A stretch of 64,000 nucleotides of DNA from a virus. The notes under the pieces were generated by a model, which saw nothing but the letters and a program-made list of their open reading frames with translations, was not told the DNA's origin and did not search any database. Position 1 is the stretch's first letter. Each line of letters opens with the position of its first letter. Both the position numbers and the translations under genes were made by a program. Of the stretch, positions 1 through 64,000 are shown piece after piece. The stretch covers positions 1 through 64,000 of IMG/VR virus record IMGVR_UViG_3300005528_000046; one strand, given 5' to 3'.

Positions 1-5
1 TATAA

Positions 6-11
6 CTCCTT
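6..11 (-). promoter_or_regulatory. Shine-Dalgarno site of the gene beyond the left edge
   Basis: On the minus strand the stop codon of the gp32-like gene runs straight into AAGGAG. This is a strong ribosome-binding site, so another gene on the same strand very likely starts within about ten bases outside the window and is translated from the gp32 transcript. Confidence 0.5.
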
Positions 12-783
12 AATTGAAAAGATCATTGAATGCTGAAGCAACATCGTCAACTTTACCTGCTACTGGCTTTGATGCCTTTGCTGGTGCTGGTTCTGCTTTT
101 ACTTCTTCTTCATCTGCAGCTACATCAGAATCAGCATTTTCTGGATTCATCCATTCTTGCAATGCATATTCCAATTCTTCATAAGTTGGCTCAGGAAATA
201 AATCAGTAATTTCTGGTTGATTCATGATTTTTTCAGCAATTGCTTTGTCTTCAGTTGCTGGTTGTGTATTTGGCTTAACACGAATCGTAGTCTTAGGATA
301 TGCTCCTCCTTCTGCGGGAACAAATTCTACATCAATATCACGACCATTCATCAAATCCGTAATATCACCATAATCAGGATCAGAAATAATTGAAAGAAGT
401 TCTGTGTAAATTGTTTTTCCAAAACCCCAGAATTTAACTCCTTCTGCTTCTTTACCACGAATAATAACCGGAACATAAGTTCTCATTTTAGGTTCGATTT
501 TACGACCCATGATCCATTCATCTTTATCGCCAGTCTTTTTTAGTTTGTCTGAAAACTCTACGATTGGATCAGCATTTCCAAATGTAATTGGTGACAACAT
601 GGATTTTTTACCAATGTCGTAATGAAAATACAATTCTAGAAATGGATTGTCTTTGCGATGTACATACGGTACAATGCGGATACGTGTCTTACCTGCTTCA
701 GGTTTCCACAAATTTTGTTTTTTGTCATCAGCTTTGTTCAACTGATTCAGCTTTGCTTTAATAGCATCTAAATTTAAAGCCAT
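10..783 (-). CDS. 32: gp32-like single-stranded DNA-binding protein
   Basis: The 257-residue product matches the T4 gp32 plan. It has a basic, amphipathic N-terminus for cooperative binding (about residues 1-35), an OB-fold core with KTRIRIVPYVH and the WGFGKTIY segment (about 30-180), and a Pro/Ala linker leading to an acidic tail that ends DDVASAFNDLFN. It should coat ssDNA during replication, recombination and repair, and recruit partners through the tail. The protein has no cysteine at all. Where T4 gp32 has its first zinc cysteines (CPVC), this one reads SPIT, so the zinc site is lost. A strong AAAAGGAG site sits just before the ATG, and an inverted repeat lies about 40 bases upstream. 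Identity is from motif and length resemblance. Confidence 0.85.
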   Translation of the reverse strand: MALNLDAIKAKLNQLNKADDKKQNLWKPEAGKTRIRIVPYVHRKDNPFLELYFHYDIGKKSMLSPITFGNADPIVEFSDKLKKTGDKDEWIMGRKIEPKMRTYVPVIIRGKEAEGVKFWGFGKTIYTELLSIISDPDYGDITDLMNGRDIDVEFVPAEGGAYPKTTIRVKPNTQPATEDKAIAEKIMNQPEITDLFPEPTYEELEYALQEWMNPENADSDVAADEEEVKAEPAPAKASKPVAGKVDDVASAFNDLFN

Positions 784-822
784 TAGTTAACTCCTTTTAA
801 TTGGTTAATAAAATATAAAATA

Positions 823-845
823 TTAATTACAATATAAGTAATTAA
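823..845 (-). promoter_or_regulatory. Hairpin in the gp32 leader
   Basis: A perfect inverted repeat, TTAATTAC and GTAATTAA, flanks a 7-base loop about 40 bases before the gp32 start. T4 gene 32 mRNA has an upstream structure used for translational autoregulation. This AT-only stem could play a similar part, but it is weak and the role is inference. Confidence 0.3.
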
Positions 846-878
846 ATCGTTAAATCAAAATAATTAGTTAAGTTTTTT

Positions 879-1379
879 TTAAAATAAAAAGTCGTATATT
901 GTTTCGACAGTTATACCATATTTCTGTGCAATAGCTTCATCTTGAATGTCTACACTTTTCAAATCACCATCTTCTTCAAATACAGCTGTAAAATTAATTT
1001 TATCCGAGCCGGCTTTCAATTCACAATCAAATTCAATATCTGATACTAAACGAGTTTGATCATATGCTCCGGTTGGGTCGTTTTGACTTTCAATATCTTG
1101 TTTGATATCATCAATGATATCTTGGAATGTATTTTTATCGGCTAATTGAGAACCTTGAAATGTCATGCTAACGATACCAGATATATTAGTATCATAATCA
1201 GCTCTGTTTATCATGATCTTTAAATTTTTAGGATCTACCATTAAGTTACCAGTACGTGGATCTCGATTAGCTCCGCTGTCAAATCCTAATTTATTTTCTA
1301 GATCACTTAAATCAGCTTCGTTAAGATTCTTAGTTTTGAATCTACGCATATTTTCTGCTAAGATATTTTTTTTCATCAT
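879..1379 (-). CDS. Unknown protein with ILAENMRRF leader
   Basis: This is a 166-residue acidic protein of unknown function. Its first 20 residues (MMKKNILAENMRRFKTKN) closely match the start of the next gene upstream (1408-1728), while the remaining sequences are unrelated. The leader contains I-L-A-E, like the IAE at the gp21 cleavage site in T4 internal-protein leaders. The body looks like a small soluble alpha/beta fold with no recognisable catalytic motif. Two ATG codons in tandem could both serve as start, and no clear Shine-Dalgarno site precedes them. The gene lies 28 bases after its paralogous-leader neighbour and before gp32, probably in one transcript. Packaging into the head is inference. 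Confidence 0.7.
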   Translation of the reverse strand: MMKKNILAENMRRFKTKNLNEADLSDLENKLGFDSGANRDPRTGNLMVDPKNLKIMINRADYDTNISGIVSMTFQGSQLADKNTFQDIIDDIKQDIESQNDPTGAYDQTRLVSDIEFDCELKAGSDKINFTAVFEEDGDLKSVDIQDEAIAQKYGITVETIYDFLF

Positions 1380-1407
1380 AATAGTATTTTTAATTATCTA
1401 GCTTGAT

Positions 1408-1728
1408 TCAAGATTCACTGTACAGCGAATCCTGATTAGACATATCTTGTTCAATATGATCAGCAAGTTTTTGTATGGTTTGTATAATTTGTTTGAATTC
1501 TTTTAAATAAAAATTTTTATTGTATTCATCCGTAAAATCATCAATAACATCTGCCGGAGTATTTGGTATACAAGTTTCTAAAGCATTTAAAATATGATCG
1601 TATATTTCAATCTCTTTTTGATTTAATGGACCAGTTGCATTGGCTACATATGTATCAAGCTCATTGATGTTTTTAGTACCAAATCGATGCATATTTTCAG
1701 CTAATAAATCTTTTAATTTTTTCATCAT
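1408..1728 (-). CDS. Unknown small protein with LLAENMHRF leader
   Basis: A 106-residue protein of unknown function. It starts MMKKLKDLLAENMHRFGTKN, a leader shared with the gene at 879-1379, and then becomes a mostly helical acidic domain (about residues 30-106). The leader is lysine-rich and amphipathic and carries L-A-E at residues 9-11, resembling T4 capsid-targeting sequences cut after (L/I)xE. A copy of the TATTTATA box lies 13 bases before the start and overlaps the stop codon of the preceding gene, and AAGGAA precedes the ATG. Function beyond possible head targeting cannot be given. Confidence 0.7.
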   Translation of the reverse strand: MMKKLKDLLAENMHRFGTKNINELDTYVANATGPLNQKEIEIYDHILNALETCIPNTPADVIDDFTDEYNKNFYLKEFKQIIQTIQKLADHIEQDMSNQDSLYSES

Positions 1729-1741
1729 GTTCCTTATATAA

Positions 1742-1750
1742 TATAAATAT
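1742..1750 (-). promoter_or_regulatory. TATTTATA box (candidate late promoter)
   Basis: The minus strand reads TGATATTTATA. The TGA is the stop codon of the gene at 1750-2136, and the box lies 13 bases before the start at 1728. Confidence 0.5.
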
Positions 1751-2136
1751 CAACTCCAAGTAACTTTCTTAAAGAACATTAAATTGATAATTCGATATCC
1801 AGCATCATCCGTAAGTATGAATGAATTTTGATATCTAGACCAATCCAATTGATATGTTTTATCTAAAACTCCATTATTTACTGCACGTATCACTTCATTA
1901 AGAGCATTAACTGTATACAATGTATTGGTTTCTTTTTTGCGATGTATACTTATTGTGTTTTGCCCTCTGCGGCCGGAATCAAATGCATTGTAAGTGCAAT
2001 ATAAATTATCAGTTACGTCGGCATTAGAAAACACAAATATTCGGTGTTCTGGAATTTCGTAATTTGTTTGTATGTATTCGGTGATTATATTTAAATCGCC
2101 TCGATGTGCAAATGTGCAAAGTAATTGTGTTTTCAA
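1750..2136 (-). CDS. Unknown 128-residue protein
   Basis: A 128-residue soluble protein with no family that I recognise. It begins MKTQLLCTFAHRGDL and has alternating strands and helices, several aromatic residues (YNAFDSGRRGQNTISIH), and ends FFKKVTWS. No signal peptide or membrane segment is visible. It starts 9 bases after the stop of the 418-residue gene upstream and ends inside a TATTTATA box, so it sits at the end of a transcript that includes the DNA polymerase. That position suggests, but does not show, a role in DNA metabolism. Confidence 0.6.
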   Translation of the reverse strand: MKTQLLCTFAHRGDLNIITEYIQTNYEIPEHRIFVFSNADVTDNLYCTYNAFDSGRRGQNTISIHRKKETNTLYTVNALNEVIRAVNNGVLDKTYQLDWSRYQNSFILTDDAGYRIINLMFFKKVTWS

Positions 2137-2145
2137 ATCATGTCC

Positions 2146-3402
2146 TTAAGATTGAAGTTGTATAAATTCATATTTAGGATATGCAGATTTTAATCCAAAT
2201 ACCCACATTCCTTGAGATAATCCTATAATTGACCATTCTGATGCTATAGTTACAATTGGAATTCCAGGATTATTTACATCATATGCAATAAGTCCTAAAA
2301 TTTCTTCAAAGAATTTATTTTTTGTTGTATTTAATAATTTAATCATAATGTTTGGATCTAGTACTAAATCATTATGTTTTAATTTATTAAACCAAATTGC
2401 AGCATTATTAGTTTCATTACTAATTTGTTGACCTATTTTAATAGAAACTTCAGTTTCATCGCCAGAACCTCGTTGTATTTTATCAAAATCATCAGATGTT
2501 ATCCAATATGATATTGTTTGATTTCCAGTTTTTATTGTTAAACGAGTATCTCGTATATCAGTATCTAAATCAGATTTCCATAAAATTTCATGCAGTAGTT
2601 GCCACCCTTTATATAGTTGTGACCATCCGCTTTTATAACTTAATTCATTGCTAGAAACGTTATCCATTAATGGAACAAATATTTTTTCTAATACTTGAAT
2701 CAAATCATTTAGTTGTTTCCATGAATGTGGATCTACTAAATCTTTTAATTCTTCAAATGAATCTCCCATTGCAGTTAATGGTTTTATAATATCATTGAAA
2801 AAATTTGTGGTATATGTTAATAAATCACCATCAATTGGCATTCCTGCTTTTGCTGGTCGAAAAGTTTTTCCTTCGGGAGCTTTACCCATTTCACCTGATT
2901 TAGTTAATCTAGGTAGCTTACCAATTTCTTTAACTTCCCATTCTCCGCCAGGCATAATAATATCATGAGATGCCGTTCCACCAGGTTGTGAATCTTTTAC
3001 TGCTAATAATATTTGTATTTCACCTTTACCCATTCCAGCAGCAGATTTGCCGGTAGGTAATATATCATAAAATTTAGTAAATGCTTTATAACCGGTAGAC
3101 ATAAATGAATCAATAGTATGCTGACGATAATTTTTATCAAATTCTATTTTTTCTTCCGGGGACAAATCTTCGTAGCGATCTAATATTTGTTGTGTTAAAT
3201 CATCAGATAAATTTAATTGAGAAAATTCTACTTGCTCTGTTATTATACCTTGAGCTTTATTAACTACGACTCTTGCTTCTAATGGCGTTAAATCAGTCAT
3301 TTCCAAAATAACATGATATAACATTTCATAATCTTTAGGTCTAGTAGGATAACCTTTCGGTAATCTGTAACTCCATTCTACTAGTATTGAATCTATGGTC
3401 AT
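2146..3402 (-). CDS. Possible PD-(D/E)XK-type nuclease
   Basis: A 418-residue protein that overlaps the DNA polymerase gene by four bases (ATGA), so the two are translationally coupled. Residues about 120-160 carry a pattern typical of PD-(D/E)XK nucleases: GKGE with E128, an Asp at D147 after a hydrophobic strand, then E156-V-K158. The rest is helical, with an acidic loop rich in DLSPEEK near residue 80 and a C-terminal half without known motifs. If the motif reading is right, it is a metal-dependent DNA nuclease working with the polymerase, for example in recombination, host-DNA breakdown or proofreading-like trimming. The motif is short, so the family call is tentative. Confidence 0.4.
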   Translation of the reverse strand: MTIDSILVEWSYRLPKGYPTRPKDYEMLYHVILEMTDLTPLEARVVVNKAQGIITEQVEFSQLNLSDDLTQQILDRYEDLSPEEKIEFDKNYRQHTIDSFMSTGYKAFTKFYDILPTGKSAAGMGKGEIQILLAVKDSQPGGTASHDIIMPGGEWEVKEIGKLPRLTKSGEMGKAPEGKTFRPAKAGMPIDGDLLTYTTNFFNDIIKPLTAMGDSFEELKDLVDPHSWKQLNDLIQVLEKIFVPLMDNVSSNELSYKSGWSQLYKGWQLLHEILWKSDLDTDIRDTRLTIKTGNQTISYWITSDDFDKIQRGSGDETEVSIKIGQQISNETNNAAIWFNKLKHNDLVLDPNIMIKLLNTTKNKFFEEILGLIAYDVNNPGIPIVTIASEWSIIGLSQGMWVFGLKSAYPKYEFIQLQS

Positions 3403-4721
3403 AAAGATATAGTTTTCATTTTATCATAAATATTGCCCACTTTTACTTTTACCGGAAAATCTCCATCTTCTAACAGCTGTTTTATCTCCGGCAATATTCG
3501 TGTGGCTTCCGAATATTCTACATCAATTAATATTGAGTCATATGTATATAAAATTATGCAACTTGCAAAGTCTTGTAAATATGTTTGCAATCGTTTTAAT
3601 TTTTGCACTGATACTTCTGTCTCAACGGCTTGTAAATAGTAATTAAACAATTTATTTGCTGTCATGTTTTGCACAACATCTTTGCATATTTTTCTACGTG
3701 TTATTGGTGTTTCAATGCAACCCGAAGCCTTCCATTTAGCCCATAGTTTATATACATAATCATTTACTTCTCGAAAGAATGGAATAGTTAAAAATTCTGA
3801 ATCTATTCCTCCATACAGCAAACGAAATGTTATGGATTTGCTTTCATTGCGTTGTTCATCAGTTAATTCTGATGCACCGAAATAATATTGTCCTAAATAA
3901 TCATGTATAGATGTTGTTGGTAACTTGTATCCAATTATCCGTGCAATCAATCTAACGTGATATGAATCAAAATCCATTTCAACAAGTGCGCCGTTAGGAA
4001 ATCTACTACAAAATGCAGATCTAGTACCATCTTCTTTGTTCATGGCCGCAAAATTAAAACCTCTGTATGCGTTACTAGGTCGACCCGTTACGGTATGATA
4101 ATTGTATTGTGAATACACAAATCCATCTGTTATTAGATCAGGCATTCTAAAATCTTCTGTAACTTGTAATCCGTTGCTTTCTATTGCAGCAAATACGTCT
4201 GGATATGTTGCATTGAATCTTTGATATGAATCTGATAGTTCTGCATTCATACACATAGGCCAGGCATAATGACGAATTTTTTGACACATTGCTAAATGTT
4301 GTTGCAAAGGAACTATGCTATTAACGTGTGGCAATGCAGAATGCCGCCGCCAATAAAATGTATGTGCTGCAGTAGGATAATGAGATTCATCATAAGCTTC
4401 TCCGTAAGTATACCACCACAATGTTTTAATATCCCATACAGCCCCATTTCCTCCGATTTGAAGCCAGGTCTTTTTGTCATGAACAAAGATATTCTCCAAT
4501 TGCAAAAACCGGGACAAATGTTCTGGAAAGCCCCTTAGTTGTTCAGTATGACGAAATGGAACTAGACGCTCTACATCATCTTCTGTATATACATACAATG
4601 CAATAACTGTATTTGTTACGGGGTGCAGTATCGGACTGGCCAGTACCGGAACAATCAGCGTACGCTTATCAGCAATACATTGTAGCAATGCATCGATTTC
4701 TTCTGCGTGATCCAGTATCAT
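3399..4721 (-). CDS. DNA polymerase, family A, with degenerate exonuclease domain
   Basis: A 440-residue family A (Pol I/T7-like) polymerase. Palm and finger motifs are complete in spacing. Motif A is at D250 (VEMDFDSYHVR, ending R257). Motif B is R291, K295, F299, Y303-G304, the same spacing as Klenow R754/K758/F762/Y766. Motif C is TYD with D395. The region TGRPSNAY...RSAFCSR (about 212-240) is the usual thumb/palm entry. Residue H255 stands where most family A enzymes have the Glu steric gate, and S396 replaces the Glu of HDE. Residues 1-150 are about the right size for a 3'-5' exonuclease remnant but lack the DxE motif, so proofreading is probably absent or supplied by another protein. 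T4 itself uses a family B enzyme. Confidence 0.85.
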   Translation of the reverse strand: MILDHAEEIDALLQCIADKRTLIVPVLASPILHPVTNTVIALYVYTEDDVERLVPFRHTEQLRGFPEHLSRFLQLENIFVHDKKTWLQIGGNGAVWDIKTLWWYTYGEAYDESHYPTAAHTFYWRRHSALPHVNSIVPLQQHLAMCQKIRHYAWPMCMNAELSDSYQRFNATYPDVFAAIESNGLQVTEDFRMPDLITDGFVYSQYNYHTVTGRPSNAYRGFNFAAMNKEDGTRSAFCSRFPNGALVEMDFDSYHVRLIARIIGYKLPTTSIHDYLGQYYFGASELTDEQRNESKSITFRLLYGGIDSEFLTIPFFREVNDYVYKLWAKWKASGCIETPITRRKICKDVVQNMTANKLFNYYLQAVETEVSVQKLKRLQTYLQDFASCIILYTYDSILIDVEYSEATRILPEIKQLLEDGDFPVKVKVGNIYDKMKTISL

Positions 4722-4758
4722 ACTTTAAATATATGAAAAAAATTTCATATAAACAAGT

Positions 4759-5370
4759 TTATGCATTAATATCTGCTGGTGTTTTAAAATCAGTATCAGT
4801 ATAATATTGCAATGGATTTGTTAGTACGGCACCAATTCCTGGCATCTGTTGTTCTGCAAAACGAATTTGTGCTAAATTTTGTGATTGAACTCCAGGTACA
4901 TTAATTCCGCGTGATGATTTTGTATCATCAATGTTTCCTGCAATGCTCCATTTGATTTCAATTGCTTGATATACATTAGGATCTATAACTTGAGATTTCC
5001 AAGCATCATATTGCAATTTATTTACTTCTATGATTAATTGTTCATTAACTTTTTTAATAAAATATCTAGTTATAAATCCAGCAGATCTATCTTGCACTGT
5101 TACGGTTGGTGGTATTACTTGCGGAGTTATGTATTTAGTTTTTAATCTAGTTTTAAGTTTGATATATGTTGTATCTCGAGTATCTTCAACATATGGTACT
5201 AATTTTTTAGATGTTTTTGCATTCCACGTAGCACCAGTATATACTTCTTTAGTTATATATTTATGATACGCTCCGCGATATTCTGTTCCATCTTCAGTTT
5301 GCCACTCCTTACCATTTGTATGTAAATTGGTAGTAATTTCATCTGGCATATAATACGACTTGATTCTCAT
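4759..5370 (-). CDS. Probable baseplate-associated structural protein
   Basis: A 203-residue protein with no catalytic motif. It begins MRIKSYYMPDEITTNLHTNG and has a middle part rich in Thr, Tyr and Val (YIKLKTRLKTKYITPQ) followed by a polar C-terminus. It lies two bases downstream of the probable hub gene (5373-7745) and is the last gene of the tail block before the polymerase. A tail or baseplate role is inferred only from that position. Confidence 0.5.
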   Translation of the reverse strand: MRIKSYYMPDEITTNLHTNGKEWQTEDGTEYRGAYHKYITKEVYTGATWNAKTSKKLVPYVEDTRDTTYIKLKTRLKTKYITPQVIPPTVTVQDRSAGFITRYFIKKVNEQLIIEVNKLQYDAWKSQVIDPNVYQAIEIKWSIAGNIDDTKSSRGINVPGVQSQNLAQIRFAEQQMPGIGAVLTNPLQYYTDTDFKTPADINA

Positions 5371-5372
5371 AC

Positions 5373-7745
5373 TTATTCTATACTAGGCCTCATTATACAT
5401 CTAACATTAGTTGTCCAATCCCCATCTGTAGTAACATTATGTGTAATACTAATTATACTAAACACCGTATGTACACGATATCGCAACGGTAATCCATCAA
5501 ATGTTAAAACATCTCCATAACGCAATCCATTTATACCATCAATAGTAAATTCAACTTCAAATGGAAATAATGGAGCTGTAATTTGTTGTGATTTTGTTAT
5601 ATCATCAGTTGGAAATTTTATATAACTTTTTAAAGCTCGATTTAATGCACCAATAAATTCTGGTTCATTTGGTGATAAACTTAAGTTTTTTCTAGTCTCA
5701 CTCAATGTTTTTAATACATTTTCATGATTATTTTTATATTTTGATATAGCTTTATTTATAGCAACTTCATCTTTAGAATTATACATAAAATTCATATATG
5801 GAGCAATCTGTTCTTCAGTAACTTCATTTCCACTGTTTAATACATAAGATAAATTTTTAACTGATTCTGGTAATCGTGCTTTAAATTGAAATTCTCGAAC
5901 TACGGTACCATTAGGATGATTTGCTAGCATTGGTACCGAATATGGTTCTACACGCGTAACTTGACCTGTTTTTGAAGTTTTAATATATTTAGTATCAGAA
6001 AAATACATTTTATTTAAAAAATCTGGATCTGTTCTTAATTTTAGATCTATAGAGTCTCCAGATGCATATGCAATTCTTGCAGAAATTGTTGCTAAGAAAT
6101 TTTTTAATGTAAAGTTTCTAGTATTTGTTGCAGATAAATCATTTAATACTTTTTGTATGAATTCTATATTAATAAAAATTCTAGATGGATAAATAACAGG
6201 ATCCGTATTATTTGTTGTTTGAGAGTGCACTCCTGGCCATGTAGATCCATCGACAGTTTTAATATCTCCATAATATGCTAAATCACCATAATGATTCATT
6301 CCATTTTCTTGATTCGGATCTGCTGGCAAAAATAAAATTTCATTAGGAATGCATGATGTTAAATTAGGCAAATAATTACTAAATGCAGTTAAATCATCAC
6401 ATAATATTCTAGGAAACTCAACCGATCCAGAAACTTTAGAAGTAATAAATTGATTCGTAAATGAAATTAATGAACCTAATGTTATATATCTATGATAAAA
6501 TGATACATTAGTTTCTGATTGATCATTTTCTGAAATACGAGTTGCTAATTGCAATGATTGTGTTACTGCAGCTGATCCTGTTAATGATGATCTAGATGTT
6601 TTTTCTTGTTCTAAAAAATTTTTGATTGCTGCATCATTTAAATCTGGTCTATATGGTTGGCCGTATAATATAAAATGATCGGTTACTGCTTGTTCGCCGG
6701 CTAAATTTTCAAAACGTATAATTCCTGAACCTGCATTATCTGGATTAAACTTTGATATAGATGATTTTATTATACTTTCTAAATCATTGAAAAATTCACT
6801 CTTTGGTGGTAAATCATCTTTTGTGTTAGATTGTTCTTGCAGTTTTTCTGTATTGTAATTAGGATTAATGCCAATATCTGTTTGTTGTTTTTTAACATCG
6901 GTTTGTTTTGTTGCAGGAGGCATAAACATTGATATATCTGTAAATACATTGCTAGTACCTGTTAAACTTATAGTAGCATCAATAGTTCCGGCGTCTGTAT
7001 ATGAAAAATCGAATGATGTTATTAAACCTTCAAAACGAAATTTATTCATTCGTCGTATTTCTTGCTTTAAATCATCTAAATCCCATCCAGTATCTTTATA
7101 ACGTTCTTGTAATGCTTTTTCATTAGGTAGTGATCCACTTGTTAATAAACCGTTTGTAGTTGTTTCTTGATTTATGTTATAATCATTTGCAGTAATAATA
7201 GCAGATCTTGGATGTTCTATTTCTATACTAACAAATCTACCAGGACGAAACCAAGTATCTTCAACATCTTCTAGATCTCGAAATACATTTGGTATAGATA
7301 AAGCAACAGTTGCTTTGTTTAGTAATCCCATTGAATGATCACCGATTGAAACATCTACTTGCGTAATATATGGTCCTGTTCTTCTAGAATCATCTATAAA
7401 TTTTGTTGATTTTGGAGCTACTTTATTTTCTTTTGAATCGAATATAAATGATGTTTTTGTATATTCCGATGGAGTTAAAAATCCATCAATAAACCCAGAT
7501 CCAGAAGCAGAACCATTAGGTAAAAATCTTCCTTGACGAGTTGTAGTTCCACCTAAAACAGAAAATGGTTCTTTTTTTGGAGTTTTACTAGAATTTCCAG
7601 TATATGCCGTAATTGTAACATTGGCTATCTTACCCAACATGAAATCTAATGCTGCATTACTACGATCGCCTTTACCCGCTTTACCTCGAGCATTTAATTC
7701 TTTTTGTAAATTTGCATCAACGTTTGAATAAAATATATTACTCAT
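5373..7745 (-). CDS. Putative baseplate hub protein (gp27-like)
   Basis: A 790-residue virion protein. About residues 130-185 (TQVDVSIGDHSMGLLNKATV then WFRPGRFVSIEI) look like the first beta-barrel of tail hub proteins. Its last 60 residues (LTFDGLPLRYRVHTVFSIIS, THNVTTDGDWTTNV) resemble the C-terminal hub domain that contacts the tube. Length is about twice that of T4 gp27, with long Ser/Asn-rich insertions. It overlaps the LysM wedge gene by four bases (ATGA), the usual tight packing of baseplate genes. It would form the trimeric hub that joins tube and spike. No lysozyme domain is visible, unlike T4 gp5. The family call rests on pattern and neighbourhood. Confidence 0.5.
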   Translation of the reverse strand: MSNIFYSNVDANLQKELNARGKAGKGDRSNAALDFMLGKIANVTITAYTGNSSKTPKKEPFSVLGGTTTRQGRFLPNGSASGSGFIDGFLTPSEYTKTSFIFDSKENKVAPKSTKFIDDSRRTGPYITQVDVSIGDHSMGLLNKATVALSIPNVFRDLEDVEDTWFRPGRFVSIEIEHPRSAIITANDYNINQETTTNGLLTSGSLPNEKALQERYKDTGWDLDDLKQEIRRMNKFRFEGLITSFDFSYTDAGTIDATISLTGTSNVFTDISMFMPPATKQTDVKKQQTDIGINPNYNTEKLQEQSNTKDDLPPKSEFFNDLESIIKSSISKFNPDNAGSGIIRFENLAGEQAVTDHFILYGQPYRPDLNDAAIKNFLEQEKTSRSSLTGSAAVTQSLQLATRISENDQSETNVSFYHRYITLGSLISFTNQFITSKVSGSVEFPRILCDDLTAFSNYLPNLTSCIPNEILFLPADPNQENGMNHYGDLAYYGDIKTVDGSTWPGVHSQTTNNTDPVIYPSRIFINIEFIQKVLNDLSATNTRNFTLKNFLATISARIAYASGDSIDLKLRTDPDFLNKMYFSDTKYIKTSKTGQVTRVEPYSVPMLANHPNGTVVREFQFKARLPESVKNLSYVLNSGNEVTEEQIAPYMNFMYNSKDEVAINKAISKYKNNHENVLKTLSETRKNLSLSPNEPEFIGALNRALKSYIKFPTDDITKSQQITAPLFPFEVEFTIDGINGLRYGDVLTFDGLPLRYRVHTVFSIISITHNVTTDGDWTTNVRCIMRPSIE

Positions 7746-8038
7746 CTTCTAGAATTTATATTATTTAAAAAATTATCTATATCATTTATAGTTGGAATTT
7801 GTAGTCTAGTATTTGGAGGTATTACTATTGTTCCTTTGCCAATACCATTTGCTTCAGCAATAATTGGCCAGGCTGTTGGATCTCCATAAAAACGTTGTGC
7901 TAATTTATCTAAACGTTCTGTACTAGTAGTTCTAATTAAAATAAAAGAACCATTATTTACGGGAGGTAATATCGTTGTTTCTAATCGACGTTTTCCAGAG
8001 TCCGTTTTAATGATTTTAGTTGTTGAATATCGATTCAT
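7742..8038 (-). CDS. LysM-containing baseplate wedge protein (gp53-like)
   Basis: A 98-residue protein with one LysM-like domain (about residues 35-85). The characteristic segment is ERLDKLAQRFYGDPTAWPII, followed by ANGI and the IPPNTRLQIP ending. In T4-like and other contractile tails a small LysM protein (gp53) locks wedges around the hub. The gene overlaps both neighbours by four bases (ATGA at each end) inside the baseplate cluster, so translation is coupled. There is no signal peptide, so a virion role is more likely than peptidoglycan binding. Confidence 0.7.
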   Translation of the reverse strand: MNRYSTTKIIKTDSGKRRLETTILPPVNNGSFILIRTTSTERLDKLAQRFYGDPTAWPIIAEANGIGKGTIVIPPNTRLQIPTINDIDNFLNNINSRR

Positions 8039-9708
8039 GATGTTACCTTTACTGTTCCTTTATCTCTATCTCGTTTGATCCAACTTTCATTCAATGAACC
8101 GGTTGCTGCAGAATTTCCTTTAAAATCGCTTAACCAGTTATCATCTCCCGTTTTGCTTTCACCTGTATTAGGATCAAATCTTTTTGCCAATGTATAGAAT
8201 TTACCATTATTTTGCGGAACTTCATTTCCAATGATATTAAATCCACATTTAACTTCAACACGATGTGGGACTTGCATGTTAGTAACATCGGCTTCAATAT
8301 TAGTTTCCCATGTAGAATCTTGATCATGCAATGTATAAGTTAAATCAGTTAATACTACTGGTGTTTGTCGAAATAAATCTCCAATTGTTATTCGCATCCA
8401 TGGGCCGGCCATTGTTATATCAGAATTATAAATTGGAGCTGTATATCCTGCGAGTGCATTTAATTTTCTCCATATAGGTTGCAGTTCATCTCGATCTGTT
8501 GCATACACAGTAAAATCTAAACTTAAAGATCGTTCAAAACCTTTGTATTGATAATTAGGGTCAGCTCGACCAATCATGTTTTGTGCAGCCCATTGTGCAT
8601 TAAATTGATCACTTAAACTAGAAATCGTAGCTCTGAATACAATAATATCATCAGTTGTATTTCGATCAATATCTAGCTCACTTGTAGTTTCTCGAACATC
8701 TGGTTGATATAATCCAGGACGAAGTTTTGGTCCAGTAAAATAAAATTTAATAAAATCTTGTGTAAGTCCTAATGGTCCAGGAATTGAATGCCAACGATAT
8801 GCATTCTCCTCAGTTCTTTGACCAAAATCTATAACATTAACACGATCTCCTCGAAACGGAATTCCTAGATCCGGGAAGCGTTTTGTCTTTTCCCATATTT
8901 TTAGATCTTTGTTCCAACGTTTTGATACATGACTTTTCAAAGTAAAATCATTTCGTATAGCAGTTGTAGCATCATGACTACCCCAACCATATCCAGTAGT
9001 ACTAGCACCATCTAAATTAAATACAGCATACGCACCGCCTAACGGATTTGCACTAGCAGCTGCAAACAATCCGGTACGTGCATTTCCAGTTCTAGTAAAT
9101 GCAGCAGCGCCATCTAATCTTAACAACGTTGCTGCTCCCGGATTTTCAATAACTCTGCGATTTCTAAAATCGGCATATTTTACTCCAGGAATAGGTTTAG
9201 TTTGATTGGCAGTTAATGTTGCGTATGTTGATGTCTGCGGTCCTATAAATGAATTTACTGCTTGTGAAAGTTGTGGTATTCCTACTAAACTAGCAACAGC
9301 ACTGCCGGCTAAACTCAATGCACTTGCACCTATAGAACTTAAAGTAATATTTGATGCTTCTGGGGTCATTGCAGTCCATACTTTTCCGTTAGAACTATTT
9401 CTAATGAATGAAGATTTAAAAAATTCACTATTCCCATCATATACCGGCATTGCTCTGTCTGCAATTCTCGGTAAATCTTTAACGGTATTATATGGATTTC
9501 CAGTATAATATCCAGAAAATGCTGTATATGTAGAAATAAATTGTGGATTATTTCTAGTAGGATTGACGTATGTTCTAGGTGGACCTATAGGCGGATATGG
9601 AGCTTTGAATTGTGCGGTGTTTGCAGTAGGATTTGTATATATTACATCCGGTAATATATTAAATGGAGCCGTAAATTGTGATTGATTTCCTAATGTTGGA
9701 TTACTCAT
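8035..9708 (-). CDS. Baseplate or tail-tube-initiator structural protein
   Basis: A 557-residue protein. Residues 1-70 contain three imperfect repeats of a TNPTxNxxQFxxPY type. The middle is Ala/Gly/Ser-rich (about 110-240). The C-terminal part (about 340-500: ATISSLSDQFNAQWAAQNMI, GRADPNYQYKGFERSLSLDF) is a domain commonly seen in tail tube-like and baseplate proteins, in which strands alternate with GPWMRITIGD and LTDLTYTLHD. Its place between the tape measure and the wedge gene matches T4 gp48/gp54, which start tube assembly on the baseplate. That equivalence is inferred. A strong GGAG precedes the ATG. Confidence 0.5.
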   Translation of the reverse strand: MSNPTLGNQSQFTAPFNILPDVIYTNPTANTAQFKAPYPPIGPPRTYVNPTRNNPQFISTYTAFSGYYTGNPYNTVKDLPRIADRAMPVYDGNSEFFKSSFIRNSSNGKVWTAMTPEASNITLSSIGASALSLAGSAVASLVGIPQLSQAVNSFIGPQTSTYATLTANQTKPIPGVKYADFRNRRVIENPGAATLLRLDGAAAFTRTGNARTGLFAAASANPLGGAYAVFNLDGASTTGYGWGSHDATTAIRNDFTLKSHVSKRWNKDLKIWEKTKRFPDLGIPFRGDRVNVIDFGQRTEENAYRWHSIPGPLGLTQDFIKFYFTGPKLRPGLYQPDVRETTSELDIDRNTTDDIIVFRATISSLSDQFNAQWAAQNMIGRADPNYQYKGFERSLSLDFTVYATDRDELQPIWRKLNALAGYTAPIYNSDITMAGPWMRITIGDLFRQTPVVLTDLTYTLHDQDSTWETNIEADVTNMQVPHRVEVKCGFNIIGNEVPQNNGKFYTLAKRFDPNTGESKTGDDNWLSDFKGNSAATGSLNESWIKRDRDKGTVKVTS

Positions 9709-9719
9709 ATTTTACTCCA

Positions 9720-11483
9720 TTATCCGTAATAAGGTGCATTCATTCCGCCACCAAATAAACGATCGTTTTGTTTTAATTGTGCTGTTTGATTGTTAATTGC
9801 AGCAACTATCATGTTTGCAAATGTTTGCATGTTTGTATTATTACCTCCAGTACCACCTAAGTTTGTGCCAGCAATAACCATATCATCATCACGTAAATTA
9901 ATTTGATCAGGGCCCATTAAAATTGCTTTTGAAGACCCTGGTGGTATTACTACATCGCTACCATCTAATTGATTAACTTGGTCTGATCCTGGGAGTCCTT
10001 TTCCGGTTCCGCCTTTTATTCCTGTTTTTGCATCAGATCCTGCTTTTAATACATTTTTTATTGTTTGCGCGGTGCCTACAGCATTAATCATTTCATCGGA
10101 TATGCCTAAGTTTTTTAATAATTCTTTAGCGCCGCCTGTAATACCAGATTTAGTTGCAGAAATTATTTGTTGTTGATTTCCTAATACTGTAGCAAATAAT
10201 GTTTCTTGTTCAACATCTAAAATTTGTTTTAATAAATCTTCTGTTGAACGAGTATCAGTTGCATTTTTAAGTGATTCAAAATCTGCTGGACTTAAAGCTC
10301 CAGCTTCTACTGCTGCAGCAGCTTGTTCTAATGCATTTGATCCATTTAAATCTATAGTAATACCAGAAGCTGCAGCTTTATCTAATATTTTTTTCTTCTG
10401 TAGGGCAGATGATAATGATTTTTCATCCATTCCTAATAATTCAGCCATCTGTTTACGAGCAAACAAATTGTTTTCTAAAGTTTCACCTTCCTGTTCTAAG
10501 ATTTTATTCATTGCATCTGCTTGTGCATTCATATCACCACGCAATGCTGCCTCTCGGAACGTGTTAGTTAAACTCTTACCAGAACTATCAACTAATCGAC
10601 GACCACTTAGTAATTGATATTCTAATTCTTGTCCGATGCTAGTTTCAATCTGTAACATGTCACTAGATGCTTTAGCAATTTGTTCAATTGAAAGTCCGAA
10701 TTTTTTTGCTTTAATTACAGCTGTTTCTAAATTTCCAGGAACCTTTCCATATTGTAATTGTATGTCTTCAGATAATCCAGCTATTTCGGTAGTTATCATT
10801 GAAAAATAACCTAAATCTCCCGATTCATCACCAAATGCTTTTGCTACAGCTTGTGCTACTCGTAATGATGCATCAGCACTTTCATTTTGTGAAGCTGCAT
10901 ATTGTGTATATGAATTTGCTTGTTCTTCAGATAATCCTAAATTAGTTCTTGTTATATCTTGAACTTTTTGTAAACTTGCATAAAATTCAGTATTAGTATT
11001 AGCTGTTTGATTAAACGTTGGTAGCATTTTTTTAATACCAACGGCATACTGCATACTTTGTTGACTAGTAAATTTATAAGTAGATGCTACTTTTTGTAAA
11101 TTTTCTGATAGTTTTGCTGCAGCTGCAGTTGTTATACCAAAACCTTTATTTAATTGTTTATTTCGATTTTCTAATGCTAATGCATCTTTTGTAGCCTCTG
11201 TATATGCATCGCCTAATGAACTTACACGTTTTGCAATTGTTTGTATACCAAGTGAGGTTGCAAATCCTTTATTCAATTTATCAAAAGCAGAACCAAAATT
11301 ATCAACAGCTGTTGTTAAAGTTTTAATTAAATCTAAAAAAGCTTTGCCACTGTCAGTTACTGTATTCCAATCGATATTTAACGGATTATTATATGGATTA
11401 TCATTATTTGGAGTGTCTGCCATACCATGCCGAGCTTGTTGTTTTAAACGCAGAATTAAATCATATTGTGAGTTCTTTATCAT
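9720..11483 (-). CDS. Tail tape measure protein
   Basis: A 587-residue, almost entirely helical protein with long Ala/Gln/Lys-rich stretches and repeated hydrophobic spacing, typical of tape measures. T4 gp29 is about the same length (590). Residues about 60-330 include segments like those of phage tail tape measure cores (AKAFGDESGDLGYFSMITTE, LLSGRRL). The C-terminus turns Gly/Asn-rich (GGTGGNNTNMQ) and ends GGGMNAPYYG. It lies directly downstream of the chaperone pair at 11496-12465, the canonical position in contractile and siphoviral tails. It should set tail length and leave the tube on DNA release. The start is only four bases after a TATTTATA box. Confidence 0.8.
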   Translation of the reverse strand: MIKNSQYDLILRLKQQARHGMADTPNNDNPYNNPLNIDWNTVTDSGKAFLDLIKTLTTAVDNFGSAFDKLNKGFATSLGIQTIAKRVSSLGDAYTEATKDALALENRNKQLNKGFGITTAAAAKLSENLQKVASTYKFTSQQSMQYAVGIKKMLPTFNQTANTNTEFYASLQKVQDITRTNLGLSEEQANSYTQYAASQNESADASLRVAQAVAKAFGDESGDLGYFSMITTEIAGLSEDIQLQYGKVPGNLETAVIKAKKFGLSIEQIAKASSDMLQIETSIGQELEYQLLSGRRLVDSSGKSLTNTFREAALRGDMNAQADAMNKILEQEGETLENNLFARKQMAELLGMDEKSLSSALQKKKILDKAAASGITIDLNGSNALEQAAAAVEAGALSPADFESLKNATDTRSTEDLLKQILDVEQETLFATVLGNQQQIISATKSGITGGAKELLKNLGISDEMINAVGTAQTIKNVLKAGSDAKTGIKGGTGKGLPGSDQVNQLDGSDVVIPPGSSKAILMGPDQINLRDDDMVIAGTNLGGTGGNNTNMQTFANMIVAAINNQTAQLKQNDRLFGGGMNAPYYG

Positions 11484-11487
11484 TTAT

Positions 11488-11496
11488 TATAAATAT
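11488..11496 (-). promoter_or_regulatory. TATTTATA box next to tape-measure start
   Basis: The minus strand reads TTAATATTTATAATAAATG. The box touches the stop codon of the 11496 gene and lies only four bases from the tape-measure ATG. A promoter here would give a leaderless or nearly leaderless RNA, so this copy may act differently. Confidence 0.4.
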
Positions 11497-11783
11497 TAAC
11501 GCCTGTTACTTTTGCGTTTTGCATTTTGTTGAGCTTGTAGAACAGATTCTGCATATTCTTCTCGTTCTTTTAAGATTTTATTTATGCGACGAGTCCAGTG
11601 CGTACGAATATGTACGGGCATATAATATATATCATTCCAATGCCATCGACCTTCACCGTGCCATAATAAATTAAAAAGATTGTCGTGCATGGCTACACGA
11701 TCTTTTGGATTAAAACCAAAAAAGTTGTGGTCCGATCGGAAACCCGGTAGTGAAGGTGCTCCCATCTTCACCTTCAATTTCAA
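11496..11783 (-). CDS. Downstream part of tail assembly chaperone
   Basis: An open frame of 95 codons (formal TTG start at 11783, first ATG at 11765) that overlaps the end of the 251-residue gene by 74 bases in another frame. The segment WHGEGRWHWNDIYYMPVHIR resembles the gGxFxxxevyxMPvxxR segment seen in C-terminal parts of tail assembly chaperones. It lies directly before the tape measure gene. The T6 run at 11718-11723 sits two codons before the upstream stop and would join the frames by a +1 or -2 slip. Independent translation from ATG 11765 with GAAGGTG upstream is the alternative. The last 35 residues are a charged helix. Confidence 0.65.
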   Translation of the reverse strand: MKLKVKMGAPSLPGFRSDHNFFGFNPKDRVAMHDNLFNLLWHGEGRWHWNDIYYMPVHIRTHWTRRINKILKEREEYAESVLQAQQNAKRKSNRR

Positions 11784-12465
11784 CTGTTAAATCTAAACCA
11801 GGTGTGTTATCCGAAACATATTTTCGAAAACGTTTTGAATCTAATGATAAAAATTCATAACGAATAAAATTTTCAATAACAGATTTATCACGAGAATCAT
11901 TTACTTGTGTTATAATGTTTTTTAAATATCCAGATATAGTATCTTCTACAGAATCTTTTGTTGGATAATGAAACCATATAGTGTGAGTATCTGTTTTAAA
12001 TGAAAATTCTCCTGCTTCATTTGGTTGCAAAGAAAATGTCCTTGGTTTTAAAGTTTTTAAATCTACAGTTCTAGTAATATCATTGTTTGTTTTTGGATCT
12101 GTTACGACTACTTCATAATCTGAGCCATATGCTAATATTCTAGCATTGATAATTAATCCTAATTTGTCTACAATAGATATTTCTGATACATTTACTGGAG
12201 GTAATATTACAGATTCTAACAATTTATCAAATACTACGCCGTTTTGTATGTAAGATGCATTAGTTAAAATATCTTCATCATATGCAGTCATGTAACGCAT
12301 TTCTACGGTGCCAGAACTTAAAATGGATGATTGCGGATATATTTTTCCTCCGCTTGATAATGGAACAATAACCGAAGGCAATTTGCTTTTTTGTTCGGTT
12401 TCGTATTGTTTTCGTGCTAAATTAATAATGTTTTGATTGTCAACTCGATCTGTCAATTTACTCAT
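11710..12465 (-). CDS. Tail assembly chaperone / gp26-like hub assembly protein
   Basis: A 251-residue protein. Residues about 35-90 (GKIYPQSSILSSGTVEMRYM, TAYDEDILTN, LLESVI) follow the pattern of T4 gp26-type and other tail assembly chaperone N-domains: a short beta hairpin and then the MtxxDExil helix. A Cys-less alpha/beta body follows. It precedes the tape measure by one overlapping frame, so it probably acts as the short chaperone product that coats the tape measure during tail assembly, with a longer frameshifted product. It has its own TATTTATA box and an AAAGGA site, and it follows the terminator of the tube gene. Confidence 0.65.
   Translation of the reverse strand: MSKLTDRVDNQNIINLARKQYETEQKSKLPSVIVPLSSGGKIYPQSSILSSGTVEMRYMTAYDEDILTNASYIQNGVVFDKLLESVILPPVNVSEISIVDKLGLIINARILAYGSDYEVVVTDPKTNNDITRTVDLKTLKPRTFSLQPNEAGEFSFKTDTHTIWFHYPTKDSVEDTISGYLKNIITQVNDSRDKSVIENFIRYEFLSLDSKRFRKYVSDNTPGLDLTVEIEGEDGSTFTTGFPIGPQLFWF
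11717..11724 (-). other. Possible +1/-2 translational frameshift site
   Basis: The mRNA reads CAA CUU UUU UGG UUU UAA at the end of the 251-residue frame. The six-U run lets tRNA-Phe on UUU slip +1 onto UUU, or two bases back, before GGU, entering the 95-codon frame. Tail assembly chaperones commonly use such slips; phage Mu uses -2. Slippage by RNA polymerase on T6 is also possible. Confidence 0.5.
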
Positions 12466-12489
12466 TTGAATCCTTTATATAACCTTTAT

Positions 12490-12498
12490 TATAAATAT
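12490..12498 (-). promoter_or_regulatory. TATTTATA box after tube terminator
   Basis: TGATATTTATA lies 24 bases before the chaperone start and directly after the tube-gene terminator. AAAGGA follows before the ATG. Confidence 0.6.
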
Positions 12499-12507
12499 CA
12501 TGAACAT

Positions 12508-12533
12508 AAAAAATGGGAGTCATAAACTCCCAT
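12508..12533 (-). terminator. Intrinsic terminator of tail tube gene
   Basis: On the minus strand ATGGGAGT, a 5-base loop and ACTCCCAT form a perfect 8-bp stem that runs into six T residues. It lies 20 bases after the tube stop codon. Confidence 0.85.
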
Positions 12534-12553
12534 TCTAGTTACTAGTATTTTGA

Positions 12554-13078
12554 TTAGAAATTTAAGAATGCCCAATCGTAACGAAGAGTCATTGAAATTT
12601 CAACAGGGTCTTCAGCTGACCAATCTACATCTCCAAATTTAGCAGATTGAATATACGCACCATTCAAGATCCACTCTTCAATAATTTCACCCAATGGAGA
12701 AAGTTGACGTAAACGAATTTCTTTTTTATAAAATGAAGAATAGCCATCTCTACCGGTTGCAGATTCATGATGCAAACGTACCCATTCCATTACTGCTTGT
12801 GCAGCCGATGGGACAATTGGATCATACAACGTAATATCTAAAGCATTCCATTTAGATTTTCCTTTAACGTAACGCTGAACGTTGATATGATCTAAAGTTA
12901 CTTCCCCATTATCTATTTCTGGTTTTGCAGAAGTTTTAATTAGATATGCAGGTATTCCCTGAATCACCATAATAAACTGATGTTTTTTCTTGGGTTCCCA
13001 TGAATACGCTTTATTAAAGAAATCAACTTCAGCTCCAAAGTCAGCTAGAGCCGGATTCACTTGATCTATTAATGCCAT
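12554..13078 (-). CDS. 19: Tail tube protein gp19
   Basis: A 174-residue protein (T4 gp19 is 163) with the tube-protein fold pattern: a long N-terminal loop, the KHQFIMVIQGIPAYLIKTSA strand and loop (about 32-51), a central helix (PSAAQAVMEWVRLHHESATG), and the C-terminal strand pair EEWILNGAYIQSAKFGDVDW and EISMTLRYDWAFLNF. It polymerises into the inner tube within the sheath. The gene has its own TATTTATA box and AAAGGAA site upstream and its own strong terminator downstream, a monocistronic unit suited to high expression. Confidence 0.9.
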   Translation of the reverse strand: MALIDQVNPALADFGAEVDFFNKAYSWEPKKKHQFIMVIQGIPAYLIKTSAKPEIDNGEVTLDHINVQRYVKGKSKWNALDITLYDPIVPSAAQAVMEWVRLHHESATGRDGYSSFYKKEIRLRQLSPLGEIIEEWILNGAYIQSAKFGDVDWSAEDPVEISMTLRYDWAFLNF

Positions 13079-13099
13079 TTTATTCCTTTGTTATTTTCT

Positions 13100-13108
13100 T
13101 ATAAATAT
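13100..13108 (-). promoter_or_regulatory. TATTTATA box before tube gene
   Basis: TGATATTTATA lies 21 bases before the tube ATG, directly after the sheath terminator, with AAAGGAA between it and the start. Confidence 0.6.
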
Positions 13109-13118
13109 CAAGCAAAGT

Positions 13119-13147
13119 AAAAAAGGTAGAACCAAAGTCCTACCTTT
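13119..13147 (-). terminator. Intrinsic terminator of sheath gene
   Basis: AAAGGTAGGAC, loop TTTG and GTTCTACCTTT form an 11-bp stem (one G-T pair) that runs into a T tract, 20 bases after the sheath stop. Confidence 0.85.
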
Positions 13148-13167
13148 CTTGTAAATCATTTTGATTT

Positions 13168-15630
13168 CTATTCTGGAAATGCTGCTCCCGTTGGTTGAAT
13201 ATTGAAATCTAGGATAATAAATTCTGCCGTACGAGTTGGCTGAAGGAATATTTGTCCGTAAAGAATGTTTTGATCAATAATATCTGGTGTATTATTTGTT
13301 GCATCCATTACTACTCGAAACGCATATAAACCTTGCTGTGCACGTACTGATTCTAAATATGGATTAGCAATCTGAGCAAATCTATCACGAGTCTGTGTTG
13401 TATTTTGATCAAATACTAAATAACGAGTTGATGATGCAATAAACTTCTTAACCGCAATCAACAAACGACGCACATTTACTCGGTCTAATGCACTTGGTCG
13501 AGCCTGTAAGGTCTTTTGACCCCAAATCACTACTCCATCGTTAGGGAAGTTCGCAATAGGATTAATGCGAGCTTCATACAATGTATTTCGATCTGCTTGT
13601 GATAAATTTTGATATGTATCAGATACTGTAGTCAATCCCCCTCTGTTCAAACCAGCTGGTGCATACCATGGAGCTGAAACTGCATCATTAAATGCTAATG
13701 CCCCTGGAACAACAACACTTGGTGGAACCCAAAGTGGAACATTGTTTGCAGGATTTGTAATTCTTACCCATGGCCAATATGTTGCCGTATAATTGTTATC
13801 CAAAGTAGTGATATCATTAACAACCGTAGAAATTGAATCTGTCAATGCATTAGAATCCATTACATAGAATGCATCTTGACGATTAGTTACTAAATTTCTT
13901 GCAAGAGTTGTTACTGCACTATGTTTGCTTTGCAATATACCTGGAGTTATAAGCATATTGAAATCATAATAATCTGTATTAGATAACAATGTAAATGCTT
14001 TATTATATGCTTTAGTACCAGTTGCAGTAGCCGTACTACAATCAAATCCAAATACATTAGTATTTGCTATATTGGTTCCTGAATATTTTGGTAAGTTTGG
14101 ACGAGATCCATCAAAACCACCTTGGAATGGAACAATGAATTTTCTTGTAGTGGTAGCTACATTGCTAGTAAAATAGTTAGTACCAGTTGTTAAAGCAGTT
14201 TCTATAGATCCGGTATACGGTGCAGTTAATGAAGGGAATGCTGCCTGTGTATCTTGACTAACATTTCCTAGATAGAAATCTGCATTGCTACCCGTTGTAG
14301 AACCTGATGATGGTGTTGGTGCTAAATAATTTAAATTAGTAGTATTTGTAAAATCAAATCCAAAATAGTTATTTGCATTGTATATGTTAGATACTACTTG
14401 AGAAGTATTATATGCTGCAGCAGTTAAATTCAATGAACCAGAAACTAATGGAATTGGTGAACTAGGTGCACGGAATCCAAATGGAATCAATGTTTTTTCA
14501 TTAGTTTTATTTGCAACACCATCTGTTACTTCTACACGAATGTATTTTGAAAGATTTGGATAATCGCCATTAACAACAATATTTCCAGCATCAGTTACAG
14601 TTTGATAACGATTACCAATTCTACGTGCAATATAATTAGGAGAATCTGGATCTAAGTTACAATTTAAATATGTCTCAACAATATCAGGTGTTTGATCTGT
14701 ATCTTGTGATGCATATGGTGAATTTGGAATATTTGCAGTATTAACTCGTCGTACTTCTACTGTAAATGTACCATATCCATTTGGATCTGCAACTTCTGAT
14801 GCAGTTCTTACATCTCGAATACCAACTTTAACTTCATGACTCACAGAAGTACCATGTGATAATGTATGAAACTTAAATAAATTTTTAGTAACCGTACCAA
14901 TTTTTTGTGAAGTAATCCACGGGGTTGCTGCAGTTGAATAATCAGTTAAGAAATAATAGTTATTCAATATTCCTAATTCAATAGTAACATCTCCTAAATT
15001 ATTAAAGAGACTTGTAGCGCTAGAATTTTCATATTGAACATACACAGGATAATCTAAAGATTTTGGAGAATTACCAAATATTTTAGTTACGTAGTTATTT
15101 TTAGTGGAATCAATTGATGCTGATATGCTAGAACCATTTCCAGATAAAAATGCACTGAATCCAGGTACCGTAGTAGTTCCGAATGATCCTGACAACGTTA
15201 ATACAAAACTTCCAGAAGGACCATTTGTTATTGCGGATTGTTCAAATACATTGGTAGTTGAATCTACATATGATACTGGTTGAGTTGGATGAAGTACGTG
15301 CGTTACTGCTTGTACTGATCCTGATTTTGCAATAACGGCCAATCCGCCGTTTCTTAATCCATATCCATCTTCATATAAAAGACGTGTTACGGTAATTACA
15401 TTTCCATTTCTCAAATATTCTTCAACTGTAAATGGTACATATGAATCTGAGGTATATGAACCAAATATTTGTTGAAATTCAGAGAAAGATGAAACTTTTG
15501 TTGGTATTAGTGCCGGTCCTTTTACAGTTGGACCTACAATTGCAGCACCAATTTGACCGATAGCTTGTGGTAAAAATGATTGATCTACTTCTCTCGTAAA
15601 TACCCCGGCTGATACAATTCTTTCTGCCAT
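13168..15630 (-). CDS. 18: Tail sheath protein gp18
   Basis: An 820-residue contractile sheath protein (T4 gp18 is 659). The N-terminus (AERIVSAGVFTREVDQSFLP, then QAIGQIGAAIVGPTVKGPAL) is the classical sheath N-arm and first strand. The conserved C-terminal domain has NFPNDGVVIWGQKTLQARPS, RVNVRRLLIAVKKFIASSTR, and ends FIILDFNIQPTGAAFPE, the strands that interlock with neighbours. About 150 extra residues in the middle (about 150-520) are Ser/Thr/Asn-rich and probably surface-exposed insertions. It has its own TATTTATA box, a very strong AAAGGAG site and its own terminator. Confidence 0.95.
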   Translation of the reverse strand: MAERIVSAGVFTREVDQSFLPQAIGQIGAAIVGPTVKGPALIPTKVSSFSEFQQIFGSYTSDSYVPFTVEEYLRNGNVITVTRLLYEDGYGLRNGGLAVIAKSGSVQAVTHVLHPTQPVSYVDSTTNVFEQSAITNGPSGSFVLTLSGSFGTTTVPGFSAFLSGNGSSISASIDSTKNNYVTKIFGNSPKSLDYPVYVQYENSSATSLFNNLGDVTIELGILNNYYFLTDYSTAATPWITSQKIGTVTKNLFKFHTLSHGTSVSHEVKVGIRDVRTASEVADPNGYGTFTVEVRRVNTANIPNSPYASQDTDQTPDIVETYLNCNLDPDSPNYIARRIGNRYQTVTDAGNIVVNGDYPNLSKYIRVEVTDGVANKTNEKTLIPFGFRAPSSPIPLVSGSLNLTAAAYNTSQVVSNIYNANNYFGFDFTNTTNLNYLAPTPSSGSTTGSNADFYLGNVSQDTQAAFPSLTAPYTGSIETALTTGTNYFTSNVATTTRKFIVPFQGGFDGSRPNLPKYSGTNIANTNVFGFDCSTATATGTKAYNKAFTLLSNTDYYDFNMLITPGILQSKHSAVTTLARNLVTNRQDAFYVMDSNALTDSISTVVNDITTLDNNYTATYWPWVRITNPANNVPLWVPPSVVVPGALAFNDAVSAPWYAPAGLNRGGLTTVSDTYQNLSQADRNTLYEARINPIANFPNDGVVIWGQKTLQARPSALDRVNVRRLLIAVKKFIASSTRYLVFDQNTTQTRDRFAQIANPYLESVRAQQGLYAFRVVMDATNNTPDIIDQNILYGQIFLQPTRTAEFIILDFNIQPTGAAFPE

Positions 15631-15655
15631 TAAATTACTCCTTTGATTTGTTTAG

Positions 15656-15664
15656 TATAAATAT
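15656..15664 (-). promoter_or_regulatory. TATTTATA box before sheath gene
   Basis: ATATATTTATA lies 25 bases before the sheath ATG and is followed by AAAGGAG. Confidence 0.55.
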
Positions 15665-15682
15665 ATAAAACGATGTGCTGAC

Positions 15683-15952
15683 CTACACACTAGGAGTAAA
15701 TGTTCCAGAAGATATATCAATTTGTCCGTCGCCGTATCGTTCTTTAAGTGTTTCAATTAATTGAGACTCTTCTTCTCGAAGTCGATCAAATTGCGACATC
15801 AATTCATCATAACGTGCTTCTATTTGTTCGCGTTGGCGTTCAATAAGTTTCAATTCAATTGATACATTACCTAACCATCCGGCGTTTTCTGCAAAGCGTG
15901 TTCGCAGATCTTGTATTGCATCTAAGTGTTCTTTGTCTAGTTTTCTTGTCAT
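15683..15952 (-). CDS. Small coiled-coil protein of unknown function
   Basis: An 89-residue protein. Residues 30-75 form a highly charged coiled coil (ELKLIERQREQIEARYDELM, SQFDRLREEESQLIETLKER), after a short basic N-terminus (MTRKLDKEHL). It lies between the fibre genes and the sheath gene. A role as a small fibre chaperone or an attachment protein would fit the location but is not shown. AAAAGG lies upstream of the ATG. Confidence 0.6.
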   Translation of the reverse strand: MTRKLDKEHLDAIQDLRTRFAENAGWLGNVSIELKLIERQREQIEARYDELMSQFDRLREEESQLIETLKERYGDGQIDISSGTFTPSV

Positions 15953-16002
15953 ACGTAACCTTTTCTTGATATAATAAGAAATGTTTTGTTAAGAACCAAA
16001 TA

Positions 16003-16983
16003 TTACCAACATACAATTAATACTAATCCATCACCACCATTTCCACCTCTACCACCAGTAGTACCAGCTCCACCACCACCGCCACCACAACCGATTCCTC
16101 CGTTTCCTCCTTGTCCACCTGTACCAGATGCAATACTTCCTCCCCCGGTACCTCCGGTATGTAAAAACGGTTTAAGTGATCTGATTCCGGGATTTCCATT
16201 ACCGCCGTTGGCAGCGCCTCCAGCTAAAGTGTTGCTAGGAAGATAAATACCACTTCCTTCAGAATCAACAGCTCCTGGTAAGATTATTCCGCCACCTGTT
16301 CCGCTGGTAGAATTTGTAGCACCGCCTCCACCTGTACCGCCAGTTAAAGGACTTAGATTCCATAGTGCAGTTAAATTAACAGCATTTGGAGTACCTGAAC
16401 TTCCTCCAGCAGTTCCTATTTGTCCTGCATATCCAGCATTACCGGCAGTTCCGGTATTTGAAAAAAATCCTAACTTTGATATTGGACCATTATTAGCTAT
16501 ACCTGTTGCTCCAGGTGCTGCTCCAGCTGTTCCTCCGTTACCAGCGCCGCCCGCGTTTCCTCCATTTGCTGATACTATTACACTAGGTACTGTTGTACCC
16601 CCAGATAATCCTGCTCCTAATGTCACAAAGGTTGAGGTACCGCTACTACCCCCATTACCAGCATCTCCACCATTACCGCCGATGCCTACATAAATTTTTA
16701 ATGAATCCGGAATAAAAACTGTTGGAATTATGATAGAAGTAATACCGCCGCATGATCCACCACCACCACCGCCTTTGTTACCAGCAGCTGATTGACCACC
16801 ACCACCGCCACCACCACTGCCAATGCAGAGTATATACATCATGGTAATGCCACGTGGTTTAGTCCAAGTCTGCCAATTCTGTGTTGCGGATGTGGGTCTG
16901 CCTGATGCAAAAAACATTTGCACGTCTCCTTTGAATTGAGACGGTAAAAAACCAAAATCTGAAGATGAGTTTCCAAAAAACAT
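16003..16983 (-). CDS. Glycine-rich tail adhesin paralogue 1
   Basis: A 326-residue protein, the third in transcription order of three tandem paralogues. The N-terminal 60 residues (MFFGNSSSDFGFLPSQFKGD, QNWQTWTKPRGITMMYILCI) are strongly conserved among the three. Then come poly-Gly runs, a variable Gly/Ala/Thr-rich middle with strands separated by GG, and a conserved end with CGGGGGGAGTTGGRGGNGGD followed by GLVLIVCW. Gly-rich sheets of this kind occur in phage fibre tips and T-even gp38-like adhesins. The variable middle, differing between copies, is what receptor recognition would predict. An adhesin role is inferred. Confidence 0.75.
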   Translation of the reverse strand: MFFGNSSSDFGFLPSQFKGDVQMFFASGRPTSATQNWQTWTKPRGITMMYILCIGSGGGGGGGQSAAGNKGGGGGGSCGGITSIIIPTVFIPDSLKIYVGIGGNGGDAGNGGSSGTSTFVTLGAGLSGGTTVPSVIVSANGGNAGGAGNGGTAGAAPGATGIANNGPISKLGFFSNTGTAGNAGYAGQIGTAGGSSGTPNAVNLTALWNLSPLTGGTGGGGATNSTSGTGGGIILPGAVDSEGSGIYLPSNTLAGGAANGGNGNPGIRSLKPFLHTGGTGGGSIASGTGGQGGNGGIGCGGGGGGAGTTGGRGGNGGDGLVLIVCW

Positions 16984-16987
16984 ACAT

Positions 16988-18010
16988 TTACCAACTAATA
17001 ATTACTACTAAACCATCACCACCGTTACCTCCACGACCTCCGGTAGTACCAGCTCCGCCTCCACCTCCACCACAACCATATCCCCCATCACCACCATTGC
17101 CTCCGGCTGCATTATCAGAAGATCCTCCTCCAGTGCCACCGGTGTTTAAGAATGGCCTCCATAATTTAATTCCAGGACTACCGTTTCCTCCAGGGACACC
17201 GGCTGAACCCGCTGTTCCACCAACTAAAAGATTAGTAGCAGGTGTAATTGTTCCGCCGGCATAATCTACAGCTGTAGGTCCAGATATACTTATATTTCCA
17301 CCAGCAAATCCTGCCTGAGCTGGGGTATTAATTCCGGCGCCGCCCGATCCAGGAGTGGTTGATATTGAAGCCCATGCATTAGCAAAACTAGCGCCAACTG
17401 CTCCGGTATGGACACCGCCGGCGGCACCATTTTGACCTGCATATCCGGCATTTGTAGCTAATATTGTTGCAGAAAATAATCCTGCCTTTCCTATAGGCCC
17501 TAGTGAAGCAATTGTTACAGCAGATCCGCCGCCTCCAAGTCCGCCAGCGGCTGCAGTTGTACCAGCACCGCCCCCTGTACTTGGATTTGCTTGTAATATT
17601 AAGTTAGGTATTACTAGTCCAGAACCAACACCTGTACCTAACGATATATATGAAGAATTTCCAGAGTTACCGGCGTTATTAGCATCGCCGCCAGCTCCAC
17701 CAGCACCTACTGAAATTTTTAATGCATTTGGAAGAAAAATCGCAGGTACCATTAAAGTAGTAACTCCGGCGCCCCCAGCACCACCACCACCTCCTCGAGT
17801 CGTATTTGATGCACCACTTCTACCGCCACCACCGCCGCCACCGGCACCGATACAAAGCATATAAACCATAGTAACACCTTTTGGTTTAATCCATTGTTGC
17901 CAATTCTGTGTTGCTGTAGATGTTACTCCTGTTGAAAAAAACATCTGAACATCCCCGTTAAATTGAGATGTTAAGAATCCAAAATCTGATGGTGACTTCC
18001 CAAATTGCAT
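16988..18010 (-). CDS. Glycine-rich tail adhesin paralogue 2
   Basis: A 340-residue paralogue. It shares the start (SDFGFLTSQFNGDVQMFF, QNWQQWIKPKGVTMVYMLCI) and the end (GCGGGGGGAGTTGGRGGNGG, then DGLVVIISW) with its neighbours. The middle is different and richer in Ala and Val (LIVPNL, AGLFSATILATNAG). Its ATG follows the stop of paralogue 3 by nine bases with AAGGTAAAT as a weak ribosome-binding site. It is likely co-translated with the other copies, giving either a mixed fibre tip or alternative tips; which one cannot be decided here. Confidence 0.75.
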   Translation of the reverse strand: MQFGKSPSDFGFLTSQFNGDVQMFFSTGVTSTATQNWQQWIKPKGVTMVYMLCIGAGGGGGGGRSGASNTTRGGGGGAGGAGVTTLMVPAIFLPNALKISVGAGGAGGDANNAGNSGNSSYISLGTGVGSGLVIPNLILQANPSTGGGAGTTAAAGGLGGGGSAVTIASLGPIGKAGLFSATILATNAGYAGQNGAAGGVHTGAVGASFANAWASISTTPGSGGAGINTPAQAGFAGGNISISGPTAVDYAGGTITPATNLLVGGTAGSAGVPGGNGSPGIKLWRPFLNTGGTGGGSSDNAAGGNGGDGGYGCGGGGGGAGTTGGRGGNGGDGLVVIISW

Positions 18011-18019
18011 ATATTTACC

Positions 18020-19036
18020 TTACCAGCTTACTATCATTACTAAACCATCACCACCATTGCCGCCCCTACCTCCGGTAGTGCCGCCACCACCTCCACCTCC
18101 GCCGCAGCCGTAGCCACCGATGCCGCCATCACCTCCAACTTGATTAGAAGCAGATCCACCTCCACTTCCTCCAGTATTTAAAAATGGTTTAAGTGATTTT
18201 ATTCCTGCGCTTCCATTTCCTCCAATAATGGTCGCGTTACCTGCCGTTCCGCCGGTTATTTTATTAGCTGATGGGGTAAAATTTCCATCATCAAAACTCA
18301 CTACTGCCTGTAAAGAAATATTCCCCCCAGCAAATCCGGTGTTTGCAGTAGTACCAACTCCCGCACCGCCACTACCTCCGCTAAGCGGTGATACGTTAAA
18401 TACGGCAGTTATAGCCGTACCATTAGCCCCAGTTTGTGCACCTCCAGCAGTTCCAGATTGTCCCGCAAATCCTGCATTTAACGCATTTCCATTACCTGGG
18501 AAGAATCCTAGTTTGCTTATAGGTCCATGGACGGCTATTGTTGTTACGGTACCGGCAGCACCGCCACCGCCACCTTGCAATGACGTACCAGTACCTCCAT
18601 TAGTGCCTCCTAGTGCTCGTAATATTAAATTAGGATTTGAAATTCCCGTTGTTAATGATGAACCTAATGATATATACGATGGACCACCTGAAAGTGCTGG
18701 GCTAGAAGATATTCCACCTTGACCACCAGCACCTACTGAAATTTTTAATGAATCTGGTATTAAAATAGCAGGGAGTAATAAAGTAGTTATAGCACCACTT
18801 CCGCCACCGCCGCCGCCTCCTCTAGCATTGCCAGTAGCAGCCGAAAAACCTCCACCACCACCTCCACCACCTCCGATACACATCATATATACCATTGATG
18901 TTCCTTTTGGTTTAGTCCAAGTCTGCCAGTTTTGAGTTTGCGTAGGAGCTATTCCTGTTGGAGTAAATACTTGCACATCACCTTTAAAGCTAGGAGGTAA
19001 AAATCCAAAGTCTGATGGTGAATTTCCGAAAAACAT
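18020..19036 (-). CDS. Glycine-rich tail adhesin paralogue 3
   Basis: A 338-residue paralogue, first in transcription order. It has the same conserved N-terminal block (SPSDFGFLPPSFKGDVQVF, QNWQTWTKPKGTSMVYMMCI) and Gly-rich C-terminus ending DGLVMIVSW. The middle (HGPISKLGFFPGNGNALNAG, FDDGNFTPSANKITG) is closer to paralogue 1 than to paralogue 2. Long proline-rich open frames on the opposite strand are a by-product of the Gly codons. Predicted location is the tail fibre or baseplate tip. Confidence 0.75.
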   Translation of the reverse strand: MFFGNSPSDFGFLPPSFKGDVQVFTPTGIAPTQTQNWQTWTKPKGTSMVYMMCIGGGGGGGGGFSAATGNARGGGGGGGSGAITTLLLPAILIPDSLKISVGAGGQGGISSSPALSGGPSYISLGSSLTTGISNPNLILRALGGTNGGTGTSLQGGGGGAAGTVTTIAVHGPISKLGFFPGNGNALNAGFAGQSGTAGGAQTGANGTAITAVFNVSPLSGGSGGAGVGTTANTGFAGGNISLQAVVSFDDGNFTPSANKITGGTAGNATIIGGNGSAGIKSLKPFLNTGGSGGGSASNQVGGDGGIGGYGCGGGGGGGGTTGGRGGNGGDGLVMIVSW

Positions 19037-19052
19037 AACTATTTCTTACTAA

Positions 19053-19505
19053 TTAATAATCACCACCAAATACTGTTGCTTGCCATCGTTGGTTGGTAGT
19101 TTGTGCAATATGTTGAGAAACTAATATATAATGACTTGATGGTATTGCTATGTTTAATGGTATTTCATAGTATGAAACTGCATTAGTTGAGTTTGCTGTT
19201 GAAATAATTGGTACTGAAATTTCTGCTAATAGATTGGTATCTGAATCGGTGGTAGTTCCTGTGTTCACTGAGCTTAAAAATACTCGAAGTGTAGTTGCAA
19301 CAGAGTTAACTGCTGCAGCTGATGCTACTGGTATAAATCTTACACGTTGTACAAAACTTCCGTTTGCTCCGGCACTAAATGCAAGAAATATATCTGTACC
19401 CACCGTACCTCCTCCAGCAGAACTAACGTTAGCTGCAGTTGTTGTAATTTTTGCTTCACCTACATTTGGTGTTAATGCGAATATTGGACTTGTATTTGCT
19501 GGCAT
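19053..19505 (-). CDS. Small beta-rich tail or fibre protein
   Basis: A 150-residue Thr/Ala/Ser-rich protein without catalytic motifs. It begins MPANTSPIFALTPNVGEAKI and has an internal beta-sandwich-like pattern (AGANGSFVQRVRFIPVAS, EIPLNIAIPSSHYILVSQHI). It sits between the Gly-rich paralogues and the short fibre gene, with its own TATTTATA box 22 bases upstream. Similar small proteins often cap or connect fibres. That role is inferred from the position. Confidence 0.6.
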   Translation of the reverse strand: MPANTSPIFALTPNVGEAKITTTAANVSSAGGGTVGTDIFLAFSAGANGSFVQRVRFIPVASAAAVNSVATTLRVFLSSVNTGTTTDSDTNLLAEISVPIISTANSTNAVSYYEIPLNIAIPSSHYILVSQHIAQTTNQRWQATVFGGDY

Positions 19506-19527
19506 AATTTTTTCTTTTTTATTTTAT

Positions 19528-19536
19528 TATAAATAT
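19528..19536 (-). promoter_or_regulatory. TATTTATA box
   Basis: TGATATTTATAATAAAAT. The TGA is the stop codon of the 240-residue fibre gene, and the box lies 22 bases before the start at 19505. Confidence 0.5.
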
Positions 19537-20258
19537 CAAAATCCAGAAAATGGATACATTGTTTGTGTTATAGCTATAACTTTACCAAAATCCGTTCCTG
19601 CTGAAGGTGTTGAATTTAATGCATATGATGCTGTTAACGCAAATGAAGCTGTTCCTTGTAGTGAACCGGTAAATGAATTTGCTGTAACATTGCCGGTTAC
19701 TGCTAATGTAGATCCATCAAAAGTTGCATTAGATTCTCCATTCAAAGTTGCTGCAGTTCCAGTTGCTGTTACTAAGTAATTATCTGTGTTATTATTTATA
19801 GTTACTCCGCCACCCCCTGGTGCCCATGATGCTGATACTGCAAATGAAGCTGTTCCTTGTAGTGATCCCGTAAAACTGTTTGCTGTTACATTACCAGTAA
19901 CTGCTAATGTTGAACCATCAAATGTTAGATTAGATTCGCCATTTAACTCTGGTGTTGTACCGGTCGCTGTTATTACTCTATTGTTAATGTTACCGGCAGC
20001 AAATGTAGTGCCTCCGCCGCCTCCTGGTGCCCATGATGCTGATACTGCAAATGAAGCTGACACTACTGAGTTTGCACCATATGGCCCATATACTCCAGAT
20101 GCAGTAACAAATGAAGCAGTTGACGCGGTGGTTACTGATCCTAATAAGTTTTGTGCTGTTGTAGCAAAACTTGCCGTACCTTGTAATGATCCCGTTGCAT
20201 CGAGAGATGCTACGGTTAAATTTGTAATACTACCAGAGTCTGTATAAAATATAGGCAT
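19536..20258 (-). CDS. Short tail fibre with repeated GSLQGTASFA modules
   Basis: A 240-residue fibre protein. A module of about 65 residues (NGESNLTFDGSTLAVTGNVT, ANSFTGSLQGTASFAVSASW, APGGGG) occurs twice, spaced by about 200 bases in the DNA, and a shorter GSLQGTASFATTA copy lies near the N-terminus. The GTASFAxxAS stretches also occur in the two giant fibres, which suggests a common trimeric shaft. It ends MYPFSGF. A TATTTATA box lies only four bases from the ATG. Confidence 0.7.
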   Translation of the reverse strand: MPIFYTDSGSITNLTVASLDATGSLQGTASFATTAQNLLGSVTTASTASFVTASGVYGPYGANSVVSASFAVSASWAPGGGGGTTFAAGNINNRVITATGTTPELNGESNLTFDGSTLAVTGNVTANSFTGSLQGTASFAVSASWAPGGGGVTINNNTDNYLVTATGTAATLNGESNATFDGSTLAVTGNVTANSFTGSLQGTASFALTASYALNSTPSAGTDFGKVIAITQTMYPFSGF

Positions 20259-20262
20259 ATAT

Positions 20263-20271
20263 TATAAATAT
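20263..20271 (-). promoter_or_regulatory. TATTTATA box next to fibre start
   Basis: GATATTTATAATATATG. The box lies four bases from the ATG of the short fibre gene, as at the tape-measure start. Confidence 0.4.
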
Positions 20272-20273
20272 CT

Positions 20274-23200
20274 TTACATGTTAAATTCACCCGTACGAAT
20301 TGCTTGCCAAAATACATCGTTAGTAATTGCAACAGAGCTATTTGAATTAATTTTAAATCCAGCAGGGCCGACATCTTGAACGGTCCATGATCTAGCATCT
20401 CCTCCTGTTACAGTTACTGTATATGTACCTGGAAATTGTGTTGCAAATGTTACTGTATAAATTAACGGAGTTCCAGAAAAACTATTTCCTTTTGCAACTC
20501 CAGATTTTACAACCATTCCGTTAACATATGAAGCGGTTGCAGCATATGATGCAGAAGTAGCAAAGCTAGCTGTACCTTGCAATGAACCGGTAATACCAGA
20601 AGTTACACTTAAATTACCCAATACATCAACAGTGGTTGTACTAACTCTAAATACATCAGCTCTTGTAGAATCATTCGCGCCGGCACCTATAACAAAAAGT
20701 GATGTAGTATTGCCATGTTGATTGTATTGTCCAATAACTAGTTGTCCTGACCCAGATGCAATTGTTCCAAGTCCTTCCGCATGCGAGTAATCTCCTAGCG
20801 CAATTGTACTTTGACCTTCAGCATGAGAATATAATCCAATGGTGCGTGTTGAAAATCCTTCGGCGTGAGATGCCTCTCCAATTGTAGTAGTGTCACGTCC
20901 TTCGGCGTGTGAATACGTACCAAGTGCACGAGTGTTAAGCCCTTCAGCATGAGAATAGTTTCCAGCTGCACATGAACCCCTACCTTCAGCATGCGATGAT
21001 AATCCTATAGAAAATACACTATTACCCTCAGCGTGTGAATATTGTCCTAATGCAGTTGAATTTGTACCTTCTGCATGAGCGTGTTGAGCAGCATATGGTT
21101 GGTCTCCAATCCAACTAACCGGAGCATTATCTAGATCGCCAACAACTGCTGTGGTAGTTGTTATGGAAGGATCTTGTAGAAAAATTAACGTTGAAGCACC
21201 ATCAAACGATGCAGAATCTATAACAACAGCTGTTGTACCATATGAATAATCATATAATGTATCATCTAGATACAAATATGATCCATTTGCAAAATAAAAT
21301 GCAATGTCTCCATATGATGCAGATAATGATGCCGTGCCTGCAGTTACCGATGTTGCTAAATATCCATTTGTTCCACCAGTCGATGTAACACTACCTTCAG
21401 TGTGTGAATAATTACCAACCGCTGTTGTAATATATCCTTCTGCATGTGAATATAAACCAGATGCTACCGTAGTTTCGCCATGTTGCAAACTTTGACTTGT
21501 ATGTATGAACGAAAAACTTGCAGTTGCTGCAAATGAACCTGCTTTATTATATTGAATCTCATTGTTGTTTCCTGCTGCTGCTACGTATGAAGCTGTTGTA
21601 GAATTTGTTGCGTTTACAGCCCAACTTGCCGTACCTTGTAATGATCCAGTAAATGTTGATGAAATGGAAGTAGCGTTAGTTACGTTATATCCACCCATAT
21701 TCAAATTACCAGACATTGCACGTGTACCATTGACAAGCAAATACTGCTGATGGTCATCAGCATTTAATCCTAACAAGTTTCCATGCACAGATGATGCATT
21801 TACACCCGCTGCTCGGAATCCAATAATTGGACGTATATCTTGTATTTGTGTAATGTTTGCTGAACCAGATTGTACGTATATAGAAGCTAATGCAACTACG
21901 CCATCAGAAAAATAAGTTGGTGGTGCCGGTAGACCGGCATTCTCTGCTTCAACTAGTGTTGCATATTGACTTGGATTGATTACTAAAAAATATTCCTCAT
22001 CCGGTCCTCGGCCAACTGTATACAAACTATGCTTAGTGTAGTAGGATGCAGACATTGCAACCAATGCACTACCGGAGTTGTATACGTTATTTGGTACTAG
22101 TGTTTGCGATGATTTATTCCAACCAAACGCTCCTGATCCTGATTGGTAGTATTGTGTAAATGCAATTGCACTACCGCCAGTTGGATCATATTCGTTTTCT
22201 CCAAAGTAATACAAACCAGCTGTTACATCAAGTTGACGAGGCGTTATATCTTCCGATACTATACACCCTTGAGCAAATACCGGACCTAATGCATTTCTAT
22301 TAAACTTAGATAATGCATTTGACATATGTGCTGCAAAATATGGACTATTGTCTACTAACTCGATTCCTGTATCATTTGTTACAACGCGGCCTAATATAAT
22401 GTTATGCGCACTAGGAGGTTGTATTGCGTTAGCTGTTAGTGTTGCAGTTTCATCAATGAATATGTAGTTATCGGTATTTGGTGATAAGGTTAGATTGGTA
22501 TCGGCCCAATCAATTCTTTGAAATACTTCCGTACCCATGTTATGTAAATAACCATATCCAGCTGCTGTCGTAATAGTTAAACTTCCGGAAATTGTTATGT
22601 TACCTCCAGACATTACCCCCATCGGACTACCTTCGAAAATTAGTGTCGATGCATCTGTATGAGTACCATCTGCAAATGTTACTGATAATTTTCTTGTAAT
22701 GTCTAATTCACCATCCGTTTCATCTAGAAATGTCCAAAAGAAGTTTTGACTTGCATTAGTTATTTTACTATGATCAGCAGTACCTTGGAATCTGCAAGAT
22801 GCACTAGGATGTAGAATTTCAAAATCATAATTCACTGAATCGTGGATCATGGATCCTACTATATTGAAGCTTGATGAGTTTGCTAAGTTTGGAATATATA
22901 CTGCAGAACCCCAACCTGGCATATCCATTCCTAAACCCTGAAGGTCTGCACCATTTTCAAGTTGAATAGCTACCGAAGTTGCATCTCCTTCACCAATTAG
23001 ACCAGCTGCATAAATATCCATTTCTGCTACACCACCTACAGCATAATTTGCAATTAACCCGGTGGCTCCTATCGGAAACTGATAGTAATTTTCTAAACTT
23101 GCTAATGCTTGATATCCATTTGATGAACTTACAAAACTACCCGTACTATAAACTCCATTATAATCTAAATACTCACCATAAAATTTAGTATCTTGCGTTC

Positions 23201-24650
23201 TTGATATAACTGTAACACACATATCGCAATCGTAAAAAGAAACTTTATGTGCTTGTGCAAAATCTCCAATATCATCTATATATAAAGCAGAATATCCTGC
23301 AGGTGCGTTTGTTAGTGTTAAAAATGATACTTCATTATTAATACCCATCTTAATCAAGTGCTGATTAGATGAGCTTGGGAATATTTGAGTAGTTTGAATA
23401 CTACTACCAACAATACTAACGTACGGTTTGCCGGTTAGATCAATTTCTTTTTCTGTGTATCGACCCGGGCCAACTTCAATTACATATCGATTAGTATCTG
23501 ATGAGTCTGTGATATATGCAACAGATGCACTAATGCTAGTAAAGTCAGCTCCTTTTGTTCCTACCGTAATTCTTCTAGGATCTTGTCCTACTTCATAAAG
23601 TGATGAGCTTAGTGATATTTGTGTTTTTAAGAAGTTATCCGTACCTTGTACTTTACCAGTAGATCCAGAGTGTTCAATTGCAACATCAGTCGTACAGTTT
23701 TCAAAGTTAAGTGCAATTGCATCTATGGATGGACCAGATCCTGTCTGAGGTGCCCAAATACCTTTATCCCAACGTTGAAAGTTAACACCCGTTAGACGTA
23801 GGTTACCTCCATTATATACTTTAAATCCAGTACCTAGAGCTGATCCTGCTGCTCTTGTTAGCAAACATCCATTAACAATAAATGCACAATTAGGAGCATC
23901 GGATAAAGCAAATATTTGATTATTGTCAGATCCTGCTACACCTCCGTTAGTAGAAGTTACATTACGAAGCTGCATTCTACCAATACCAGCACTGCCGGTT
24001 CTTGTTACATGAAATCCTACGTCGAATGATTTATTGAGTTCGGTAAATCCGCCATATTTGACATTGGAACACTGTAATATACAGTTACCATTACTTCCAG
24101 TACCAATAACTTTAGCGTTGGTATAGTTAGTACCAAATCTTACATTTTCAACATATGCAATTGCATTTGTTTGAGGTGTTGTAGGAGATGAATAAATAAT
24201 AGCAGAAGCTGACGGGGCTGTAGATCCTTGTATTTGCATATCAATGATCATTGATTGATCACTCATTATAAAAATACTTGCACTAGGATTAGATGCAGAT
24301 ACTACGGTTGAAATTGAACTATCTCCTTTTACGGCAACATAAGAAGGTACAGTTATTGTATCTTCTATATAGATACCAGGAAATACTTGCACCGTATACG
24401 TATTAGTTGCCGTTGCATCGACTATACTATCAACTGCAGATTTTATTGAAAAGTAATCTGTCTCACTACCCGGTAAACCTACTGTTACTAGATTATCAAC
24501 GTACGTTGTTATACCTGTAAGTCCTGATCCATCACCAAAAAATGATCCAGAAAAAGATCCTGTTACTCCGTTACTTACGTTAAGTGATCCTGTTACCTCA
24601 GAGTTTCCTTCAGAACGGAAACCGTTTTTTATGCGAAATTCATTTGCCAC
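20274..24650 (-). CDS. Large tail fibre with two beta-helix modules and SHAEG repeats
   Basis: A 1458-residue fibre. The N-terminus (MANEFRIKNGFRSEGNSEVT) is followed by GSFSGSFFGDGSGLTGI. Two right-handed beta-helix modules of the pectate-lyase type follow, about residues 50-340 (SIKSAVDSIV, YTVQVFPGIYIED) and 350-640 (SISASVAYI, YVIEVGPGRYTEK). Around residues 1060-1300 there are ten HAEG or SHTEG repeats of 14-16 residues, as in YadA-like trimeric beta-roll heads. A GITGSLQGTASFA shaft and a small terminal domain end the chain. It probably recognises, and possibly trims, surface polysaccharide; no catalytic residues could be assigned. The start is GTG. A near-copy of the TATTTATA box lies 28 bases upstream. 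Confidence 0.8.
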   Translation of the reverse strand: MANEFRIKNGFRSEGNSEVTGSLNVSNGVTGSFSGSFFGDGSGLTGITTYVDNLVTVGLPGSETDYFSIKSAVDSIVDATATNTYTVQVFPGIYIEDTITVPSYVAVKGDSSISTVVSASNPSASIFIMSDQSMIIDMQIQGSTAPSASAIIYSSPTTPQTNAIAYVENVRFGTNYTNAKVIGTGSNGNCILQCSNVKYGGFTELNKSFDVGFHVTRTGSAGIGRMQLRNVTSTNGGVAGSDNNQIFALSDAPNCAFIVNGCLLTRAAGSALGTGFKVYNGGNLRLTGVNFQRWDKGIWAPQTGSGPSIDAIALNFENCTTDVAIEHSGSTGKVQGTDNFLKTQISLSSSLYEVGQDPRRITVGTKGADFTSISASVAYITDSSDTNRYVIEVGPGRYTEKEIDLTGKPYVSIVGSSIQTTQIFPSSSNQHLIKMGINNEVSFLTLTNAPAGYSALYIDDIGDFAQAHKVSFYDCDMCVTVISRTQDTKFYGEYLDYNGVYSTGSFVSSSNGYQALASLENYYQFPIGATGLIANYAVGGVAEMDIYAAGLIGEGDATSVAIQLENGADLQGLGMDMPGWGSAVYIPNLANSSSFNIVGSMIHDSVNYDFEILHPSASCRFQGTADHSKITNASQNFFWTFLDETDGELDITRKLSVTFADGTHTDASTLIFEGSPMGVMSGGNITISGSLTITTAAGYGYLHNMGTEVFQRIDWADTNLTLSPNTDNYIFIDETATLTANAIQPPSAHNIILGRVVTNDTGIELVDNSPYFAAHMSNALSKFNRNALGPVFAQGCIVSEDITPRQLDVTAGLYYFGENEYDPTGGSAIAFTQYYQSGSGAFGWNKSSQTLVPNNVYNSGSALVAMSASYYTKHSLYTVGRGPDEEYFLVINPSQYATLVEAENAGLPAPPTYFSDGVVALASIYVQSGSANITQIQDIRPIIGFRAAGVNASSVHGNLLGLNADDHQQYLLVNGTRAMSGNLNMGGYNVTNATSISSTFTGSLQGTASWAVNATNSTTASYVAAAGNNNEIQYNKAGSFAATASFSFIHTSQSLQHGETTVASGLYSHAEGYITTAVGNYSHTEGSVTSTGGTNGYLATSVTAGTASLSASYGDIAFYFANGSYLYLDDTLYDYSYGTTAVVIDSASFDGASTLIFLQDPSITTTTAVVGDLDNAPVSWIGDQPYAAQHAHAEGTNSTALGQYSHAEGNSVFSIGLSSHAEGRGSCAAGNYSHAEGLNTRALGTYSHAEGRDTTTIGEASHAEGFSTRTIGLYSHAEGQSTIALGDYSHAEGLGTIASGSGQLVIGQYNQHGNTTSLFVIGAGANDSTRADVFRVSTTTVDVLGNLSVTSGITGSLQGTASFATSASYAATASYVNGMVVKSGVAKGNSFSGTPLIYTVTFATQFPGTYTVTVTGGDARSWTVQDVGPAGFKINSNSSVAITNDVFWQAIRTGEFNM

Positions 24651-24678
24651 GTCTTTTCCCTATCCAAGCCTGGTTTAG

Positions 24679-24687
24679 AATAAATAT
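24679..24687 (-). promoter_or_regulatory. Near-copy of TATTTATA box
   Basis: ATATTTATT lies 28 bases before the GTG start of the large fibre. It differs from the consensus in the last base. Confidence 0.4.
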
Positions 24688-24691
24688 ATAT

Positions 24692-27600
24692 TTAGAAACT
24701 TCTTATTATAGTTTTAATTGTCCATCCGGATGTTGCAGCAGACGATGTTAATGCCATATCTCCCCCAATTACAAATACACCTAATGCTAAATCTGTAGTT
24801 GTTCCAAAATCCGTAGTTGTAGTTTCTGTAAAGTTTACATGTGATCCAGACCATATAGATGTTATTTGTCCCGCACGTGCATTACTTCCTGATCTAGCAG
24901 AGTACTCAAACCAAGCTCCATCATATGATGCCGTTGGCAGTGCGTATATTGTTGTAGCTCCGGCATTTGTAGTTACCCATACTGCTGTGCTTAAGAAGTT
25001 ATTTATTATTAGTGATCCGGTAATCTGTGCCGATCCTGTGTATGGGAATGTTGTATCTGGTGCATAAGATGCACTTAGTGCTTGAGATGCATATGAAGAG
25101 CTTAAAGTATATGATGCTGTAGTAGCATTAGTTGCCCAAGATGCTGTACCATATAATGAACCAGTAATGGAAGATGCATTAACAAACGATGCTGTTAAAC
25201 TCTGCGCATTTATACCTTCACTAGCATTTAGAGATCCTGATAAGGAATAACTACCACTTAATGTTTTTGTATTAAACCAATAGGTGCTATCATACATTAA
25301 TAGATCACCGTATGTAGGAGTAGTTAGAGTTACATCCGTTAGTGCATCTAAAGTTGAATTACCTACACCCCCACCAATAATGTTACCAGAACTTCTAAAT
25401 AATCCAGCTTCCCTAAATTCGTAGGATGCAGGTACTGTAAAATCAGCATTTTTCCTCAACAACATGACTCCTATAAAGAGAGCGCTTGCTGCCGTATTTG
25501 GTGCTTCTGAGAACGCTTCTGTTGGTATAGCGGCTAGTGCATCTTCTTTATTTGCATACTCATCATTTCCGTAGTAAACAAACAACGCCTTTGTTGCACT
25601 ATTAGGAAAATAAAACACTCTTTGTATAGTCCAATGGTTTGTAGATACTGTTGTTAAGGTTCCGTTTAGTGAATATTTTGAAGGATCGATTACTGGATAT
25701 CCTACTCCTCCATTAGTATCATAAACCCAACTAGATCCTGATTGGTAGTATCGGAAAATCTTAGAAGTAGTAATACCAGTTGCTTCTGTAATATAGCTTG
25801 GAGCATTTGGATCTACTGTATAGTTTCGGCCGTCAACAAACGATACACCGCCGGCTAAAAATAAACTTCCGGTTGATGATCCACTTGGTGATAACGTATA
25901 TCCAGATATTTTTAACGGACCAAATGCTTTAATAAAATCAAAAGATCTTTGTTTCCATCCATATGCTACACCTGGGAAAGTTTGAACTCCATTTATTGAA
26001 GAACGATTTTGGTGCAGAACAATACCAATTGGAATAAAATTGTTATAATCACCATCAATATATGGTGTTCCTTGTGCTTTAATTACTGCAGTACCTGCTG
26101 ATGAAGATATAGCTACAAATTGTTGATCAAATGATCCACTTAAAGCACTAATACTACTAGTTAAATTTTCCCAGTTTAAATACTCTACTACTGGGTATGG
26201 GTCATTGTTAAATGAACTATTAAGATTTACTACAATACCACTACCACTTGATATTTGATATGTAGTAGAGTTTACTTGTGATATTATACCACCATGTAAT
26301 AAACCTGTATATAGATTACCTTCTAACCAACGTAAACGAGTTACATTATTATAACCTGCCCCATTTTGGCTAAAGTATAAATCTTGGGTTGATCCAGAGA
26401 CGTAAATATAGGAAGCTGATATATTAGAGTTTATATTAGAATTAACTGGATCAAAACGTAAATATCCATTTAAGTCTACATTACCAACAATGGATACAGA
26501 TGCCGATCCAGCAGCAGGTGGATATTGTCCTTGTACTTGCAAACTACCAGATAAGATTGTATTACCTATTAACGTGTTAGATCCGGTAGTAAGTAAACTT
26601 CCAGTTACAATTTGAGTACCAACAAAAGTATTAGTACCAGTAAATGTATTTGAACCAGTTGCATTTATTGACCCGGTTATTTGTACTTCTTGTCGTAGTG
26701 GATTAACATATGATGCAGTTAGTGCATAGGATGATGTAGTTGCATTAAATGCATAACTAGCAGATATAGCATATGATGCCGTTGTTGCGTATGATGATGT
26801 TATTGCATATGATGAACTTAGTGCCGATCTAGCATAACTAGCAGTACCGGCAACTGAACCAGAAAACCATGCGGATGCTGTAGAATTCCAATTTAATACG
26901 TGATCTAAACCATTACTAGCTACTAATTCTCGATTTTCCCAATCAATACTAACACGATTACCTGTTGAAATTAATTCTTTTGTATTCCAATCTGCGGAAA
27001 TACTAATTCCATCAGTATCTATTAACTGTCTACTAGTCCAATTTAAACTATCGGTATTTGTTCCAGAATAAGGATTTTTTAAAATACCAGAGTTCCAATC
27101 GATTGATACTAATGAATACACACTAATTAACTGTCTATTAGTCCAATCGATTGACACAGCTGGTGCACCACCGCCTATTCCGAATAAATCATATGTTTTA
27201 CCTTCAAACCAATCTAAACTTTTAACATAAGGTGTACCCGAACCAGGATCAGGAGTTCTCCAAAGTTGATTAAATGCCCAATCTACAATAAGGTATGAAG
27301 AACCGGCATAATCAGGTATACTTAAACCATGTCCGATCCAATCAACTGTAGCTATATCTGCTACCCCATCATTATATAATAGCTGTCTATTAGCCCAGTC
27401 AACTGATTTAGTATTGTTTTGATCTTTTAATATTTTAGTATTTGTATCTAATATTGTATATGTACCATCATTAACAAACAAAGATCCGGTAAATTGATGT
27501 GTATCATCTGAGGTATTACCAAATTTAGTTGAACCGGATGTAAATATTACGGATGATGTTTCATATGTAGTATATAATAAAGAAACTGATGCTGTTCCGT

Positions 27601-27871
27601 TAACCGTAATATTACCATTAATGGTTTGATTTCCTATGAACGTGTTTGAACCTGTTGTTGCAAATGATCCAGATTTTGCTACAAATATAGGATCAGTCTC
27701 AACAAAATAAGATGATGTTGCTGCCGTTGTAGCAAAACTAGAACTCAATGCTTGAGTTGCATATGATGCGGTAACAGCAATTTGTGCGTAAGAGGCAGTT
27801 AGGGCAAAACTAGAAGAAATATTATATAAAGAACCTGTTTGTAATTGACCTGGTTTAAACTGTCTTGCCAT
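24692..27871 (-). CDS. Large tail fibre with SxDWxNRxL repeats
   Basis: A 1059-residue fibre. I place the start at ATG 27871 (MARQFKPGQLQTGSLYN), whose A overlaps the TAA stop of the upstream gene (TAATG) and which follows GGAAGGTGGG; an in-frame GTG lies nine bases further up. The N-terminus has seven-residue TASYAxx repeats. Residues about 130-330 hold ten copies of an S(I/V)DWxNRxL-like motif every 15-25 residues. A second TASYA block (about 345-390), a longer globular part (470-850) and a short TASYA block precede the C-terminal domain ending WTIKTIIRSF. A host-binding role is inferred from composition and neighbours. Confidence 0.75.
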   Translation of the reverse strand: MARQFKPGQLQTGSLYNISSSFALTASYAQIAVTASYATQALSSSFATTAATSSYFVETDPIFVAKSGSFATTGSNTFIGNQTINGNITVNGTASVSLLYTTYETSSVIFTSGSTKFGNTSDDTHQFTGSLFVNDGTYTILDTNTKILKDQNNTKSVDWANRQLLYNDGVADIATVDWIGHGLSIPDYAGSSYLIVDWAFNQLWRTPDPGSGTPYVKSLDWFEGKTYDLFGIGGGAPAVSIDWTNRQLISVYSLVSIDWNSGILKNPYSGTNTDSLNWTSRQLIDTDGISISADWNTKELISTGNRVSIDWENRELVASNGLDHVLNWNSTASAWFSGSVAGTASYARSALSSSYAITSSYATTASYAISASYAFNATTSSYALTASYVNPLRQEVQITGSINATGSNTFTGTNTFVGTQIVTGSLLTTGSNTLIGNTILSGSLQVQGQYPPAAGSASVSIVGNVDLNGYLRFDPVNSNINSNISASYIYVSGSTQDLYFSQNGAGYNNVTRLRWLEGNLYTGLLHGGIISQVNSTTYQISSGSGIVVNLNSSFNNDPYPVVEYLNWENLTSSISALSGSFDQQFVAISSSAGTAVIKAQGTPYIDGDYNNFIPIGIVLHQNRSSINGVQTFPGVAYGWKQRSFDFIKAFGPLKISGYTLSPSGSSTGSLFLAGGVSFVDGRNYTVDPNAPSYITEATGITTSKIFRYYQSGSSWVYDTNGGVGYPVIDPSKYSLNGTLTTVSTNHWTIQRVFYFPNSATKALFVYYGNDEYANKEDALAAIPTEAFSEAPNTAASALFIGVMLLRKNADFTVPASYEFREAGLFRSSGNIIGGGVGNSTLDALTDVTLTTPTYGDLLMYDSTYWFNTKTLSGSYSLSGSLNASEGINAQSLTASFVNASSITGSLYGTASWATNATTASYTLSSSYASQALSASYAPDTTFPYTGSAQITGSLIINNFLSTAVWVTTNAGATTIYALPTASYDGAWFEYSARSGSNARAGQITSIWSGSHVNFTETTTTDFGTTTDLALGVFVIGGDMALTSSAATSGWTIKTIIRSF

Positions 27872-29097
27872 TATGCCCACCTTCCATTTATAATTATCGT
27901 ATCAGTGGAATCTATGGTATATCCTAGTATTGCTGTATCAAATACAATAGTTTGTGGGGCTGTCAATGTAGGTGTCCAGGTATATGCAACTTTGTCAATA
28001 TACTGTCCATTAATGTATATGTTAAATTCATTTTTAGATGCTGCGGCAGTTGTTACTGGATTTAATCCTGCACTTGCTGTTACAGTAACCGTAGTTGCGT
28101 TTAAATATGTGGCAATTTTATCCGATAAATTGGTAAGATACATCATTGTAGCTGCATCAATTGTTCCTGTACCACCCCCGGCTGTTGAAACTTGTAGTGT
28201 AGCTCCACTAAATATTTGCTGAGATACTTGAAGCAATGCTACTGGTACGGTTGTCGTACTAAATATATCTCCATCTAAATCTATAACCGTATCAAAGCTT
28301 ATTTTTTTAATAGAATACATCTTTTTCAGGGTTGAAATACGGGCTTCTTGTTCTGACAGCAATGTACCTTTAACTGTCAATGGAATTGTGGCTCGTACTA
28401 AACGATCTTCTCCAACCGTATTTACTGTTTCAAATGATGCTTGTCCAATAGCCGTTTCAAAACGATTTCCTTCATTTCCCCACAAAAATCTACCATATGG
28501 AAGTATTTGATCATACAATTCATTCATCTGTGTAGTAAAATCGCACCACAACATCATTTCATATTCAATATCTACGTATTTAGGAATATCAATAACATAT
28601 ATAGTTTCTGAAGGTTGTGGTTGTGTAGTTGGCAACGGAAATAATTCGTCTTCATATCGATTTCTAGAATTGTATTTATTTTTATATACATGTTGATTTC
28701 CAGATATCTGTCGATTAACATCTAATGTACGTGTACTATCTCGTTCCGTTGAACTATTTCGTTTCAACATGATAAGTGGTGATTGAAGCATTCCTTTTTC
28801 ATCACGTAAATATCCTAAACGACGTACATTATCCCATTTTTCTCCATTTGCAAAAATTACAGGAACTGTTATCAATTGTTGATTAGATGTAATTTGAGGA
28901 CGTATTTCATTGTCAATATACCATTTAATAGCAAAATCGATGTCATAAAGTGTACGTTTTGCGGATCGTATTACGTCATCATCTCTTCTAGTTTGATATG
29001 CACGATTCAACAAAAGATCGTTACTTAATCCTTCTGTAGCAGCGGGATTCGGTTTATTAGTTTTACGATCTATATTTTCTCTGTTAAATCTAGGCAT
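27871..29097 (-). CDS. Tail terminator (gp15-like)
   Basis: A 408-residue protein. Residues 70-115 (LITVPVIFANGEKWDNVRRL then MLQSPLIML) and 165-215 (YVIDIPKYVDIEYEMMLWCD, then ELYDQILPYGRFLWGN) follow T4 gp15 (IRVPITYASKEHF, and YELSIFTRYEDDMFQIVEQI then LPYF), which caps the tube and sheath. It is longer than gp15 (272), with a C-terminal extra domain of about 130 residues that has no match I know (SFDTVIDLDG to the end). It sits directly downstream of the neck gene, as expected. Stop and next start overlap as TAATG, so translation of the fibre is coupled. Confidence 0.65.
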   Translation of the reverse strand: MPRFNRENIDRKTNKPNPAATEGLSNDLLLNRAYQTRRDDDVIRSAKRTLYDIDFAIKWYIDNEIRPQITSNQQLITVPVIFANGEKWDNVRRLGYLRDEKGMLQSPLIMLKRNSSTERDSTRTLDVNRQISGNQHVYKNKYNSRNRYEDELFPLPTTQPQPSETIYVIDIPKYVDIEYEMMLWCDFTTQMNELYDQILPYGRFLWGNEGNRFETAIGQASFETVNTVGEDRLVRATIPLTVKGTLLSEQEARISTLKKMYSIKKISFDTVIDLDGDIFSTTTVPVALLQVSQQIFSGATLQVSTAGGGTGTIDAATMMYLTNLSDKIATYLNATTVTVTASAGLNPVTTAAASKNEFNIYINGQYIDKVAYTWTPTLTAPQTIVFDTAILGYTIDSTDTIIINGRWA

Positions 29098-29099
29098 TG

Positions 29100-29618
29100 T
29101 TATTGTCCTTTATATGCAAAGTTATTGTCTCCGCCTCTACGTAAATTTTTAATAGCTTGTGGTGTTTGACGAGTTGCATGTGCATCGCAAATTACTGACA
29201 CGCTATAACCATGTTCTGATCCGTTAGGCCATGTATCTGGATTTTTACCTACGAAGTATTGATTTGCATCTACATTATCTAGTTCATAGTATTCATTATC
29301 CCAAAATATAATATCTCCTACTTCTGGATAAAAATCTGCACGTTCTAAAATATCTCGAGATATACTAAATTGAGCTGTTCTGGTATATGTATGACCGTAA
29401 TCATCCATATTAGCAGTCTTGCTTTCTTTAGTTATTAAACATGGAATTAAAATAGAATCATAATATGATTTAGTTTCAGATTCACCGTAAATATTAGAAT
29501 TGGTTGATTCTACAATTAATTTGAAAAATTCTATTTCAGTATCAACAATTGCATTTAATAATTCTGCGTTAATAGAAGCTAAAAATCTAGCATCTCGTTT
29601 TCCCCCAAATAGTGCCAT
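29100..29618 (-). CDS. Neck protein (gp14-like)
   Basis: A 172-residue protein. Residues 105-140 (FYPEVGDIIFWDNEYYELDN, then VDANQYFVGKNP) align by pattern with T4 gp14 ([20 protein letters not shown], then PFYQLGQN). The N-terminus has a long helix and IYGESETKSYYDSILIPCLI, where gp14 has the corresponding vertex region. It is shorter than gp14 (256). With gp13 and gp15 homologues on either side it would form the neck that closes the filled head and receives the tail. AGGAG lies in front of the ATG. Confidence 0.65.
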   Translation of the reverse strand: MALFGGKRDARFLASINAELLNAIVDTEIEFFKLIVESTNSNIYGESETKSYYDSILIPCLITKESKTANMDDYGHTYTRTAQFSISRDILERADFYPEVGDIIFWDNEYYELDNVDANQYFVGKNPDTWPNGSEHGYSVSVICDAHATRQTPQAIKNLRRGGDNNFAYKGQ

Positions 29619-29627
29619 ATTTTACTC

Positions 29628-30872
29628 CTATCCAACATAAATTTTTAACGGAACCTTGCCGAGAATTTCGGTCATTTGAGTTGCTTCAGAATTTTGACGT
29701 GTTAACATTTGTTCTTTTGTCAATTTTTCCAAAAATTCTCTTAACTGTGTTATTAATGCTTCTTTTTCTGTTTGTCCTTGTGATACTAGATCCGATCCAT
29801 TAAGTGTTACTTCTGAATTAGGAATTGGAATTGATGAATATTTACCACGTACATAACCTAACATTTCCTTTACAGTTGCAACACCGTATTTAAATATCCA
29901 GGAACGCCCCATATCATTAATTGTACTGTATTTATGATTTGTATATGGTATATTAGATGCGTCACTTACAACCCCCGTTAAAAGTGCTGTATTGCCGAAT
30001 AAAATAGCCTGTTTGCTTTTTTCTTCTTCAAACAAATATTCAATCCATACTTTGCTATAAAATATTGATGATGCCGATGATCCTGTACCTGATGTTGGAA
30101 TTGGCCAAAATTTAATATCATCACCATGTATTTCAAATGAGTAATGTGACTTACGAACCTGATCATTAAATTCAATAGCTTGCAATCTCATTAAATCTGC
30201 ATGAATCGGCATCATCATGAAACTAATAGAAGGAGAAAATCCTCCAAAATTAAATGCGTCTAGAAGTTGTTGAGATCCTAATCCAGTACCAACAAATGGA
30301 TCGAAATATCTTACAATCGCTGGTGGTGGTGTATGCATTACTCTGCGAATTTCTATAGAACTTGTATTAGATAATGAAATACCATCTTCAGCTAATGATG
30401 CAGATACTGCATTTCGAATGCTATACGTTTGTTGTCCGGGTGTTACGTTAATTGCAGCTTTACGCCATCTTACATCACCTCCCGAATCAGCTTCAGTACC
30501 ATATGCTTTAGATAGTTTAGTTATATATCCTAAAGACTGTCCAATATTTGTGCCAGTAAATGATCCATTATTTGCAGTTAAATAACTAGAACCAGTTTGA
30601 ACTCCTAATGTATTAATTAAATTATTTACAATGTTAACTTGATTAATTTGATTAGAATATTCTAAAACTGCAGCTTCAAATGCCGTATAAAAATTTATAT
30701 CTAAAAGTTCTACATCCATGATAGGATATCCAACATGTTGTGCTGCAAACTTTGCAAATCGATCTGCATGTTGTTGAAACATTGGATCTGTATCAAAAAA
30801 ACCAAAAGGAGTAGAACCTGTTGTAAATGATGAACTTCCTGGCCAAATTGGTTTATTTGCACTATAATCCAC
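29628..30872 (-). CDS. Neck / head-completion protein (gp13-like)
   Basis: A 414-residue protein. Its N-terminal part (HVGYPIMDVELLDINFYTAF, EAAVLEYSNQIN) has the GxPVxxVEL and helix pattern of gp13 homologues in T4-like marine phages. Its C-terminal third (WIFKYGVATVKEMLGYVRGK, YSSIPIPNSEVTLNGSDL) is the typical adaptor end that follows the portal. It should dock on the portal vertex and bind gp14. The start is GTG with AAAAGGAAA before it; a TATTTATA box lies 17 bases upstream, overlapping the phoH stop. Longer than T4 gp13 (309). Confidence 0.65.
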   Translation of the reverse strand: MDYSANKPIWPGSSSFTTGSTPFGFFDTDPMFQQHADRFAKFAAQHVGYPIMDVELLDINFYTAFEAAVLEYSNQINQVNIVNNLINTLGVQTGSSYLTANNGSFTGTNIGQSLGYITKLSKAYGTEADSGGDVRWRKAAINVTPGQQTYSIRNAVSASLAEDGISLSNTSSIEIRRVMHTPPPAIVRYFDPFVGTGLGSQQLLDAFNFGGFSPSISFMMMPIHADLMRLQAIEFNDQVRKSHYSFEIHGDDIKFWPIPTSGTGSSASSIFYSKVWIEYLFEEEKSKQAILFGNTALLTGVVSDASNIPYTNHKYSTINDMGRSWIFKYGVATVKEMLGYVRGKYSSIPIPNSEVTLNGSDLVSQGQTEKEALITQLREFLEKLTKEQMLTRQNSEATQMTEILGKVPLKIYVG

Positions 30873-30889
30873 GATGATTTCCTTTTATA

Positions 30890-30898
30890 TATAAATAT
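30890..30898 (-). promoter_or_regulatory. TATTTATA box
   Basis: TTGATATTTATATATAAAAGG. The TGA is the phoH stop codon. The box lies 17 bases before the gp13-like GTG start. Confidence 0.5.
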
Positions 30899-31563
30899 CA
30901 ATATTTTTCATTTAGAAGGTTTAAAATTTCTTCTAAAGCTTCATGTCTATGATTATCTGTTAAAATAATTTCATTAACCCATTTAGATGGTTTTAATTTA
31001 GGTACTTCGTGAACTGCTGAATCATTACCGAATTTCAAATCAATTTGATATCTGTCTCCAGTTAATATCATTATACTATCTTTACCTAATCTGGATAAAA
31101 CCATTTGTAATTGTTGTTTAGTTAAATTTTGAAATTCATCCACAATACAAATTGCATTATCAAATGTTCGTCCTCGAAAATGTGCTAATGACACTAATTC
31201 AATATTTTCTTCTCGTTCCATTTTATCTAGAAGTTCTGGTTTATTGTACACTTTACGCATATTGCTTCGAAGCGGAACTAACCATGGATCCATTTTTTCT
31301 GCTAATGAACCAGGTAAAAATCCGTTATCTTCATTAGACACTGTAGGACGAGTTATTATAATTTTATTTATTCTGCGTTTAAAAAACATATCCAATGCAA
31401 TTTGAACTGCTAACAATGTTTTACCAGAACCAGCTTTTCCTAATATAAAATTAAATGGAGTATGCAATATTAATTCTTTTGCTCGTTTTTGTTCTTCTGA
31501 TAATGTTATTGAATATTTAATATCAGTTTTTGGTGGAGTTTTCTCCTTGTTCGTTGTTGCCAT
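30898..31563 (-). CDS. phoH: PhoH-like ATPase
   Basis: A 221-residue PhoH-family P-loop ATPase. Walker A is GKAGSGKT (residues 42-49), Walker B is ICIVDEFQNL with D142-E143, and the family segments RPTVSNEDNGFLPG (72-85) and GDRYQIDL are present. PhoH domains are nucleotide-dependent RNA-acting enzymes in several bacteria, and the gene is common in marine phages. In this window it follows the small gene after the capsid gene and precedes the neck genes. Full length for the single-domain phage form. What it does in infection is not settled. Confidence 0.9.
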   Translation of the reverse strand: MATTNKEKTPPKTDIKYSITLSEEQKRAKELILHTPFNFILGKAGSGKTLLAVQIALDMFFKRRINKIIITRPTVSNEDNGFLPGSLAEKMDPWLVPLRSNMRKVYNKPELLDKMEREENIELVSLAHFRGRTFDNAICIVDEFQNLTKQQLQMVLSRLGKDSIMILTGDRYQIDLKFGNDSAVHEVPKLKPSKWVNEIILTDNHRHEALEEILNLLNEKY

Positions 31564-31582
31564 AATAACCTTAAAATAACAA

Positions 31583-31858
31583 TTAAAATAATTTTGTAAG
31601 TGTTGATTCCCGAAGAGTCATGTCTTTAAGTGTTTCAATTTTACCTAAACACATTTTTCGAATTGCTTGAAATGTTTGACGTGCCGGATATGGTGTCATA
31701 ACTTTAAGTGTGATTAATTCTTTATCAGGTCCTAAATCTTGTTCAATGTGAACCATTAGTACTAATCGAATTGCGCGAATTCTATCTAATACATCTACGA
31801 GGCGACCATCATAGCGAATAATTGCTTGCATGGAATATTTGTTTCTAGGTACTGCCAT
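31583..31858 (-). CDS. Small basic protein downstream of capsid gene
   Basis: A 91-residue protein starting MAVPRNKYSMQAII. I chose ATG 31858 because a longer frame would run back through the TATTTATA box, which lies 14 bases upstream. The sequence is one alpha/beta unit: a strand, the helix VDVLDRIRAIRLVLMVHIEQ, a strand (LITLKVMTPY) and then two basic helices. I do not recognise the family. The compact fold and charge would suit a nucleic-acid or regulatory role, but that is a guess. It is the first gene after the capsid terminator. Confidence 0.6.
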   Translation of the reverse strand: MAVPRNKYSMQAIIRYDGRLVDVLDRIRAIRLVLMVHIEQDLGPDKELITLKVMTPYPARQTFQAIRKMCLGKIETLKDMTLRESTLTKLF

Positions 31859-31872
31859 ATTAGTTCTTTTAA

Positions 31873-31881
31873 TATAAATAT
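31873..31881 (-). promoter_or_regulatory. TATTTATA box after capsid terminator
   Basis: TGATATTTATA lies 14 bases before the ATG at 31858 and eight bases after the T tract of the capsid-gene terminator. Confidence 0.6.
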
Positions 31882-31889
31882 CATACAGT

Positions 31890-31915
31890 AAAAAAGGGAT
31901 GACCGAAGCCACCCC
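31890..31915 (-). terminator. Intrinsic terminator of major capsid gene
   Basis: GGGGTGGC, loop TTCG and GTCATCCC make a fully paired 8-bp stem (two G-T pairs) with a stable UUCG tetraloop and six T residues. It lies about 50 bases after the capsid stop codon. Confidence 0.9.
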
Positions 31916-31965
31916 TCTTTCTTAATCATTCTTTAATTCTTTAAGTCAATTTATTCAATTAACTA

Positions 31966-33630
31966 TTAAAGAGTGTTTAATCCGTGTACGTATACTTTAC
32001 CGTAGAATTCTGGACGAACTACTTTCTTCGCGTAACGTGTCATAACACCTTTACGTGGAGTAAAGTTAACTGGATCATATACAAGCGGAGTCATAATCAA
32101 TGGAATATATGGAGAGAATACAGCACCTGTTTCAAGGAATTGCGAACCTCTGAAGCCCATTAAGATTACATTTTCTAACATGTATGGATTTTTATAAACC
32201 GTGTAGCGATTATTAATTGAACCAATTTTTTGTACACCTGCTGCAAATTCCATCTTTGTTCCATCAGTATCAGCAGCAAATCCAGGAATTGATTCAAGGA
32301 TAGTTGCAACCGCAGGAGATGTTACTAGGAAGTTAGCACCACCACGCAATGTTTTTTGGTGAATCTTATTTGATACTTTTTGCAGTTTAGTACCGAGAGT
32401 TTGGAACCAACCACCTTGTGTATTGTAATATCCATCACCAACCGCGGTTGCAGCGCCAGCACCTGATTGTGTAAATCCAGATCCGTTCCAGAAATTATTA
32501 TTTAATGCTGACCAATACTCAGTTGTCGGAGCTGCGGCAATCAACATATCGAGAATTTCGAGATCAATTTCCATTGATACATACTCAGAAAGCATTGAAG
32601 TCAATTCAGCTTCAGCATCAATTGAGTGGTACGCATTAAGATCTTGAGCAAATTCAGGAGTCCATACTGCTTTCAACTTACGAGTCTTAGCAACGATTGG
32701 CTCTGATTGCATTTCAAGATTGATTTCCGGAATATCAATATCTGTACCAACATTAATACCAGATTGACCGGATCCTTTGAAAGGATTTTTATCTTCAAAA
32801 TCTCCTCTAGTAATGTCAGTAGGTTGAATACTATAATTGATCTTTGGATTTGCAGATGCACTAACTAATGTAGCTAATGAAGAAGATTGTGCAGTAGTTA
32901 CGATAAACGATGCAGTATAGTTACTATCAATTTTAGAAAATGCCTGTACAGGAATCAATTCAGTGTTTCCAGAACCTGATAATAATGTAAATGAACGAAC
33001 TGCATATAAATCAGCATTAGTAGGAATAGGCATTGTAACTAAAGCGTATTGACTTGGCAAGAATGCACTATCAAAATTAAGAGATGCTGATGTAGCAGCT
33101 CCAATTGTAAATGATGCAAAACCTACAGATCCAGTTACGTTATTAATTGAATAACCAAAACGACCTGCACCATAAAGACCGCCAGCTGCATCAGAACCGG
33201 TAGTAGTAACACCAAACATGGAATCTAATGCATTAGGATTACCAAATGGATCACCTGTACGAAGATTATTATCATCATCAAATCCAGGCTGAGCTGTACC
33301 ATACTTAAAATCTAGATAGAAGATAAGTCCTGATGGCAAGTTCATTGGCTGAACTGAAACGAATTCTTTTGCAGCAAATTCAGCAAAAATTCTTCTTACC
33401 AAAGGAAGTGCAACACCTGCCCATTCTTCTGATCCAGCCGTTGTCCCTGTAGAAGTTGCTTCTTTTACTAATTGACGTGCTTGGTTTTCAAGCAATTGGG
33501 CCATACCTGCTCTTTCGGTTTCACCCTTAAGACCTTCCAATAGTCCGGTCTTTTCCCATTTTGCTGATAACGCTTTTGCTTGATTTCTTTGTACAAAATC
33601 GTTAGTTTGCAATAAATTTGAAATACTCAT
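31966..33630 (-). CDS. 23: Major capsid protein gp23
   Basis: A 554-residue major capsid protein (T4 gp23 is 521). The conserved gp23 segments are VSVQPMNLPSGLIFYLDFKY (about 90-110), KLKAVWTPEFAQDLNAYHSI with DAEAELTSMLSEYVSMEIDL (about 310-350), NFLVTSPAVATILES and the end YAKKVVRPEFYGKVYVHGLN. The N-terminal about 57 residues are a helical propeptide-like region. VKE57 followed by A58 is a plausible prohead protease site, matching T4 gp23 cleavage after E65. It shares a transcript with the scaffold gene 27 bases upstream and ends with a strong terminator. AAAAGGAAA precedes the ATG. Confidence 0.95.
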   Translation of the reverse strand: MSISNLLQTNDFVQRNQAKALSAKWEKTGLLEGLKGETERAGMAQLLENQARQLVKEATSTGTTAGSEEWAGVALPLVRRIFAEFAAKEFVSVQPMNLPSGLIFYLDFKYGTAQPGFDDDNNLRTGDPFGNPNALDSMFGVTTTGSDAAGGLYGAGRFGYSINNVTGSVGFASFTIGAATSASLNFDSAFLPSQYALVTMPIPTNADLYAVRSFTLLSGSGNTELIPVQAFSKIDSNYTASFIVTTAQSSSLATLVSASANPKINYSIQPTDITRGDFEDKNPFKGSGQSGINVGTDIDIPEINLEMQSEPIVAKTRKLKAVWTPEFAQDLNAYHSIDAEAELTSMLSEYVSMEIDLEILDMLIAAAPTTEYWSALNNNFWNGSGFTQSGAGAATAVGDGYYNTQGGWFQTLGTKLQKVSNKIHQKTLRGGANFLVTSPAVATILESIPGFAADTDGTKMEFAAGVQKIGSINNRYTVYKNPYMLENVILMGFRGSQFLETGAVFSPYIPLIMTPLVYDPVNFTPRKGVMTRYAKKVVRPEFYGKVYVHGLNTL

Positions 33631-33657
33631 TTTGTTTTTTCCTTTTCTTTTTTAATG

Positions 33658-34704
33658 TTATAGCAATCCTGCTAATTTTTTCCATCTGTTAGCTAACTCA
33701 AATCCTTCAGACAATACTTGAGTTGTTTCTTTTTTAGGAGCTGTGGTTGCAACTGGTTTAGATGCATACGACTCTTTAACTACTCTTTTCTTAGTTGCTG
33801 GACGTTTGAATGATTCAGCTAACGTTGTAAATACTAATTTTACTTCTCTAGTGTTTCCTGCACGATCAAAGTTTTCAATTACTTTCATTTTTTGACCTTC
33901 ATTCAACTCAAAATTGCGGAACAATTTGTTTGTGTAAAGAAGTTTTGCATTAAGAAGATTAACTTCGTTGATGATGCTAGTAAGTTTTTTAACTGTTCGA
34001 TAAGCTTCTTCAAGCTCTTCTTTCATTGTTTCAACTTCGCCATCAGTTCCTGCAGGTACTCCTACTTCTTCTTCAGCATCCATGTCATCTTCACGAAGAA
34101 TAGCTTCAATAATTTCGTCGATTGATTCATCTAACTCTTCATCTTCGCCTTCTTCTAATTCTTTGTCATCATCATGATGCATTCCCTCTGGCATTAGATC
34201 ATCTTCTTCCTCTTCCATTTCTTCAGGCATTCCTGCTTCCAATTCGCGGATGATAGATTCTAATTCTAGATCTTCATCATCATGACCATAACCTTCATTG
34301 TACTCTGCATTCGCGTCTTCATCTGAAATTGGAGCTTCTTCGCCTGGAAGTTCTTCACCTCCTAGATCTTCTTCATCTCCACCAGCCATTCCGACTTGAA
34401 AATCATAATCTTGACCGCCTACTGTTGCTGACAATGAATCATCAGTCCAAGTAAAGTCTTCTTCTCCGCCTTCAGCTCCCATATCAGCTCCCATATCAGC
34501 ATCAGCATCAACACCCATAGTGTCAGCTGCAGCATCTATTTCTTCTTCTTCGCCTTCGATTTCATTTGTTAGTTTTGTAGCTAACATTCTTTCTAGACGA
34601 GGAGCAAAAGCTTCTTGCAGAGCAATTTTTGCGTTTGCTAATGCAGTTTCTTTAACAGCATTTGCGTCGGCGATTGCTTGTTTTAGCAAATCTGATTTTG
34701 CCAT
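33658..34704 (-). CDS. Prohead scaffold protein (gp22-like)
   Basis: A 348-residue very acidic protein. Residues 55-220 contain long Asp/Glu runs, flanked by helical ends (LLKQAIADANAVKETALANA at the N-terminus, VKKLTSIINEVNLLNAKLLY at about 235-255). It ends in FELANRWKKLAGLL, a short basic-hydrophobic tail like those that hold scaffold to capsid. Size, acidity and position just before gp23 match T4 gp22. Sites of the LxE type, for example ALQE followed by AF near residue 30, would allow digestion by the protease. AGGGG precedes the ATG, and a 138-base structured leader lies upstream. Confidence 0.75.
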   Translation of the reverse strand: MAKSDLLKQAIADANAVKETALANAKIALQEAFAPRLERMLATKLTNEIEGEEEEIDAAADTMGVDADADMGADMGAEGGEEDFTWTDDSLSATVGGQDYDFQVGMAGGDEEDLGGEELPGEEAPISDEDANAEYNEGYGHDDEDLELESIIRELEAGMPEEMEEEEDDLMPEGMHHDDDKELEEGEDEELDESIDEIIEAILREDDMDAEEEVGVPAGTDGEVETMKEELEEAYRTVKKLTSIINEVNLLNAKLLYTNKLFRNFELNEGQKMKVIENFDRAGNTREVKLVFTTLAESFKRPATKKRVVKESYASKPVATTAPKKETTQVLSEGFELANRWKKLAGLL

Positions 34705-34780
34705 AATTGTTTTCCCCTAAATTTTTTTTTTTGGAAATAAGATTATTCGAAATCTTAATAGAATATTTTATTTGGTATAG

Positions 34781-34805
34781 ACGCTATATAAAGATTGAAT
34801 AGCGT
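34781..34805 (-). promoter_or_regulatory. Hairpin in scaffold-capsid leader
   Basis: ACGCTAT and ATAGCGT form a perfect 7-bp stem with an 11-base loop, about 80 bases before the scaffold start. No T tract follows, so it is not a terminator. Nearby AAGATT/AATCTT may form a second stem, and A-rich sequence follows. I saw no exact TATTTATA box here. Confidence 0.4.
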
Positions 34806-34842
34806 ATTCTTTAATATATATGACACAGTTTGAAAAAACAGT

Positions 34843-34875
34843 AAAAAAGCCCTAACTTTTTACAGAAAGGGCTTT
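34843..34875 (-). terminator. Intrinsic terminator of the bS21 gene
   Basis: AAAGCCCT and AGGGCTTT form a perfect 8-bp stem with a 14-base loop, followed by T residues, 14 bases after the bS21 stop. It separates the bS21 unit from the scaffold-capsid unit. Confidence 0.75.
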
Positions 34876-34888
34876 AATTAATTTTTTT

Positions 34889-35134
34889 TTATTTAGAATG
34901 CATATCTCGTATGTATTGTAAATAAGAAGCTTTAGAATGTTCTTGCCGTTTAACTACGCTAGGCTTGATGTATTCTTTGTGTGCTTTAATTGTTTCTAAT
35001 ACACCTGATTGCTTTACTTTGCGTTTCCATGTTTTAAGTGCAGCTGCTAAATCTTCTCTACTACTTCCTGGTACATGTACTGCTAATGAATTGCCAGGAA
35101 CAATCATTTGATGTTGTTTTTGTTTTTTACTCAT
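34889..35134 (-). CDS. rpsU: Ribosomal protein bS21 homologue
   Basis: An 81-residue basic protein that matches bS21 along its whole core: VHVPGSSREDLAAALKTWKR then KVKQSGVLETIKAHKEYIKP (the usual first two helices with R/K-rich faces), then SVVKRQEHSKASYLQYI. The KPSVVKR...KAxYxQ ending is of the Bacteroidota kind rather than the proteobacterial KPTTERKRAKASAVKR kind. bS21 binds the small subunit next to the 3' end of 16S rRNA, where it affects start-site choice. The phage protein could replace the host one in ribosomes during infection. It has an extra basic N-terminus (MSKKQKQHQ), no clear Shine-Dalgarno site of its own and a terminator downstream. Confidence 0.9.
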   Translation of the reverse strand: MSKKQKQHQMIVPGNSLAVHVPGSSREDLAAALKTWKRKVKQSGVLETIKAHKEYIKPSVVKRQEHSKASYLQYIRDMHSK

Positions 35135-35143
35135 ATATTGTGT

Positions 35144-35650
35144 TTAAATATTTTCTGGAGCTTGTGGTGTTGTACGTTGTGGCATTTTTTTCTCACCACG
35201 TACATTGAATCGAAAATGTTTGATTTCTGGTTTTTGTGCAATGTATCCTTGTATGCGTTGCGATTCTCTTGCAGGATCTTGCCCTAATCTAAAATAAAAA
35301 TAACCAACTTTACCGGTAGGAGATATAGTATGTTTAACTACGGTAAATCCTTTACGCTCAGCCCATTCACGTATTTCTTGTGCTACAGCTTTTGCCTCTG
35401 CAGGATCTCTAAGTACATATTCAACACCACCTCGATAATCGGTTATGTTATTAACTAATTGAGCTTCATCTATTTCTTCAGAAGTCATGCCTTTCATTAA
35501 AGCTTGAGTCTTTTGTAGTTCTTTGTTATAGTTTGCTAAATTTACCGTATCTTTTGGATCTAATCCAGGAACTACCGGATGTTTAGATGTTGGAGTTGAT
35601 TGTTCCGTTAAACCAAAAAAGTCTCGATATAATTTTTTAAGTTTATTCAT
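35144..35650 (-). CDS. Unknown protein in head-gene block
   Basis: A 168-residue protein starting MNKLKKLYRDFFGLTEQSTP. I choose ATG 35650 because AAGGTATAAA precedes it; a 13-codon longer frame would begin inside intergenic AT-rich sequence. Residues 70-145 look like a compact alpha/beta domain (REWAERKGFTVVKHTISPTG, KVGYFYFRLGQDP). It ends in a Pro/Thr/Gln tail. The first 16 residues are a basic amphipathic stretch ending L-T-E, like the leaders noted elsewhere in this window. It lies between the protease region and bS21, so a head or internal protein is plausible. Confidence 0.6.
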   Translation of the reverse strand: MNKLKKLYRDFFGLTEQSTPTSKHPVVPGLDPKDTVNLANYNKELQKTQALMKGMTSEEIDEAQLVNNITDYRGGVEYVLRDPAEAKAVAQEIREWAERKGFTVVKHTISPTGKVGYFYFRLGQDPARESQRIQGYIAQKPEIKHFRFNVRGEKKMPQRTTPQAPENI

Positions 35651-35690
35651 TTTATACCTTAATATAAGTAAATTATGTATTCTATCCAAA

Positions 35691-36068
35691 TTAATTTACA
35701 TCAAAATATTTATTAAGTCCTTGACCGATACTTTCATATGCCAATGCCATTCTGTGTTGTGCTTCATTCACTTCGCGAGCTGCATTTTCAAAATCTCTAT
35801 AATCTTCACTTACTCGTTTAAAATATTTTTTATGTGCTTGATTAGATGCCCAATCATCACTTTCAGTCATTATTCTTTCTGCACGTTCTACAATACGTTT
35901 AACGCGTTCAACAATTTCTTCCAAGTCACCTTTACCATAAACTGATTCTCCCATAGCAGAAAAATTGGCAACTTCTTGTACGAATTGTTGTTTTTCTTCT
36001 CTAGACATTGGTTGTGGTTTGTCTTCTAATATTGTTTCCAATATAAACTTTAAATTTGGCGTTTTCAT
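35691..36068 (-). CDS. Unknown helical protein next to prohead protease
   Basis: A 125-residue helical, charged protein. The start at ATG 36068 (MKTPNLKFILETILEDKPQP) follows AGGATATAAT, one base after the protease stop; a longer frame running back into the protease gene is less likely. Long helices with many Glu, Arg and Ala (about 25-115) suggest a rod-like or core protein. T4 has small core proteins (gp67, gp68) around gene 21, so this may be the counterpart; the sequences are too short and diverged for me to prove it. The leader contains I-L-E. Confidence 0.55.
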   Translation of the reverse strand: MKTPNLKFILETILEDKPQPMSREEKQQFVQEVANFSAMGESVYGKGDLEEIVERVKRIVERAERIMTESDDWASNQAHKKYFKRVSEDYRDFENAAREVNEAQHRMALAYESIGQGLNKYFDVN

Positions 36069-36069
36069 A

Positions 36070-36696
36070 TTATATCCTACATTTTCCATCTTCACAGAGT
36101 ATAGATGTAATTGCATCATGTACTCTTGCGTATTTATTTGTCGTTGTTTTATTTACTGATTCATTCATTCGTGTTGGTCGCATAAAAGCTCCATGTGTCG
36201 ATGGATTTGATACAAAGTCCCAACAAATTAATTCAAAATCTTCTTGTACTTCTACAGTGCCTTCATTACGTAGTTCTTTTACAGATCCCAAACCACGTGA
36301 TGATATTCCCAAAGTAATTCCTGCACGAAATAATTCTTTAAGGATTTTTCCCGAAGGTGTATCTAATACTTGAACCGTTCCAAGTAAATCATCACCATTC
36401 CACCATATTTTTAAAACGTTATGTGATACATTGTTCAAGTTAACTACAGATGATTCTGGATGATCTAACTCGCCTAATGCTCTATGCTGATCAATATATT
36501 CACGCTGATAACGTTGACATTCTCTTTGCAATATATGTTTAGGATATACTCGTCCGTTTTGGTTTTTAGCTCCTGCTCTTTGTAAAACTCCTTGCACTAC
36601 AAAACCACCCGGTATTCCATATGCAGAACCATTTGATTCCGTTAAAGAACCAACAGGTCGAAATGGCATATATTCTACTATAAGTTGTTTTGACAT
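36070..36696 (-). CDS. 21: Prohead core protease gp21
   Basis: A 208-residue serine protease (T4 gp21 is 212). The catalytic histidine is H79 in ALGELDHPES, and the serine lies in GISSRGLGSV (S132 or S133). The segments NQNGRVYPKHIL and ILKELFRAGITLG are typical of this fold. It is cleaved free and digests scaffold, core and capsid N-termini during maturation. It follows the 236-residue gene by one base, with AGGGGAATAAT as ribosome-binding site. The family call is strong; which serine acts is inferred from family spacing. Confidence 0.9.
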   Translation of the reverse strand: MSKQLIVEYMPFRPVGSLTESNGSAYGIPGGFVVQGVLQRAGAKNQNGRVYPKHILQRECQRYQREYIDQHRALGELDHPESSVVNLNNVSHNVLKIWWNGDDLLGTVQVLDTPSGKILKELFRAGITLGISSRGLGSVKELRNEGTVEVQEDFELICWDFVSNPSTHGAFMRPTRMNESVNKTTTNKYARVHDAITSILCEDGKCRI

Positions 36697-36697
36697 A

Positions 36698-37408
36698 TTA
36701 TTCCCCTAATGATCTTACTCGTTCTGATATTTTGATTAATTTTTCTGAAATTTTTTGTAGTGCCTTTGTGGTGCTAGGTCCATATGCTGAGCTAGTTACT
36801 CCTGCTTCAGTTTTTAATCTGGTATTGTAATTTACCATAGTTTCAATTTCATGAAGTTTTTTAGCAATTTCTTGAATAGTCTTTTTAACTTTTTGTTCTG
36901 GGGATGTATCTTTATCACCCGTTACAAAATCACGATATCCCTCAATTAATTGTTCATATTTACGTTCTAGAACTTCTTCTACTTTTAATGTATGTGGGTT
37001 TCCCACTTTCAATGTTTTATGTTTTTTAGTAGCGGTACCATGTCCTTTAGTATTATCTACAGAAGGATATTTATATTCATCATGTTGCCAATCTGATTCA
37101 TTCATTGAAAATGGAAATTTTGCCATATATTCTTCTTCTTCTGATTCTGGTCTTTGGTGATGATAATCATCCTTTAAAGAATAATTTGGAGGAGTATTAA
37201 CTGATTCTTCTACACCAGATGCATATCCTACTCGTTTTACTTTTTTACGAAAAGCATTCGGTGTATTATATCCGGCAATAGCACCAGTAACATTTTGTTC
37301 ATCAATTTCTTCATCACATTTGCATTGATCTTTTGGTTGACCACAATCATCGCAATGATTTTCTAATTCAACAAATTTATCTTCTATTTCACGCAAAAAT
37401 GATTTCAT
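36698..37408 (-). CDS. Unknown CxxC protein between portal and protease
   Basis: A 236-residue hydrophilic protein. Residues 15-32 have four cysteines in HCDDCGQPKDQCKCDEE, a small zinc-binding-like knuckle. The next 100 residues are low-complexity and charged (HHQRPESEEEEYMAKFPFSM), and the C-terminal 85 residues are a coiled coil (KVKKTIQEIAKKLHEIETMV, ALQKISEKLIKISERVRSLG). The start overlaps the stop of the gene upstream as TAATG. It lies between portal and protease genes, where T4 places core proteins, so a prohead role is plausible. I do not recognise the family. Confidence 0.6.
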   Translation of the reverse strand: MKSFLREIEDKFVELENHCDDCGQPKDQCKCDEEIDEQNVTGAIAGYNTPNAFRKKVKRVGYASGVEESVNTPPNYSLKDDYHHQRPESEEEEYMAKFPFSMNESDWQHDEYKYPSVDNTKGHGTATKKHKTLKVGNPHTLKVEEVLERKYEQLIEGYRDFVTGDKDTSPEQKVKKTIQEIAKKLHEIETMVNYNTRLKTEAGVTSSAYGPSTTKALQKISEKLIKISERVRSLGE

Positions 37409-38256
37409 TATTTAACTTCTTTCAATTCACGAATTAAATCATAATATCTTAGCAACGATAAAACGTGTGATTCTTTTATCGTTTTTAAATTTTCAACATT
37501 GCACAACATTTCAGAAAGTTTTTGTACTTTTATCTTAATAACTTTGTCATCTACCGGTTTTGCAAGTTCTGCAAGTTCGCGTTTAATATTTGGTATTATG
37601 GTATGTACATACTCTCGCAATGTTGCTGTGTCATTAACGTGTGTAATGTATTTATTTAATAGTTGTTTTTGTGATTCATCTAATCCAGAATATTTTTCAT
37701 TAAATTTATCAACAAGTAGTTTATACGTTAACAAACGCATTTCTTTTGGTTGTGATTCAAATTTTTCTAGAACAGCATCTTTTGTAGGTTTAACACGTTC
37801 AACTATAAGTGAGTTTTCAATAATAGCACGTTTGCATTCTAACAATTGTTTTGGATTATCTGTTTCTTCATGTTCAAAAATCATGTTGATAGAAGCCAAT
37901 ACTTTGTAATTGCTAATATGCATTTTTGACATGTTTGCAAATATAAATCGATCTGATATTTCTTTAACTAAGTTATATCTTTGTCTTTTTAAAACAGATT
38001 GATTTAGTTTTGCATGTGCTGCTTTAACCGTACGTATGTAATCTAATGCCTGAGCTTCACTTCGAAATTGTTCTTTAAGTAGTGCATTGTATAGTTGCAA
38101 TTCCTTTGACAATTCAGTATTACGTCCGAAATATTTTTTAATAATATCAATTGTTACTGATTTATTAGATGATAATGTTTCCGAAGTTAATTTTCTAACC
38201 AACATTTCAAATAAAATACCAGTGTTTTTATATTTTGAATGTTTTAATTTCTTCAT
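37408..38256 (-). CDS. Unknown helical protein downstream of portal
   Basis: A 282-residue almost wholly helical basic protein: MKKLKHSKYKNTGILFEMLV, then repeated K/E/L-rich helices to RYYDLIRELKEVK. There is no membrane segment and no catalytic motif. It is encoded directly after the portal gene, with a TATTTATA box 25 bases upstream of its ATG, and overlaps the next gene as TAATG. A head assembly or portal-associated role is inferred only from place. Codon use and composition are like its neighbours. Confidence 0.6.
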   Translation of the reverse strand: MKKLKHSKYKNTGILFEMLVRKLTSETLSSNKSVTIDIIKKYFGRNTELSKELQLYNALLKEQFRSEAQALDYIRTVKAAHAKLNQSVLKRQRYNLVKEISDRFIFANMSKMHISNYKVLASINMIFEHEETDNPKQLLECKRAIIENSLIVERVKPTKDAVLEKFESQPKEMRLLTYKLLVDKFNEKYSGLDESQKQLLNKYITHVNDTATLREYVHTIIPNIKRELAELAKPVDDKVIKIKVQKLSEMLCNVENLKTIKESHVLSLLRYYDLIRELKEVK

Positions 38257-38281
38257 TTGTTATTCGGCGCCTTAATTTTTA

Positions 38282-38290
38282 TATAAATAT
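38282..38290 (-). promoter_or_regulatory. TATTTATA box
   Basis: CATATTTATA lies 25 bases before the ATG at 38256 and eight bases after the portal stop codon. Confidence 0.5.
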
Positions 38291-38298
38291 GGTTGTAA

Positions 38299-40131
38299 TT
38301 ATAAAATATTGTTTTCATCTAGCATTGTGCCTGCGTCTAAATCTGTTTCTGTAGATTTCTTAAATGTTTCTGTAATAATACTTACTCCAGATTTACCTGA
38401 CTTCATACCTTTTACAATGCTTTCTGTACGCGTTACTGATAATTTTGATTTGAAATTTGGATCAGGTTGATACGTTGTTTTTCTTTGTTCTGGATTAAAA
38501 GTTTGCCTAACTTGTTTTGTCCCTGTAGGATCCCATCCAAACTCATTACGATGCTGTCCTGATTTTATTCCTTCAGGTGGACGACCTCCTTGATCTTTTT
38601 CTTCAACTTCTTTGCTTGACATATGTACCGTTGCTAAATCGTGTGGTGTTCCAAATGATACTCCCGTTACAGCAGGGTCATTACCTTCTTGTTCAATTTG
38701 ATTTTGACGGAATCTAAGTTTAAGATCTTCTAAGACATCATTGCGTTCTTGCAACCATTGATCTTCGGACATATTGAATATAAACTCATAAATGTATCGA
38801 TCTGAAACTAATTTGCTATCTTTCATTGCGTTTGCTAATGTAATTTTTTCATTCATTAACGCAACTTTTTGTTGGTCATAAATAATAGAAGGAGCTGTTA
38901 ATTCTAACTCAAATCCAACTAAATCTTCTCCTTCAAAGCCTTGTGCATATAAATGTACAATAGCAACTTTTACTAATTCTGATACTACAATTTTTTGTAT
39001 GCGTTCAATAGTTCTAGCAAATCGAATATCAATTGATGCTAAGTTAACTTTGCCTTCTTGTGACTCACCATAACCTAAAAATGGTTTAGGAATTTTAAGA
39101 GCGGCCATCATTTTATCTTTGATATATTCAATATCATCCATACCCGTAAAAGTCATTCCGGGCAATGTATCAATTGTAGTAGATGATTGACCTCCACGAA
39201 CTGGTAAGTAATAATCTTCCATCATGTTATTAAGATTAAATCTTAAATTGTAATTTCCAGTTTGTGGATCAATATGTGGAATTTTTTTCATCTTATTGAT
39301 AATTTGTTCCATGAAAGTATCAACTTCATTAGGAGGAATATTACCAATATCAATTTTAAAAATACGTTTTTCCGGAGCTCTCATGATACGATGTATTAAC
39401 ATTGCATCTTCCATCATCATTAATTTTTGAAATTCTTTACGAGCTCCTTCTAACATGGATCTACCGTACGGTAAAAAGTTAGAATCGGATAACATACGGA
39501 AATGTGCAATCTCAAATGTATCATATGTCATTTGTTCTGCAGCAACATTTTTAAATTTTATTTCATATTCGCCAGTAGCCTGATTATATTCTTCCCATCG
39601 CTCCATTTCATAACTAGAAAAAGGACGTGCATTGATAATTCCTATTTCTTCAGCAATATCTAATTTTAAAAAGAAATCACCATATTTGGTCATGTTTCGA
39701 ATCCATGTCCACAGATTAAATTCTACATTTAAAACATCATAAAATAAATTGTATAGAATTTTTTGTATGCGAGTGTTGTTAGTTTTAATAGTAAGTATTT
39801 CTCCAAACTGATCTGCTAATGTAGATTCATCTGAATAAATATCTAATGCCGCAGATATAATTGGATCTTTATCCATCATTTCATAATCAGCATAAAGCTG
39901 CATACGATTTTGATGCATATAATAGTTAGAATCATATCCACCCATACCTCCTACACGATGTTTATTAGCACCATGCAGACGCATATATCGGTCCGCGACT
40001 TTGCTTTGAGCTAAATTTCCAACACCTTGTAAACGATTGGTATCTACTACTCGTAGTTTGTCTTTTCCATACGCACGTACAACTACGTTAGTACTAAAAA
40101 GATTTTGTAAACGTTTTCTTAATGACGCCAT
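38299..40131 (-). CDS. 20: Portal protein gp20
   Basis: A 610-residue portal protein (T4 gp20 is 524). The N-terminal half has YADYEMMDKDPIISAALDIY, SDESTLADQFGEILTI and the clip/wing region VNLASIDIRFARTIERIQKI. The segment MRAPEKRIFKIDIGNIPPNE, then VRGGQSSTTIDTLPG, is highly characteristic of T4-type portals. The extra length is in a polar C-terminal tail (about 495-610) with EEKDQGGRPPEGIKS. Twelve copies form the DNA entry ring and bind terminase, scaffold and neck. A TATTTATA box lies 13 bases upstream. Confidence 0.95.
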   Translation of the reverse strand: MASLRKRLQNLFSTNVVVRAYGKDKLRVVDTNRLQGVGNLAQSKVADRYMRLHGANKHRVGGMGGYDSNYYMHQNRMQLYADYEMMDKDPIISAALDIYSDESTLADQFGEILTIKTNNTRIQKILYNLFYDVLNVEFNLWTWIRNMTKYGDFFLKLDIAEEIGIINARPFSSYEMERWEEYNQATGEYEIKFKNVAAEQMTYDTFEIAHFRMLSDSNFLPYGRSMLEGARKEFQKLMMMEDAMLIHRIMRAPEKRIFKIDIGNIPPNEVDTFMEQIINKMKKIPHIDPQTGNYNLRFNLNNMMEDYYLPVRGGQSSTTIDTLPGMTFTGMDDIEYIKDKMMAALKIPKPFLGYGESQEGKVNLASIDIRFARTIERIQKIVVSELVKVAIVHLYAQGFEGEDLVGFELELTAPSIIYDQQKVALMNEKITLANAMKDSKLVSDRYIYEFIFNMSEDQWLQERNDVLEDLKLRFRQNQIEQEGNDPAVTGVSFGTPHDLATVHMSSKEVEEKDQGGRPPEGIKSGQHRNEFGWDPTGTKQVRQTFNPEQRKTTYQPDPNFKSKLSVTRTESIVKGMKSGKSGVSIITETFKKSTETDLDAGTMLDENNIL

Positions 40132-40144
40132 ATTTCTTTTTTAA

Positions 40145-40153
40145 TATAAATAT
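40145..40153 (-). promoter_or_regulatory. TATTTATA box before portal gene
   Basis: TTATATTTATATTAAAAAAG lies 13 bases before the portal ATG. Confidence 0.5.
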
Positions 40154-40179
40154 AACCATGTTTAGAACCATGCAAGTTT

Positions 40180-41760
40180 TTAACGTATCAACCAAGTTAA
40201 ATCTTGATCTCCGTCACCTGGATTCCAATTCCATCCGTTGTTTTGTTGAGTATTTTTGCCGGTATATATAACTTCACTTGTTTTTGTAAACTGAGATAAA
40301 GCACGTTTATTTAAATCAATTCCTTGTTGACGAAGTTTTAAAGCGGTATCACGTAACCAAAGTGTAATAGCAAATGACATTACAAGGTCGTCATTATATC
40401 CTTGTTGTGCCTGTGCTTTGCCGTTCAACCAAACAAATACTAGTAATTCTTGTATAAGACGTTTACTTCGTATTACGGGAGTTCGTTCTCGCATATACAT
40501 TTCTAATGCTGATATCATTAATGGGCGTGTTCTACTAGTAGTTGATACTCCAGGAACCATTTGGCTCTTATCTTTCATATCATAGCCTTTTTTCAATTGA
40601 ACCGATGCATCTGTATATCCGTCATCTTTATATGTATAATGTAGATTTTGATAACCTCGATCTAATGCCGGTTGAATTGCAGCCCAACCAATATTAGCAT
40701 TTTCAATTGCTAGTAAAGCATTATTCCATTCTGTTGCAACCGTTACAAGCATATTACCAAAATCATTTGGTGCAATTTTACCTTTATATTCTGCAACTTG
40801 TCGTACTGATTCAACATCAAATATTTGAAATGTAGAATAATCTCCCCCATCACCTCGTGCAACGTCAGCTACTACTGTGTAATCTTTTGCGTAGTCTGGA
40901 TATTCCCATATCCAATAATTTCCATCAAATCCGCGTCTTTCAATCGGATCTTCTGTTTTAATGTCATATTCAAGCAACAATGGACCATCTACTACAGTAT
41001 GACCAGAACTGACGAAGTCACAATCGCATTCTTGTGCCGCACCTCGTTCCCCTAATAATTGTGTTTGTTCATCACGCCAGGCCTGGTCTCGTTCTGGATG
41101 TACGGTCCAATGCAATTTAATTGTATGAAATCCATTTATTCCAGCTTCCGCATCTGCCCATGTTTGATGAAACCAATTACCAACACCATTTGGAGTTGAT
41201 AATACAATTGCACCACCACCCGTTGATAGTGTTGCTTGTGATGCTATCCATATTTCTTCAATATTACGTATAAATGCTGCCTCATCCACAATTAGCAGTG
41301 ATAATGCTTCTGAACGTGCACCGGTGGTTGCAGATGATACTGCTTTGATTTGTGAACCATTTTTAAATTTAAGTGATAATTTATTGTCAGCTTCAACTGT
41401 TCCTTTTAACCAACTTGGTAAATTATCGTGCATTACACGTACTTTAGTAACTAAGTTTTTTGCTACTTCTTGTGTTGTTGCAATAACAAGTACGTTAAAA
41501 TCTTCTGCAAACAACATGCTCCATAGAGCAAATCCTGCTGAAAGAGTTGATATACCCAACTGACGAGACTTGAGAATAACATTGTATCTATTATCTCGTA
41601 GTTCTGTTAATGAATCTTCTTGAAATGGAAATAGATTAAATTTAATTTTACCACGTTTAGGATGTTGAATGTAACAATAGTTACGCATAAAAAATACAGG
41701 ATCTTTAGCACATTGCATGTACTGTTGCTGTATTATTTGCTTTATGTTCGGCTGAGACAT
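40180..41760 (-). CDS. 17: Terminase large subunit gp17
   Basis: A 526-residue packaging motor (T4 gp17 is 610). The ATPase has Walker A KSRQLGIST (64-72), in which the usual lysine before S/T is Ile, so K64 is the likely displaced lysine; Walker B is LLIVDEAAF with D159-E160; and there is coupling motif LSTPNG. The RNase H-like nuclease starts at YTVVADVARGDGGDYSTF (D299). It cuts concatemers and pumps DNA through the portal. The shorter length is mostly at the N-terminus, before residue 40. It starts three bases after the stop of the small membrane protein gene. I do not see a small terminase gene nearby. Confidence 0.95.
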   Translation of the reverse strand: MSQPNIKQIIQQQYMQCAKDPVFFMRNYCYIQHPKRGKIKFNLFPFQEDSLTELRDNRYNVILKSRQLGISTLSAGFALWSMLFAEDFNVLVIATTQEVAKNLVTKVRVMHDNLPSWLKGTVEADNKLSLKFKNGSQIKAVSSATTGARSEALSLLIVDEAAFIRNIEEIWIASQATLSTGGGAIVLSTPNGVGNWFHQTWADAEAGINGFHTIKLHWTVHPERDQAWRDEQTQLLGERGAAQECDCDFVSSGHTVVDGPLLLEYDIKTEDPIERRGFDGNYWIWEYPDYAKDYTVVADVARGDGGDYSTFQIFDVESVRQVAEYKGKIAPNDFGNMLVTVATEWNNALLAIENANIGWAAIQPALDRGYQNLHYTYKDDGYTDASVQLKKGYDMKDKSQMVPGVSTTSRTRPLMISALEMYMRERTPVIRSKRLIQELLVFVWLNGKAQAQQGYNDDLVMSFAITLWLRDTALKLRQQGIDLNKRALSQFTKTSEVIYTGKNTQQNNGWNWNPGDGDQDLTWLIR

Positions 41761-41764
41761 AAAT

Positions 41765-42139
41765 TTATTTTGTTAATTCAATAACTAGTTTAGTAGTAAA
41801 TACGGAAGTTAATATTCCAGCAGTAAACCAAATTGCTTTGTGATCGTACCAACGTGGTTTTAAATATTTTTCTCGTTCTATATATAAATCTACATTGTTT
41901 TTAAGCAAATCTACTTGTTTAGTTCGATATGCCATTTCCAATGAATCTAATCTTACTGTAGTTTTCAATTGACCTATTAATTTGTCTTGTCGTTCTATAA
42001 TTAGTTTATTCAATGAATCTAATTCATATAATGAATCTATTGTAAATGATATATCCAAAATTTCATCTGGAGTAAAACATGTATCTGTTTGTGAGTAACT
42101 TATAACAGGAAACAACAATATCAATAATAACTTTTTCAT
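41765..42139 (-). CDS. Small secreted/membrane protein, possible spanin partner
   Basis: A 124-residue protein with a signal peptide (MKKLLLILLFPVISYSQTD, cleavage probably before Q), a helical coiled-coil region (about 35-85, SLNKLIIERQDKLIGQLKTT) and one C-terminal membrane-type stretch (KAIWFTAGILTSVFTTKLVI). The SYSQ cleavage style is common in Bacteroidota. It overlaps the upstream 113-residue membrane/coiled-coil gene by four bases (ATGA). Two small overlapping genes with membrane anchors and coiled coils suggest a two-part lysis (spanin-like) device, but no sequence match proves it. Confidence 0.55.
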   Translation of the reverse strand: MKKLLLILLFPVISYSQTDTCFTPDEILDISFTIDSLYELDSLNKLIIERQDKLIGQLKTTVRLDSLEMAYRTKQVDLLKNNVDLYIEREKYLKPRWYDHKAIWFTAGILTSVFTTKLVIELTK

Positions 42140-42477
42140 GATTTTTTAGGTTTTCTACCTCGACGTGTTTTATTTAAAATGTTTTGTTTTGCATTTTCAA
42201 CCGTACGTTCTTCTGGTTGAATTTCTGTAACTTGTTGTTTTAAATCTTCAATCTCCGTTTCGGTTTGTTTAATTTTTTCTGCTACTTGTTCACGTTGTTC
42301 TTGAATTTGTTCAATACGTCCTTCTGCTTCAGCAATTTGTTCGTTATTGTCTTGTATTTGATCTTGTAATTTATCTAGTTTCGTTTCTCGTCGTTTACTA
42401 GAAAACATTACGAATGCTGCAAAAATAGCACCAATAGCTGCTACTATTAGTAACCAATATTTTTTAATAAATTTCAT
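42136..42477 (-). CDS. Membrane-anchored coiled-coil protein, possible spanin partner
   Basis: A 113-residue protein: a short basic N-terminus, one membrane helix (YWLLIVAAIGAIFAAFVMF, residues 7-25), then a continuous coiled coil (KLDKLQDQIQDNNEQIAEAE and on to residue 90) and a basic tail ending RRGRKPKKS. This is the topology of an inner-membrane spanin subunit (Rz-like). It overlaps the next gene by four bases and the previous one by 14, with AAGGAG before its ATG. A structural alternative, such as a membrane-attached packaging factor, cannot be excluded. Confidence 0.6.
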   Translation of the reverse strand: MKFIKKYWLLIVAAIGAIFAAFVMFSSKRRETKLDKLQDQIQDNNEQIAEAEGRIEQIQEQREQVAEKIKQTETEIEDLKQQVTEIQPEERTVENAKQNILNKTRRGRKPKKS

Positions 42478-43126
42478 TATTCATCTCCTTATCTAAATTA
42501 TTTTCTAAATTATTTAAAAATTTTTCTTTGAATATATCAAATTGTTTTTGAATTGTAGCATCAAATTCTTCTGGTGTCATTCTTGCTGTCCAATGTTCTT
42601 GTTCTCCATCAGAATTAGTTACAAATTTAGAAGCTTGTGTATATGTTTCTTTCAATAATGCAACATCACGTTCTGCTTCTGCTAACCAAGCAAGTTTATT
42701 TTGTCGAATTTTTTCTCGTTCATATTCTTCAAATTTACCAGCTTTTTTAAGTTCATGCTCCATTTCGATTACGCAGTCAAAACACATTCCGTGTAGTTTA
42801 CGCATTTTTTCATTTAATGGATGTTTTGTTATACATGTACATGTTTCTTTGCGACAGTTTGGATATGATCTTAATTCTTCTCGAACTGATTGCAATACAT
42901 TTGAAGCTTTTGTTTTTCTAATTCTATAACCATCGCGTTGTTCAATAACATACGTTAATCCAGTAATTGGATCTGTTTCTTCCCAGACGTCTCCAACATC
43001 ATGTTTAGTATTTTTCTTAGCAACATCTGATGCATCAGAGAATCCTACCGTTTTTTTAGTTTGAAACTTGTGATTACCTTCCAACATCTGTTGAATGGCT
43101 TTGACATTTTGTAACTTTTTAGACAT
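42464..43126 (-). CDS. Unknown protein with cysteine-rich centre
   Basis: A 220-residue hydrophilic protein. Cysteines cluster at about residues 80-110 (YPNCRKETCTCITKHPLNEK, MRKLHGMCFDCVIEMEHELK), giving a C-x4-C-x-C...C-x2-C set that may bind a metal. The second half is helical and charged. It precedes the putative spanin pair in the operon and overlaps it. I recognise no enzyme motif. The charged N-terminus has IDxx-type repeats and a WEETDPITGLTYVIEQ strand pair. Confidence 0.55.
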   Translation of the reverse strand: MSKKLQNVKAIQQMLEGNHKFQTKKTVGFSDASDVAKKNTKHDVGDVWEETDPITGLTYVIEQRDGYRIRKTKASNVLQSVREELRSYPNCRKETCTCITKHPLNEKMRKLHGMCFDCVIEMEHELKKAGKFEEYEREKIRQNKLAWLAEAERDVALLKETYTQASKFVTNSDGEQEHWTARMTPEEFDATIQKQFDIFKEKFLNNLENNLDKEMNNEIY

Positions 43127-43137
43127 ATGATTTTAAT

Positions 43138-43995
43138 TTAATCGTTGTTATTAGATTGTCGTTTAGGTGTTAATAAAGATATTTTTTTATTAGAAAATTT
43201 TCTTAATAAACGATAAAAATCTCGTTCTTCACTAGGATCATCTGGATTACTTAATACTTTTAAAAATTTACTAAGTTTAGATAATCTTTTAATATTTCCT
43301 AATTCCGAGGAACCAAATTCATCTGATTTTAATACTTCTGGTTGTTCTATATCTGCAGTTGGAGTTGCAGCTGCAGTTGGAGTTGTAGGCGTAGTTGTAT
43401 CAGTTGGAGGTGTTGCTGCAGCATCAACCGGTGGTGTTGCAGATGCATCTGGAGTTGCTGTAATATCAGCTGGTGGTGTAGCTGTTGCATCAGTTGGTGG
43501 AGTTGCAGTTGCATCAGCTGCAGGAGTTTCTGTTTCTGGAGCTTCTGGTTCTTCTGTTGGTGTAGTTTCAGGTGTTGGTTGTTCTAATAAAACTTTAACT
43601 ATTTTTCTACGAACATATTCTCTAACTAAACGTTCTTTTTGTTCGCGAGTTAAATTTTCAATTTTATCTTTTATTACGTCCTTTGTTTCTTTTTCTTCTG
43701 TATCTTGACGCTTCTTAAGACGTTTTGCTGCGGTTTTAGGATCATAATCACCAGTCTCTATGTCTTTATATAGACGATCATCATCATTGTATTTAACATA
43801 CATATCGCCAGTATCAACCATTTCTTTATCACGTTTTCTCAAAACATTGAGTTGTGCATCTCCAGTAGAACGAGGATTTTGACCTCCTTTTTTATCATCT
43901 TCTGTATAATCTTTGATATCTTTACGTGGTTTTGGTTTTTGAGATTTTTCAAAATCTTTTGGTGCCTTATACTTGCTTTTATGTTTTTCAGCCAT
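43138..43995 (-). CDS. Low-complexity charged protein
   Basis: A 285-residue protein of unusual composition. Residues 1-130 are dominated by Lys, Asp, Glu and Arg. Residues about 140-225 are a repeat of Ala, Thr and Pro units of the type ATATPPTDATATPPADITAT. A short helical C-terminus follows (LSKLSKFLKVLSNPDD...LLRKFSNKKISLLTPKR). The Pro/Thr/Ala part is probably an extended linker between two charged ends. Function unknown; such linkers occur in virion proteins. A near-copy of the TATTTATA box lies 20 bases upstream, with TAGGAAAA before the ATG. Confidence 0.6.
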   Translation of the reverse strand: MAEKHKSKYKAPKDFEKSQKPKPRKDIKDYTEDDKKGGQNPRSTGDAQLNVLRKRDKEMVDTGDMYVKYNDDDRLYKDIETGDYDPKTAAKRLKKRQDTEEKETKDVIKDKIENLTREQKERLVREYVRRKIVKVLLEQPTPETTPTEEPEAPETETPAADATATPPTDATATPPADITATPDASATPPVDAAATPPTDTTTPTTPTAAATPTADIEQPEVLKSDEFGSSELGNIKRLSKLSKFLKVLSNPDDPSEERDFYRLLRKFSNKKISLLTPKRQSNNND

Positions 43996-44015
43996 TACAA
44001 TTTTCCTATTTTTAT

Positions 44016-44024
44016 AATAAATAT
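44016..44024 (-). promoter_or_regulatory. Near-copy of TATTTATA box
   Basis: TGATATTTATT. The TGA is the stop of the nucleotidyltransferase-ligase gene. The box lies 20 bases before the start at 43995. Confidence 0.4.
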
Positions 44025-46516
44025 CATCGAGCGTACTTTAATACTCCTAAAATCTGATTTACCGGTGCGAATGCGCCTGTCATCTTATATGTATTACCTC
44101 GATATGTAAATACTATGCCTTCTGTTGGTACAATTGCATCAAATCCTCCTAATTTTTGAATTCTTTTAAGTTCTAATTCCAATTTTGCAAGTGTTGCTGG
44201 ATTTGGCGATATTTGCAATTCTTTAATAAGTTGTGCTAAATCTGTTTTAATATCTTGCACTGTTTTTGATGGATTTGCTGCTAAAAAGTTTGTAGCATTT
44301 TGTAATACTAAAACACCTAATCGTAAAAATATAGATTCAAATGGTTCTAAATTTTGTTTGCGATATTTTTTAAAATCTGATTTATCAAATTCAGTTACCC
44401 AAGCTTGGAATGCATCATTATCAATTTGTTTTTTAAGCATTGCAATGTTTACGGATTTATCTTCAAATGCCCAACGATATATCAATGTAGTTAATACTGA
44501 ATCTGGTATATCATATCCTAATTCTGTAGCTTTTGTTTGTATTACATCACGCCACCACGCTTTATGGTAATCACTTAATAAATCTGTATCTTTTAAACTA
44601 AATTTATCTCGTAACTGATCAATTTCATTATAAAATGCAGCTTGTTGATCTTCAAAATCATAAACCTGACCTAATTTAATTTGCTGTGGAGGAATAAATG
44701 AAAACGTTTTTTGCATATGTGCATTAGCATCTTGTATAATGTTTTGCATTAATGCACCACCTGTTAAATCCGTTTCAACAGTATTTCCTCGTTCATCATA
44801 TTCTACAAGATTATGAAATTGCAAATGTGCTTTATCATATGCAATAACATTTTTAGTTGCTGGATAAATTATTTCCATGTTAGCAAATACTCGACCATTT
44901 TTAAATATTTGTTGCAATTTATCTGCAGGTATTTTATTTAAAGCTTCGGTTAAGTCTTCAGCACATGCACGATATGCATCTACTATTAATTTATATCCTT
45001 CAGCAGCTTCTATACCATTTTTATCGACAGATTCTTGATACTTTCTTTCAAAATCTGCAATTAATTGATCCGGGGTCATTGGATTAATGATAGTACCTTT
45101 ATTACGAGCAAATCCGGGCTGACCATCTTTCCAAGTAACTTGTATGTTTTGTCCATCTGTTTTCTCAGTTACAGCTTGTTCTATATCTAAACGTCCAGAT
45201 AATGCTCTAGATACAATTTCACGTACATCATTAAATGTTAATCCGTGATCATCCCATGGATGTGCCATATGACCTGCAGCACCTCCTTCTGTTAATACGC
45301 CTCCCGTTTTTAAACGAGATTCGATGGTATAAATAATATCTTCTGGATTATTTGATTGCCAACGTTTGCGTTGCTTTTTAATTGTTCTAGGAATCAATTC
45401 AATCATTTTTTTGCGAGGATTCCATTGTAACATGAACGGCATATGAATTGGAATATCAAATTGATAATCAGATCCAACACCGGTAGGTCGTTCTAAATTC
45501 AATTGTCTTGCAATTTTATCGCCATATTCATTAGCTAAGTCTTCAAAAAAGTCTCGTAACTCATCCGTATAGATCGGAGCTTCGTTTCTGGGATCATTCA
45601 ATCTATCAATGAAATGTGTAAACTTGCCTTGAAAATCTACATCGATTCCATATTCTTTAAAAAATCCATCAACTGCAGATTCAATAGCTGATAATTCTTG
45701 ACGTGTAATGTAGTTTTCTGTTATGATACTTTCTACTAGTTTTGCACCATATACAGTTTTGTTAAATGTATCAAAATCATATACAAAATCCTCACCTCGA
45801 TGGTTATCTAAGAATGCACGTAATTTTTTAATTTTATCTGCATGACGTTTCTTTTCACGCGGAAACATCATTGATTCTGCAACTTCTTCTACATCTTCCT
45901 GCAGTTGTTTTGTCCACCAATTTTTAGTAAATACAGCTTCCTGTACACCTGTTAATATTTGCCATGCATTTTTAACTTTAGCATCATCGTATTGTGGATA
46001 CGCAGTCCTAAACGCAGCATAATCTCCGGTAGCAATAGCATTACGAACATTAGTAGCTGATATAGGTTCATCATTACTTGTTAATGGATCTACATTGATG
46101 TTTAATTCTACAGCATCAACACCGCGCGGTATAGTTCGACCTTTTTTATCTCCTATAGTAGCATATTTATCTACATTTGGAATAAAATCTTTTGCTCGAA
46201 CATAATCATCCCCTTTTGCAGATGCAGCCATTGCATAACGACCGGTAGCATCTTCCGGCAATGCAAATAAATATTCATACGCAGCCATGATAGGAGAATT
46301 AAATTCGGTTGGTTGTATTTCAATTTGTGGATTGTCATTTAATAAATCAAACATTTCCATAGTTTTTTCACGCGTAATTCCATCACGTTCTTTAGGACCA
46401 ATTAGTAATATAACTCGATTAACATCTGGATGCTGTGCATATCGATTTGCTAAATCTAAATGTGCCCCTGTTATAGGTTTAAATCCTCCTGGAAAAAGTA
46501 CTGTTGTTTCGTTCAT
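44024..46516 (-). CDS. Nucleotidyltransferase fused to polynucleotide ligase
   Basis: An 830-residue two-enzyme protein. Residues 1-200 are a HxGH-type nucleotidyltransferase (FPGGFKPITGAHLDLANRY, with T16-G-A-H19 in place of the HxGH, and ISATNVR near 155), the fold of NMN adenylyl- and cytidylyltransferases. The C-terminal half has the covalent ligase signature: EKTDGQNIQ with K452 (KxDG motif I), FANMEIIYP (motif III-like), EGIVFTYRG (motif IV) and YKMTGAF (motif V). So it probably joins RNA or DNA ends through an enzyme-AMP step. The substrate of each half is unknown. It lies between structural genes, with TATTTATA boxes at both ends. Confidence 0.75.
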   Translation of the reverse strand: MNETTVLFPGGFKPITGAHLDLANRYAQHPDVNRVILLIGPKERDGITREKTMEMFDLLNDNPQIEIQPTEFNSPIMAAYEYLFALPEDATGRYAMAASAKGDDYVRAKDFIPNVDKYATIGDKKGRTIPRGVDAVELNINVDPLTSNDEPISATNVRNAIATGDYAAFRTAYPQYDDAKVKNAWQILTGVQEAVFTKNWWTKQLQEDVEEVAESMMFPREKKRHADKIKKLRAFLDNHRGEDFVYDFDTFNKTVYGAKLVESIITENYITRQELSAIESAVDGFFKEYGIDVDFQGKFTHFIDRLNDPRNEAPIYTDELRDFFEDLANEYGDKIARQLNLERPTGVGSDYQFDIPIHMPFMLQWNPRKKMIELIPRTIKKQRKRWQSNNPEDIIYTIESRLKTGGVLTEGGAAGHMAHPWDDHGLTFNDVREIVSRALSGRLDIEQAVTEKTDGQNIQVTWKDGQPGFARNKGTIINPMTPDQLIADFERKYQESVDKNGIEAAEGYKLIVDAYRACAEDLTEALNKIPADKLQQIFKNGRVFANMEIIYPATKNVIAYDKAHLQFHNLVEYDERGNTVETDLTGGALMQNIIQDANAHMQKTFSFIPPQQIKLGQVYDFEDQQAAFYNEIDQLRDKFSLKDTDLLSDYHKAWWRDVIQTKATELGYDIPDSVLTTLIYRWAFEDKSVNIAMLKKQIDNDAFQAWVTEFDKSDFKKYRKQNLEPFESIFLRLGVLVLQNATNFLAANPSKTVQDIKTDLAQLIKELQISPNPATLAKLELELKRIQKLGGFDAIVPTEGIVFTYRGNTYKMTGAFAPVNQILGVLKYAR

Positions 46517-46531
46517 TACGTGTTTCTTTTA

Positions 46532-46540
46532 TATAAATAT
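46532..46540 (-). promoter_or_regulatory. TATTTATA box
   Basis: TGATATTTATATAAAAG. The TGA is the stop of the 898-residue structural gene. The box lies 15 bases before the start at 46516. Confidence 0.5.
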
Positions 46541-49236
46541 CATATTATTGGATTCGCAGGAACGGAAATAACAGCTCCTACAGATCTACTAGATCTAAAT
46601 ACGAAGTTTTTTAATTTTAATAAACCAGATGCTCCGGTACTACTTACAGAAATCATGGTATGAATTAATACATACATTCCTTGTCGGTTTGAAATATTGT
46701 TATTTAAATCTACATATCCTAAGTTTACAGCACCAGAACGTTCACCCGTTATTGGAACCGTAACAATATTTTGCGTCCCAATTGACCCTGAATTAGTAAA
46801 AATTCCATATGAATTTAAACCTACATTAGAGCCAGTAACGGCATTCATTAAAAATGTAGTTAAATTAAATGTTTTATTTCCGCCGGAAGAATCAAGTCTA
46901 TCTGCTTGATATGTAAATGATGTCTGAATTCTTGTTTCTCCTGGTAATATAAATGCATGAAAAGCTGGACCAGCAAATATAGATCCAGTAACACCAGATG
47001 CCGTTGTTGGCAATGTTGCCATGTCATATGTATATTCAAGTTGATCAAAATATAAAACTCGACCTACATTCAACCCATCAACAAATTCGCTATTTGAATC
47101 AAATAATACATCGCTTCCATTAACTGCAATAAATGATGATGCAGTAACGTCACCATTTGCAGTTAAATAAAAACCACTTGATGATATTTCTAAATTACCA
47201 TTACTACCAGATATATATTGAGAATTTGGATCTCCTAAAAAGAATGTTTCTGTGTGTACATCTAATTCGGATGGATTAGTTGAATACCTAAAATAGTTAT
47301 TTGCATCTCCATATAATTCTAATCCAACGCCACTATACGGCACTCCTCCTTTAGTTCCTAATGATCCACTTAATGCAGATCCACTCCACAATAAAAATCC
47401 AGGAAATGCTGCAGTAAATCCTTCATATCCTAATGATCTAACAAATCCTGTATTTTTATATCCAGATATTGCTACTCCCGATTCTAATGAATCTGCTACA
47501 TACAAAGAACCGGTAAGCATAGAATAATCGCCATCAATATATCGATTACCACCTTCCCAATTTTTATTATATACGTAACTTATCTGCCGGCTCTTTTCTC
47601 CGTTAACGTTGTAATATTCTGCTTTAAATGTTAATTGATTGTTAGATTTATGTGCAGTTGGTACTAAAGTTCTTAATCTAGTATAATTTGGAGAATATCC
47701 AGGATCATTATCTGTTGTAGTTCTAACATCAGAAACTTGCCAAGCACCTTCTTCTACAACAAGCAATAAAACACCATCACCTTCACGATCCGTACTAAAA
47801 TTAAATACTTCATCATCATATCGTTGCGATGTTTGTGATATGTTTAATTCGCCAATTCTTTTTCCAAATTTTACCGGAAACTGTTGATTGAAATAATCTG
47901 TTGCATCAAAATCAAATGCACTTCCGGACATGTACAATGAAAGTTTTGCCGTGCTAGACCCAGAAACAGATCCAATTGCATCTAACGTAACTTTGTATTG
48001 TGAATCGGCAATAAATATGCCTTTATATGAAGAATTAACGCGAACTACTGTTGCTGAGTTTTTTGCGGTTATATCTACTGCATTTTGTATCAACATGGAA
48101 TTGTTAAGAGATTGAGTTGTCCATGTTAATGTTGGTGCTGTTGTAGTTGCACCGTTGAGATATGAAACTCCTTGCCAATATGTATCAATAGTACTTTGAG
48201 TTACAAAAGTTCCTATGCTTACATCTGGAAATAGTGATGCTGTGCTAGGAATAAATATTTCTGTTTCTTCTAATTCTACATCATTTAGAAGTTCCCATGT
48301 TCCAACGGTACCGTTGTTATTCATAAAAACTTTAACACGAGATACATCACCAGTAGCAGGTTCTAATCCTTTTATTTGTATGAGAGCAAATGATTCGGAA
48401 TTTTGTGTAGCTGTATACGTCGGTGTTGCTTCATATGTTAAACTAAATGCAGATGCATCAAAATTAGTATATGTATGTTGTGAGATGCTTTGGTTACTAT
48501 ACGCCGTATACTCTGTATCTAACAATGCGATTGTATCTGTTAATATCTTTTTTATCGTAGACACATAACTAGTTGTAGAGATAGTAAAATTAGGCGTAGG
48601 CGTAGGATTATTTGGTGCTGCGACAGTCAACGTACCCGTTTTCATATCACTTGTAAATTTTGCACCTATTAATTCAACAGCTGGCTGATTGTTATATGAA
48701 AAATATCGTACTGTTCCCGTTGTAAAAGTTGGAAACTGTTGTGAGCCAGAGTATGTACGATTTAATTGTACTCCAACTACTTCTGAAATTACTAGTTCAG
48801 GTTCTGTCTCAAAAATTATTTCGGATATGTTTGATACATTCGGATTAACTGGTACAGATCTCGTCCATTTTACATTAGATTTTCCTTGCCATTCTGCAGG
48901 TACATTAAGCGCTTCTGCAGTTAATGTTATCGTGCAATCTCCAGGAGATGTTTCTTCATAAATGTATATTGCAACAACGCGAGACTTGTCATCATCAATA
49001 AAATCTACTATTTCATGATAGATTGGATCACCATTATAATCTAAAACTTCAATATTTAAATATCCGCCGGGTCTTAAATTGGTAGGATGACCTCGCAATT
49101 TAAAAAGATTTTTTCCAGCAGTTAGACGTGTTGGAAACTCAGTTATTTGAAAGTATTCGGGGGATGTTAACGATGTATCTTCAAACCAAACTGGAATAAA
49201 TTGTAAACCTTTGTATACCGCTTCTTTACGTTTCAT
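46540..49236 (-). CDS. Large virion structural protein (tail fibre or baseplate type)
   Basis: An 898-residue Ser/Thr/Asn/Gly-rich protein with no enzyme motif. The N-terminal 100 residues (TAGKNLFKLRGHPTNLRPGG, YLNIEVLDYNGDP) look like Ig-like strands. The late segment GYKNTGFVRSLGYEGFTAAF and YISGSNGNLEISSSGFYLTA, with GDVTASSFIA, is a shaft module found in tail fibres, and its C-terminal 200 residues look like a beta-sandwich. A separate transcript begins at the TATTTATA box 19 bases upstream. It lies apart from the main fibre region, between replication genes. Likely an adhesin or wedge-like structural protein. Confidence 0.6.
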   Translation of the reverse strand: MKRKEAVYKGLQFIPVWFEDTSLTSPEYFQITEFPTRLTAGKNLFKLRGHPTNLRPGGYLNIEVLDYNGDPIYHEIVDFIDDDKSRVVAIYIYEETSPGDCTITLTAEALNVPAEWQGKSNVKWTRSVPVNPNVSNISEIIFETEPELVISEVVGVQLNRTYSGSQQFPTFTTGTVRYFSYNNQPAVELIGAKFTSDMKTGTLTVAAPNNPTPTPNFTISTTSYVSTIKKILTDTIALLDTEYTAYSNQSISQHTYTNFDASAFSLTYEATPTYTATQNSESFALIQIKGLEPATGDVSRVKVFMNNNGTVGTWELLNDVELEETEIFIPSTASLFPDVSIGTFVTQSTIDTYWQGVSYLNGATTTAPTLTWTTQSLNNSMLIQNAVDITAKNSATVVRVNSSYKGIFIADSQYKVTLDAIGSVSGSSTAKLSLYMSGSAFDFDATDYFNQQFPVKFGKRIGELNISQTSQRYDDEVFNFSTDREGDGVLLLVVEEGAWQVSDVRTTTDNDPGYSPNYTRLRTLVPTAHKSNNQLTFKAEYYNVNGEKSRQISYVYNKNWEGGNRYIDGDYSMLTGSLYVADSLESGVAISGYKNTGFVRSLGYEGFTAAFPGFLLWSGSALSGSLGTKGGVPYSGVGLELYGDANNYFRYSTNPSELDVHTETFFLGDPNSQYISGSNGNLEISSSGFYLTANGDVTASSFIAVNGSDVLFDSNSEFVDGLNVGRVLYFDQLEYTYDMATLPTTASGVTGSIFAGPAFHAFILPGETRIQTSFTYQADRLDSSGGNKTFNLTTFLMNAVTGSNVGLNSYGIFTNSGSIGTQNIVTVPITGERSGAVNLGYVDLNNNISNRQGMYVLIHTMISVSSTGASGLLKLKNFVFRSSRSVGAVISVPANPII

Positions 49237-49255
49237 TCACTGATATTCTTTTAAA

Positions 49256-49264
49256 TATAAATAT
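49256..49264 (-). promoter_or_regulatory. TATTTATA box
   Basis: TGATATTTATATTTAAAAG. The TGA is the stop of the SbcD-SbcC gene. The box lies 19 bases before the structural gene ATG at 49236. Confidence 0.5.
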
Positions 49265-52200
49265 CAGTTATGGGAGATTTGGCTGAATCCGTTTATTTTG
49301 TTTACTTCAATTAAGTTGTCTACCATATCACGCATTGTATCTACGTGAGATATGATAATTGAAAAATCAAATTTAGTTCTAAAATAATCAAATAGATTTA
49401 CTACTGCAGAAATATGTTCTGCATCTAATGAACCCCATCCTTCATCAATTGCAATGAAATTTGGACGTGGTAATGCTGATACATTGATAAGTGCAATCCG
49501 AATTGCTAAAGATGAAATAAATCGTTCCATACCGCTTGTTAATTCTAATGGCCAAAAATTATCTTCATCATATATAATATATCCGTTAATATTTTTACCA
49601 TCACTTTGAAGAACCATGTTAAAATCAACAACTTGATTTAATACGTTATTGATTTCAGTTTCTATTTTAGGCATAGCTTTTGAAATTAATTCATACGGTA
49701 CGCCATCTCGTTTAACGGATTCTAAATAATATTCATATGCTTTGTATTCTGTTTCTAATTTTCGATATGAATCTAGTTGTGATATTGCAGTAGATTTATT
49801 AGTTTTAGCAACTTCAATAGCCCCATGTTTTTTACGAATTGCTTCTGTAATTTCTTTGATTAATGTAGTGCACGATTCTATTTTTTCTTTGCATTCTAAA
49901 ATTTCAGCATCAACCGTTTTGTTATGTTTAATTGCAGATTCATTTGAACGAAATGATTCTTGTCGTTCTAAACATGTTTCTAATTCGGATTCTCGTGTTT
50001 GCAATTCACTTTCTAGTAATTCTAATTGCAATTCTTTTACTTTTAAAGTATTCAATGAGTCCGTAATAGTTGTTTTTATTTGATTTAACTCATTGTATTG
50101 AGTTTCATATGTTTTTAATTCAGCATATTGCGTTTGATTAATTTCATATCGTTGCATCAATTCTTCTAATACTTTTCTATCTTGATCAATTGTATGTTGC
50201 GCCGACATTGCATCTTGTACAAAAACGTTAGATGTACAGTATTTACATTGTGGGTCATATTCATGTGATTCAAGATGCTTAATTTTTTCTTCTTTGGCAT
50301 CAATCAATCCTGTTTGTGTTTTAATTGCATCACGTAATTCTGTAAATTCTGTTTGAAGTTTTTGTAATGTTTCTACGTGTTGCAACAACTGTGTTTCATT
50401 GTAATTGTTTCGTATGTTTTGTTTTGCTTGTGATATATTTGTTTTTATGAGTTGTATGCCAGCAGATGCTGTATCAATATCTGATAGCAACGTTTCAATT
50501 TGTTTTGTTAAATCAGTTTCTTGTGTTTCTAACGCAGCAATATCCGGACCTTCATATGTTGTTGGAAGTTTTGTTTCAATTAAAGAAACAATTGTATTTT
50601 GTAATGCGTTTCGCTGTTCTTGAAAATCATCTTCCTGTGTTTCTAAATCTCGAATACTGTCTTGATTGTTAGTTATAACGGCATCGGCTTGTATAATAAT
50701 TTCAGCAAAATCTGTTTTCTTATATTCTTTAAGTTTACCAGCTGTTTCTTTGATTTCTTCATTTGCTAGTTGATACAATTGTTCAAACACCGTAATATCT
50801 AAAAATTGTGAAAGCAAATCTTTACGTTCTCTCTGAGACTTTTCTATAAAATTATTGTTATCTGCTTGAAGTGAAAATGCAGTTAAAATAAAATCATCAT
50901 ATGTACCTAAATAACGACGTATTGATTTATTTGTATCACTTCGTTCTTCACCATTTAAATTTTCTGTGTCTGTATAAAAGTCTACTAATACTTTAACATG
51001 TCCGTTTTTTTGTTTGATTCCCGTACGTTCAATTGTATACGTTGTACCATTCATTTCAAATGTAAACTTGCCTCGAAACGTAGATTTTTTGTTATTTAAA
51101 ACTTCATTAGCTTTTCCAGTTTTACTACATTTATCAAAAATAGTATATGTTATTGCATCTAATAATGAAGATTTACCTGATGTATTTGCAGCAAATAGGC
51201 CGCATACATCTTTCATATTTTCAAAATTAATCACGTTGCCTTCACCATATGAAAACATGTTATCAAATTCAAATTGAATAGGATGCCAAGTCATGTGACG
51301 TACTGATTCTACTGCCGGTAGTTTTGAATTTATTGTGCGATTAATATAACGAATTGCATCTGTTTCTTCCGAAGTAGCTTGTGGAAAATTTACTGCAATA
51401 TAATCTGTTATCAATGTATTTTGATATTCAACGTCTCGTACATTACCAATAGTAAATGATGATGTTGTTTCAGTTGCAGACATTGCAGAACTACGTTGAA
51501 TTGTAATATCCTGAACATCATACTTTTTACGTATCGTTGCAATTAGCTTTTTCATGTCAGCCGCTGAAGTACCGTTAAATTTAATTCTAACGCGAGGTTT
51601 TTCTGGCATTCGATGTGGTGCTTTAACAACGGTAGTTCCTTCTACTTCAAGTGTTACATAACCATAATCATTTTGTATTTCTACAAATTTTGCCTCTCTA
51701 CATGGAAGATCCCAAACTAAAATTCCATGGTCTAATGCTTCGCCATGATTTTGTTGTATCAATGAACCAGGATATGCAATTGTGCCAGCATCATTTAAAA
51801 ACTGTGCCGGTTTGTGTATGTCTCCTAGCAATGTTATGTCATGTCCTTCAAACAAATCAACGCCAACATGTTCATTAGATATCTGATATCCTATATCCGT
51901 TTTAGCAGAATTTACAGCTCCATGATGCAATGCTATTTTATATGCTGCTTGAAACTGATCTGCTTTAATATATTCACTTGGCGGAACATCAACTGCCATG
52001 TGATTGAATACAATACCAGCACATTCAAACAATCCGTTATCTTTAATGAAATGAATGTTTGGATTTTTAATAACATTGATAATAGGACTAATTGCATCGA
52101 TTCTATGCATATTGTTTAGATTCATGTCATGATTTCCTAGTATTACTATGGTAGGAATCATAAATCCATCAAAAAACTCAACAAGCATTTCAATTAGTTC

Positions 52201-52407
52201 CGGAGACATATCTAGTTTGCTATGAACAATATCTCCCGTAACTACTGCAATACTGGATCTTGTACTGTTACATGCAATATGATCAAATAAATTTTGAAAC
52301 ACTTCGCGATATTCTTTATGACGTTTTAAAGTACGTATATGTACATCGGATATATGAAATATCTTATCTATATAATCTAAACCTAGATCTAGTTGTTTTA
52401 TATCCAT
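49264..52407 (-). CDS. Fused SbcD-SbcC (gp47-gp46 type) recombination nuclease
   Basis: A 1047-residue single chain of two classic partners. Residues 1-365 are a calcineurin-like phosphoesterase of Mre11/SbcD type: HISDVHIR (D21, H23), VTGDIVHSK (D59), LGNHD (91-94), LHHGA and LLGDIHKP. From about 371 the chain is Rad50/SbcC-like: Walker A GLFAANTSGKSS (K412, first Gly position occupied by Ala), a long coiled coil with zinc hook CKYC near residue 720, signature LTSGMERFISSLA and Walker B IAIDEGWGSLDAEH. The complex cuts and resects DNA ends for recombination. T4 encodes these as genes 47 and 46. It overlaps the primase gene by 10 bases. Confidence 0.9.
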   Translation of the reverse strand: MDIKQLDLGLDYIDKIFHISDVHIRTLKRHKEYREVFQNLFDHIACNSTRSSIAVVTGDIVHSKLDMSPELIEMLVEFFDGFMIPTIVILGNHDMNLNNMHRIDAISPIINVIKNPNIHFIKDNGLFECAGIVFNHMAVDVPPSEYIKADQFQAAYKIALHHGAVNSAKTDIGYQISNEHVGVDLFEGHDITLLGDIHKPAQFLNDAGTIAYPGSLIQQNHGEALDHGILVWDLPCREAKFVEIQNDYGYVTLEVEGTTVVKAPHRMPEKPRVRIKFNGTSAADMKKLIATIRKKYDVQDITIQRSSAMSATETTSSFTIGNVRDVEYQNTLITDYIAVNFPQATSEETDAIRYINRTINSKLPAVESVRHMTWHPIQFEFDNMFSYGEGNVINFENMKDVCGLFAANTSGKSSLLDAITYTIFDKCSKTGKANEVLNNKKSTFRGKFTFEMNGTTYTIERTGIKQKNGHVKVLVDFYTDTENLNGEERSDTNKSIRRYLGTYDDFILTAFSLQADNNNFIEKSQRERKDLLSQFLDITVFEQLYQLANEEIKETAGKLKEYKKTDFAEIIIQADAVITNNQDSIRDLETQEDDFQEQRNALQNTIVSLIETKLPTTYEGPDIAALETQETDLTKQIETLLSDIDTASAGIQLIKTNISQAKQNIRNNYNETQLLQHVETLQKLQTEFTELRDAIKTQTGLIDAKEEKIKHLESHEYDPQCKYCTSNVFVQDAMSAQHTIDQDRKVLEELMQRYEINQTQYAELKTYETQYNELNQIKTTITDSLNTLKVKELQLELLESELQTRESELETCLERQESFRSNESAIKHNKTVDAEILECKEKIESCTTLIKEITEAIRKKHGAIEVAKTNKSTAISQLDSYRKLETEYKAYEYYLESVKRDGVPYELISKAMPKIETEINNVLNQVVDFNMVLQSDGKNINGYIIYDEDNFWPLELTSGMERFISSLAIRIALINVSALPRPNFIAIDEGWGSLDAEHISAVVNLFDYFRTKFDFSIIISHVDTMRDMVDNLIEVNKINGFSQISHN

Positions 52408-53342
52408 AACATTCCCATTTTGAGTTGCATTAACCGTTCAAACGTTAATACATCAGTATCTTGTATAATATTGTTAATTTGTTGAAATCCTAATTCTGAT
52501 GCATCAGCATCTTGCAATTCTATAAAATATACATTAAGACCTTCAGCCATAAATCGTTCAGCAATTTGAATGGCATTCTTAAGTGCATCAGCATCTAGAC
52601 AAATATAAATGTCTCGTACGCGTTGTTCAATAATTTTTTTCTGAAGTGTGGATTGAATTATTTTACCAAACAAAGGAATTGCATTACGTTTAATTGCAAT
52701 TGCATCAAAAGCTCCTTCGCAAAGAATGATTGGCTGTGACCAATTAACGAAAAGATCAAAACCAATTATGTCTTTTGAAATTTTTGGATTTTTATGTTTT
52801 TGTGTATCTGATTTATAAAATGCTCTACTTACAAAATAATTTAATTGACCGTTACAATCATAACTAGGAATAATTATTTTTCCAGAATATTCTCCGGTTT
52901 CACAATATCCAATTCTATATTTAATGATATCAAATATAGTTACTCCTCTATTTTTAAGATAATGTATTGCATTTCTATAGTCCGGAGTAGTTTTAGGTAA
53001 CCATAATGGTTTATAATCTTTTGGAAGTTGTATTGTTTCTGTTTTAACATCAGCATCTTTAGTAACACGATATCGAGTTGATTCAATGATACGTCCTAGT
53101 TGTTCAAACTTTTCTTTAGGAAGATTTAGTTGTTTAAATAAACTAGAAATAGTACGACCTTTACGATCACTAATCCAACAATGCCATACATTTTCTCCTT
53201 GAGAATTTGTATTGATGTTTATTTCTAATTTAGGTTTGTAATGTGAAACAAATGGTGAGAAAAATGCTACGTTATCTCCAGAAGTAGTTTTACCTTTACC
53301 AAGTACTGATTCTAATAACTGAAGTAACTTAATATGTTTCAT
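52398..53342 (-). CDS. DnaG-type primase (gp61-like) with degenerate zinc finger
   Basis: A 314-residue primase-like protein. The TOPRIM core has IILCEGAFDAIAIK (E199) and YICLDADALK (D240 and D242), preceded by the primase core RIGYCETGEYSGKIIIPSYD. The N-terminus has the shape of a zinc-binding domain (FFSPFVSHYKPKLEI then VWHCWISDRKGRTI), but the expected CxxC...CxxC positions hold S, V, C and S, so it probably cannot bind zinc. It should make RNA primers, perhaps with altered start-site choice. It resembles T4 gp61 in size (342), and no helicase gene lies next to it here. Confidence 0.75.
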   Translation of the reverse strand: MKHIKLLQLLESVLGKGKTTSGDNVAFFSPFVSHYKPKLEININTNSQGENVWHCWISDRKGRTISSLFKQLNLPKEKFEQLGRIIESTRYRVTKDADVKTETIQLPKDYKPLWLPKTTPDYRNAIHYLKNRGVTIFDIIKYRIGYCETGEYSGKIIIPSYDCNGQLNYFVSRAFYKSDTQKHKNPKISKDIIGFDLFVNWSQPIILCEGAFDAIAIKRNAIPLFGKIIQSTLQKKIIEQRVRDIYICLDADALKNAIQIAERFMAEGLNVYFIELQDADASELGFQQINNIIQDTDVLTFERLMQLKMGMLWI

Positions 53343-53534
53343 TACTATTAATATAATGAAATACTAGTATATATCCTAATTAATTATATTAATATATTAA
53401 TAATATTAGTTAGACACATACATTACATTTCTGGTCTAACGATCGATTCAATTTCATACTGAATCAATCTATTAATTAAATAAATTTCATTAATCATCAA
53501 TGAATATATTATTTTTTTATCAAAAATCAAATCT
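53343..53534. other. AT-rich intergenic region with three hairpins
   Basis: These 192 bases hold no open frame I would support. There are three inverted repeats: GTTAGAC/GTCTAAC (53409-53415 with 53434-53440), GATTCA/TGAATC (53445-53450 with 53460-53465) and TTCATT/AATGAA (53486-53491 with 53499-53504). There is also a 10-base palindrome ATACTAGTAT and long A/T-only stretches. None has a following T tract on the minus strand, so they are not obvious terminators. It lies between endonuclease I and primase genes and could be a regulatory or origin region; this is inference. Confidence 0.4.
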
Positions 53535-54017
53535 TTAAGCAAAAAAAGTTTTAATTGTTTTCGGTTCTTCACCTTTTTTCAAACATTCCGCCATCCATTC
53601 CGACGGAATTTCTTTTTTTGCAACATGTTTTATTCCTAGTTTCAGCGCATAAGATTCATAAGTAGTTTTACTGCCTTTTGATATTTTTTGCGTTGGAGAT
53701 TGAAATACCATACGGATATCTATTCCAGGATTAGATGCTAATACATGTTTCATTTTTAAACGATCTGCACTAGTCCATCGTCCTTTTGTTTCAACATACA
53801 TGAATTCACCATTACGTTTTACAAATACAAAATCTGGAGTATATTTTGCTTTACGCTCTGGTACTATGTAATTTAATGTTTCAGTTTCATATTTCAAAGG
53901 ATAGTCAGTAGTTTTAATTTGTTCTGCTACTGTATGTTCTAGTCCTGATTTATATCCGTATTTAAGTGCAGCTGCACGTTTTGAATTTCCAGATGAATGA
54001 TAATGATTTTTTGCCAT
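53535..54017 (-). CDS. T7 endonuclease I-like Holliday junction resolvase
   Basis: A 160-residue protein that matches T7 gp3 along its length (149 residues there). Catalytic residues are E27 (SGLEHTV), D62 (YTPDFVF), E76 and K78 (VETKGRW), as E20, D55, E65 and K67 in T7. Later segments DRLKMKHVLASNPGIDIRMV, FQSPTQKISKGSKTTYESYA and IPSEWM also fit. It resolves branched DNA before packaging. T4 uses the unrelated endonuclease VII (gp49), so this is a replacement of function in a T4-like genome. It begins after a short gap from the M15-like peptidase gene. Confidence 0.9.
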   Translation of the reverse strand: MAKNHYHSSGNSKRAAALKYGYKSGLEHTVAEQIKTTDYPLKYETETLNYIVPERKAKYTPDFVFVKRNGEFMYVETKGRWTSADRLKMKHVLASNPGIDIRMVFQSPTQKISKGSKTTYESYALKLGIKHVAKKEIPSEWMAECLKKGEEPKTIKTFFA

Positions 54018-54035
54018 AACTTATTTTGTTTTATT

Positions 54036-55004
54036 TTACATATAATTCCATATGTATTTTTTAGTTACTATTTCTAATTTTTTAGTTTTTCGATTATACT
54101 TCCAAAATTTTGCAGTAAATGTTGACGGCCGATTCCCTTTACGTATGGTATCAATCATAAATTCAACTAGATCTCTAATCATTTTTATATTAGCTTTATC
54201 ATATCGTTTAGCTTGTTTTTCTAACGAAGTTAAAAGTTCCATTTCGTCTTTACGAAATTCCGACTTTAACCAATTGGCAGCACCTTCTTCATCATCATTA
54301 AATACTCCGCTAAAATTATCGAAATATTCTGCAGGATTTTTTGTAAATACATCATATAAATGTTTTGTATACCATTGTATCTTATCATGTACATTATTTA
54401 AATAAAGTGCAAATGCAATATCCATTTTAGTTACATTTTTACTAGGTAATGTAGAAACATGTATATGATCATAATGATCGGCTGCTTGCCATATATAAGA
54501 TTTTTTATTTCCACTTTCCCATAAAACATAACCCAATTTTTTAAGTTCTGCTACTAGTAAATTTCCTAATACTGTAAATGTTTTTCTATCATCCTGATAT
54601 GTTATGCCGTTTAATCTACTAATATCAACAGCATTTCCGGTATAATGTCTACTTATATTTCCAGATTCAGTATATTTATCATGCCCCGTTCTAGCAAATG
54701 TAATTTCAACATTTCCAATATTTGCTGCCTTTACGGCTTTTTTTAAATCTTGAAACAAATTTAAATCAATTTGATCAGCCTTTGCTTTATTACTTAAAGT
54801 CAATCGGCCGGGTTTATTTATTGGATTTTTTATAGGTATATCATCTGTTTTCTTGATATTTGTATCAGTATCTGTCTTTTTTACATCAGTATCAGTTTTT
54901 GGTTTTATAACTGGTTCAGTTTTTACTATAACATCAGTTTTTTTCTTTTTTGCAAAAATAGAATCTAAATTTGGATCTTGTTCGTATAATATTGAAGTAT
55001 TCAT
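54036..55004 (-). CDS. M15-type zinc peptidase with short leader
   Basis: A 322-residue protein. After a low-complexity Lys/Thr/Asp segment (18-60), the domain at about 75-190 has SRHYTGNAVDIS (H120, D127) and HYDHIHVS (H180, H182), the SxHxxGxAxD...HxH pattern of M15 D-Ala-D-Ala/L-Ala-D-Glu peptidases with zinc ligands H120, D127 and H182. The C-terminal 130 residues are helical. It probably cuts peptidoglycan peptides. There is no signal peptide; instead it begins MNTSILYEQDPNLD, a short stretch with L-Y-E. It may be the tail-borne or head-packaged lytic enzyme, or an endolysin. The choice between these is open. Confidence 0.7.
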   Translation of the reverse strand: MNTSILYEQDPNLDSIFAKKKKTDVIVKTEPVIKPKTDTDVKKTDTDTNIKKTDDIPIKNPINKPGRLTLSNKAKADQIDLNLFQDLKKAVKAANIGNVEITFARTGHDKYTESGNISRHYTGNAVDISRLNGITYQDDRKTFTVLGNLLVAELKKLGYVLWESGNKKSYIWQAADHYDHIHVSTLPSKNVTKMDIAFALYLNNVHDKIQWYTKHLYDVFTKNPAEYFDNFSGVFNDDEEGAANWLKSEFRKDEMELLTSLEKQAKRYDKANIKMIRDLVEFMIDTIRKGNRPSTFTAKFWKYNRKTKKLEIVTKKYIWNYM

Positions 55005-55014
55005 GATAATATAT

Positions 55015-56574
55015 CTATTGAATTTTTTGATTTTTATGTTTTATAATCCACTGATGTGTATCTTGTGTAATCTGATCACGATCTACTTTATTTATATCTA
55101 TATCACGATTTCCAGATTTATATGCAACAATTACATTAATTAATTCTATTAATTCTTGCATATCGTTATCCCATTTGCCGGATGGTGTTTGATTGATAAA
55201 TTTATCTATAGGATAGTCTTGTTTTCTAGATTCAAAAAATTCTAAATTTGTTGTGAACATTTCGATCATATCTACTTGTAAACTTCGTATAACATTAGTA
55301 TCACTATCTTCATAAACCGGACCATCATATGATTTATAATCAACTTGTATTCCGTTTACATATTTATTTTTTGGTTTATTATTTTCATCCCATAAAATTC
55401 CGTTAAATGGTTTATTATTTTTAAAATAACCTTCAAAATATTCGTCAGCTAATACTCGATTTAATTTTCCTTGTGATAATTGTCCATTTCGAATAATACC
55501 TGTAAATTGATGTGTTGGTAATCCATCTGGTGTTTCTTGTCGATTACCAGTTTTTATATCTAATTGTAATGGTAAATTATTTGCATTTCCATTATTTAAA
55601 TCTATAATATTTATAGCATAATATCCAATCTGATCAGATCCATATTTAAATTTTGAACGTTCATTTGTAGACTTAAATGACCCATCATATATAATAATCG
55701 TCGTCGGATCTGTAAGTATTAATTTACCATCTAACGGTATATTATTTTTAGTATCAAAATTTCCATAAAATTGAATTTTAGATATAGTTCGACTCCATAT
55801 ATTTTTTGATAATTGGACTGTTAATGGATCTGATTCTGATACCAATATTGTATCTGGAATTTTTAATAATTCCTCTGGAGTTTGTAAATCAGCTGTTGAT
55901 ATTTTTTTATTAATTGTTTTTAATTGTACTAACCACTCATATGCTTTTTTATATCTCGTTGCATCTATAAAAGTTTTATCGATAATTGATGTAACTGGTT
56001 TTAAATTAATCAAATCTATAATTCTATTGGCTGATAGATGTGGAGTATTATTAGCTAATGGTAAAGCACCGCTAGATACAGTAACTTCTGGATATATCGA
56101 TTGAATTCCACCACTAGGTAATCCTAATGCAACATTGTATTGTCCAGATTTACTTTTAGTTACACTAGATTTATATATCCACATTAATTCTTCAATATAA
56201 TTTTTAGGTAATATCCAATAATTATATAAATAATTTTTTTTTGAATCACGTTGATCTGCAGAACGAATGAATAAATAATTACCGTTTAAAAAACGTTGCA
56301 ATGTTTGATTTTGATTGATTCGTTGAGCAATTGCCTTTTCTACACTTTGTTTACTAGCTAGTTCTCCATTTCTTCTTTTAGCAATTGCTTTTAATTGAAA
56401 TCCAGCTACAGCGCCTGCATCTTGAGCTTCTGCTATATCAGCTGATCGCAATCCGGTTTTAATAATTACCGTAATAACTTGCGTACTTGTTTTTGGTACA
56501 GCAGCTGTTGGTTGCAGATTTGATTGCTCTAATAATAATTTTCGTATAATTTGTTCTATCATGATGCGTTTCAT
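55015..56574 (-). CDS. Unknown protein with MORN-like segments
   Basis: A 519-residue protein. The first ATG at 56574 (MKRIMIEQIIRKLLLEQSNL) or the second at 56562 (MIEQIIRKLLLEQ) may be used. The N-terminus is amphipathic and contains L-L-E. Residues about 265-400 have YDGSF and FEGYFKNNKPFNGILWDENN units with Y/F-x-G spacing, reminiscent of MORN repeats but few in number. No catalytic residues are obvious. It sits between the kinase-like and peptidase genes with a near-copy of the TATTTATA box just upstream. Function unknown; the leader and neighbours suggest a virion-internal protein. Confidence 0.6.
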   Translation of the reverse strand: MKRIMIEQIIRKLLLEQSNLQPTAAVPKTSTQVITVIIKTGLRSADIAEAQDAGAVAGFQLKAIAKRRNGELASKQSVEKAIAQRINQNQTLQRFLNGNYLFIRSADQRDSKKNYLYNYWILPKNYIEELMWIYKSSVTKSKSGQYNVALGLPSGGIQSIYPEVTVSSGALPLANNTPHLSANRIIDLINLKPVTSIIDKTFIDATRYKKAYEWLVQLKTINKKISTADLQTPEELLKIPDTILVSESDPLTVQLSKNIWSRTISKIQFYGNFDTKNNIPLDGKLILTDPTTIIIYDGSFKSTNERSKFKYGSDQIGYYAINIIDLNNGNANNLPLQLDIKTGNRQETPDGLPTHQFTGIIRNGQLSQGKLNRVLADEYFEGYFKNNKPFNGILWDENNKPKNKYVNGIQVDYKSYDGPVYEDSDTNVIRSLQVDMIEMFTTNLEFFESRKQDYPIDKFINQTPSGKWDNDMQELIELINVIVAYKSGNRDIDINKVDRDQITQDTHQWIIKHKNQKIQ

Positions 56575-56579
56575 ATATT

Positions 56580-56588
56580 AATAAATAT
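56580..56588 (-). promoter_or_regulatory. Near-copy of TATTTATA box
   Basis: GGATATTTATTAATATATG. It differs from the consensus in the last base and lies 5 bases from ATG 56574 or 17 bases from ATG 56562. The second spacing is more usual for the box and favours the shorter product. Confidence 0.35.
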
Positions 56589-56591
56589 CCG

Positions 56592-57128
56592 TTACCAATC
56601 AACCATTACCAAATTTCCGTTCCAACTCATTACATTATCAGATCGAAAATCTAAATCTAAATCAAATTCTGGTATATCTAATTTTTCAATGTCTGTTTTT
56701 AGAGCATTTAAAAAATTATCAACCACCAGATCAATTGTATCTGTTTCAGCAACAAAATCAAATATTGAAACTTCACCACCATTTTCTCTAGCAAATACAG
56801 CATAATCTTGCATAAAATTATCAATGCTTGTTTTGATACGTGTGGATAATTCTGAAGCATTTGCCATAATATACATGTTTTTACCGTCAACATAATATAC
56901 CGGAATAAACGTTGTGAACATGTCACTGCGATTAACTATGCGTTTAGCAACTTCATATTCATCACGTTCTTTAGTAATTTTAAAAACTTTATCTTCACCG
57001 TCGATTTCATATACACGACCATTATCACCCGCACCGATTAATCGAAATGCATTGTTTTGTATTTTTTTCAAACAACGTTGAATATCAGAATCTGATATCT
57101 CTCGTAGTATTTGTTTTAATCGTATCAT
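56592..57128 (-). CDS. Minimal protein kinase-like protein
   Basis: A 178-residue protein with the marks of a kinase catalytic core: Gly-rich loop IGAGDNGRVY (32-40), ATP-lysine K50 in KVFKIT, a catalytic-loop-like DFRSDN with D160 and N165 (the spacing of HRDLxxxN, although the His position is D158), and VMVDW with D177 as the metal-binding Asp. The chain ends one residue later, so the activation segment and C-terminal helices are missing. It may be a very small kinase or a pseudo-kinase. It begins MIRLKQILREISDSD, a leader with L-R-E. It overlaps the preceding gene by four bases (ATGA). Confidence 0.7.
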   Translation of the reverse strand: MIRLKQILREISDSDIQRCLKKIQNNAFRLIGAGDNGRVYEIDGEDKVFKITKERDEYEVAKRIVNRSDMFTTFIPVYYVDGKNMYIMANASELSTRIKTSIDNFMQDYAVFARENGGEVSIFDFVAETDTIDLVVDNFLNALKTDIEKLDIPEFDLDLDFRSDNVMSWNGNLVMVDW

Positions 57129-58804
57129 GTTTGAGATCCATTAATATTTGTTGATAAAACGGTTGCTGGTGTAATATTTTTATCTAAATCAATTCTAATT
57201 AAAAAATTCGTATCAACATCATTTCGTTTTCTAATAGGCTGTGCTAGTTTTCCTACTGCTAGTAATTGACCTGCATCATTATATAATCCTATAGTTGTAA
57301 TATATGGTGCAAATGAACTACCCGTAACAAATGAATGATATGTTACATCATTATCTTTAGTAAGAGTTGGATTCAATGATAAATTAAAATCACCGGCATC
57401 TAATTTTGTTACAACCCCTAATTCATAGCTTGTTAGTGTGCTTTTATAACTAGCAGTGTATGTTTGTTGCAATATGTCGTGAAATCTAGGATCTAGAGTT
57501 GATACTACTACTAGGCCTTGTTTTGAAAATACATTTCCAACATGATTTGTTTGTAAAAGTCTGTATTCTCCAGATGCTCCAAATTCTGACGGGTTATATA
57601 AATTTGAAATTTCTTGGGTTGATAAAGCTCGATTAAAAATTCTAATTTCATCTATAGATCCAGAGAACGTTTCCCCCGATATTCCAGTACCGCCTATCAT
57701 TAATGGATGATCATTATCAATTCTAGCTGACACAGCTAACGGATTATATGTATTAGTTAGCCAAGTAGCAGATGCTGAAGTTACAAATGTACTATTAATA
57801 TATAATTCTACGTTACTGCCTGTCTTCTGAAATAAAATATGTTGATATGAATCTATACTTACAAAAATACCTAAATTAGTAGTTGCTTGTACAGTTTGAG
57901 TGCCGCCTTTTATAGAACAAATTATATCATTATTACCATTTACTTCAATTTTAAATGGATATTGTGTAATATTGCTACCGCTAGCTTTTGCAATTATTAA
58001 TCTATTAGGTCCTGTAAATGGTATTGATAAATCGGTATCGGAAGATGCAAATAATGAGATTGCATAATCAGAATCTCTGGAATAATCTCCATCTATTGTA
58101 GTTTTAATATATCCAGGATTTGAAAAATTTGCTGCAGTACCGAGCGGAACAAAAGTATTGCCACTTGGAGTATTATATGAAACTCGTATTCCTGGAATAA
58201 AAGTTACATTACGTGAGTCAAAATTACAACGAGATGCATCAAAACATTCATTAAATCCTTCATAAAATTTAACACCTGTTACTATAGATTCGGTTGGAAA
58301 TGTACTACTATACAAATTACCATAACGATCTGAATGTATTCTTAATTTAGTTAAACCAAATCCATCAAGAAATGCAGATCCAGTAAACGTAAATGATCCT
58401 GGTTTTATTCCTTCACCAATTTTTTTGTAAGGAAATGATAATACGGATGCTGATTGATATAAATACTTTTTAGTTCGATTTAAATCCGTAGGACCTAATG
58501 TATTATATGGTTGCGTTCTATATTTGTAAAATAAATGATTAATAGAATCATATATTACGGTTTGCAAACTGTCATCAACATTTTTTGCATCATTGTATGT
58601 TAATTCAGTTTCTAATGCTGGTAATATATCCGAATATATTGCATTTAACGGTAAACAACTAGATGTAGCACTACCAGATAATACAGTCCAAGATTTATAT
58701 GTTTGAAACGGATTGATAGTTACATCTGAATTATCAATTTTTTTAAACACACTAGGATATATTCCTTGATACGTTTCTTCTGAAGATATTTTTGTGTCTG
58801 CCAT
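57125..58804 (-). CDS. Tail structural protein with LamG-like domain
   Basis: A 559-residue virion protein. Residues about 230-410 form a concanavalin/LamG-like sandwich (DYAISLFASSDTDLSIPFTG, LIIAKASG, LMIGGTGISGETFSGSIDEI, then RIFNRALSTQEISNLYN). The last 55 residues (SFAPYITTIGLYNDAGQLLA, VGKLAQPIRKRND, FLIRIDLD) are homologous to the end of the next gene upstream (58864-60159), so the two share an attachment or assembly domain. It probably binds carbohydrate on the host surface. A stem-loop and a near-copy of the TATTTATA box precede it. Confidence 0.65.
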   Translation of the reverse strand: MADTKISSEETYQGIYPSVFKKIDNSDVTINPFQTYKSWTVLSGSATSSCLPLNAIYSDILPALETELTYNDAKNVDDSLQTVIYDSINHLFYKYRTQPYNTLGPTDLNRTKKYLYQSASVLSFPYKKIGEGIKPGSFTFTGSAFLDGFGLTKLRIHSDRYGNLYSSTFPTESIVTGVKFYEGFNECFDASRCNFDSRNVTFIPGIRVSYNTPSGNTFVPLGTAANFSNPGYIKTTIDGDYSRDSDYAISLFASSDTDLSIPFTGPNRLIIAKASGSNITQYPFKIEVNGNNDIICSIKGGTQTVQATTNLGIFVSIDSYQHILFQKTGSNVELYINSTFVTSASATWLTNTYNPLAVSARIDNDHPLMIGGTGISGETFSGSIDEIRIFNRALSTQEISNLYNPSEFGASGEYRLLQTNHVGNVFSKQGLVVVSTLDPRFHDILQQTYTASYKSTLTSYELGVVTKLDAGDFNLSLNPTLTKDNDVTYHSFVTGSSFAPYITTIGLYNDAGQLLAVGKLAQPIRKRNDVDTNFLIRIDLDKNITPATVLSTNINGSQT

Positions 58805-58809
58805 ACAGT

Positions 58810-58848
58810 AAAAACCCTGCTACATTTATAATAAATATAACAGGGGTT
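58810..58848 (-). promoter_or_regulatory. Terminator-like hairpin with TATTTATT box in its loop
   Basis: On the minus strand AACCCCTG and CAGGGTT pair as a 7-bp stem with one bulged base, followed by TTTTT. The 21-base loop contains ATATTTATT (58830-58838), a near-copy of the candidate promoter. It lies between the genes at 58864 and 58804; the T run ends five bases before the next ATG. Confidence 0.5.
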
Positions 58849-58863
58849 AAATCATTGTATATT

Positions 58864-60159
58864 TTAGAAATCAAGCTTTACTCGTATAAGAGCTTCTCTT
58901 TGGAATGATTTCAATAATGGTTTACTCAATTTTGCTACTGCTAACAATTCTTGACTGTCATTATACAATCCAACCGTAGTAATATAAGTTTTAGGATTTC
59001 CAATAAATGTAGATTCAGCAATTTGACCTACCGATCCAGTTACATATGAAGGATTATTAGAAAAATTATATTCAGCATTTTTAACTCGAACAAAGTAATG
59101 TGTACTAGTAATTTTTTCTGAATTTCTTGCTAAAAATCCATATGGATCAGAAGTTTCTGGATCTGTAAAAAAAGATGAACCAGATATTGAATGAAATAAT
59201 ACAAAATGATTATTACCTTCAACACTAGAAGAAACATTAGTAGCAAATCCCAACTGTTGATCTAGCATTTTTCCATCTAAAACTAATACACCATGATCTG
59301 GATATGCTAATCCATAATATGTTGGTGCAGCTGAATTATATACACCGGAGTTAATTGATCCGGATACAATATTATAAATTTTTCCAGAATCTCCAATAGT
59401 TGCAGAAGCTAAAGATGAATCATCAATTAATTTTATAATACCACTACCAGTAACAACAGAACCTGTAGCATTCGTTGCACGAGATGAAATTTTAACTAAT
59501 GGTAGTTCAAAATTACCAGCATCCAAACGTTCCTTAAGACGATTACGTTTAAAATTAACAATGTATATAGAATCTGTACTACCCGATCCTGCAGTAGTAA
59601 ATCTTGTATCTGTAGGTTTTAATAAAAGTTGTTTGTATTGTGAATAAACTGCTTTAGATGGCGAATCATTTAAAGTGCCTTGAGAATCAGAACCACTACC
59701 CAATGCATGACCATATGCTAAAGAAAATTGAACCGCAGATCCTTCATTTGCAGGATTTTCTTGATATACATCTACATAATAACGACGTTGTGATACGGTT
59801 TGATTAGAAGATGTTGCATATGTAGTTAAACTAGCAATACCATCACTCCATAACCCAGCAGTTACAACTTCAGTTTGATTTGATACAACATCATTTACTA
59901 TATCAAATTTTGTAAATATACGTCCGTTTCTAGCTAAAATTGAAGTTTGTTGTTGATCGGCAATAATTTGATTAGCTAATTGTTGAGCCAATTGTTGTAC
60001 TTGCTGAGTAATCAAATTTTGCGTAGGTATACTATTTGTTAACTGTTGATTCGTTACTTGTTGTCCTACAAGATTAGCACCAACTCGTCCTCCACCTGAT
60101 TGAGGTGGAACACCGCCATGTCTAGGTTGTTGTTTTAATTTTTCAATAATTTTATTCAT
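58864..60159 (-). CDS. Tail structural protein sharing a C-terminal domain
   Basis: A 431-residue protein. The N-terminus (MNKIIEKLKQQPRHGGVPPQ) leads to a Gln-rich stretch, NQQLTNSIPTQNLITQQVQQ (about 36-70), followed by a Ser/Thr-rich middle with strand patterns and the ending KTYITTVGLYNDSQELLAVA, KLSKPLLKSF...ALIRVKLDF, shared with the 57125 gene. No enzyme motif. It lies between a 216-residue structural gene and the LamG-like gene, and probably forms part of a tail appendage. Confidence 0.65.
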   Translation of the reverse strand: MNKIIEKLKQQPRHGGVPPQSGGGRVGANLVGQQVTNQQLTNSIPTQNLITQQVQQLAQQLANQIIADQQQTSILARNGRIFTKFDIVNDVVSNQTEVVTAGLWSDGIASLTTYATSSNQTVSQRRYYVDVYQENPANEGSAVQFSLAYGHALGSGSDSQGTLNDSPSKAVYSQYKQLLLKPTDTRFTTAGSGSTDSIYIVNFKRNRLKERLDAGNFELPLVKISSRATNATGSVVTGSGIIKLIDDSSLASATIGDSGKIYNIVSGSINSGVYNSAAPTYYGLAYPDHGVLVLDGKMLDQQLGFATNVSSSVEGNNHFVLFHSISGSSFFTDPETSDPYGFLARNSEKITSTHYFVRVKNAEYNFSNNPSYVTGSVGQIAESTFIGNPKTYITTVGLYNDSQELLAVAKLSKPLLKSFQREALIRVKLDF

Positions 60160-60177
60160 AATTTTTTCTTTATAAAA

Positions 60178-60828
60178 TTATACAGTTACCGCAGTTACTT
60201 TTTTAACAGTTACGGTAATTGTTACATTTCCACCAGTTTCATTACCAACAATTGTAATTGTTGCAGTCTTATCTTCAATATATTGAGGTTTAGCAACAAC
60301 TCGGAATTCAAATCCAGCAACTGCAACACTTTGTGCATCTTCATTATCTCCGATAAATCTAGCAGTTGTTGGAAGTACTGAATTTTGTAATGCTCTAGTA
60401 ACTTGAATATCTGCAACAGTTGAATCAGATAAAATAGCAGTATAACCTAAATTAGCATTACCACCTTGTAAATTGCTAGTATTTGGAGTAATTGCAGCAC
60501 CATCTCCTGGAGCTAACAATGTAATTGAAGTATTACCAACCGTTACTACTGGTATATTAGTAGTTTGTTTTGGCAATGTAATTAATTTAGATCGCAATGC
60601 TTGAGTTTCATCTGGAATTGCTTCTGTTATTGGCATATTTTCTATAATAACACCATAATAATTTGTCCCTAACGGATGATTTGGATTCCATAATGAATAA
60701 TCAATTTCATCATCACCTAAAGCAAATTGAGTAATTTTAAAGGCATCTCCACCTTTTGCTAATAATTCTCGTCCTTTAAGAGTTAAAATTGCATCAACTG
60801 TTACAGAACTATTATCTAAATATCCCAT
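60178..60828 (-). CDS. Small structural protein
   Basis: A 216-residue protein. The start (MGYLDNSSVTVDAILTLKGR, then ELLAKGGDAFKITQFALGDD, EIDYSLWNPNHPLGTNYYGV) is a pattern I recognise from structural proteins of marine T4-like phages. The later part is beta-rich (VTVGNTSITLLAPGDGAAIT, ATITIVGNETGGNVTITVTV). Exact function unknown. A TATTTATA box lies 17 bases upstream, and a TAGGAAT ribosome-binding site precedes the ATG. Confidence 0.6.
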   Translation of the reverse strand: MGYLDNSSVTVDAILTLKGRELLAKGGDAFKITQFALGDDEIDYSLWNPNHPLGTNYYGVIIENMPITEAIPDETQALRSKLITLPKQTTNIPVVTVGNTSITLLAPGDGAAITPNTSNLQGGNANLGYTAILSDSTVADIQVTRALQNSVLPTTARFIGDNEDAQSVAVAGFEFRVVAKPQYIEDKTATITIVGNETGGNVTITVTVKKVTAVTV

Positions 60829-60845
60829 ATATTATTCCTATTTTA

Positions 60846-60854
60846 TATAAATAT
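60846..60854 (-). promoter_or_regulatory. TATTTATA box
   Basis: ACATATTTATATAAAATAGG lies 17 bases before the ATG at 60828, after the end of the large structural gene. Confidence 0.5.
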
Positions 60855-60868
60855 GTTATGTTAAAAAA

Positions 60869-63800
60869 TTAAGTTAAAACAAAACTACCTTGATCTCCAG
60901 CAGTTTGATATATTAATTGATTTGGATTTGTTTCTCTCCATTCTACTACAGGTTTACCATCTACAGTCTGTGTAGAGTTCACATTAAAGGCTGGCGATGT
61001 CATTTTAGATCCTGCATATTTTTGATTTTCTCTACCACGTGGTAAATGATCTTGTACTTCAGCAAAACTACCAGTCCATGAATTTGAACTAGACACGTAA
61101 TAAGAACCAGATGCTAAATAAAATTCTGAAAATACTGAATTTAATACAGCTGGTAATACTGCTTCACTCGACCAATATGGCGATGATCCTGTTATATATG
61201 TACTACCACTTCGAAATAAATACTCATAAGAATATGTAGTACCATCATAGCGTTTTGCATTAGATGCAGTTAAATATGCTTGCCATTGGTCATCATCTTC
61301 CGCTGATAGCGTTAATATTTTACCGTCGATTTCTCCGGAATAATTTAAGTAATCTCCAGAAGCTGTTGGAGATACACCAGATAACGTAGTATTATATGTA
61401 TTATCAAATGGTTGAATTTTTGGTAATACTGAAGTTTTATTACGTTCTAATATATTTGGTTGTATTAAAATACCAGTTAATTTATCAGTTCGTGCTGGCA
61501 ATAATTGTTCTAACTGTCGGAAAAATGATAAATCAAACAATGTAAATATCTTTATATAAGAATTTATATCATTTCGATCTGCATATTTTTTCCAATAATC
61601 TTGAGATTTTTGTATCAATCTAGGATATGATTCTGATTGAGCATCTCCCGGGTCTCCTATATAATCATCTAACGATAAAAATCCAAAATGAGCAATGATA
61701 TCTTCATCAATCATTGTTTGCGGTGAAAAATATACTCCTAATTTTTTACTGTCTAATGGAGCTTTATCAAATTGACTTCGTTCGGCTCTAGTTTTGAAAT
61801 CTAACGTACCAACTAATTCATTATCTTCTAATCGTATTTTATTGTCATCATACGTTCCAGCAGCTAAAGATATACCATCAAAGTAATATGTTTCTTCTAT
61901 AGAATCGTATGGTGTTGCTAAAGTCCAAGATGCAAAAGAAGATGTTATTGTAGATGAAACTGGTTGTACTCCAGATAAACTTGCAGTTAATGTATGATTG
62001 ATTTTTTGAGTTAACGGTAAACGATATACTAATTCTGAATATGTATCTAAATTACCGTTATATGCACTAGGAGCTTTAACATGATTATTAAATGCACTAT
62101 CTGATAAACTGCTAGACCATAATCTTAATTCTTGCAATTGACCTACTAATCTAGAGGCGCCTGTACTAGTTCCACCTAATGTAACAGATCCAGAATAAGG
62201 AAATGAACCTGTTGCTGAAGCAGAAACTGCTGCTACAATTTTACCATATTTAGAACGTTTTGCTACAACTTGCAAATTACTTGCTGATGTACGTAGCATT
62301 GCAGTTGTCCATTCTCCATCAAATAATTGTATTGCAGCAGATCCTGTACCATTAATACTAATCGTACCTTTATTTCCACTAACGAAATCTATTGTAACTG
62401 CATGAGAACCTATATTAAATAAATTCATCGTATTTGGAATTCCAGGAAAATCTTCTACATCTGCAGTTCGAAATCTAAGTTCTACGGTATTGATTGACTG
62501 TGAATAAAATGTAGTGACTGTTCCTGCGGCAGATCCGCTTAAATCTAATGCATAATCAAAATTTAATTTTTCATATACCGGCGCACGTTCTAATCTAGGT
62601 CCTCCATATTCTTTAATTGTCATTATAGATTGTGGAATTCCATAACATGATAACAATGCTTGTACACTTCGTTTAGTACCTTTAGATTTTAATAGTAATG
62701 GGAGATTATTAACAATTCGTCTCCAAACAGCGTATGTCATATCACGACCAGGCACTGATGGATCTCCAACTGTATTGGATCCTGTTAATGGAACTCCTGT
62801 TTCAGAAGTACCTAATACATATTGCCATAAATCCTGATATTGATTTCCTTCAGTTAAATTCCAACCAAATTGTTTTGCTACGGAATATAACAATTCATTT
62901 GGCATACCTAATTTAGGATTTTCTTCACGTTTATGTATTTTGGTCATGTGATTGATATACATATAAAGTATATCGTAGTGATGACCTAACATGTTAACAA
63001 ATGTAGCTAAATTTTCATTGGTAGAATCAAATTTAATAAATTCCGGTATTGCTTTATTTAATGAATTGTAATTTCTATCATCATATAAACTAGCGCTATC
63101 ATATACTCCAGAAAACCATGTTTTAAATTGTGTACTATTAACTGGATATAATGTATATGGTATAGTTGAATTAGATTTAGGAACAGGTGTGATATAACTA
63201 CCGGTAATTTGTGGAACATTAGGATTTTCTAATGGTATATTGTGTGTAGTTAATCTAGATGATGATTCATAGTATAAAAACTTTTCAAATGCATCAAATC
63301 CGCTAATTAAATTAGTTTGTTGTTTGCTATAATCTGCAGCATTTGTTGTAGCAACACTTCCAGATAATTGCGATATTACAATACTTTGTGAATTATAATA
63401 TTCTAGTAATTCTAGTTTATATTTAAAATTTTGCAAACGTTCTGTTGCAGAACTATAAAAAATAAAATTATTAAAATCAGAATAATCTATATTTAATTTA
63501 ACACCACTTAACGAACCAGAAAAATACGCATCTACAATTTGTTGTGATGTTTGTACAGATGATCCTAATAAATCCGTCCATGTTTTTAAATCCGTTTCTG
63601 CAGAAATATTATAAGATGCATTTGCATACCAATTTGGATTGGCTAATTTATTGTATTGTTTTTTAGTAACAAAAGGTAATATAGAAATTTTATCTACATA
63701 TGGAGATTTTTGTTCTTCAACTACCCAACATTTAAAATCTGTTTCTATATCAGCTGGCAACGGCTCATATAGTTTTACATACAAATATTCACCAACTACG

Positions 63801-64000
63801 ACACTATTAACAAATAATGCACAGCGATTTCTGCTAAAATTTAATAGATATGGTTTATACCAACGACTTGAAGTTTGTTTTACCGTTTGTATGTAATTTG
63901 TAATTTGAGATAAAAACTCAGGATCTTCAGCATCTATTGCACGTAATCTAAGTTCCGTACGATCTGGAGATATTTCATCAATTCGTAAATGTTGACGTTC
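60869..64000 (-). CDS. Large tail/baseplate structural protein (5' end outside window)
   Basis: The frame has no stop codon up to the right edge, so the gene continues beyond it. Seventy-two further codons are open upstream of the TTG at 63784, reading ERQHLRIDEISPDRTELRLR at the edge and SSRWYKPYLLNFSRNR further on, so a TTG start is unlikely. At least 1043 residues are present. Around residue 430 (numbered from the window edge) LPLLLKSKGTKRSVQALLSC and YGIPQSIMTIKEYGG match a segment common in large tail proteins. A LamG-like sandwich follows (LFNIGSHAVTIDFVSGN, LRLWSSSLSDSAF). The C-terminal third is Ser/Tyr-rich. Probably a wedge or appendage component. Confidence 0.65.
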   Translation of the reverse strand, partial: ERQHLRIDEISPDRTELRLRAIDAEDPEFLSQITNYIQTVKQTSSRWYKPYLLNFSRNRCALFVNSVVVGEYLYVKLYEPLPADIETDFKCWVVEEQKSPYVDKISILPFVTKKQYNKLANPNWYANASYNISAETDLKTWTDLLGSSVQTSQQIVDAYFSGSLSGVKLNIDYSDFNNFIFYSSATERLQNFKYKLELLEYYNSQSIVISQLSGSVATTNAADYSKQQTNLISGFDAFEKFLYYESSSRLTTHNIPLENPNVPQITGSYITPVPKSNSTIPYTLYPVNSTQFKTWFSGVYDSASLYDDRNYNSLNKAIPEFIKFDSTNENLATFVNMLGHHYDILYMYINHMTKIHKREENPKLGMPNELLYSVAKQFGWNLTEGNQYQDLWQYVLGTSETGVPLTGSNTVGDPSVPGRDMTYAVWRRIVNNLPLLLKSKGTKRSVQALLSCYGIPQSIMTIKEYGGPRLERAPVYEKLNFDYALDLSGSAAGTVTTFYSQSINTVELRFRTADVEDFPGIPNTMNLFNIGSHAVTIDFVSGNKGTISINGTGSAAIQLFDGEWTTAMLRTSASNLQVVAKRSKYGKIVAAVSASATGSFPYSGSVTLGGTSTGASRLVGQLQELRLWSSSLSDSAFNNHVKAPSAYNGNLDTYSELVYRLPLTQKINHTLTASLSGVQPVSSTITSSFASWTLATPYDSIEETYYFDGISLAAGTYDDNKIRLEDNELVGTLDFKTRAERSQFDKAPLDSKKLGVYFSPQTMIDEDIIAHFGFLSLDDYIGDPGDAQSESYPRLIQKSQDYWKKYADRNDINSYIKIFTLFDLSFFRQLEQLLPARTDKLTGILIQPNILERNKTSVLPKIQPFDNTYNTTLSGVSPTASGDYLNYSGEIDGKILTLSAEDDDQWQAYLTASNAKRYDGTTYSYEYLFRSGSTYITGSSPYWSSEAVLPAVLNSVFSEFYLASGSYYVSSSNSWTGSFAEVQDHLPRGRENQKYAGSKMTSPAFNVNSTQTVDGKPVVEWRETNPNQLIYQTAGDQGSFVLT

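Follow-up and report, generated by a model that had tools for sequence, protein, structure and literature searches.

Why should a T4-like virus keep a nucleotidyltransferase and a ligase in a single polypeptide encoded among its head genes, and do the two work as one enzyme? The question is raised by an intact ORF of 830 aa, with an ATG start, on the minus strand of the 64,000-nucleotide stretch of DNA analyzed here, called the window below, which carries T4-like head genes and belongs to a virus record of 93 kb. The ORF lies between a tail-fibre-like gene and a cluster of terminase, portal, gp21 and major-head genes, following the former and preceding the latter at its terminase end, and the preliminary description had rightly placed it in the structural region.

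44024–46516, minus strand: the whole ORF (830 aa), composed of a HIGH nucleotidyltransferase, a linker, a middle (m) domain, a second linker and a ligase
40180–41760: terminase
38299–40131: portal
36070–36696, minus strand: prohead protease of the gp21 type, predicted to process the chain (Peptidase_S77, E 2.2e-32; 33% identity to T4 gp21)
31966–33630, minus strand: gp23-type major head protein (Pfam Gp23, E 1.6e-73)

The terminase is found downstream of the fusion gene in the window, in Microcystis phage Mel-JY01 and in those contigs that have enough flanking sequence. The gp23-type protein has a candidate site, GLLE32/G (the slash marks the candidate cut), near its N-terminus, as matched by a regular expression only. 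Sequence libraries are nearly blind to the ORF: Pfam gave CTP_transf_like under its cut-off, PHROGs gave only short and weak pieces, and a PADLOC search gave no match. Our literature search found no earlier description of a nucleotidyltransferase-RNA ligase fusion, no papers on Mel-JY01 and no virion proteomics for this phage group, which agrees with the preliminary description, to which the fusion was not known as a described system.

The first part of the chain is a HIGH-type nucleotidyltransferase.

45947–46516, minus strand: HIGH-type nucleotidyltransferase domain, aa 1 to ~190 (Pfam and fold match)
46460–46471, minus strand: T16-G-A-H19, an HxGH-type motif in the PPAT-like TxGH form (T16, G17, A18 and H19 invariant in 25 relatives)
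46043–46063, minus strand: I152-SATNVR158, an ISSTxxR-type motif (S153, A154 and R158 invariant in 25 relatives)

The CTP_transf_like match of the window domain (E 0.0032) is under the cut-off, which several relatives exceed, and a structure search with the full-length AF2 model retrieved NadD and PPAT at a probability of 1.0. The HxGH-type motif (TGAH, aa 16–19) and the ISSTxxR-type motif (ISATNVR, aa 152–158), on which the domain had been recognized from the sequence alone, are both present in a HIGH fold, and the domain belongs to this class of enzymes.

The second part was less accessible. Of the domain searches suggested for the two halves, those by structure returned both folds and those by sequence returned CTP_transf_like for the first half, but the window's ligase half had no match among the Pfam, PHROGs or NCBIfam families. 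Only chance matches came from comparing its sequence profile with solved structures, so that a fold search was needed.

44027–45286, minus strand: RNA-ligase-like covalent nucleotidyltransferase domain, aa 411–830 (fold matches 8uce, 9do4/2c5u (Rnl1), 8rbj and 2hvr (Rnl2))
45146–45163, minus strand: motif I, K452-TDGQN457, with the predicted adenylate-accepting lysine (K, D and G 100%, N 97% conserved)
44873–44881, minus strand: motif III, N546-M-E548 (E 100%, N 94% conserved)
44147–44761, minus strand: helical insert of ~200 aa, aa 586–790, between motifs IIIa and IV (AF2 secondary structure)
44108–44122, minus strand: motif IV, E799-GIVF (E799, G800, V802 and F803 100% conserved)
44075–44089, minus strand: motif V-like Y810-K811-MTG with a single lysine (K811, T813 and G814 100% conserved)

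RNA ligases were retrieved with the full-length AF2 model at a probability of ~0.85, and with the ligase half alone Foldseek ranks 1–12 were exclusively RNA, tRNA and DNA ligases, though at weak E-values of 0.002–0.45, the structures retrieved including an archaeal RNA ligase, T4 Rnl1, a fungal tRNA ligase and Rnl2. An hhalign comparison with T4 Rnl2 was weak overall (probability 0.5%) and aligned motif I, at which two distant relatives also reach Pfam RNA_ligase, under its cut-off. Among 36 non-redundant ligase sequences (<85% identity), K452, D454, G455, R471, E548, E799, G800 and K811 are 100% conserved; KxDG of motif I, the glutamate of motif III and EGxV of motif IV place the domain in the ligase superfamily, and K452, EGIVF (799–803) and YKMTG (810–814), earlier taken as the marks of a C-terminal KxDG ligase, lie at the stated places and are not chance occurrences. 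The two-lysine motif V (KxK) is not present in the 36 sequences, which have YKxTG with one invariant lysine. AF2 confidence is high for much of the helical insert, the chain stops 16–20 residues past motif V, and the model lacks a family-specific C-terminal domain such as those that follow motif V in Rnl1, Rnl2 and Rnl3. The insert, the short tail and the single motif V lysine set this half apart as an undescribed RNA-ligase family.

It might be asked whether this half joins DNA, for instance nicks arising from packaging or ejection, and not RNA. The gene adjoins the terminase, one structure match is labelled as a DNA ligase (3qwu), and the kinase partners described below would suit DNA ends too; but an OB-fold domain, which follows motif V in ATP-dependent DNA ligases, is excluded because no residues are left for it, the structure matches are mostly RNA and tRNA ligases, and KxDGxN aligns with motif I of Rnl2. 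We regard DNA joining as very improbable; of the roles considered for the second half, RNA repair has the best support.

The fusion is not peculiar to the window, and the observation that both domains share one chain extends to many viral contigs, in which the catalytic residues are invariant: close relatives are encoded in 125 viral contigs, and a scan with the distant Mel-JY01 relative matched 304 stretches; a scan with L003, a jumbo-phage protein, yielded no relatives. In a first group, the freshwater-type contigs (L006–L085), a nucleotidyltransferase, a linker, an optional m domain and the ligase follow one another, with extra modules in some. In a second (L086–L165), which we call marine from likeness and not from a record, the same C-terminal ligase is joined to another HIGH subfamily (GRFQPFGPHH…SGTxMR), often with a P-loop kinase in front. 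The ISATNVR of the window can be aligned with the SGTxxR of the marine type, and the profiles of the two types show little that is alignable beyond this ISATxxR/SGTxxR block, indicating that one slot holds two nucleotidyltransferase subfamilies. A third type (HRGH) stands behind a ParB-like domain in L003, the order is reversed to ligase and then nucleotidyltransferase in L249, and in L002 (LR756500) the gene immediately after a free-standing ligase gene ends in a HIGH nucleotidyltransferase domain, so that separate versions side by side, which had been suggested as something to look for in related phages, do occur. With three nucleotidyltransferase types, both orders, a stand-alone ligase, an optional m domain and a kinase, the modules have evidently been shuffled.

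The same contigs offered two candidates that we rejected and several side observations. The split ORFs of L064 are not a separate gene pair: the frame-shifted tail of the first reads GGAAGHM out of frame, and the split is therefore a deletion or an assembly error. Matches in "bacterial" MAGs do not point to a cellular family, since terminase and portal neighbours identify L250 and L251 as phage contigs. In L060 (1675–4626) an SGNH-hydrolase-like module (GDSIATG..., aa ~212–380) was recognized by eye between DIIQE/D and AMTE/G and had no Pfam match, and in L160 (2483–6091) a Zn_protease module (PF05618, E 7.9e-7) occupies aa 424–546 within the nucleotidyltransferase-ligase chain. Another fusion in the window is a 1047-aa ORF (49264–52407, minus strand) that joins a metallophosphoesterase (SbcD/gp47-like, 15–200) to an SbcC/gp46-like ATPase (382–1046); in T4, gp46 and gp47 are products of two genes.

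The wider family also bears on the proposal that the first domain makes NAD from NMN. The part of it that stands is one of likeness, the archaeal NMN adenylyltransferase being the closest family to the marine versions and NadD/PPAT the nearest folds to the window domain; but the scores are all under the curated cut-offs (window against TIGR00482, 17.5 of the 112 bits needed; marine type against archaeal NMNAT, 26.4 of 181), and no family member exceeds an NMN adenylyltransferase cut-off. NMN is a possible substrate, judging from these sequence similarities. Namat of NARP1, considered as a similar HIGH enzyme, was dropped as being Nampt-like.

If the modules are exchangeable, the joints between them deserve attention. 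T4 gp21 cleaves after L/I-X-E (PMC9026906), and this pattern occurs at the following places in the window protein.

45896–45931, minus strand: FTKNWWTKQLQE207/D, a recurring linker motif and candidate cleavage or targeting element
45716–45724, minus strand: I265-T-E267/N268, candidate gp21 site before the m domain ([IL]xE/N in 19/20 contexts)
45347–45715, minus strand: optional middle (m) domain, aa 268–390 (absent in relatives of ~683 aa)
45287–45295, minus strand: L408-T-E410/G411, candidate gp21 site where the ligase domain begins (residues 392–417 of low confidence)

The linkers are predicted to be disordered, with AF2 segments 192–222, 239–267 and 392–417 under pLDDT 50; E207, E267 and E410 all fall inside these segments, one of which ends at residue 267 itself, and E524, another [LI]xE match, offers a natural contrast inside a helix. 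The motif stands right before the ligase domain, with the consensus [LI]xE/GG, in 33 of 37 independent contexts (<50% identical to each other), against a mean of 1.6% and a maximum of 13.5% at other linker offsets, and while the linker sequences there differ almost wholly, their last three residues stay [LI]xE. The 20 contexts counted before the m domain are related sequences. Across 714,480 aa of ORFs, the linker motif F[ST]xxWWxxx[LI] occurred 73 times within the family and a single time outside it, in a split relative; it follows the freshwater-type nucleotidyltransferase and precedes other [LI]xE sites in the marine group. With candidate sites at 267 and 410 in joints modelled as disordered, and gp21 encoded in the window, the chain qualifies as a predicted gp21 substrate, although a motif as short as [LI]xE calls for caution, and some other reason may lie behind the GG that follows. 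The joint glutamate is missing in L121, L130, L163, L250 and L253 (LLLMGG) and in L068 and L084 (LLVCGG). In L069 (6001–9195) and L084 (6001–9285), an insert at the LTE/GG joint changes E to C; it has zinc-finger-like CELCG and HNH-like HLDHKYSIF...NLEILPS stretches by eye, only weak DUF7487 and ROS_MUCR matches in Pfam, and, from its sequence, looks like a homing-endonuclease-type invasion.

These joints bear on two other explanations. According to the first, which resembles the coupling of active sites suggested in the preliminary description, the protein is a permanent two-headed enzyme whose cofactor product, NAD for example, feeds the attached ligase for RNA repair in the infected cell, without packaging or cleavage. 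The pair stays in one chain in most relatives even though nucleotidyltransferases of different subfamilies fill the slot, a constancy that points to a shared pathway, and the window protein has no leader (see below). A lasting coupled enzyme is nevertheless not favoured and seems rather unlikely to us, because the joints are disordered, the full-length AF2 model has a pTM of only 0.42, the modules are swapped, reordered (L249) or free (L002), protease-type sites are conserved at the joint, and the gene is located among late structural genes. According to the second, the protein is packaged and injected uncut as a polyvalent protein, with [LI]xE/GG kept for the ligase fold or as a flexible hinge. 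Large multidomain phage proteins, some of them uncut, are described as injected with DNA (PMC5512222), and the joint glutamate is absent in a few family members as listed above; however, residues 404–415 are disordered in the AF2 model, and the stand-alone ligase of L002, which begins MKFLKSYEEFLNENLILE/GG, has the same [LI]xE immediately after its leader. We consider the uncut form unlikely.

The N-termini of the relatives recall internal head proteins. Leaders of 10–19 residues target proteins to the head (PMC9026906), and T4 IPIII and IPII begin MKTYQEFIAE/A. Full-length chains of the second group begin MNKLTKWLVESILTE/A, MKKLTEWLVKPFLKE/D and similar, and [LI]xE occurs at residues 8–26 in 16/17 distinct marine full-length starts versus 27/188 other ORFs at the same loci, although many of the 17 starts are related and the independent leader events are therefore fewer than this ratio suggests. 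In L252, three adjacent genes, for a 2H phosphoesterase, a 182-aa protein and a window-type nucleotidyltransferase-ligase, have alike leaders, that of the 182-aa protein (1875–2420), between the other two, being MKFQSFKNWLNE/E. The m domain also exists by itself, in marine phage proteins whose leaders have the form MKTF...[LI]xE, for example MKTFNQYLLSE/Q, and MK[TS][FY] starts 25/42 of these proteins versus 14/449 other ORFs. In the window protein itself, an N-terminal leader with a gp21 site at its end is absent; the chain begins MNETTVLFPGG, directly with the nucleotidyltransferase domain, and this is the main weakness of reading it as capsid cargo.

Beyond the fusion, the m-domain proteins of L167–L246 represent a widespread phage domain, with 593 matching stretches in viral contigs and T4-IP-like leaders, and are possibly, from these starts, a capsid cargo family of their own. 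Four other window proteins have short leaders of this kind: those at 879–1379 (MMKKNILAE/N) and 1408–1728 (MMKKLKDLLAE/N), a primase at 52398–53342 (leader-like MKHIKLLQLLE/S) and a protein at 55015–56574 on the minus strand (MKRIMIEQIIRKLLLE/Q). They may be further head cargo, and in the primase the likeness may be due to chance. A 178-aa protein (56592–57128, minus strand) has a leader-like start followed by a protein-kinase-like glycine loop (GAGDNGRVYEIDGEDKVFKIT) and no Pfam match.

The two folds, the conserved catalytic residues, the module shuffling, the joint [LI]xE, the leaders of relatives and gp21 in the window are computed features, from which we infer packaging, cleavage and injection, and RNA and NMN as substrates. 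The chain would be a modular polyprotein packed into the prohead of a T4-like phage, where gp21 would cut the disordered joints behind [LI]xE, at E410/G411 and likely also at E267/N268 and E207/D208; the corresponding cut in Mel-JY01 WWT39297.1 would give a fragment with the start GGLGGHMNHPFDD. The freed HIGH adenylyl/cytidylyl-transferase, the small m domain and the RNA-ligase-like enzyme would enter the host along with the DNA, whereupon the ligase, taking AMP on its K452, would seal RNA that host defence RNases have cut, tRNA being the most likely target, and the nucleotidyltransferase would produce a nucleotide cofactor, which might be NAD made from NMN. We give this capsid-delivered, gp21-matured polyprotein with an RNA ligase for RNA repair an even chance of being correct. 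The P-loop kinase of the marine chains and the 2H phosphoesterase near the L252 chain are fitting company, a kinase and a 2H phosphoesterase being the usual end-healing partners in phage RNA repair (PMC7824862, PMC9503650), although the L252 2H protein need not mean RNA repair because it also matches Acb1, an anti-CBASS enzyme.

More broadly, and more tentatively, with a chance somewhat short of even, T4-like phages of freshwater and the sea might deliver an RNA-repair and cofactor kit in the capsid, encoded as a single polyprotein, with the prohead protease separating the enzymes at its own short sites, between any two of which modules could be added or exchanged, and the ligase forming a new family with a helical insert. 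If this is true, the prohead protease would serve not only capsid maturation but also the maturation of a packaged enzyme set, and RNA repair could begin at infection, before early-gene expression. A name would be given to a large RNA ligase family, so far without annotation, that abundant aquatic phages carry, and [LI]xE at module joints together with an N-terminal leader would provide a sequence rule for finding other injected cargo.

Among known systems, T4 IPI, IPII, IPIII and Alt, with their gp21-cut capsid targeting sequences, are matched here in three ways: short N-terminal [LI]xE leaders occur in the relatives, the window encodes a gp21, and the gene sits among late and head genes. The differences are that the site type recurs here at internal joints between several enzymes of one chain, that a leader is absent from the N-terminus of the window protein, and that a nucleotidyltransferase and an RNA ligase make up the cargo. 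Polyvalent proteins (PMC5512222) are likewise large, multidomain phage proteins with unrelated enzymes combined in them and presumed injection into the host, and chains in the present family also hold several unrelated enzymatic domains (kinase, nucleotidyltransferase, ligase and further inserts). Polyvalent proteins are often proposed to be cut by their own zincin peptidase, whereas the predicted cutter here is the prohead protease; a zincin-like metallopeptidase domain, frequent though not universal in those proteins, had no Pfam match in the window protein. Their 2H domains are reported never to have been seen associated with RNA ligases (PMC5512222), in contrast to L252, where the 2H gene is two genes from the ligase chain.

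As for the individual modules, Rnl1, Rnl2, Rnl3 and fungal Trl1 share motifs I, III and IV, one motif V lysine and the Foldseek fold with the ligase, which differs in its helical insert of ~200 aa between IIIa and IV, in having almost nothing past motif V and in the single lysine there. NadR pairs an NMN adenylyltransferase-type domain with a P-loop kinase. NadM, NadR, NadD and PPAT share the HIGH fold and the HxGH-type and ISSTxxR-type motifs, the marine versions being nearest to archaeal NMNAT, but all matches are far under the cut-offs, the motif variants here are TGAH and GPHH, and the partner is a ligase, not Nudix or NR kinase. The same fusion is found in Mel-JY01 WWT39297.1 (639 aa, "cytidylyltransferase like protein"), with 36% identity over the ligase half and, as in the window, a gene upstream of the large terminase; unlike the window protein, it has a GRFQP-type nucleotidyltransferase and no m domain, and its ligase half is unannotated. 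Set against T4 internal proteins and polyvalent proteins, what is new here is probably an undescribed RNA-ligase family carried in shuffled capsid cargo.

What the first reader, a model, noticed from the sequence alone, without database searches (positions are those of the whole stretch)
56592..57128. A kinase-like protein that stops at the metal-binding Asp
The Gly loop (32-40), K50, the D160-N165 pair and D177 have kinase spacing, but the chain ends at W178, where normal kinases still have activation and substrate lobes. It is a very small kinase-like unit and the stop is followed at once by a promoter-like box, so it is not a frame error that I can see. It could be a working mini-kinase that phosphorylates host proteins, or a pseudo-kinase.
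Basis: partly seen in the sequence, partly recalled or inferred. Interest (0 to 1): 0.7.

Follow-up and report, generated by a model that had tools for sequence, protein, structure and literature searches.

The report
Phage half-kinase with head-packaging tag
A family of aquatic T4-like phages carries a tiny protein that is only the first half of a kinase, always cut off at the same metal-binding residue, and that starts with the kind of ten-residue label T4 uses to load proteins into its head for injection into bacteria, so it may be a host-modifying protein delivered with the DNA.

Summary
The 178-aa ORF (57128-56592) folds confidently as a protein-kinase-like domain (pLDDT 91, pTM 0.84). 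Its last two residues, D177-W178, superpose on the DFG Asp-Phe. The truncation is real and conserved: all 99 distinct homologue tails end [VI]DW, and a distant homologue in cultured Flavobacterium phage immuto ends IDV. No homologue has the rest of the C-lobe. K50, E57, D160, N165 and D177 are invariant in 39 of 39 non-redundant members; the immuto type lacks D160.

MIRLKQILRE|I has the length and register of the T4 capsid-targeting sequence MKTYQEFIAE|A (hydrophobic 4, 7, 8; Glu 10). The genome encodes a gp21-type prohead protease, and the same tag sits on unrelated proteins: 6 of 90 genes here and 10 of 197 in a sister genome, against 0.26 and 0.59 expected.

Best explanation: a half-kinase loaded into the prohead, clipped after E10 and injected. 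Whether it phosphorylates anything is open: OspG, another half-kinase, is active, but SteC cut shortly after its Mg-binding Asp is dead. New variant of known kinds; no bench evidence.

The parts
56592..57128 (-). half-kinase gene, 178 aa plus stop
57099..57128 (-). codons 1-10, MIRLKQILRE: capsid-targeting-like propeptide, predicted cut after E10
   Evidence: L4, L8, E10 near-invariant; register as in T4 IPIII; enrichment. Cleavage is inferred
57009..57035 (-). Gly loop, residues 32-40 GAGDNGRVY
56979..56981 (-). K50, beta3 Lys
   Evidence: invariant
56958..56960 (-). E57, alphaC Glu
   Evidence: invariant; helix 55-64 in the model
56634..56651 (-). catalytic loop, residues 160-165 DFRSDN
   Evidence: D160 and N165 invariant in window type
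56595..56600 (-). D177-W178, the DFG Asp and the residue after it, C-terminus of the protein
55015..56574 (-). next gene, 519 aa, MKRIMIEQIIRKLLLEQ: possible tagged internal protein, no known family
54036..55004 (-). 322 aa, MNTSILYEQ: possible tagged protein; some relatives in the same cluster start MKLKDLLFE
36070..36696 (-). gp21-type prohead protease (Peptidase_S77), the presumed tag cutter
   Evidence: Pfam E 2.2e-32
1408..1728 (-). another gene with the tag in register, MKKLKDLLAEN

Best explanation
The gene encodes a half-kinase: kinase subdomains I to VII (N-lobe, hinge, alphaD/alphaE, catalytic loop and the Mg-binding Asp) and nothing after. Its first ten residues are a capsid-targeting propeptide. 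Proposed sequence: (1) the gene is made late, among tail and head genes (position shown, timing inferred); (2) the tag docks the protein into the prohead core (inferred from sequence); (3) the gp21-type protease clips after E10 (protease gene shown, cleavage inferred); (4) the mature protein of about 168 residues is packed with the DNA and ejected into the next cell (inferred from T4 internal proteins); (5) there it binds ATP-Mg through K50, E57, N165 and D177 (residues shown, binding inferred); (6) it works on or through a host partner that stands in for the missing C-lobe, by phosphotransfer in the D160-bearing members (least certain). Step likelihoods: kinase-like fold 0.95; genuine conserved truncation 0.98; packaging tag 0.75; nucleotide binding 0.75; catalysis 0.4.
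For: Fold: two AlphaFold models, the better at pLDDT 91.1 and pTM 0.84; the PDB matches listed are kinase-like folds, with APH(2'') first and OspG second, VIA-align Z up to 9.0 ending at the DFG-Phe position. Conserved end: 99 of 99 tails [VI]DW, 17 of 17 immuto-type tails [IV]DV. Residues K50, E57, D160, N165, D177 39/39. Tag: L4, L8, E10 near-invariant; same register as T4 IPII/IPIII; 6/90, 10/197 and 3/93 genes against 0.26, 0.59 and 0.33 expected, 0/65 in control PaMx11; the tag stands on unrelated neighbours; S77 prohead protease present. Precedent for activity: OspG, subdomains I-VII only, is active and ubiquitin-stimulated (PMC3585378).
Against: No virion proteomics or assay. SteC constructs ending at 375/377, shortly after its Mg-binding motif at 364, are inactive (PMC13395416). 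The immuto-type homologues lack the catalytic Asp, and R162 varies in the window type. The tag statistics use a simple longest-ORF gene caller. Tag enrichment was not clear in the Mel-JY01 stretch.
Confidence: 0.5

Rival explanations
1. Packaged pseudokinase: the domain binds ATP or only keeps the fold, transfers no phosphate, and acts after injection as a decoy or binding module, for example as an inhibitor of a host enzyme or defence factor.
For: Immuto-type homologues lack the catalytic Asp yet keep the tag and the end. SteC without the part beyond its DFG region is inactive. T4 IPI is a packaged inhibitor of a restriction enzyme (PMC9026906).
Against: D160 is invariant in 39 of 39 window-type members, which a pure scaffold would not need.
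Confidence: 0.3
2. Active enzyme, or assembly factor, that works in the producing cell or on the prohead, not injected: the tag brings it to the core, where it modifies or binds head proteins during assembly.
For: Gene lies among structural genes; in T4 core proteins as well as internal proteins are protease substrates.
Against: In T4 the short tagged non-core proteins are mostly ejected proteins; nothing in these data points to a head substrate.
Confidence: 0.15
3. Decay product of a full kinase: the C-lobe was lost by a stop or frameshift and the remnant has no function.
For: Full-length relatives by motif exist: a 283-aa APH-family protein with HLDFHTDNIM..VIDW and a 287-aa Bacillus phage kinase.
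Against: Same end in every homologue, purifying codon pattern, and no downstream kinase-like sequence.
Confidence: 0.02
4. The N-terminal similarity is not a packaging tag but a common amphipathic start that serves something else, for example membrane binding or translation; the half-kinase is an ordinary cytoplasmic late protein.
For: The tag is short and defined by few positions; no cleavage has been shown.
Against: Exact ten-residue register, near-invariant E10, presence on many unrelated proteins, and a prohead protease in the same genomes.
Confidence: 0.2

Closest known systems
OspG / NleH half-kinase effectors
   Same: Only kinase subdomains I-VII with all catalytic residues; delivered proteins; OspG is the second PDB match by Foldseek.
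   Different: OspG homology to kinases ends at residue 160 and the protein continues; no sequence similarity found; delivered by a type III system into animal cells, activated by ubiquitin, which bacteria lack.
T4 internal head proteins IPI-III and Alt
   Same: Ten-residue N-terminal targeting sequence ending in Glu at position 10, gp21-type protease in the genome.
   Different: None of the T4 internal proteins is kinase-like; packaging and cleavage not shown here.
Flavobacterium phage immuto immuto26A_178 (QQO91857.1, hypothetical protein)
   Same: Similar position shortly before a tagged gene and the primase, tag MISIYNILKE, Gly loop, Lys, alphaC Glu, Asn and terminal Asp kept, ends at DFG+1.
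   Different: 146 aa, 26-27% identity to the window protein, catalytic Asp replaced by Ser (Arg in some relatives).
Short unnamed phage kinase-like proteins, e.g. PaMx11_73 (142 aa)
   Same: Kinase-like with SDLKPEN and LDYA motifs, very short after the Mg-binding Asp.
   Different: Continues for about 17 residues after the motif, no tag, unrelated phage.
APH family phosphotransferases (PF01636)
   Same: Catalytic loop and end motif, DFHTDNIM...IDW in a fecal phage relative; APH(2'') is the first PDB match.
   Different: APH proteins have a helical substrate domain after the motif; the window protein has none and gives no Pfam APH match.

Membership tests
protein-kinase-like fold | N-lobe sheet with alphaC, hinge, catalytic loop and beta7-beta8 in order | tested here: met
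   model pLDDT 91.1; listed PDB matches are kinase-like
protein-kinase-like fold | Lys, alphaC Glu, catalytic Asp, Asn and Mg-binding Asp | tested here: met
   K50, E57, D160, N165, D177 in 39/39 window-type members; immuto type lacks D160
canonical protein kinase (ePK) | activation segment, APE, alphaF and later C-lobe helices | tested here: not met
   chain ends at DFG+1 in every homologue
APH family PF01636 | profile match over the family cut-off | tested here: not met
   no Pfam APH match
APH family PF01636 | helical substrate-binding part after the Mg-binding Asp | tested here: not met
   absent
OspG/NleH half-kinases | kinase subdomains I-VII only | tested here: met
   met in kind, not by descent
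OspG/NleH half-kinases | sequence homology to OspG/NleH | tested here: inconclusive
   no sequence match in the PDB search; structural match only
T4-type internal head proteins | N-terminal propeptide with targeting residues 4 and 7 and processing residues 8 and 10 | tested here: met
   L4, I/L7, L8, E10 conserved
T4-type internal head proteins | gp21-type prohead protease in the same genome | tested here: met
   Peptidase_S77, E 2.2e-32; also in five of six sister records searched
T4-type internal head proteins | presence in the mature head, cleaved, and ejected | not testable with these tools
   needs virion proteomics

The most novel reading that the evidence does not exclude
A phage-injected half-kinase: a conserved kinase unit ending at the DFG Asp plus one residue, packaged in the head by a T4-like tag together with up to about ten other tagged proteins, and active only when a bacterial partner supplies what the missing lobe would.
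Probability: 0.25. Interest if true: 0.85.

Novelty: new variant of a known kind. Interest (0 to 1): 0.62.

Why it matters
If right, it gives a natural lower limit for a kinase unit that evolution has kept, adds a kinase-like protein to the short list of proteins that T4-like phages inject with their DNA, and turns an N-terminal tag into a way to read out the candidate injected set of a large group of uncultured aquatic phages. A cultured relative (immuto) makes it testable now.

Tried and rejected
Pfam, PHROGs and PDB sequence searches gave nothing credible for the protein: the S100-A9, myosin light chain and GH62 hits are weak and make no biological sense. The window protein had no hit in 50,697 phage records at E 1. 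A scan of 84,980 bacterial and archaeal genomes found no relative. Hit H9 (Erwinia phage tail protein) is a weak partial match and was dropped. Xylella phage Paz could not be fetched under the accession tried. The missing C-lobe being supplied by the neighbouring gene was rejected, because that neighbour differs between genomes. No report of a head-packaged phage kinase turned up in the paper searches, which cover open-access papers only. The Mel-JY01 stretch (50 kb) showed no clear tag enrichment, so the tag habit may not extend to all phages with a related terminase.

Full report
Observation. The ORF lies on the minus strand of the window, 57128 down to 56592, and reads MIRLKQILREISDSD...DLDFRSDNVMSWNGNLVMVDW-stop, 178 aa. 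The window is bases 1-64000 of a 93,322-base virus record with T4-like head and tail genes; the nearest named terminases are those of Microcystis phage Mel-JY01 (58.6%) and Flavobacterium phage immuto (57.3%).

The end is real. A scan of viral contigs gave 152 relatives, of which 80 were read: all stop at the same place. Wider scans bring 99 distinct tails, all [VI]DW, and 17 tails of a second, immuto-like type, all [IV]DV. Codon differences over ten relatives are 358/214/703 for positions 1/2/3. The next gene starts close behind the stop and is not the same gene in all genomes: a tagged 519-aa protein here, a T7 endonuclease I-like protein directly in L016, L020 and L175. So there is no room for a C-lobe behind the stop.

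Fold. A first model from 40 close relatives reached pLDDT 78.7; a second from 41 more diverse rows, including three immuto-type sequences, reached 91.1 with pTM 0.84. Foldseek against the PDB lists kinase-like folds: APH(2'') first, OspG second, then APH(4), CK2, MPS1, RIO1, PRPK, SAICAR synthetase. E-values are modest (about 1e-3), as expected for half a domain. VIA-align gives Z up to 9.0 over about 117-137 residues, and the last aligned pair is W178 with the DFG-Phe position (MPS1 665, CDK2 146, CDK6 164; the DFG numbering of these kinases is from general knowledge). So D177 is the DFG Asp by structure as well as by spacing.

Residues. Over 39 non-redundant window-type members, K50, E57, D160, N165, D177 and W178 never vary; R162 is R, K, S or N. 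The catalytic loop and end resemble those of an APH-family protein from a fecal phage contig, HLDFHTDNIM...VIDW (hhalign E 3.8e-5 over 49 columns; Pfam APH 5.2e-12 for that protein). A 287-aa Bacillus phage kinase aligns collinearly up to the same point and then continues for about 105 residues. Descent from an APH-like or Ser/Thr kinase that lost its C-terminal part is an inference.

The cultured relative. In Flavobacterium phage immuto, immuto26A_178 (146 aa, hypothetical) is hit by the family profile at E 3e-7 in a set of about 130 ORFs. Part of that score comes from the tag, so homology rests also on the Gly loop (GEGDYGAVF), the kept Lys and Glu, the position and the shared end. Like the window gene it stands shortly before a tagged gene and the DnaG-like primase. 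It has SIKMDN where the window type has DFRSDN, hence no catalytic Asp.

The tag. Residues 1-10 are the least confidently modelled part of the protein yet strongly conserved: L4 39/39, L8 38/39, E10 38/39. In T4, the first ten residues of IPIII suffice for packaging; residues 4 and 7 matter for targeting, 8 and 10 for processing (PMC9026906). T4 IPII and IPIII begin MKTYQEFIAE|A. MIRLKQILRE|I has the same length and register. A gp21-type protease (Peptidase_S77, E 2.2e-32) is encoded at 36070-36696 and in five of six sister records searched. Counting genes with hydrophobic residues at 4, 7, 8 and Glu at 10: 6 of 90 in this record (0.26 expected from internal stretches of the same proteins), 10 of 197 in sister record G001 (0.59 expected), 3 of 93 in immuto (0.33 expected), none of 65 in the control PaMx11. 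In G001 the tagged starts include MIRLKQLLKE, MIRLKSLLFE, MIKLKSILNE, MIRLSNLLAE, MIRLKHILAE and MIRLKDLLKE on proteins of different lengths and bodies. Neighbours of the kinase in several contigs carry the tag on bodies that do not match the kinase. The gene caller was a simple longest-ORF rule, so counts are approximate.

Mechanism. The best reading is a packaged and injected half-kinase. Fold, end, residues, tag enrichment and protease gene are shown; late expression, packaging, cleavage, injection, ATP binding and activity are inferred. OspG is a precedent for an active half-kinase that is stimulated by a host partner (PMC3585378). SteC is a precedent against: constructs ending at residue 375 or 377, with the Mg-binding motif at 364, are inactive (PMC13395416). 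The loss of D160 in the immuto type fits a non-catalytic role in at least that branch. I put activity in the window type at about 0.4.

Novelty. Half-kinases are known, T4 internal proteins are known, and short phage kinase-like proteins exist in databases without names (PaMx11_73). The combination, and an end exactly at DFG+1 kept across more than a hundred variants, was not found in the sources searched. New variant of a known kind.

Noticed in passing
G001 (record behind L016) 94545-96314, 96638-97018, 97098-97667, 98116-98577, 122967-123470; G000 85885-87355: A set of proteins of unknown family share the ten-residue start MI(R/K)L(K/S)xxLxE with the half-kinase: a candidate list of internal, injected proteins of these phages.
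   Followed up: partly
window 879-1379, 1408-1728; G000 76011-77594, 86405-86824: Several otherwise different proteins start with a longer shared motif, (L/I)LAENMxRFxxKNL, beginning at the same L-x-A-E tag; function unknown, no PHROG or Pfam family.
   Followed up: no
window 58839, 40154, 15665, 11497 and others (minus strand); also just after the kinase stop, about 56570-56592: A motif TATATTTATAnTAAA lies upstream of many genes, 15 on the coding strand against 3 on the other; possible late promoter, inverted relative to the T4 late box TATAAATA.
   Followed up: partly
window 49264-52407 (minus): One 1047-aa ORF looks like a fusion of the two subunits of a T4 gp46/gp47 (SbcCD-like) nuclease: phosphoesterase-like start and ABC ATPase-like remainder, judged by eye from the translation.
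   Followed up: no
L285:5856-6284 (Pseudomonas phage PaMx11 gene 73): An unnamed 142-aa protein has SDLKPENFG...LVCLDYA and ends about 17 residues later: another near-minimal phage kinase-like protein.
   Followed up: partly
window 57125-58804 (minus): The gene just upstream overlaps the kinase start by four bases and carries a LamG/concanavalin-like domain (E 7e-14), so the two may be translationally coupled.
   Followed up: no
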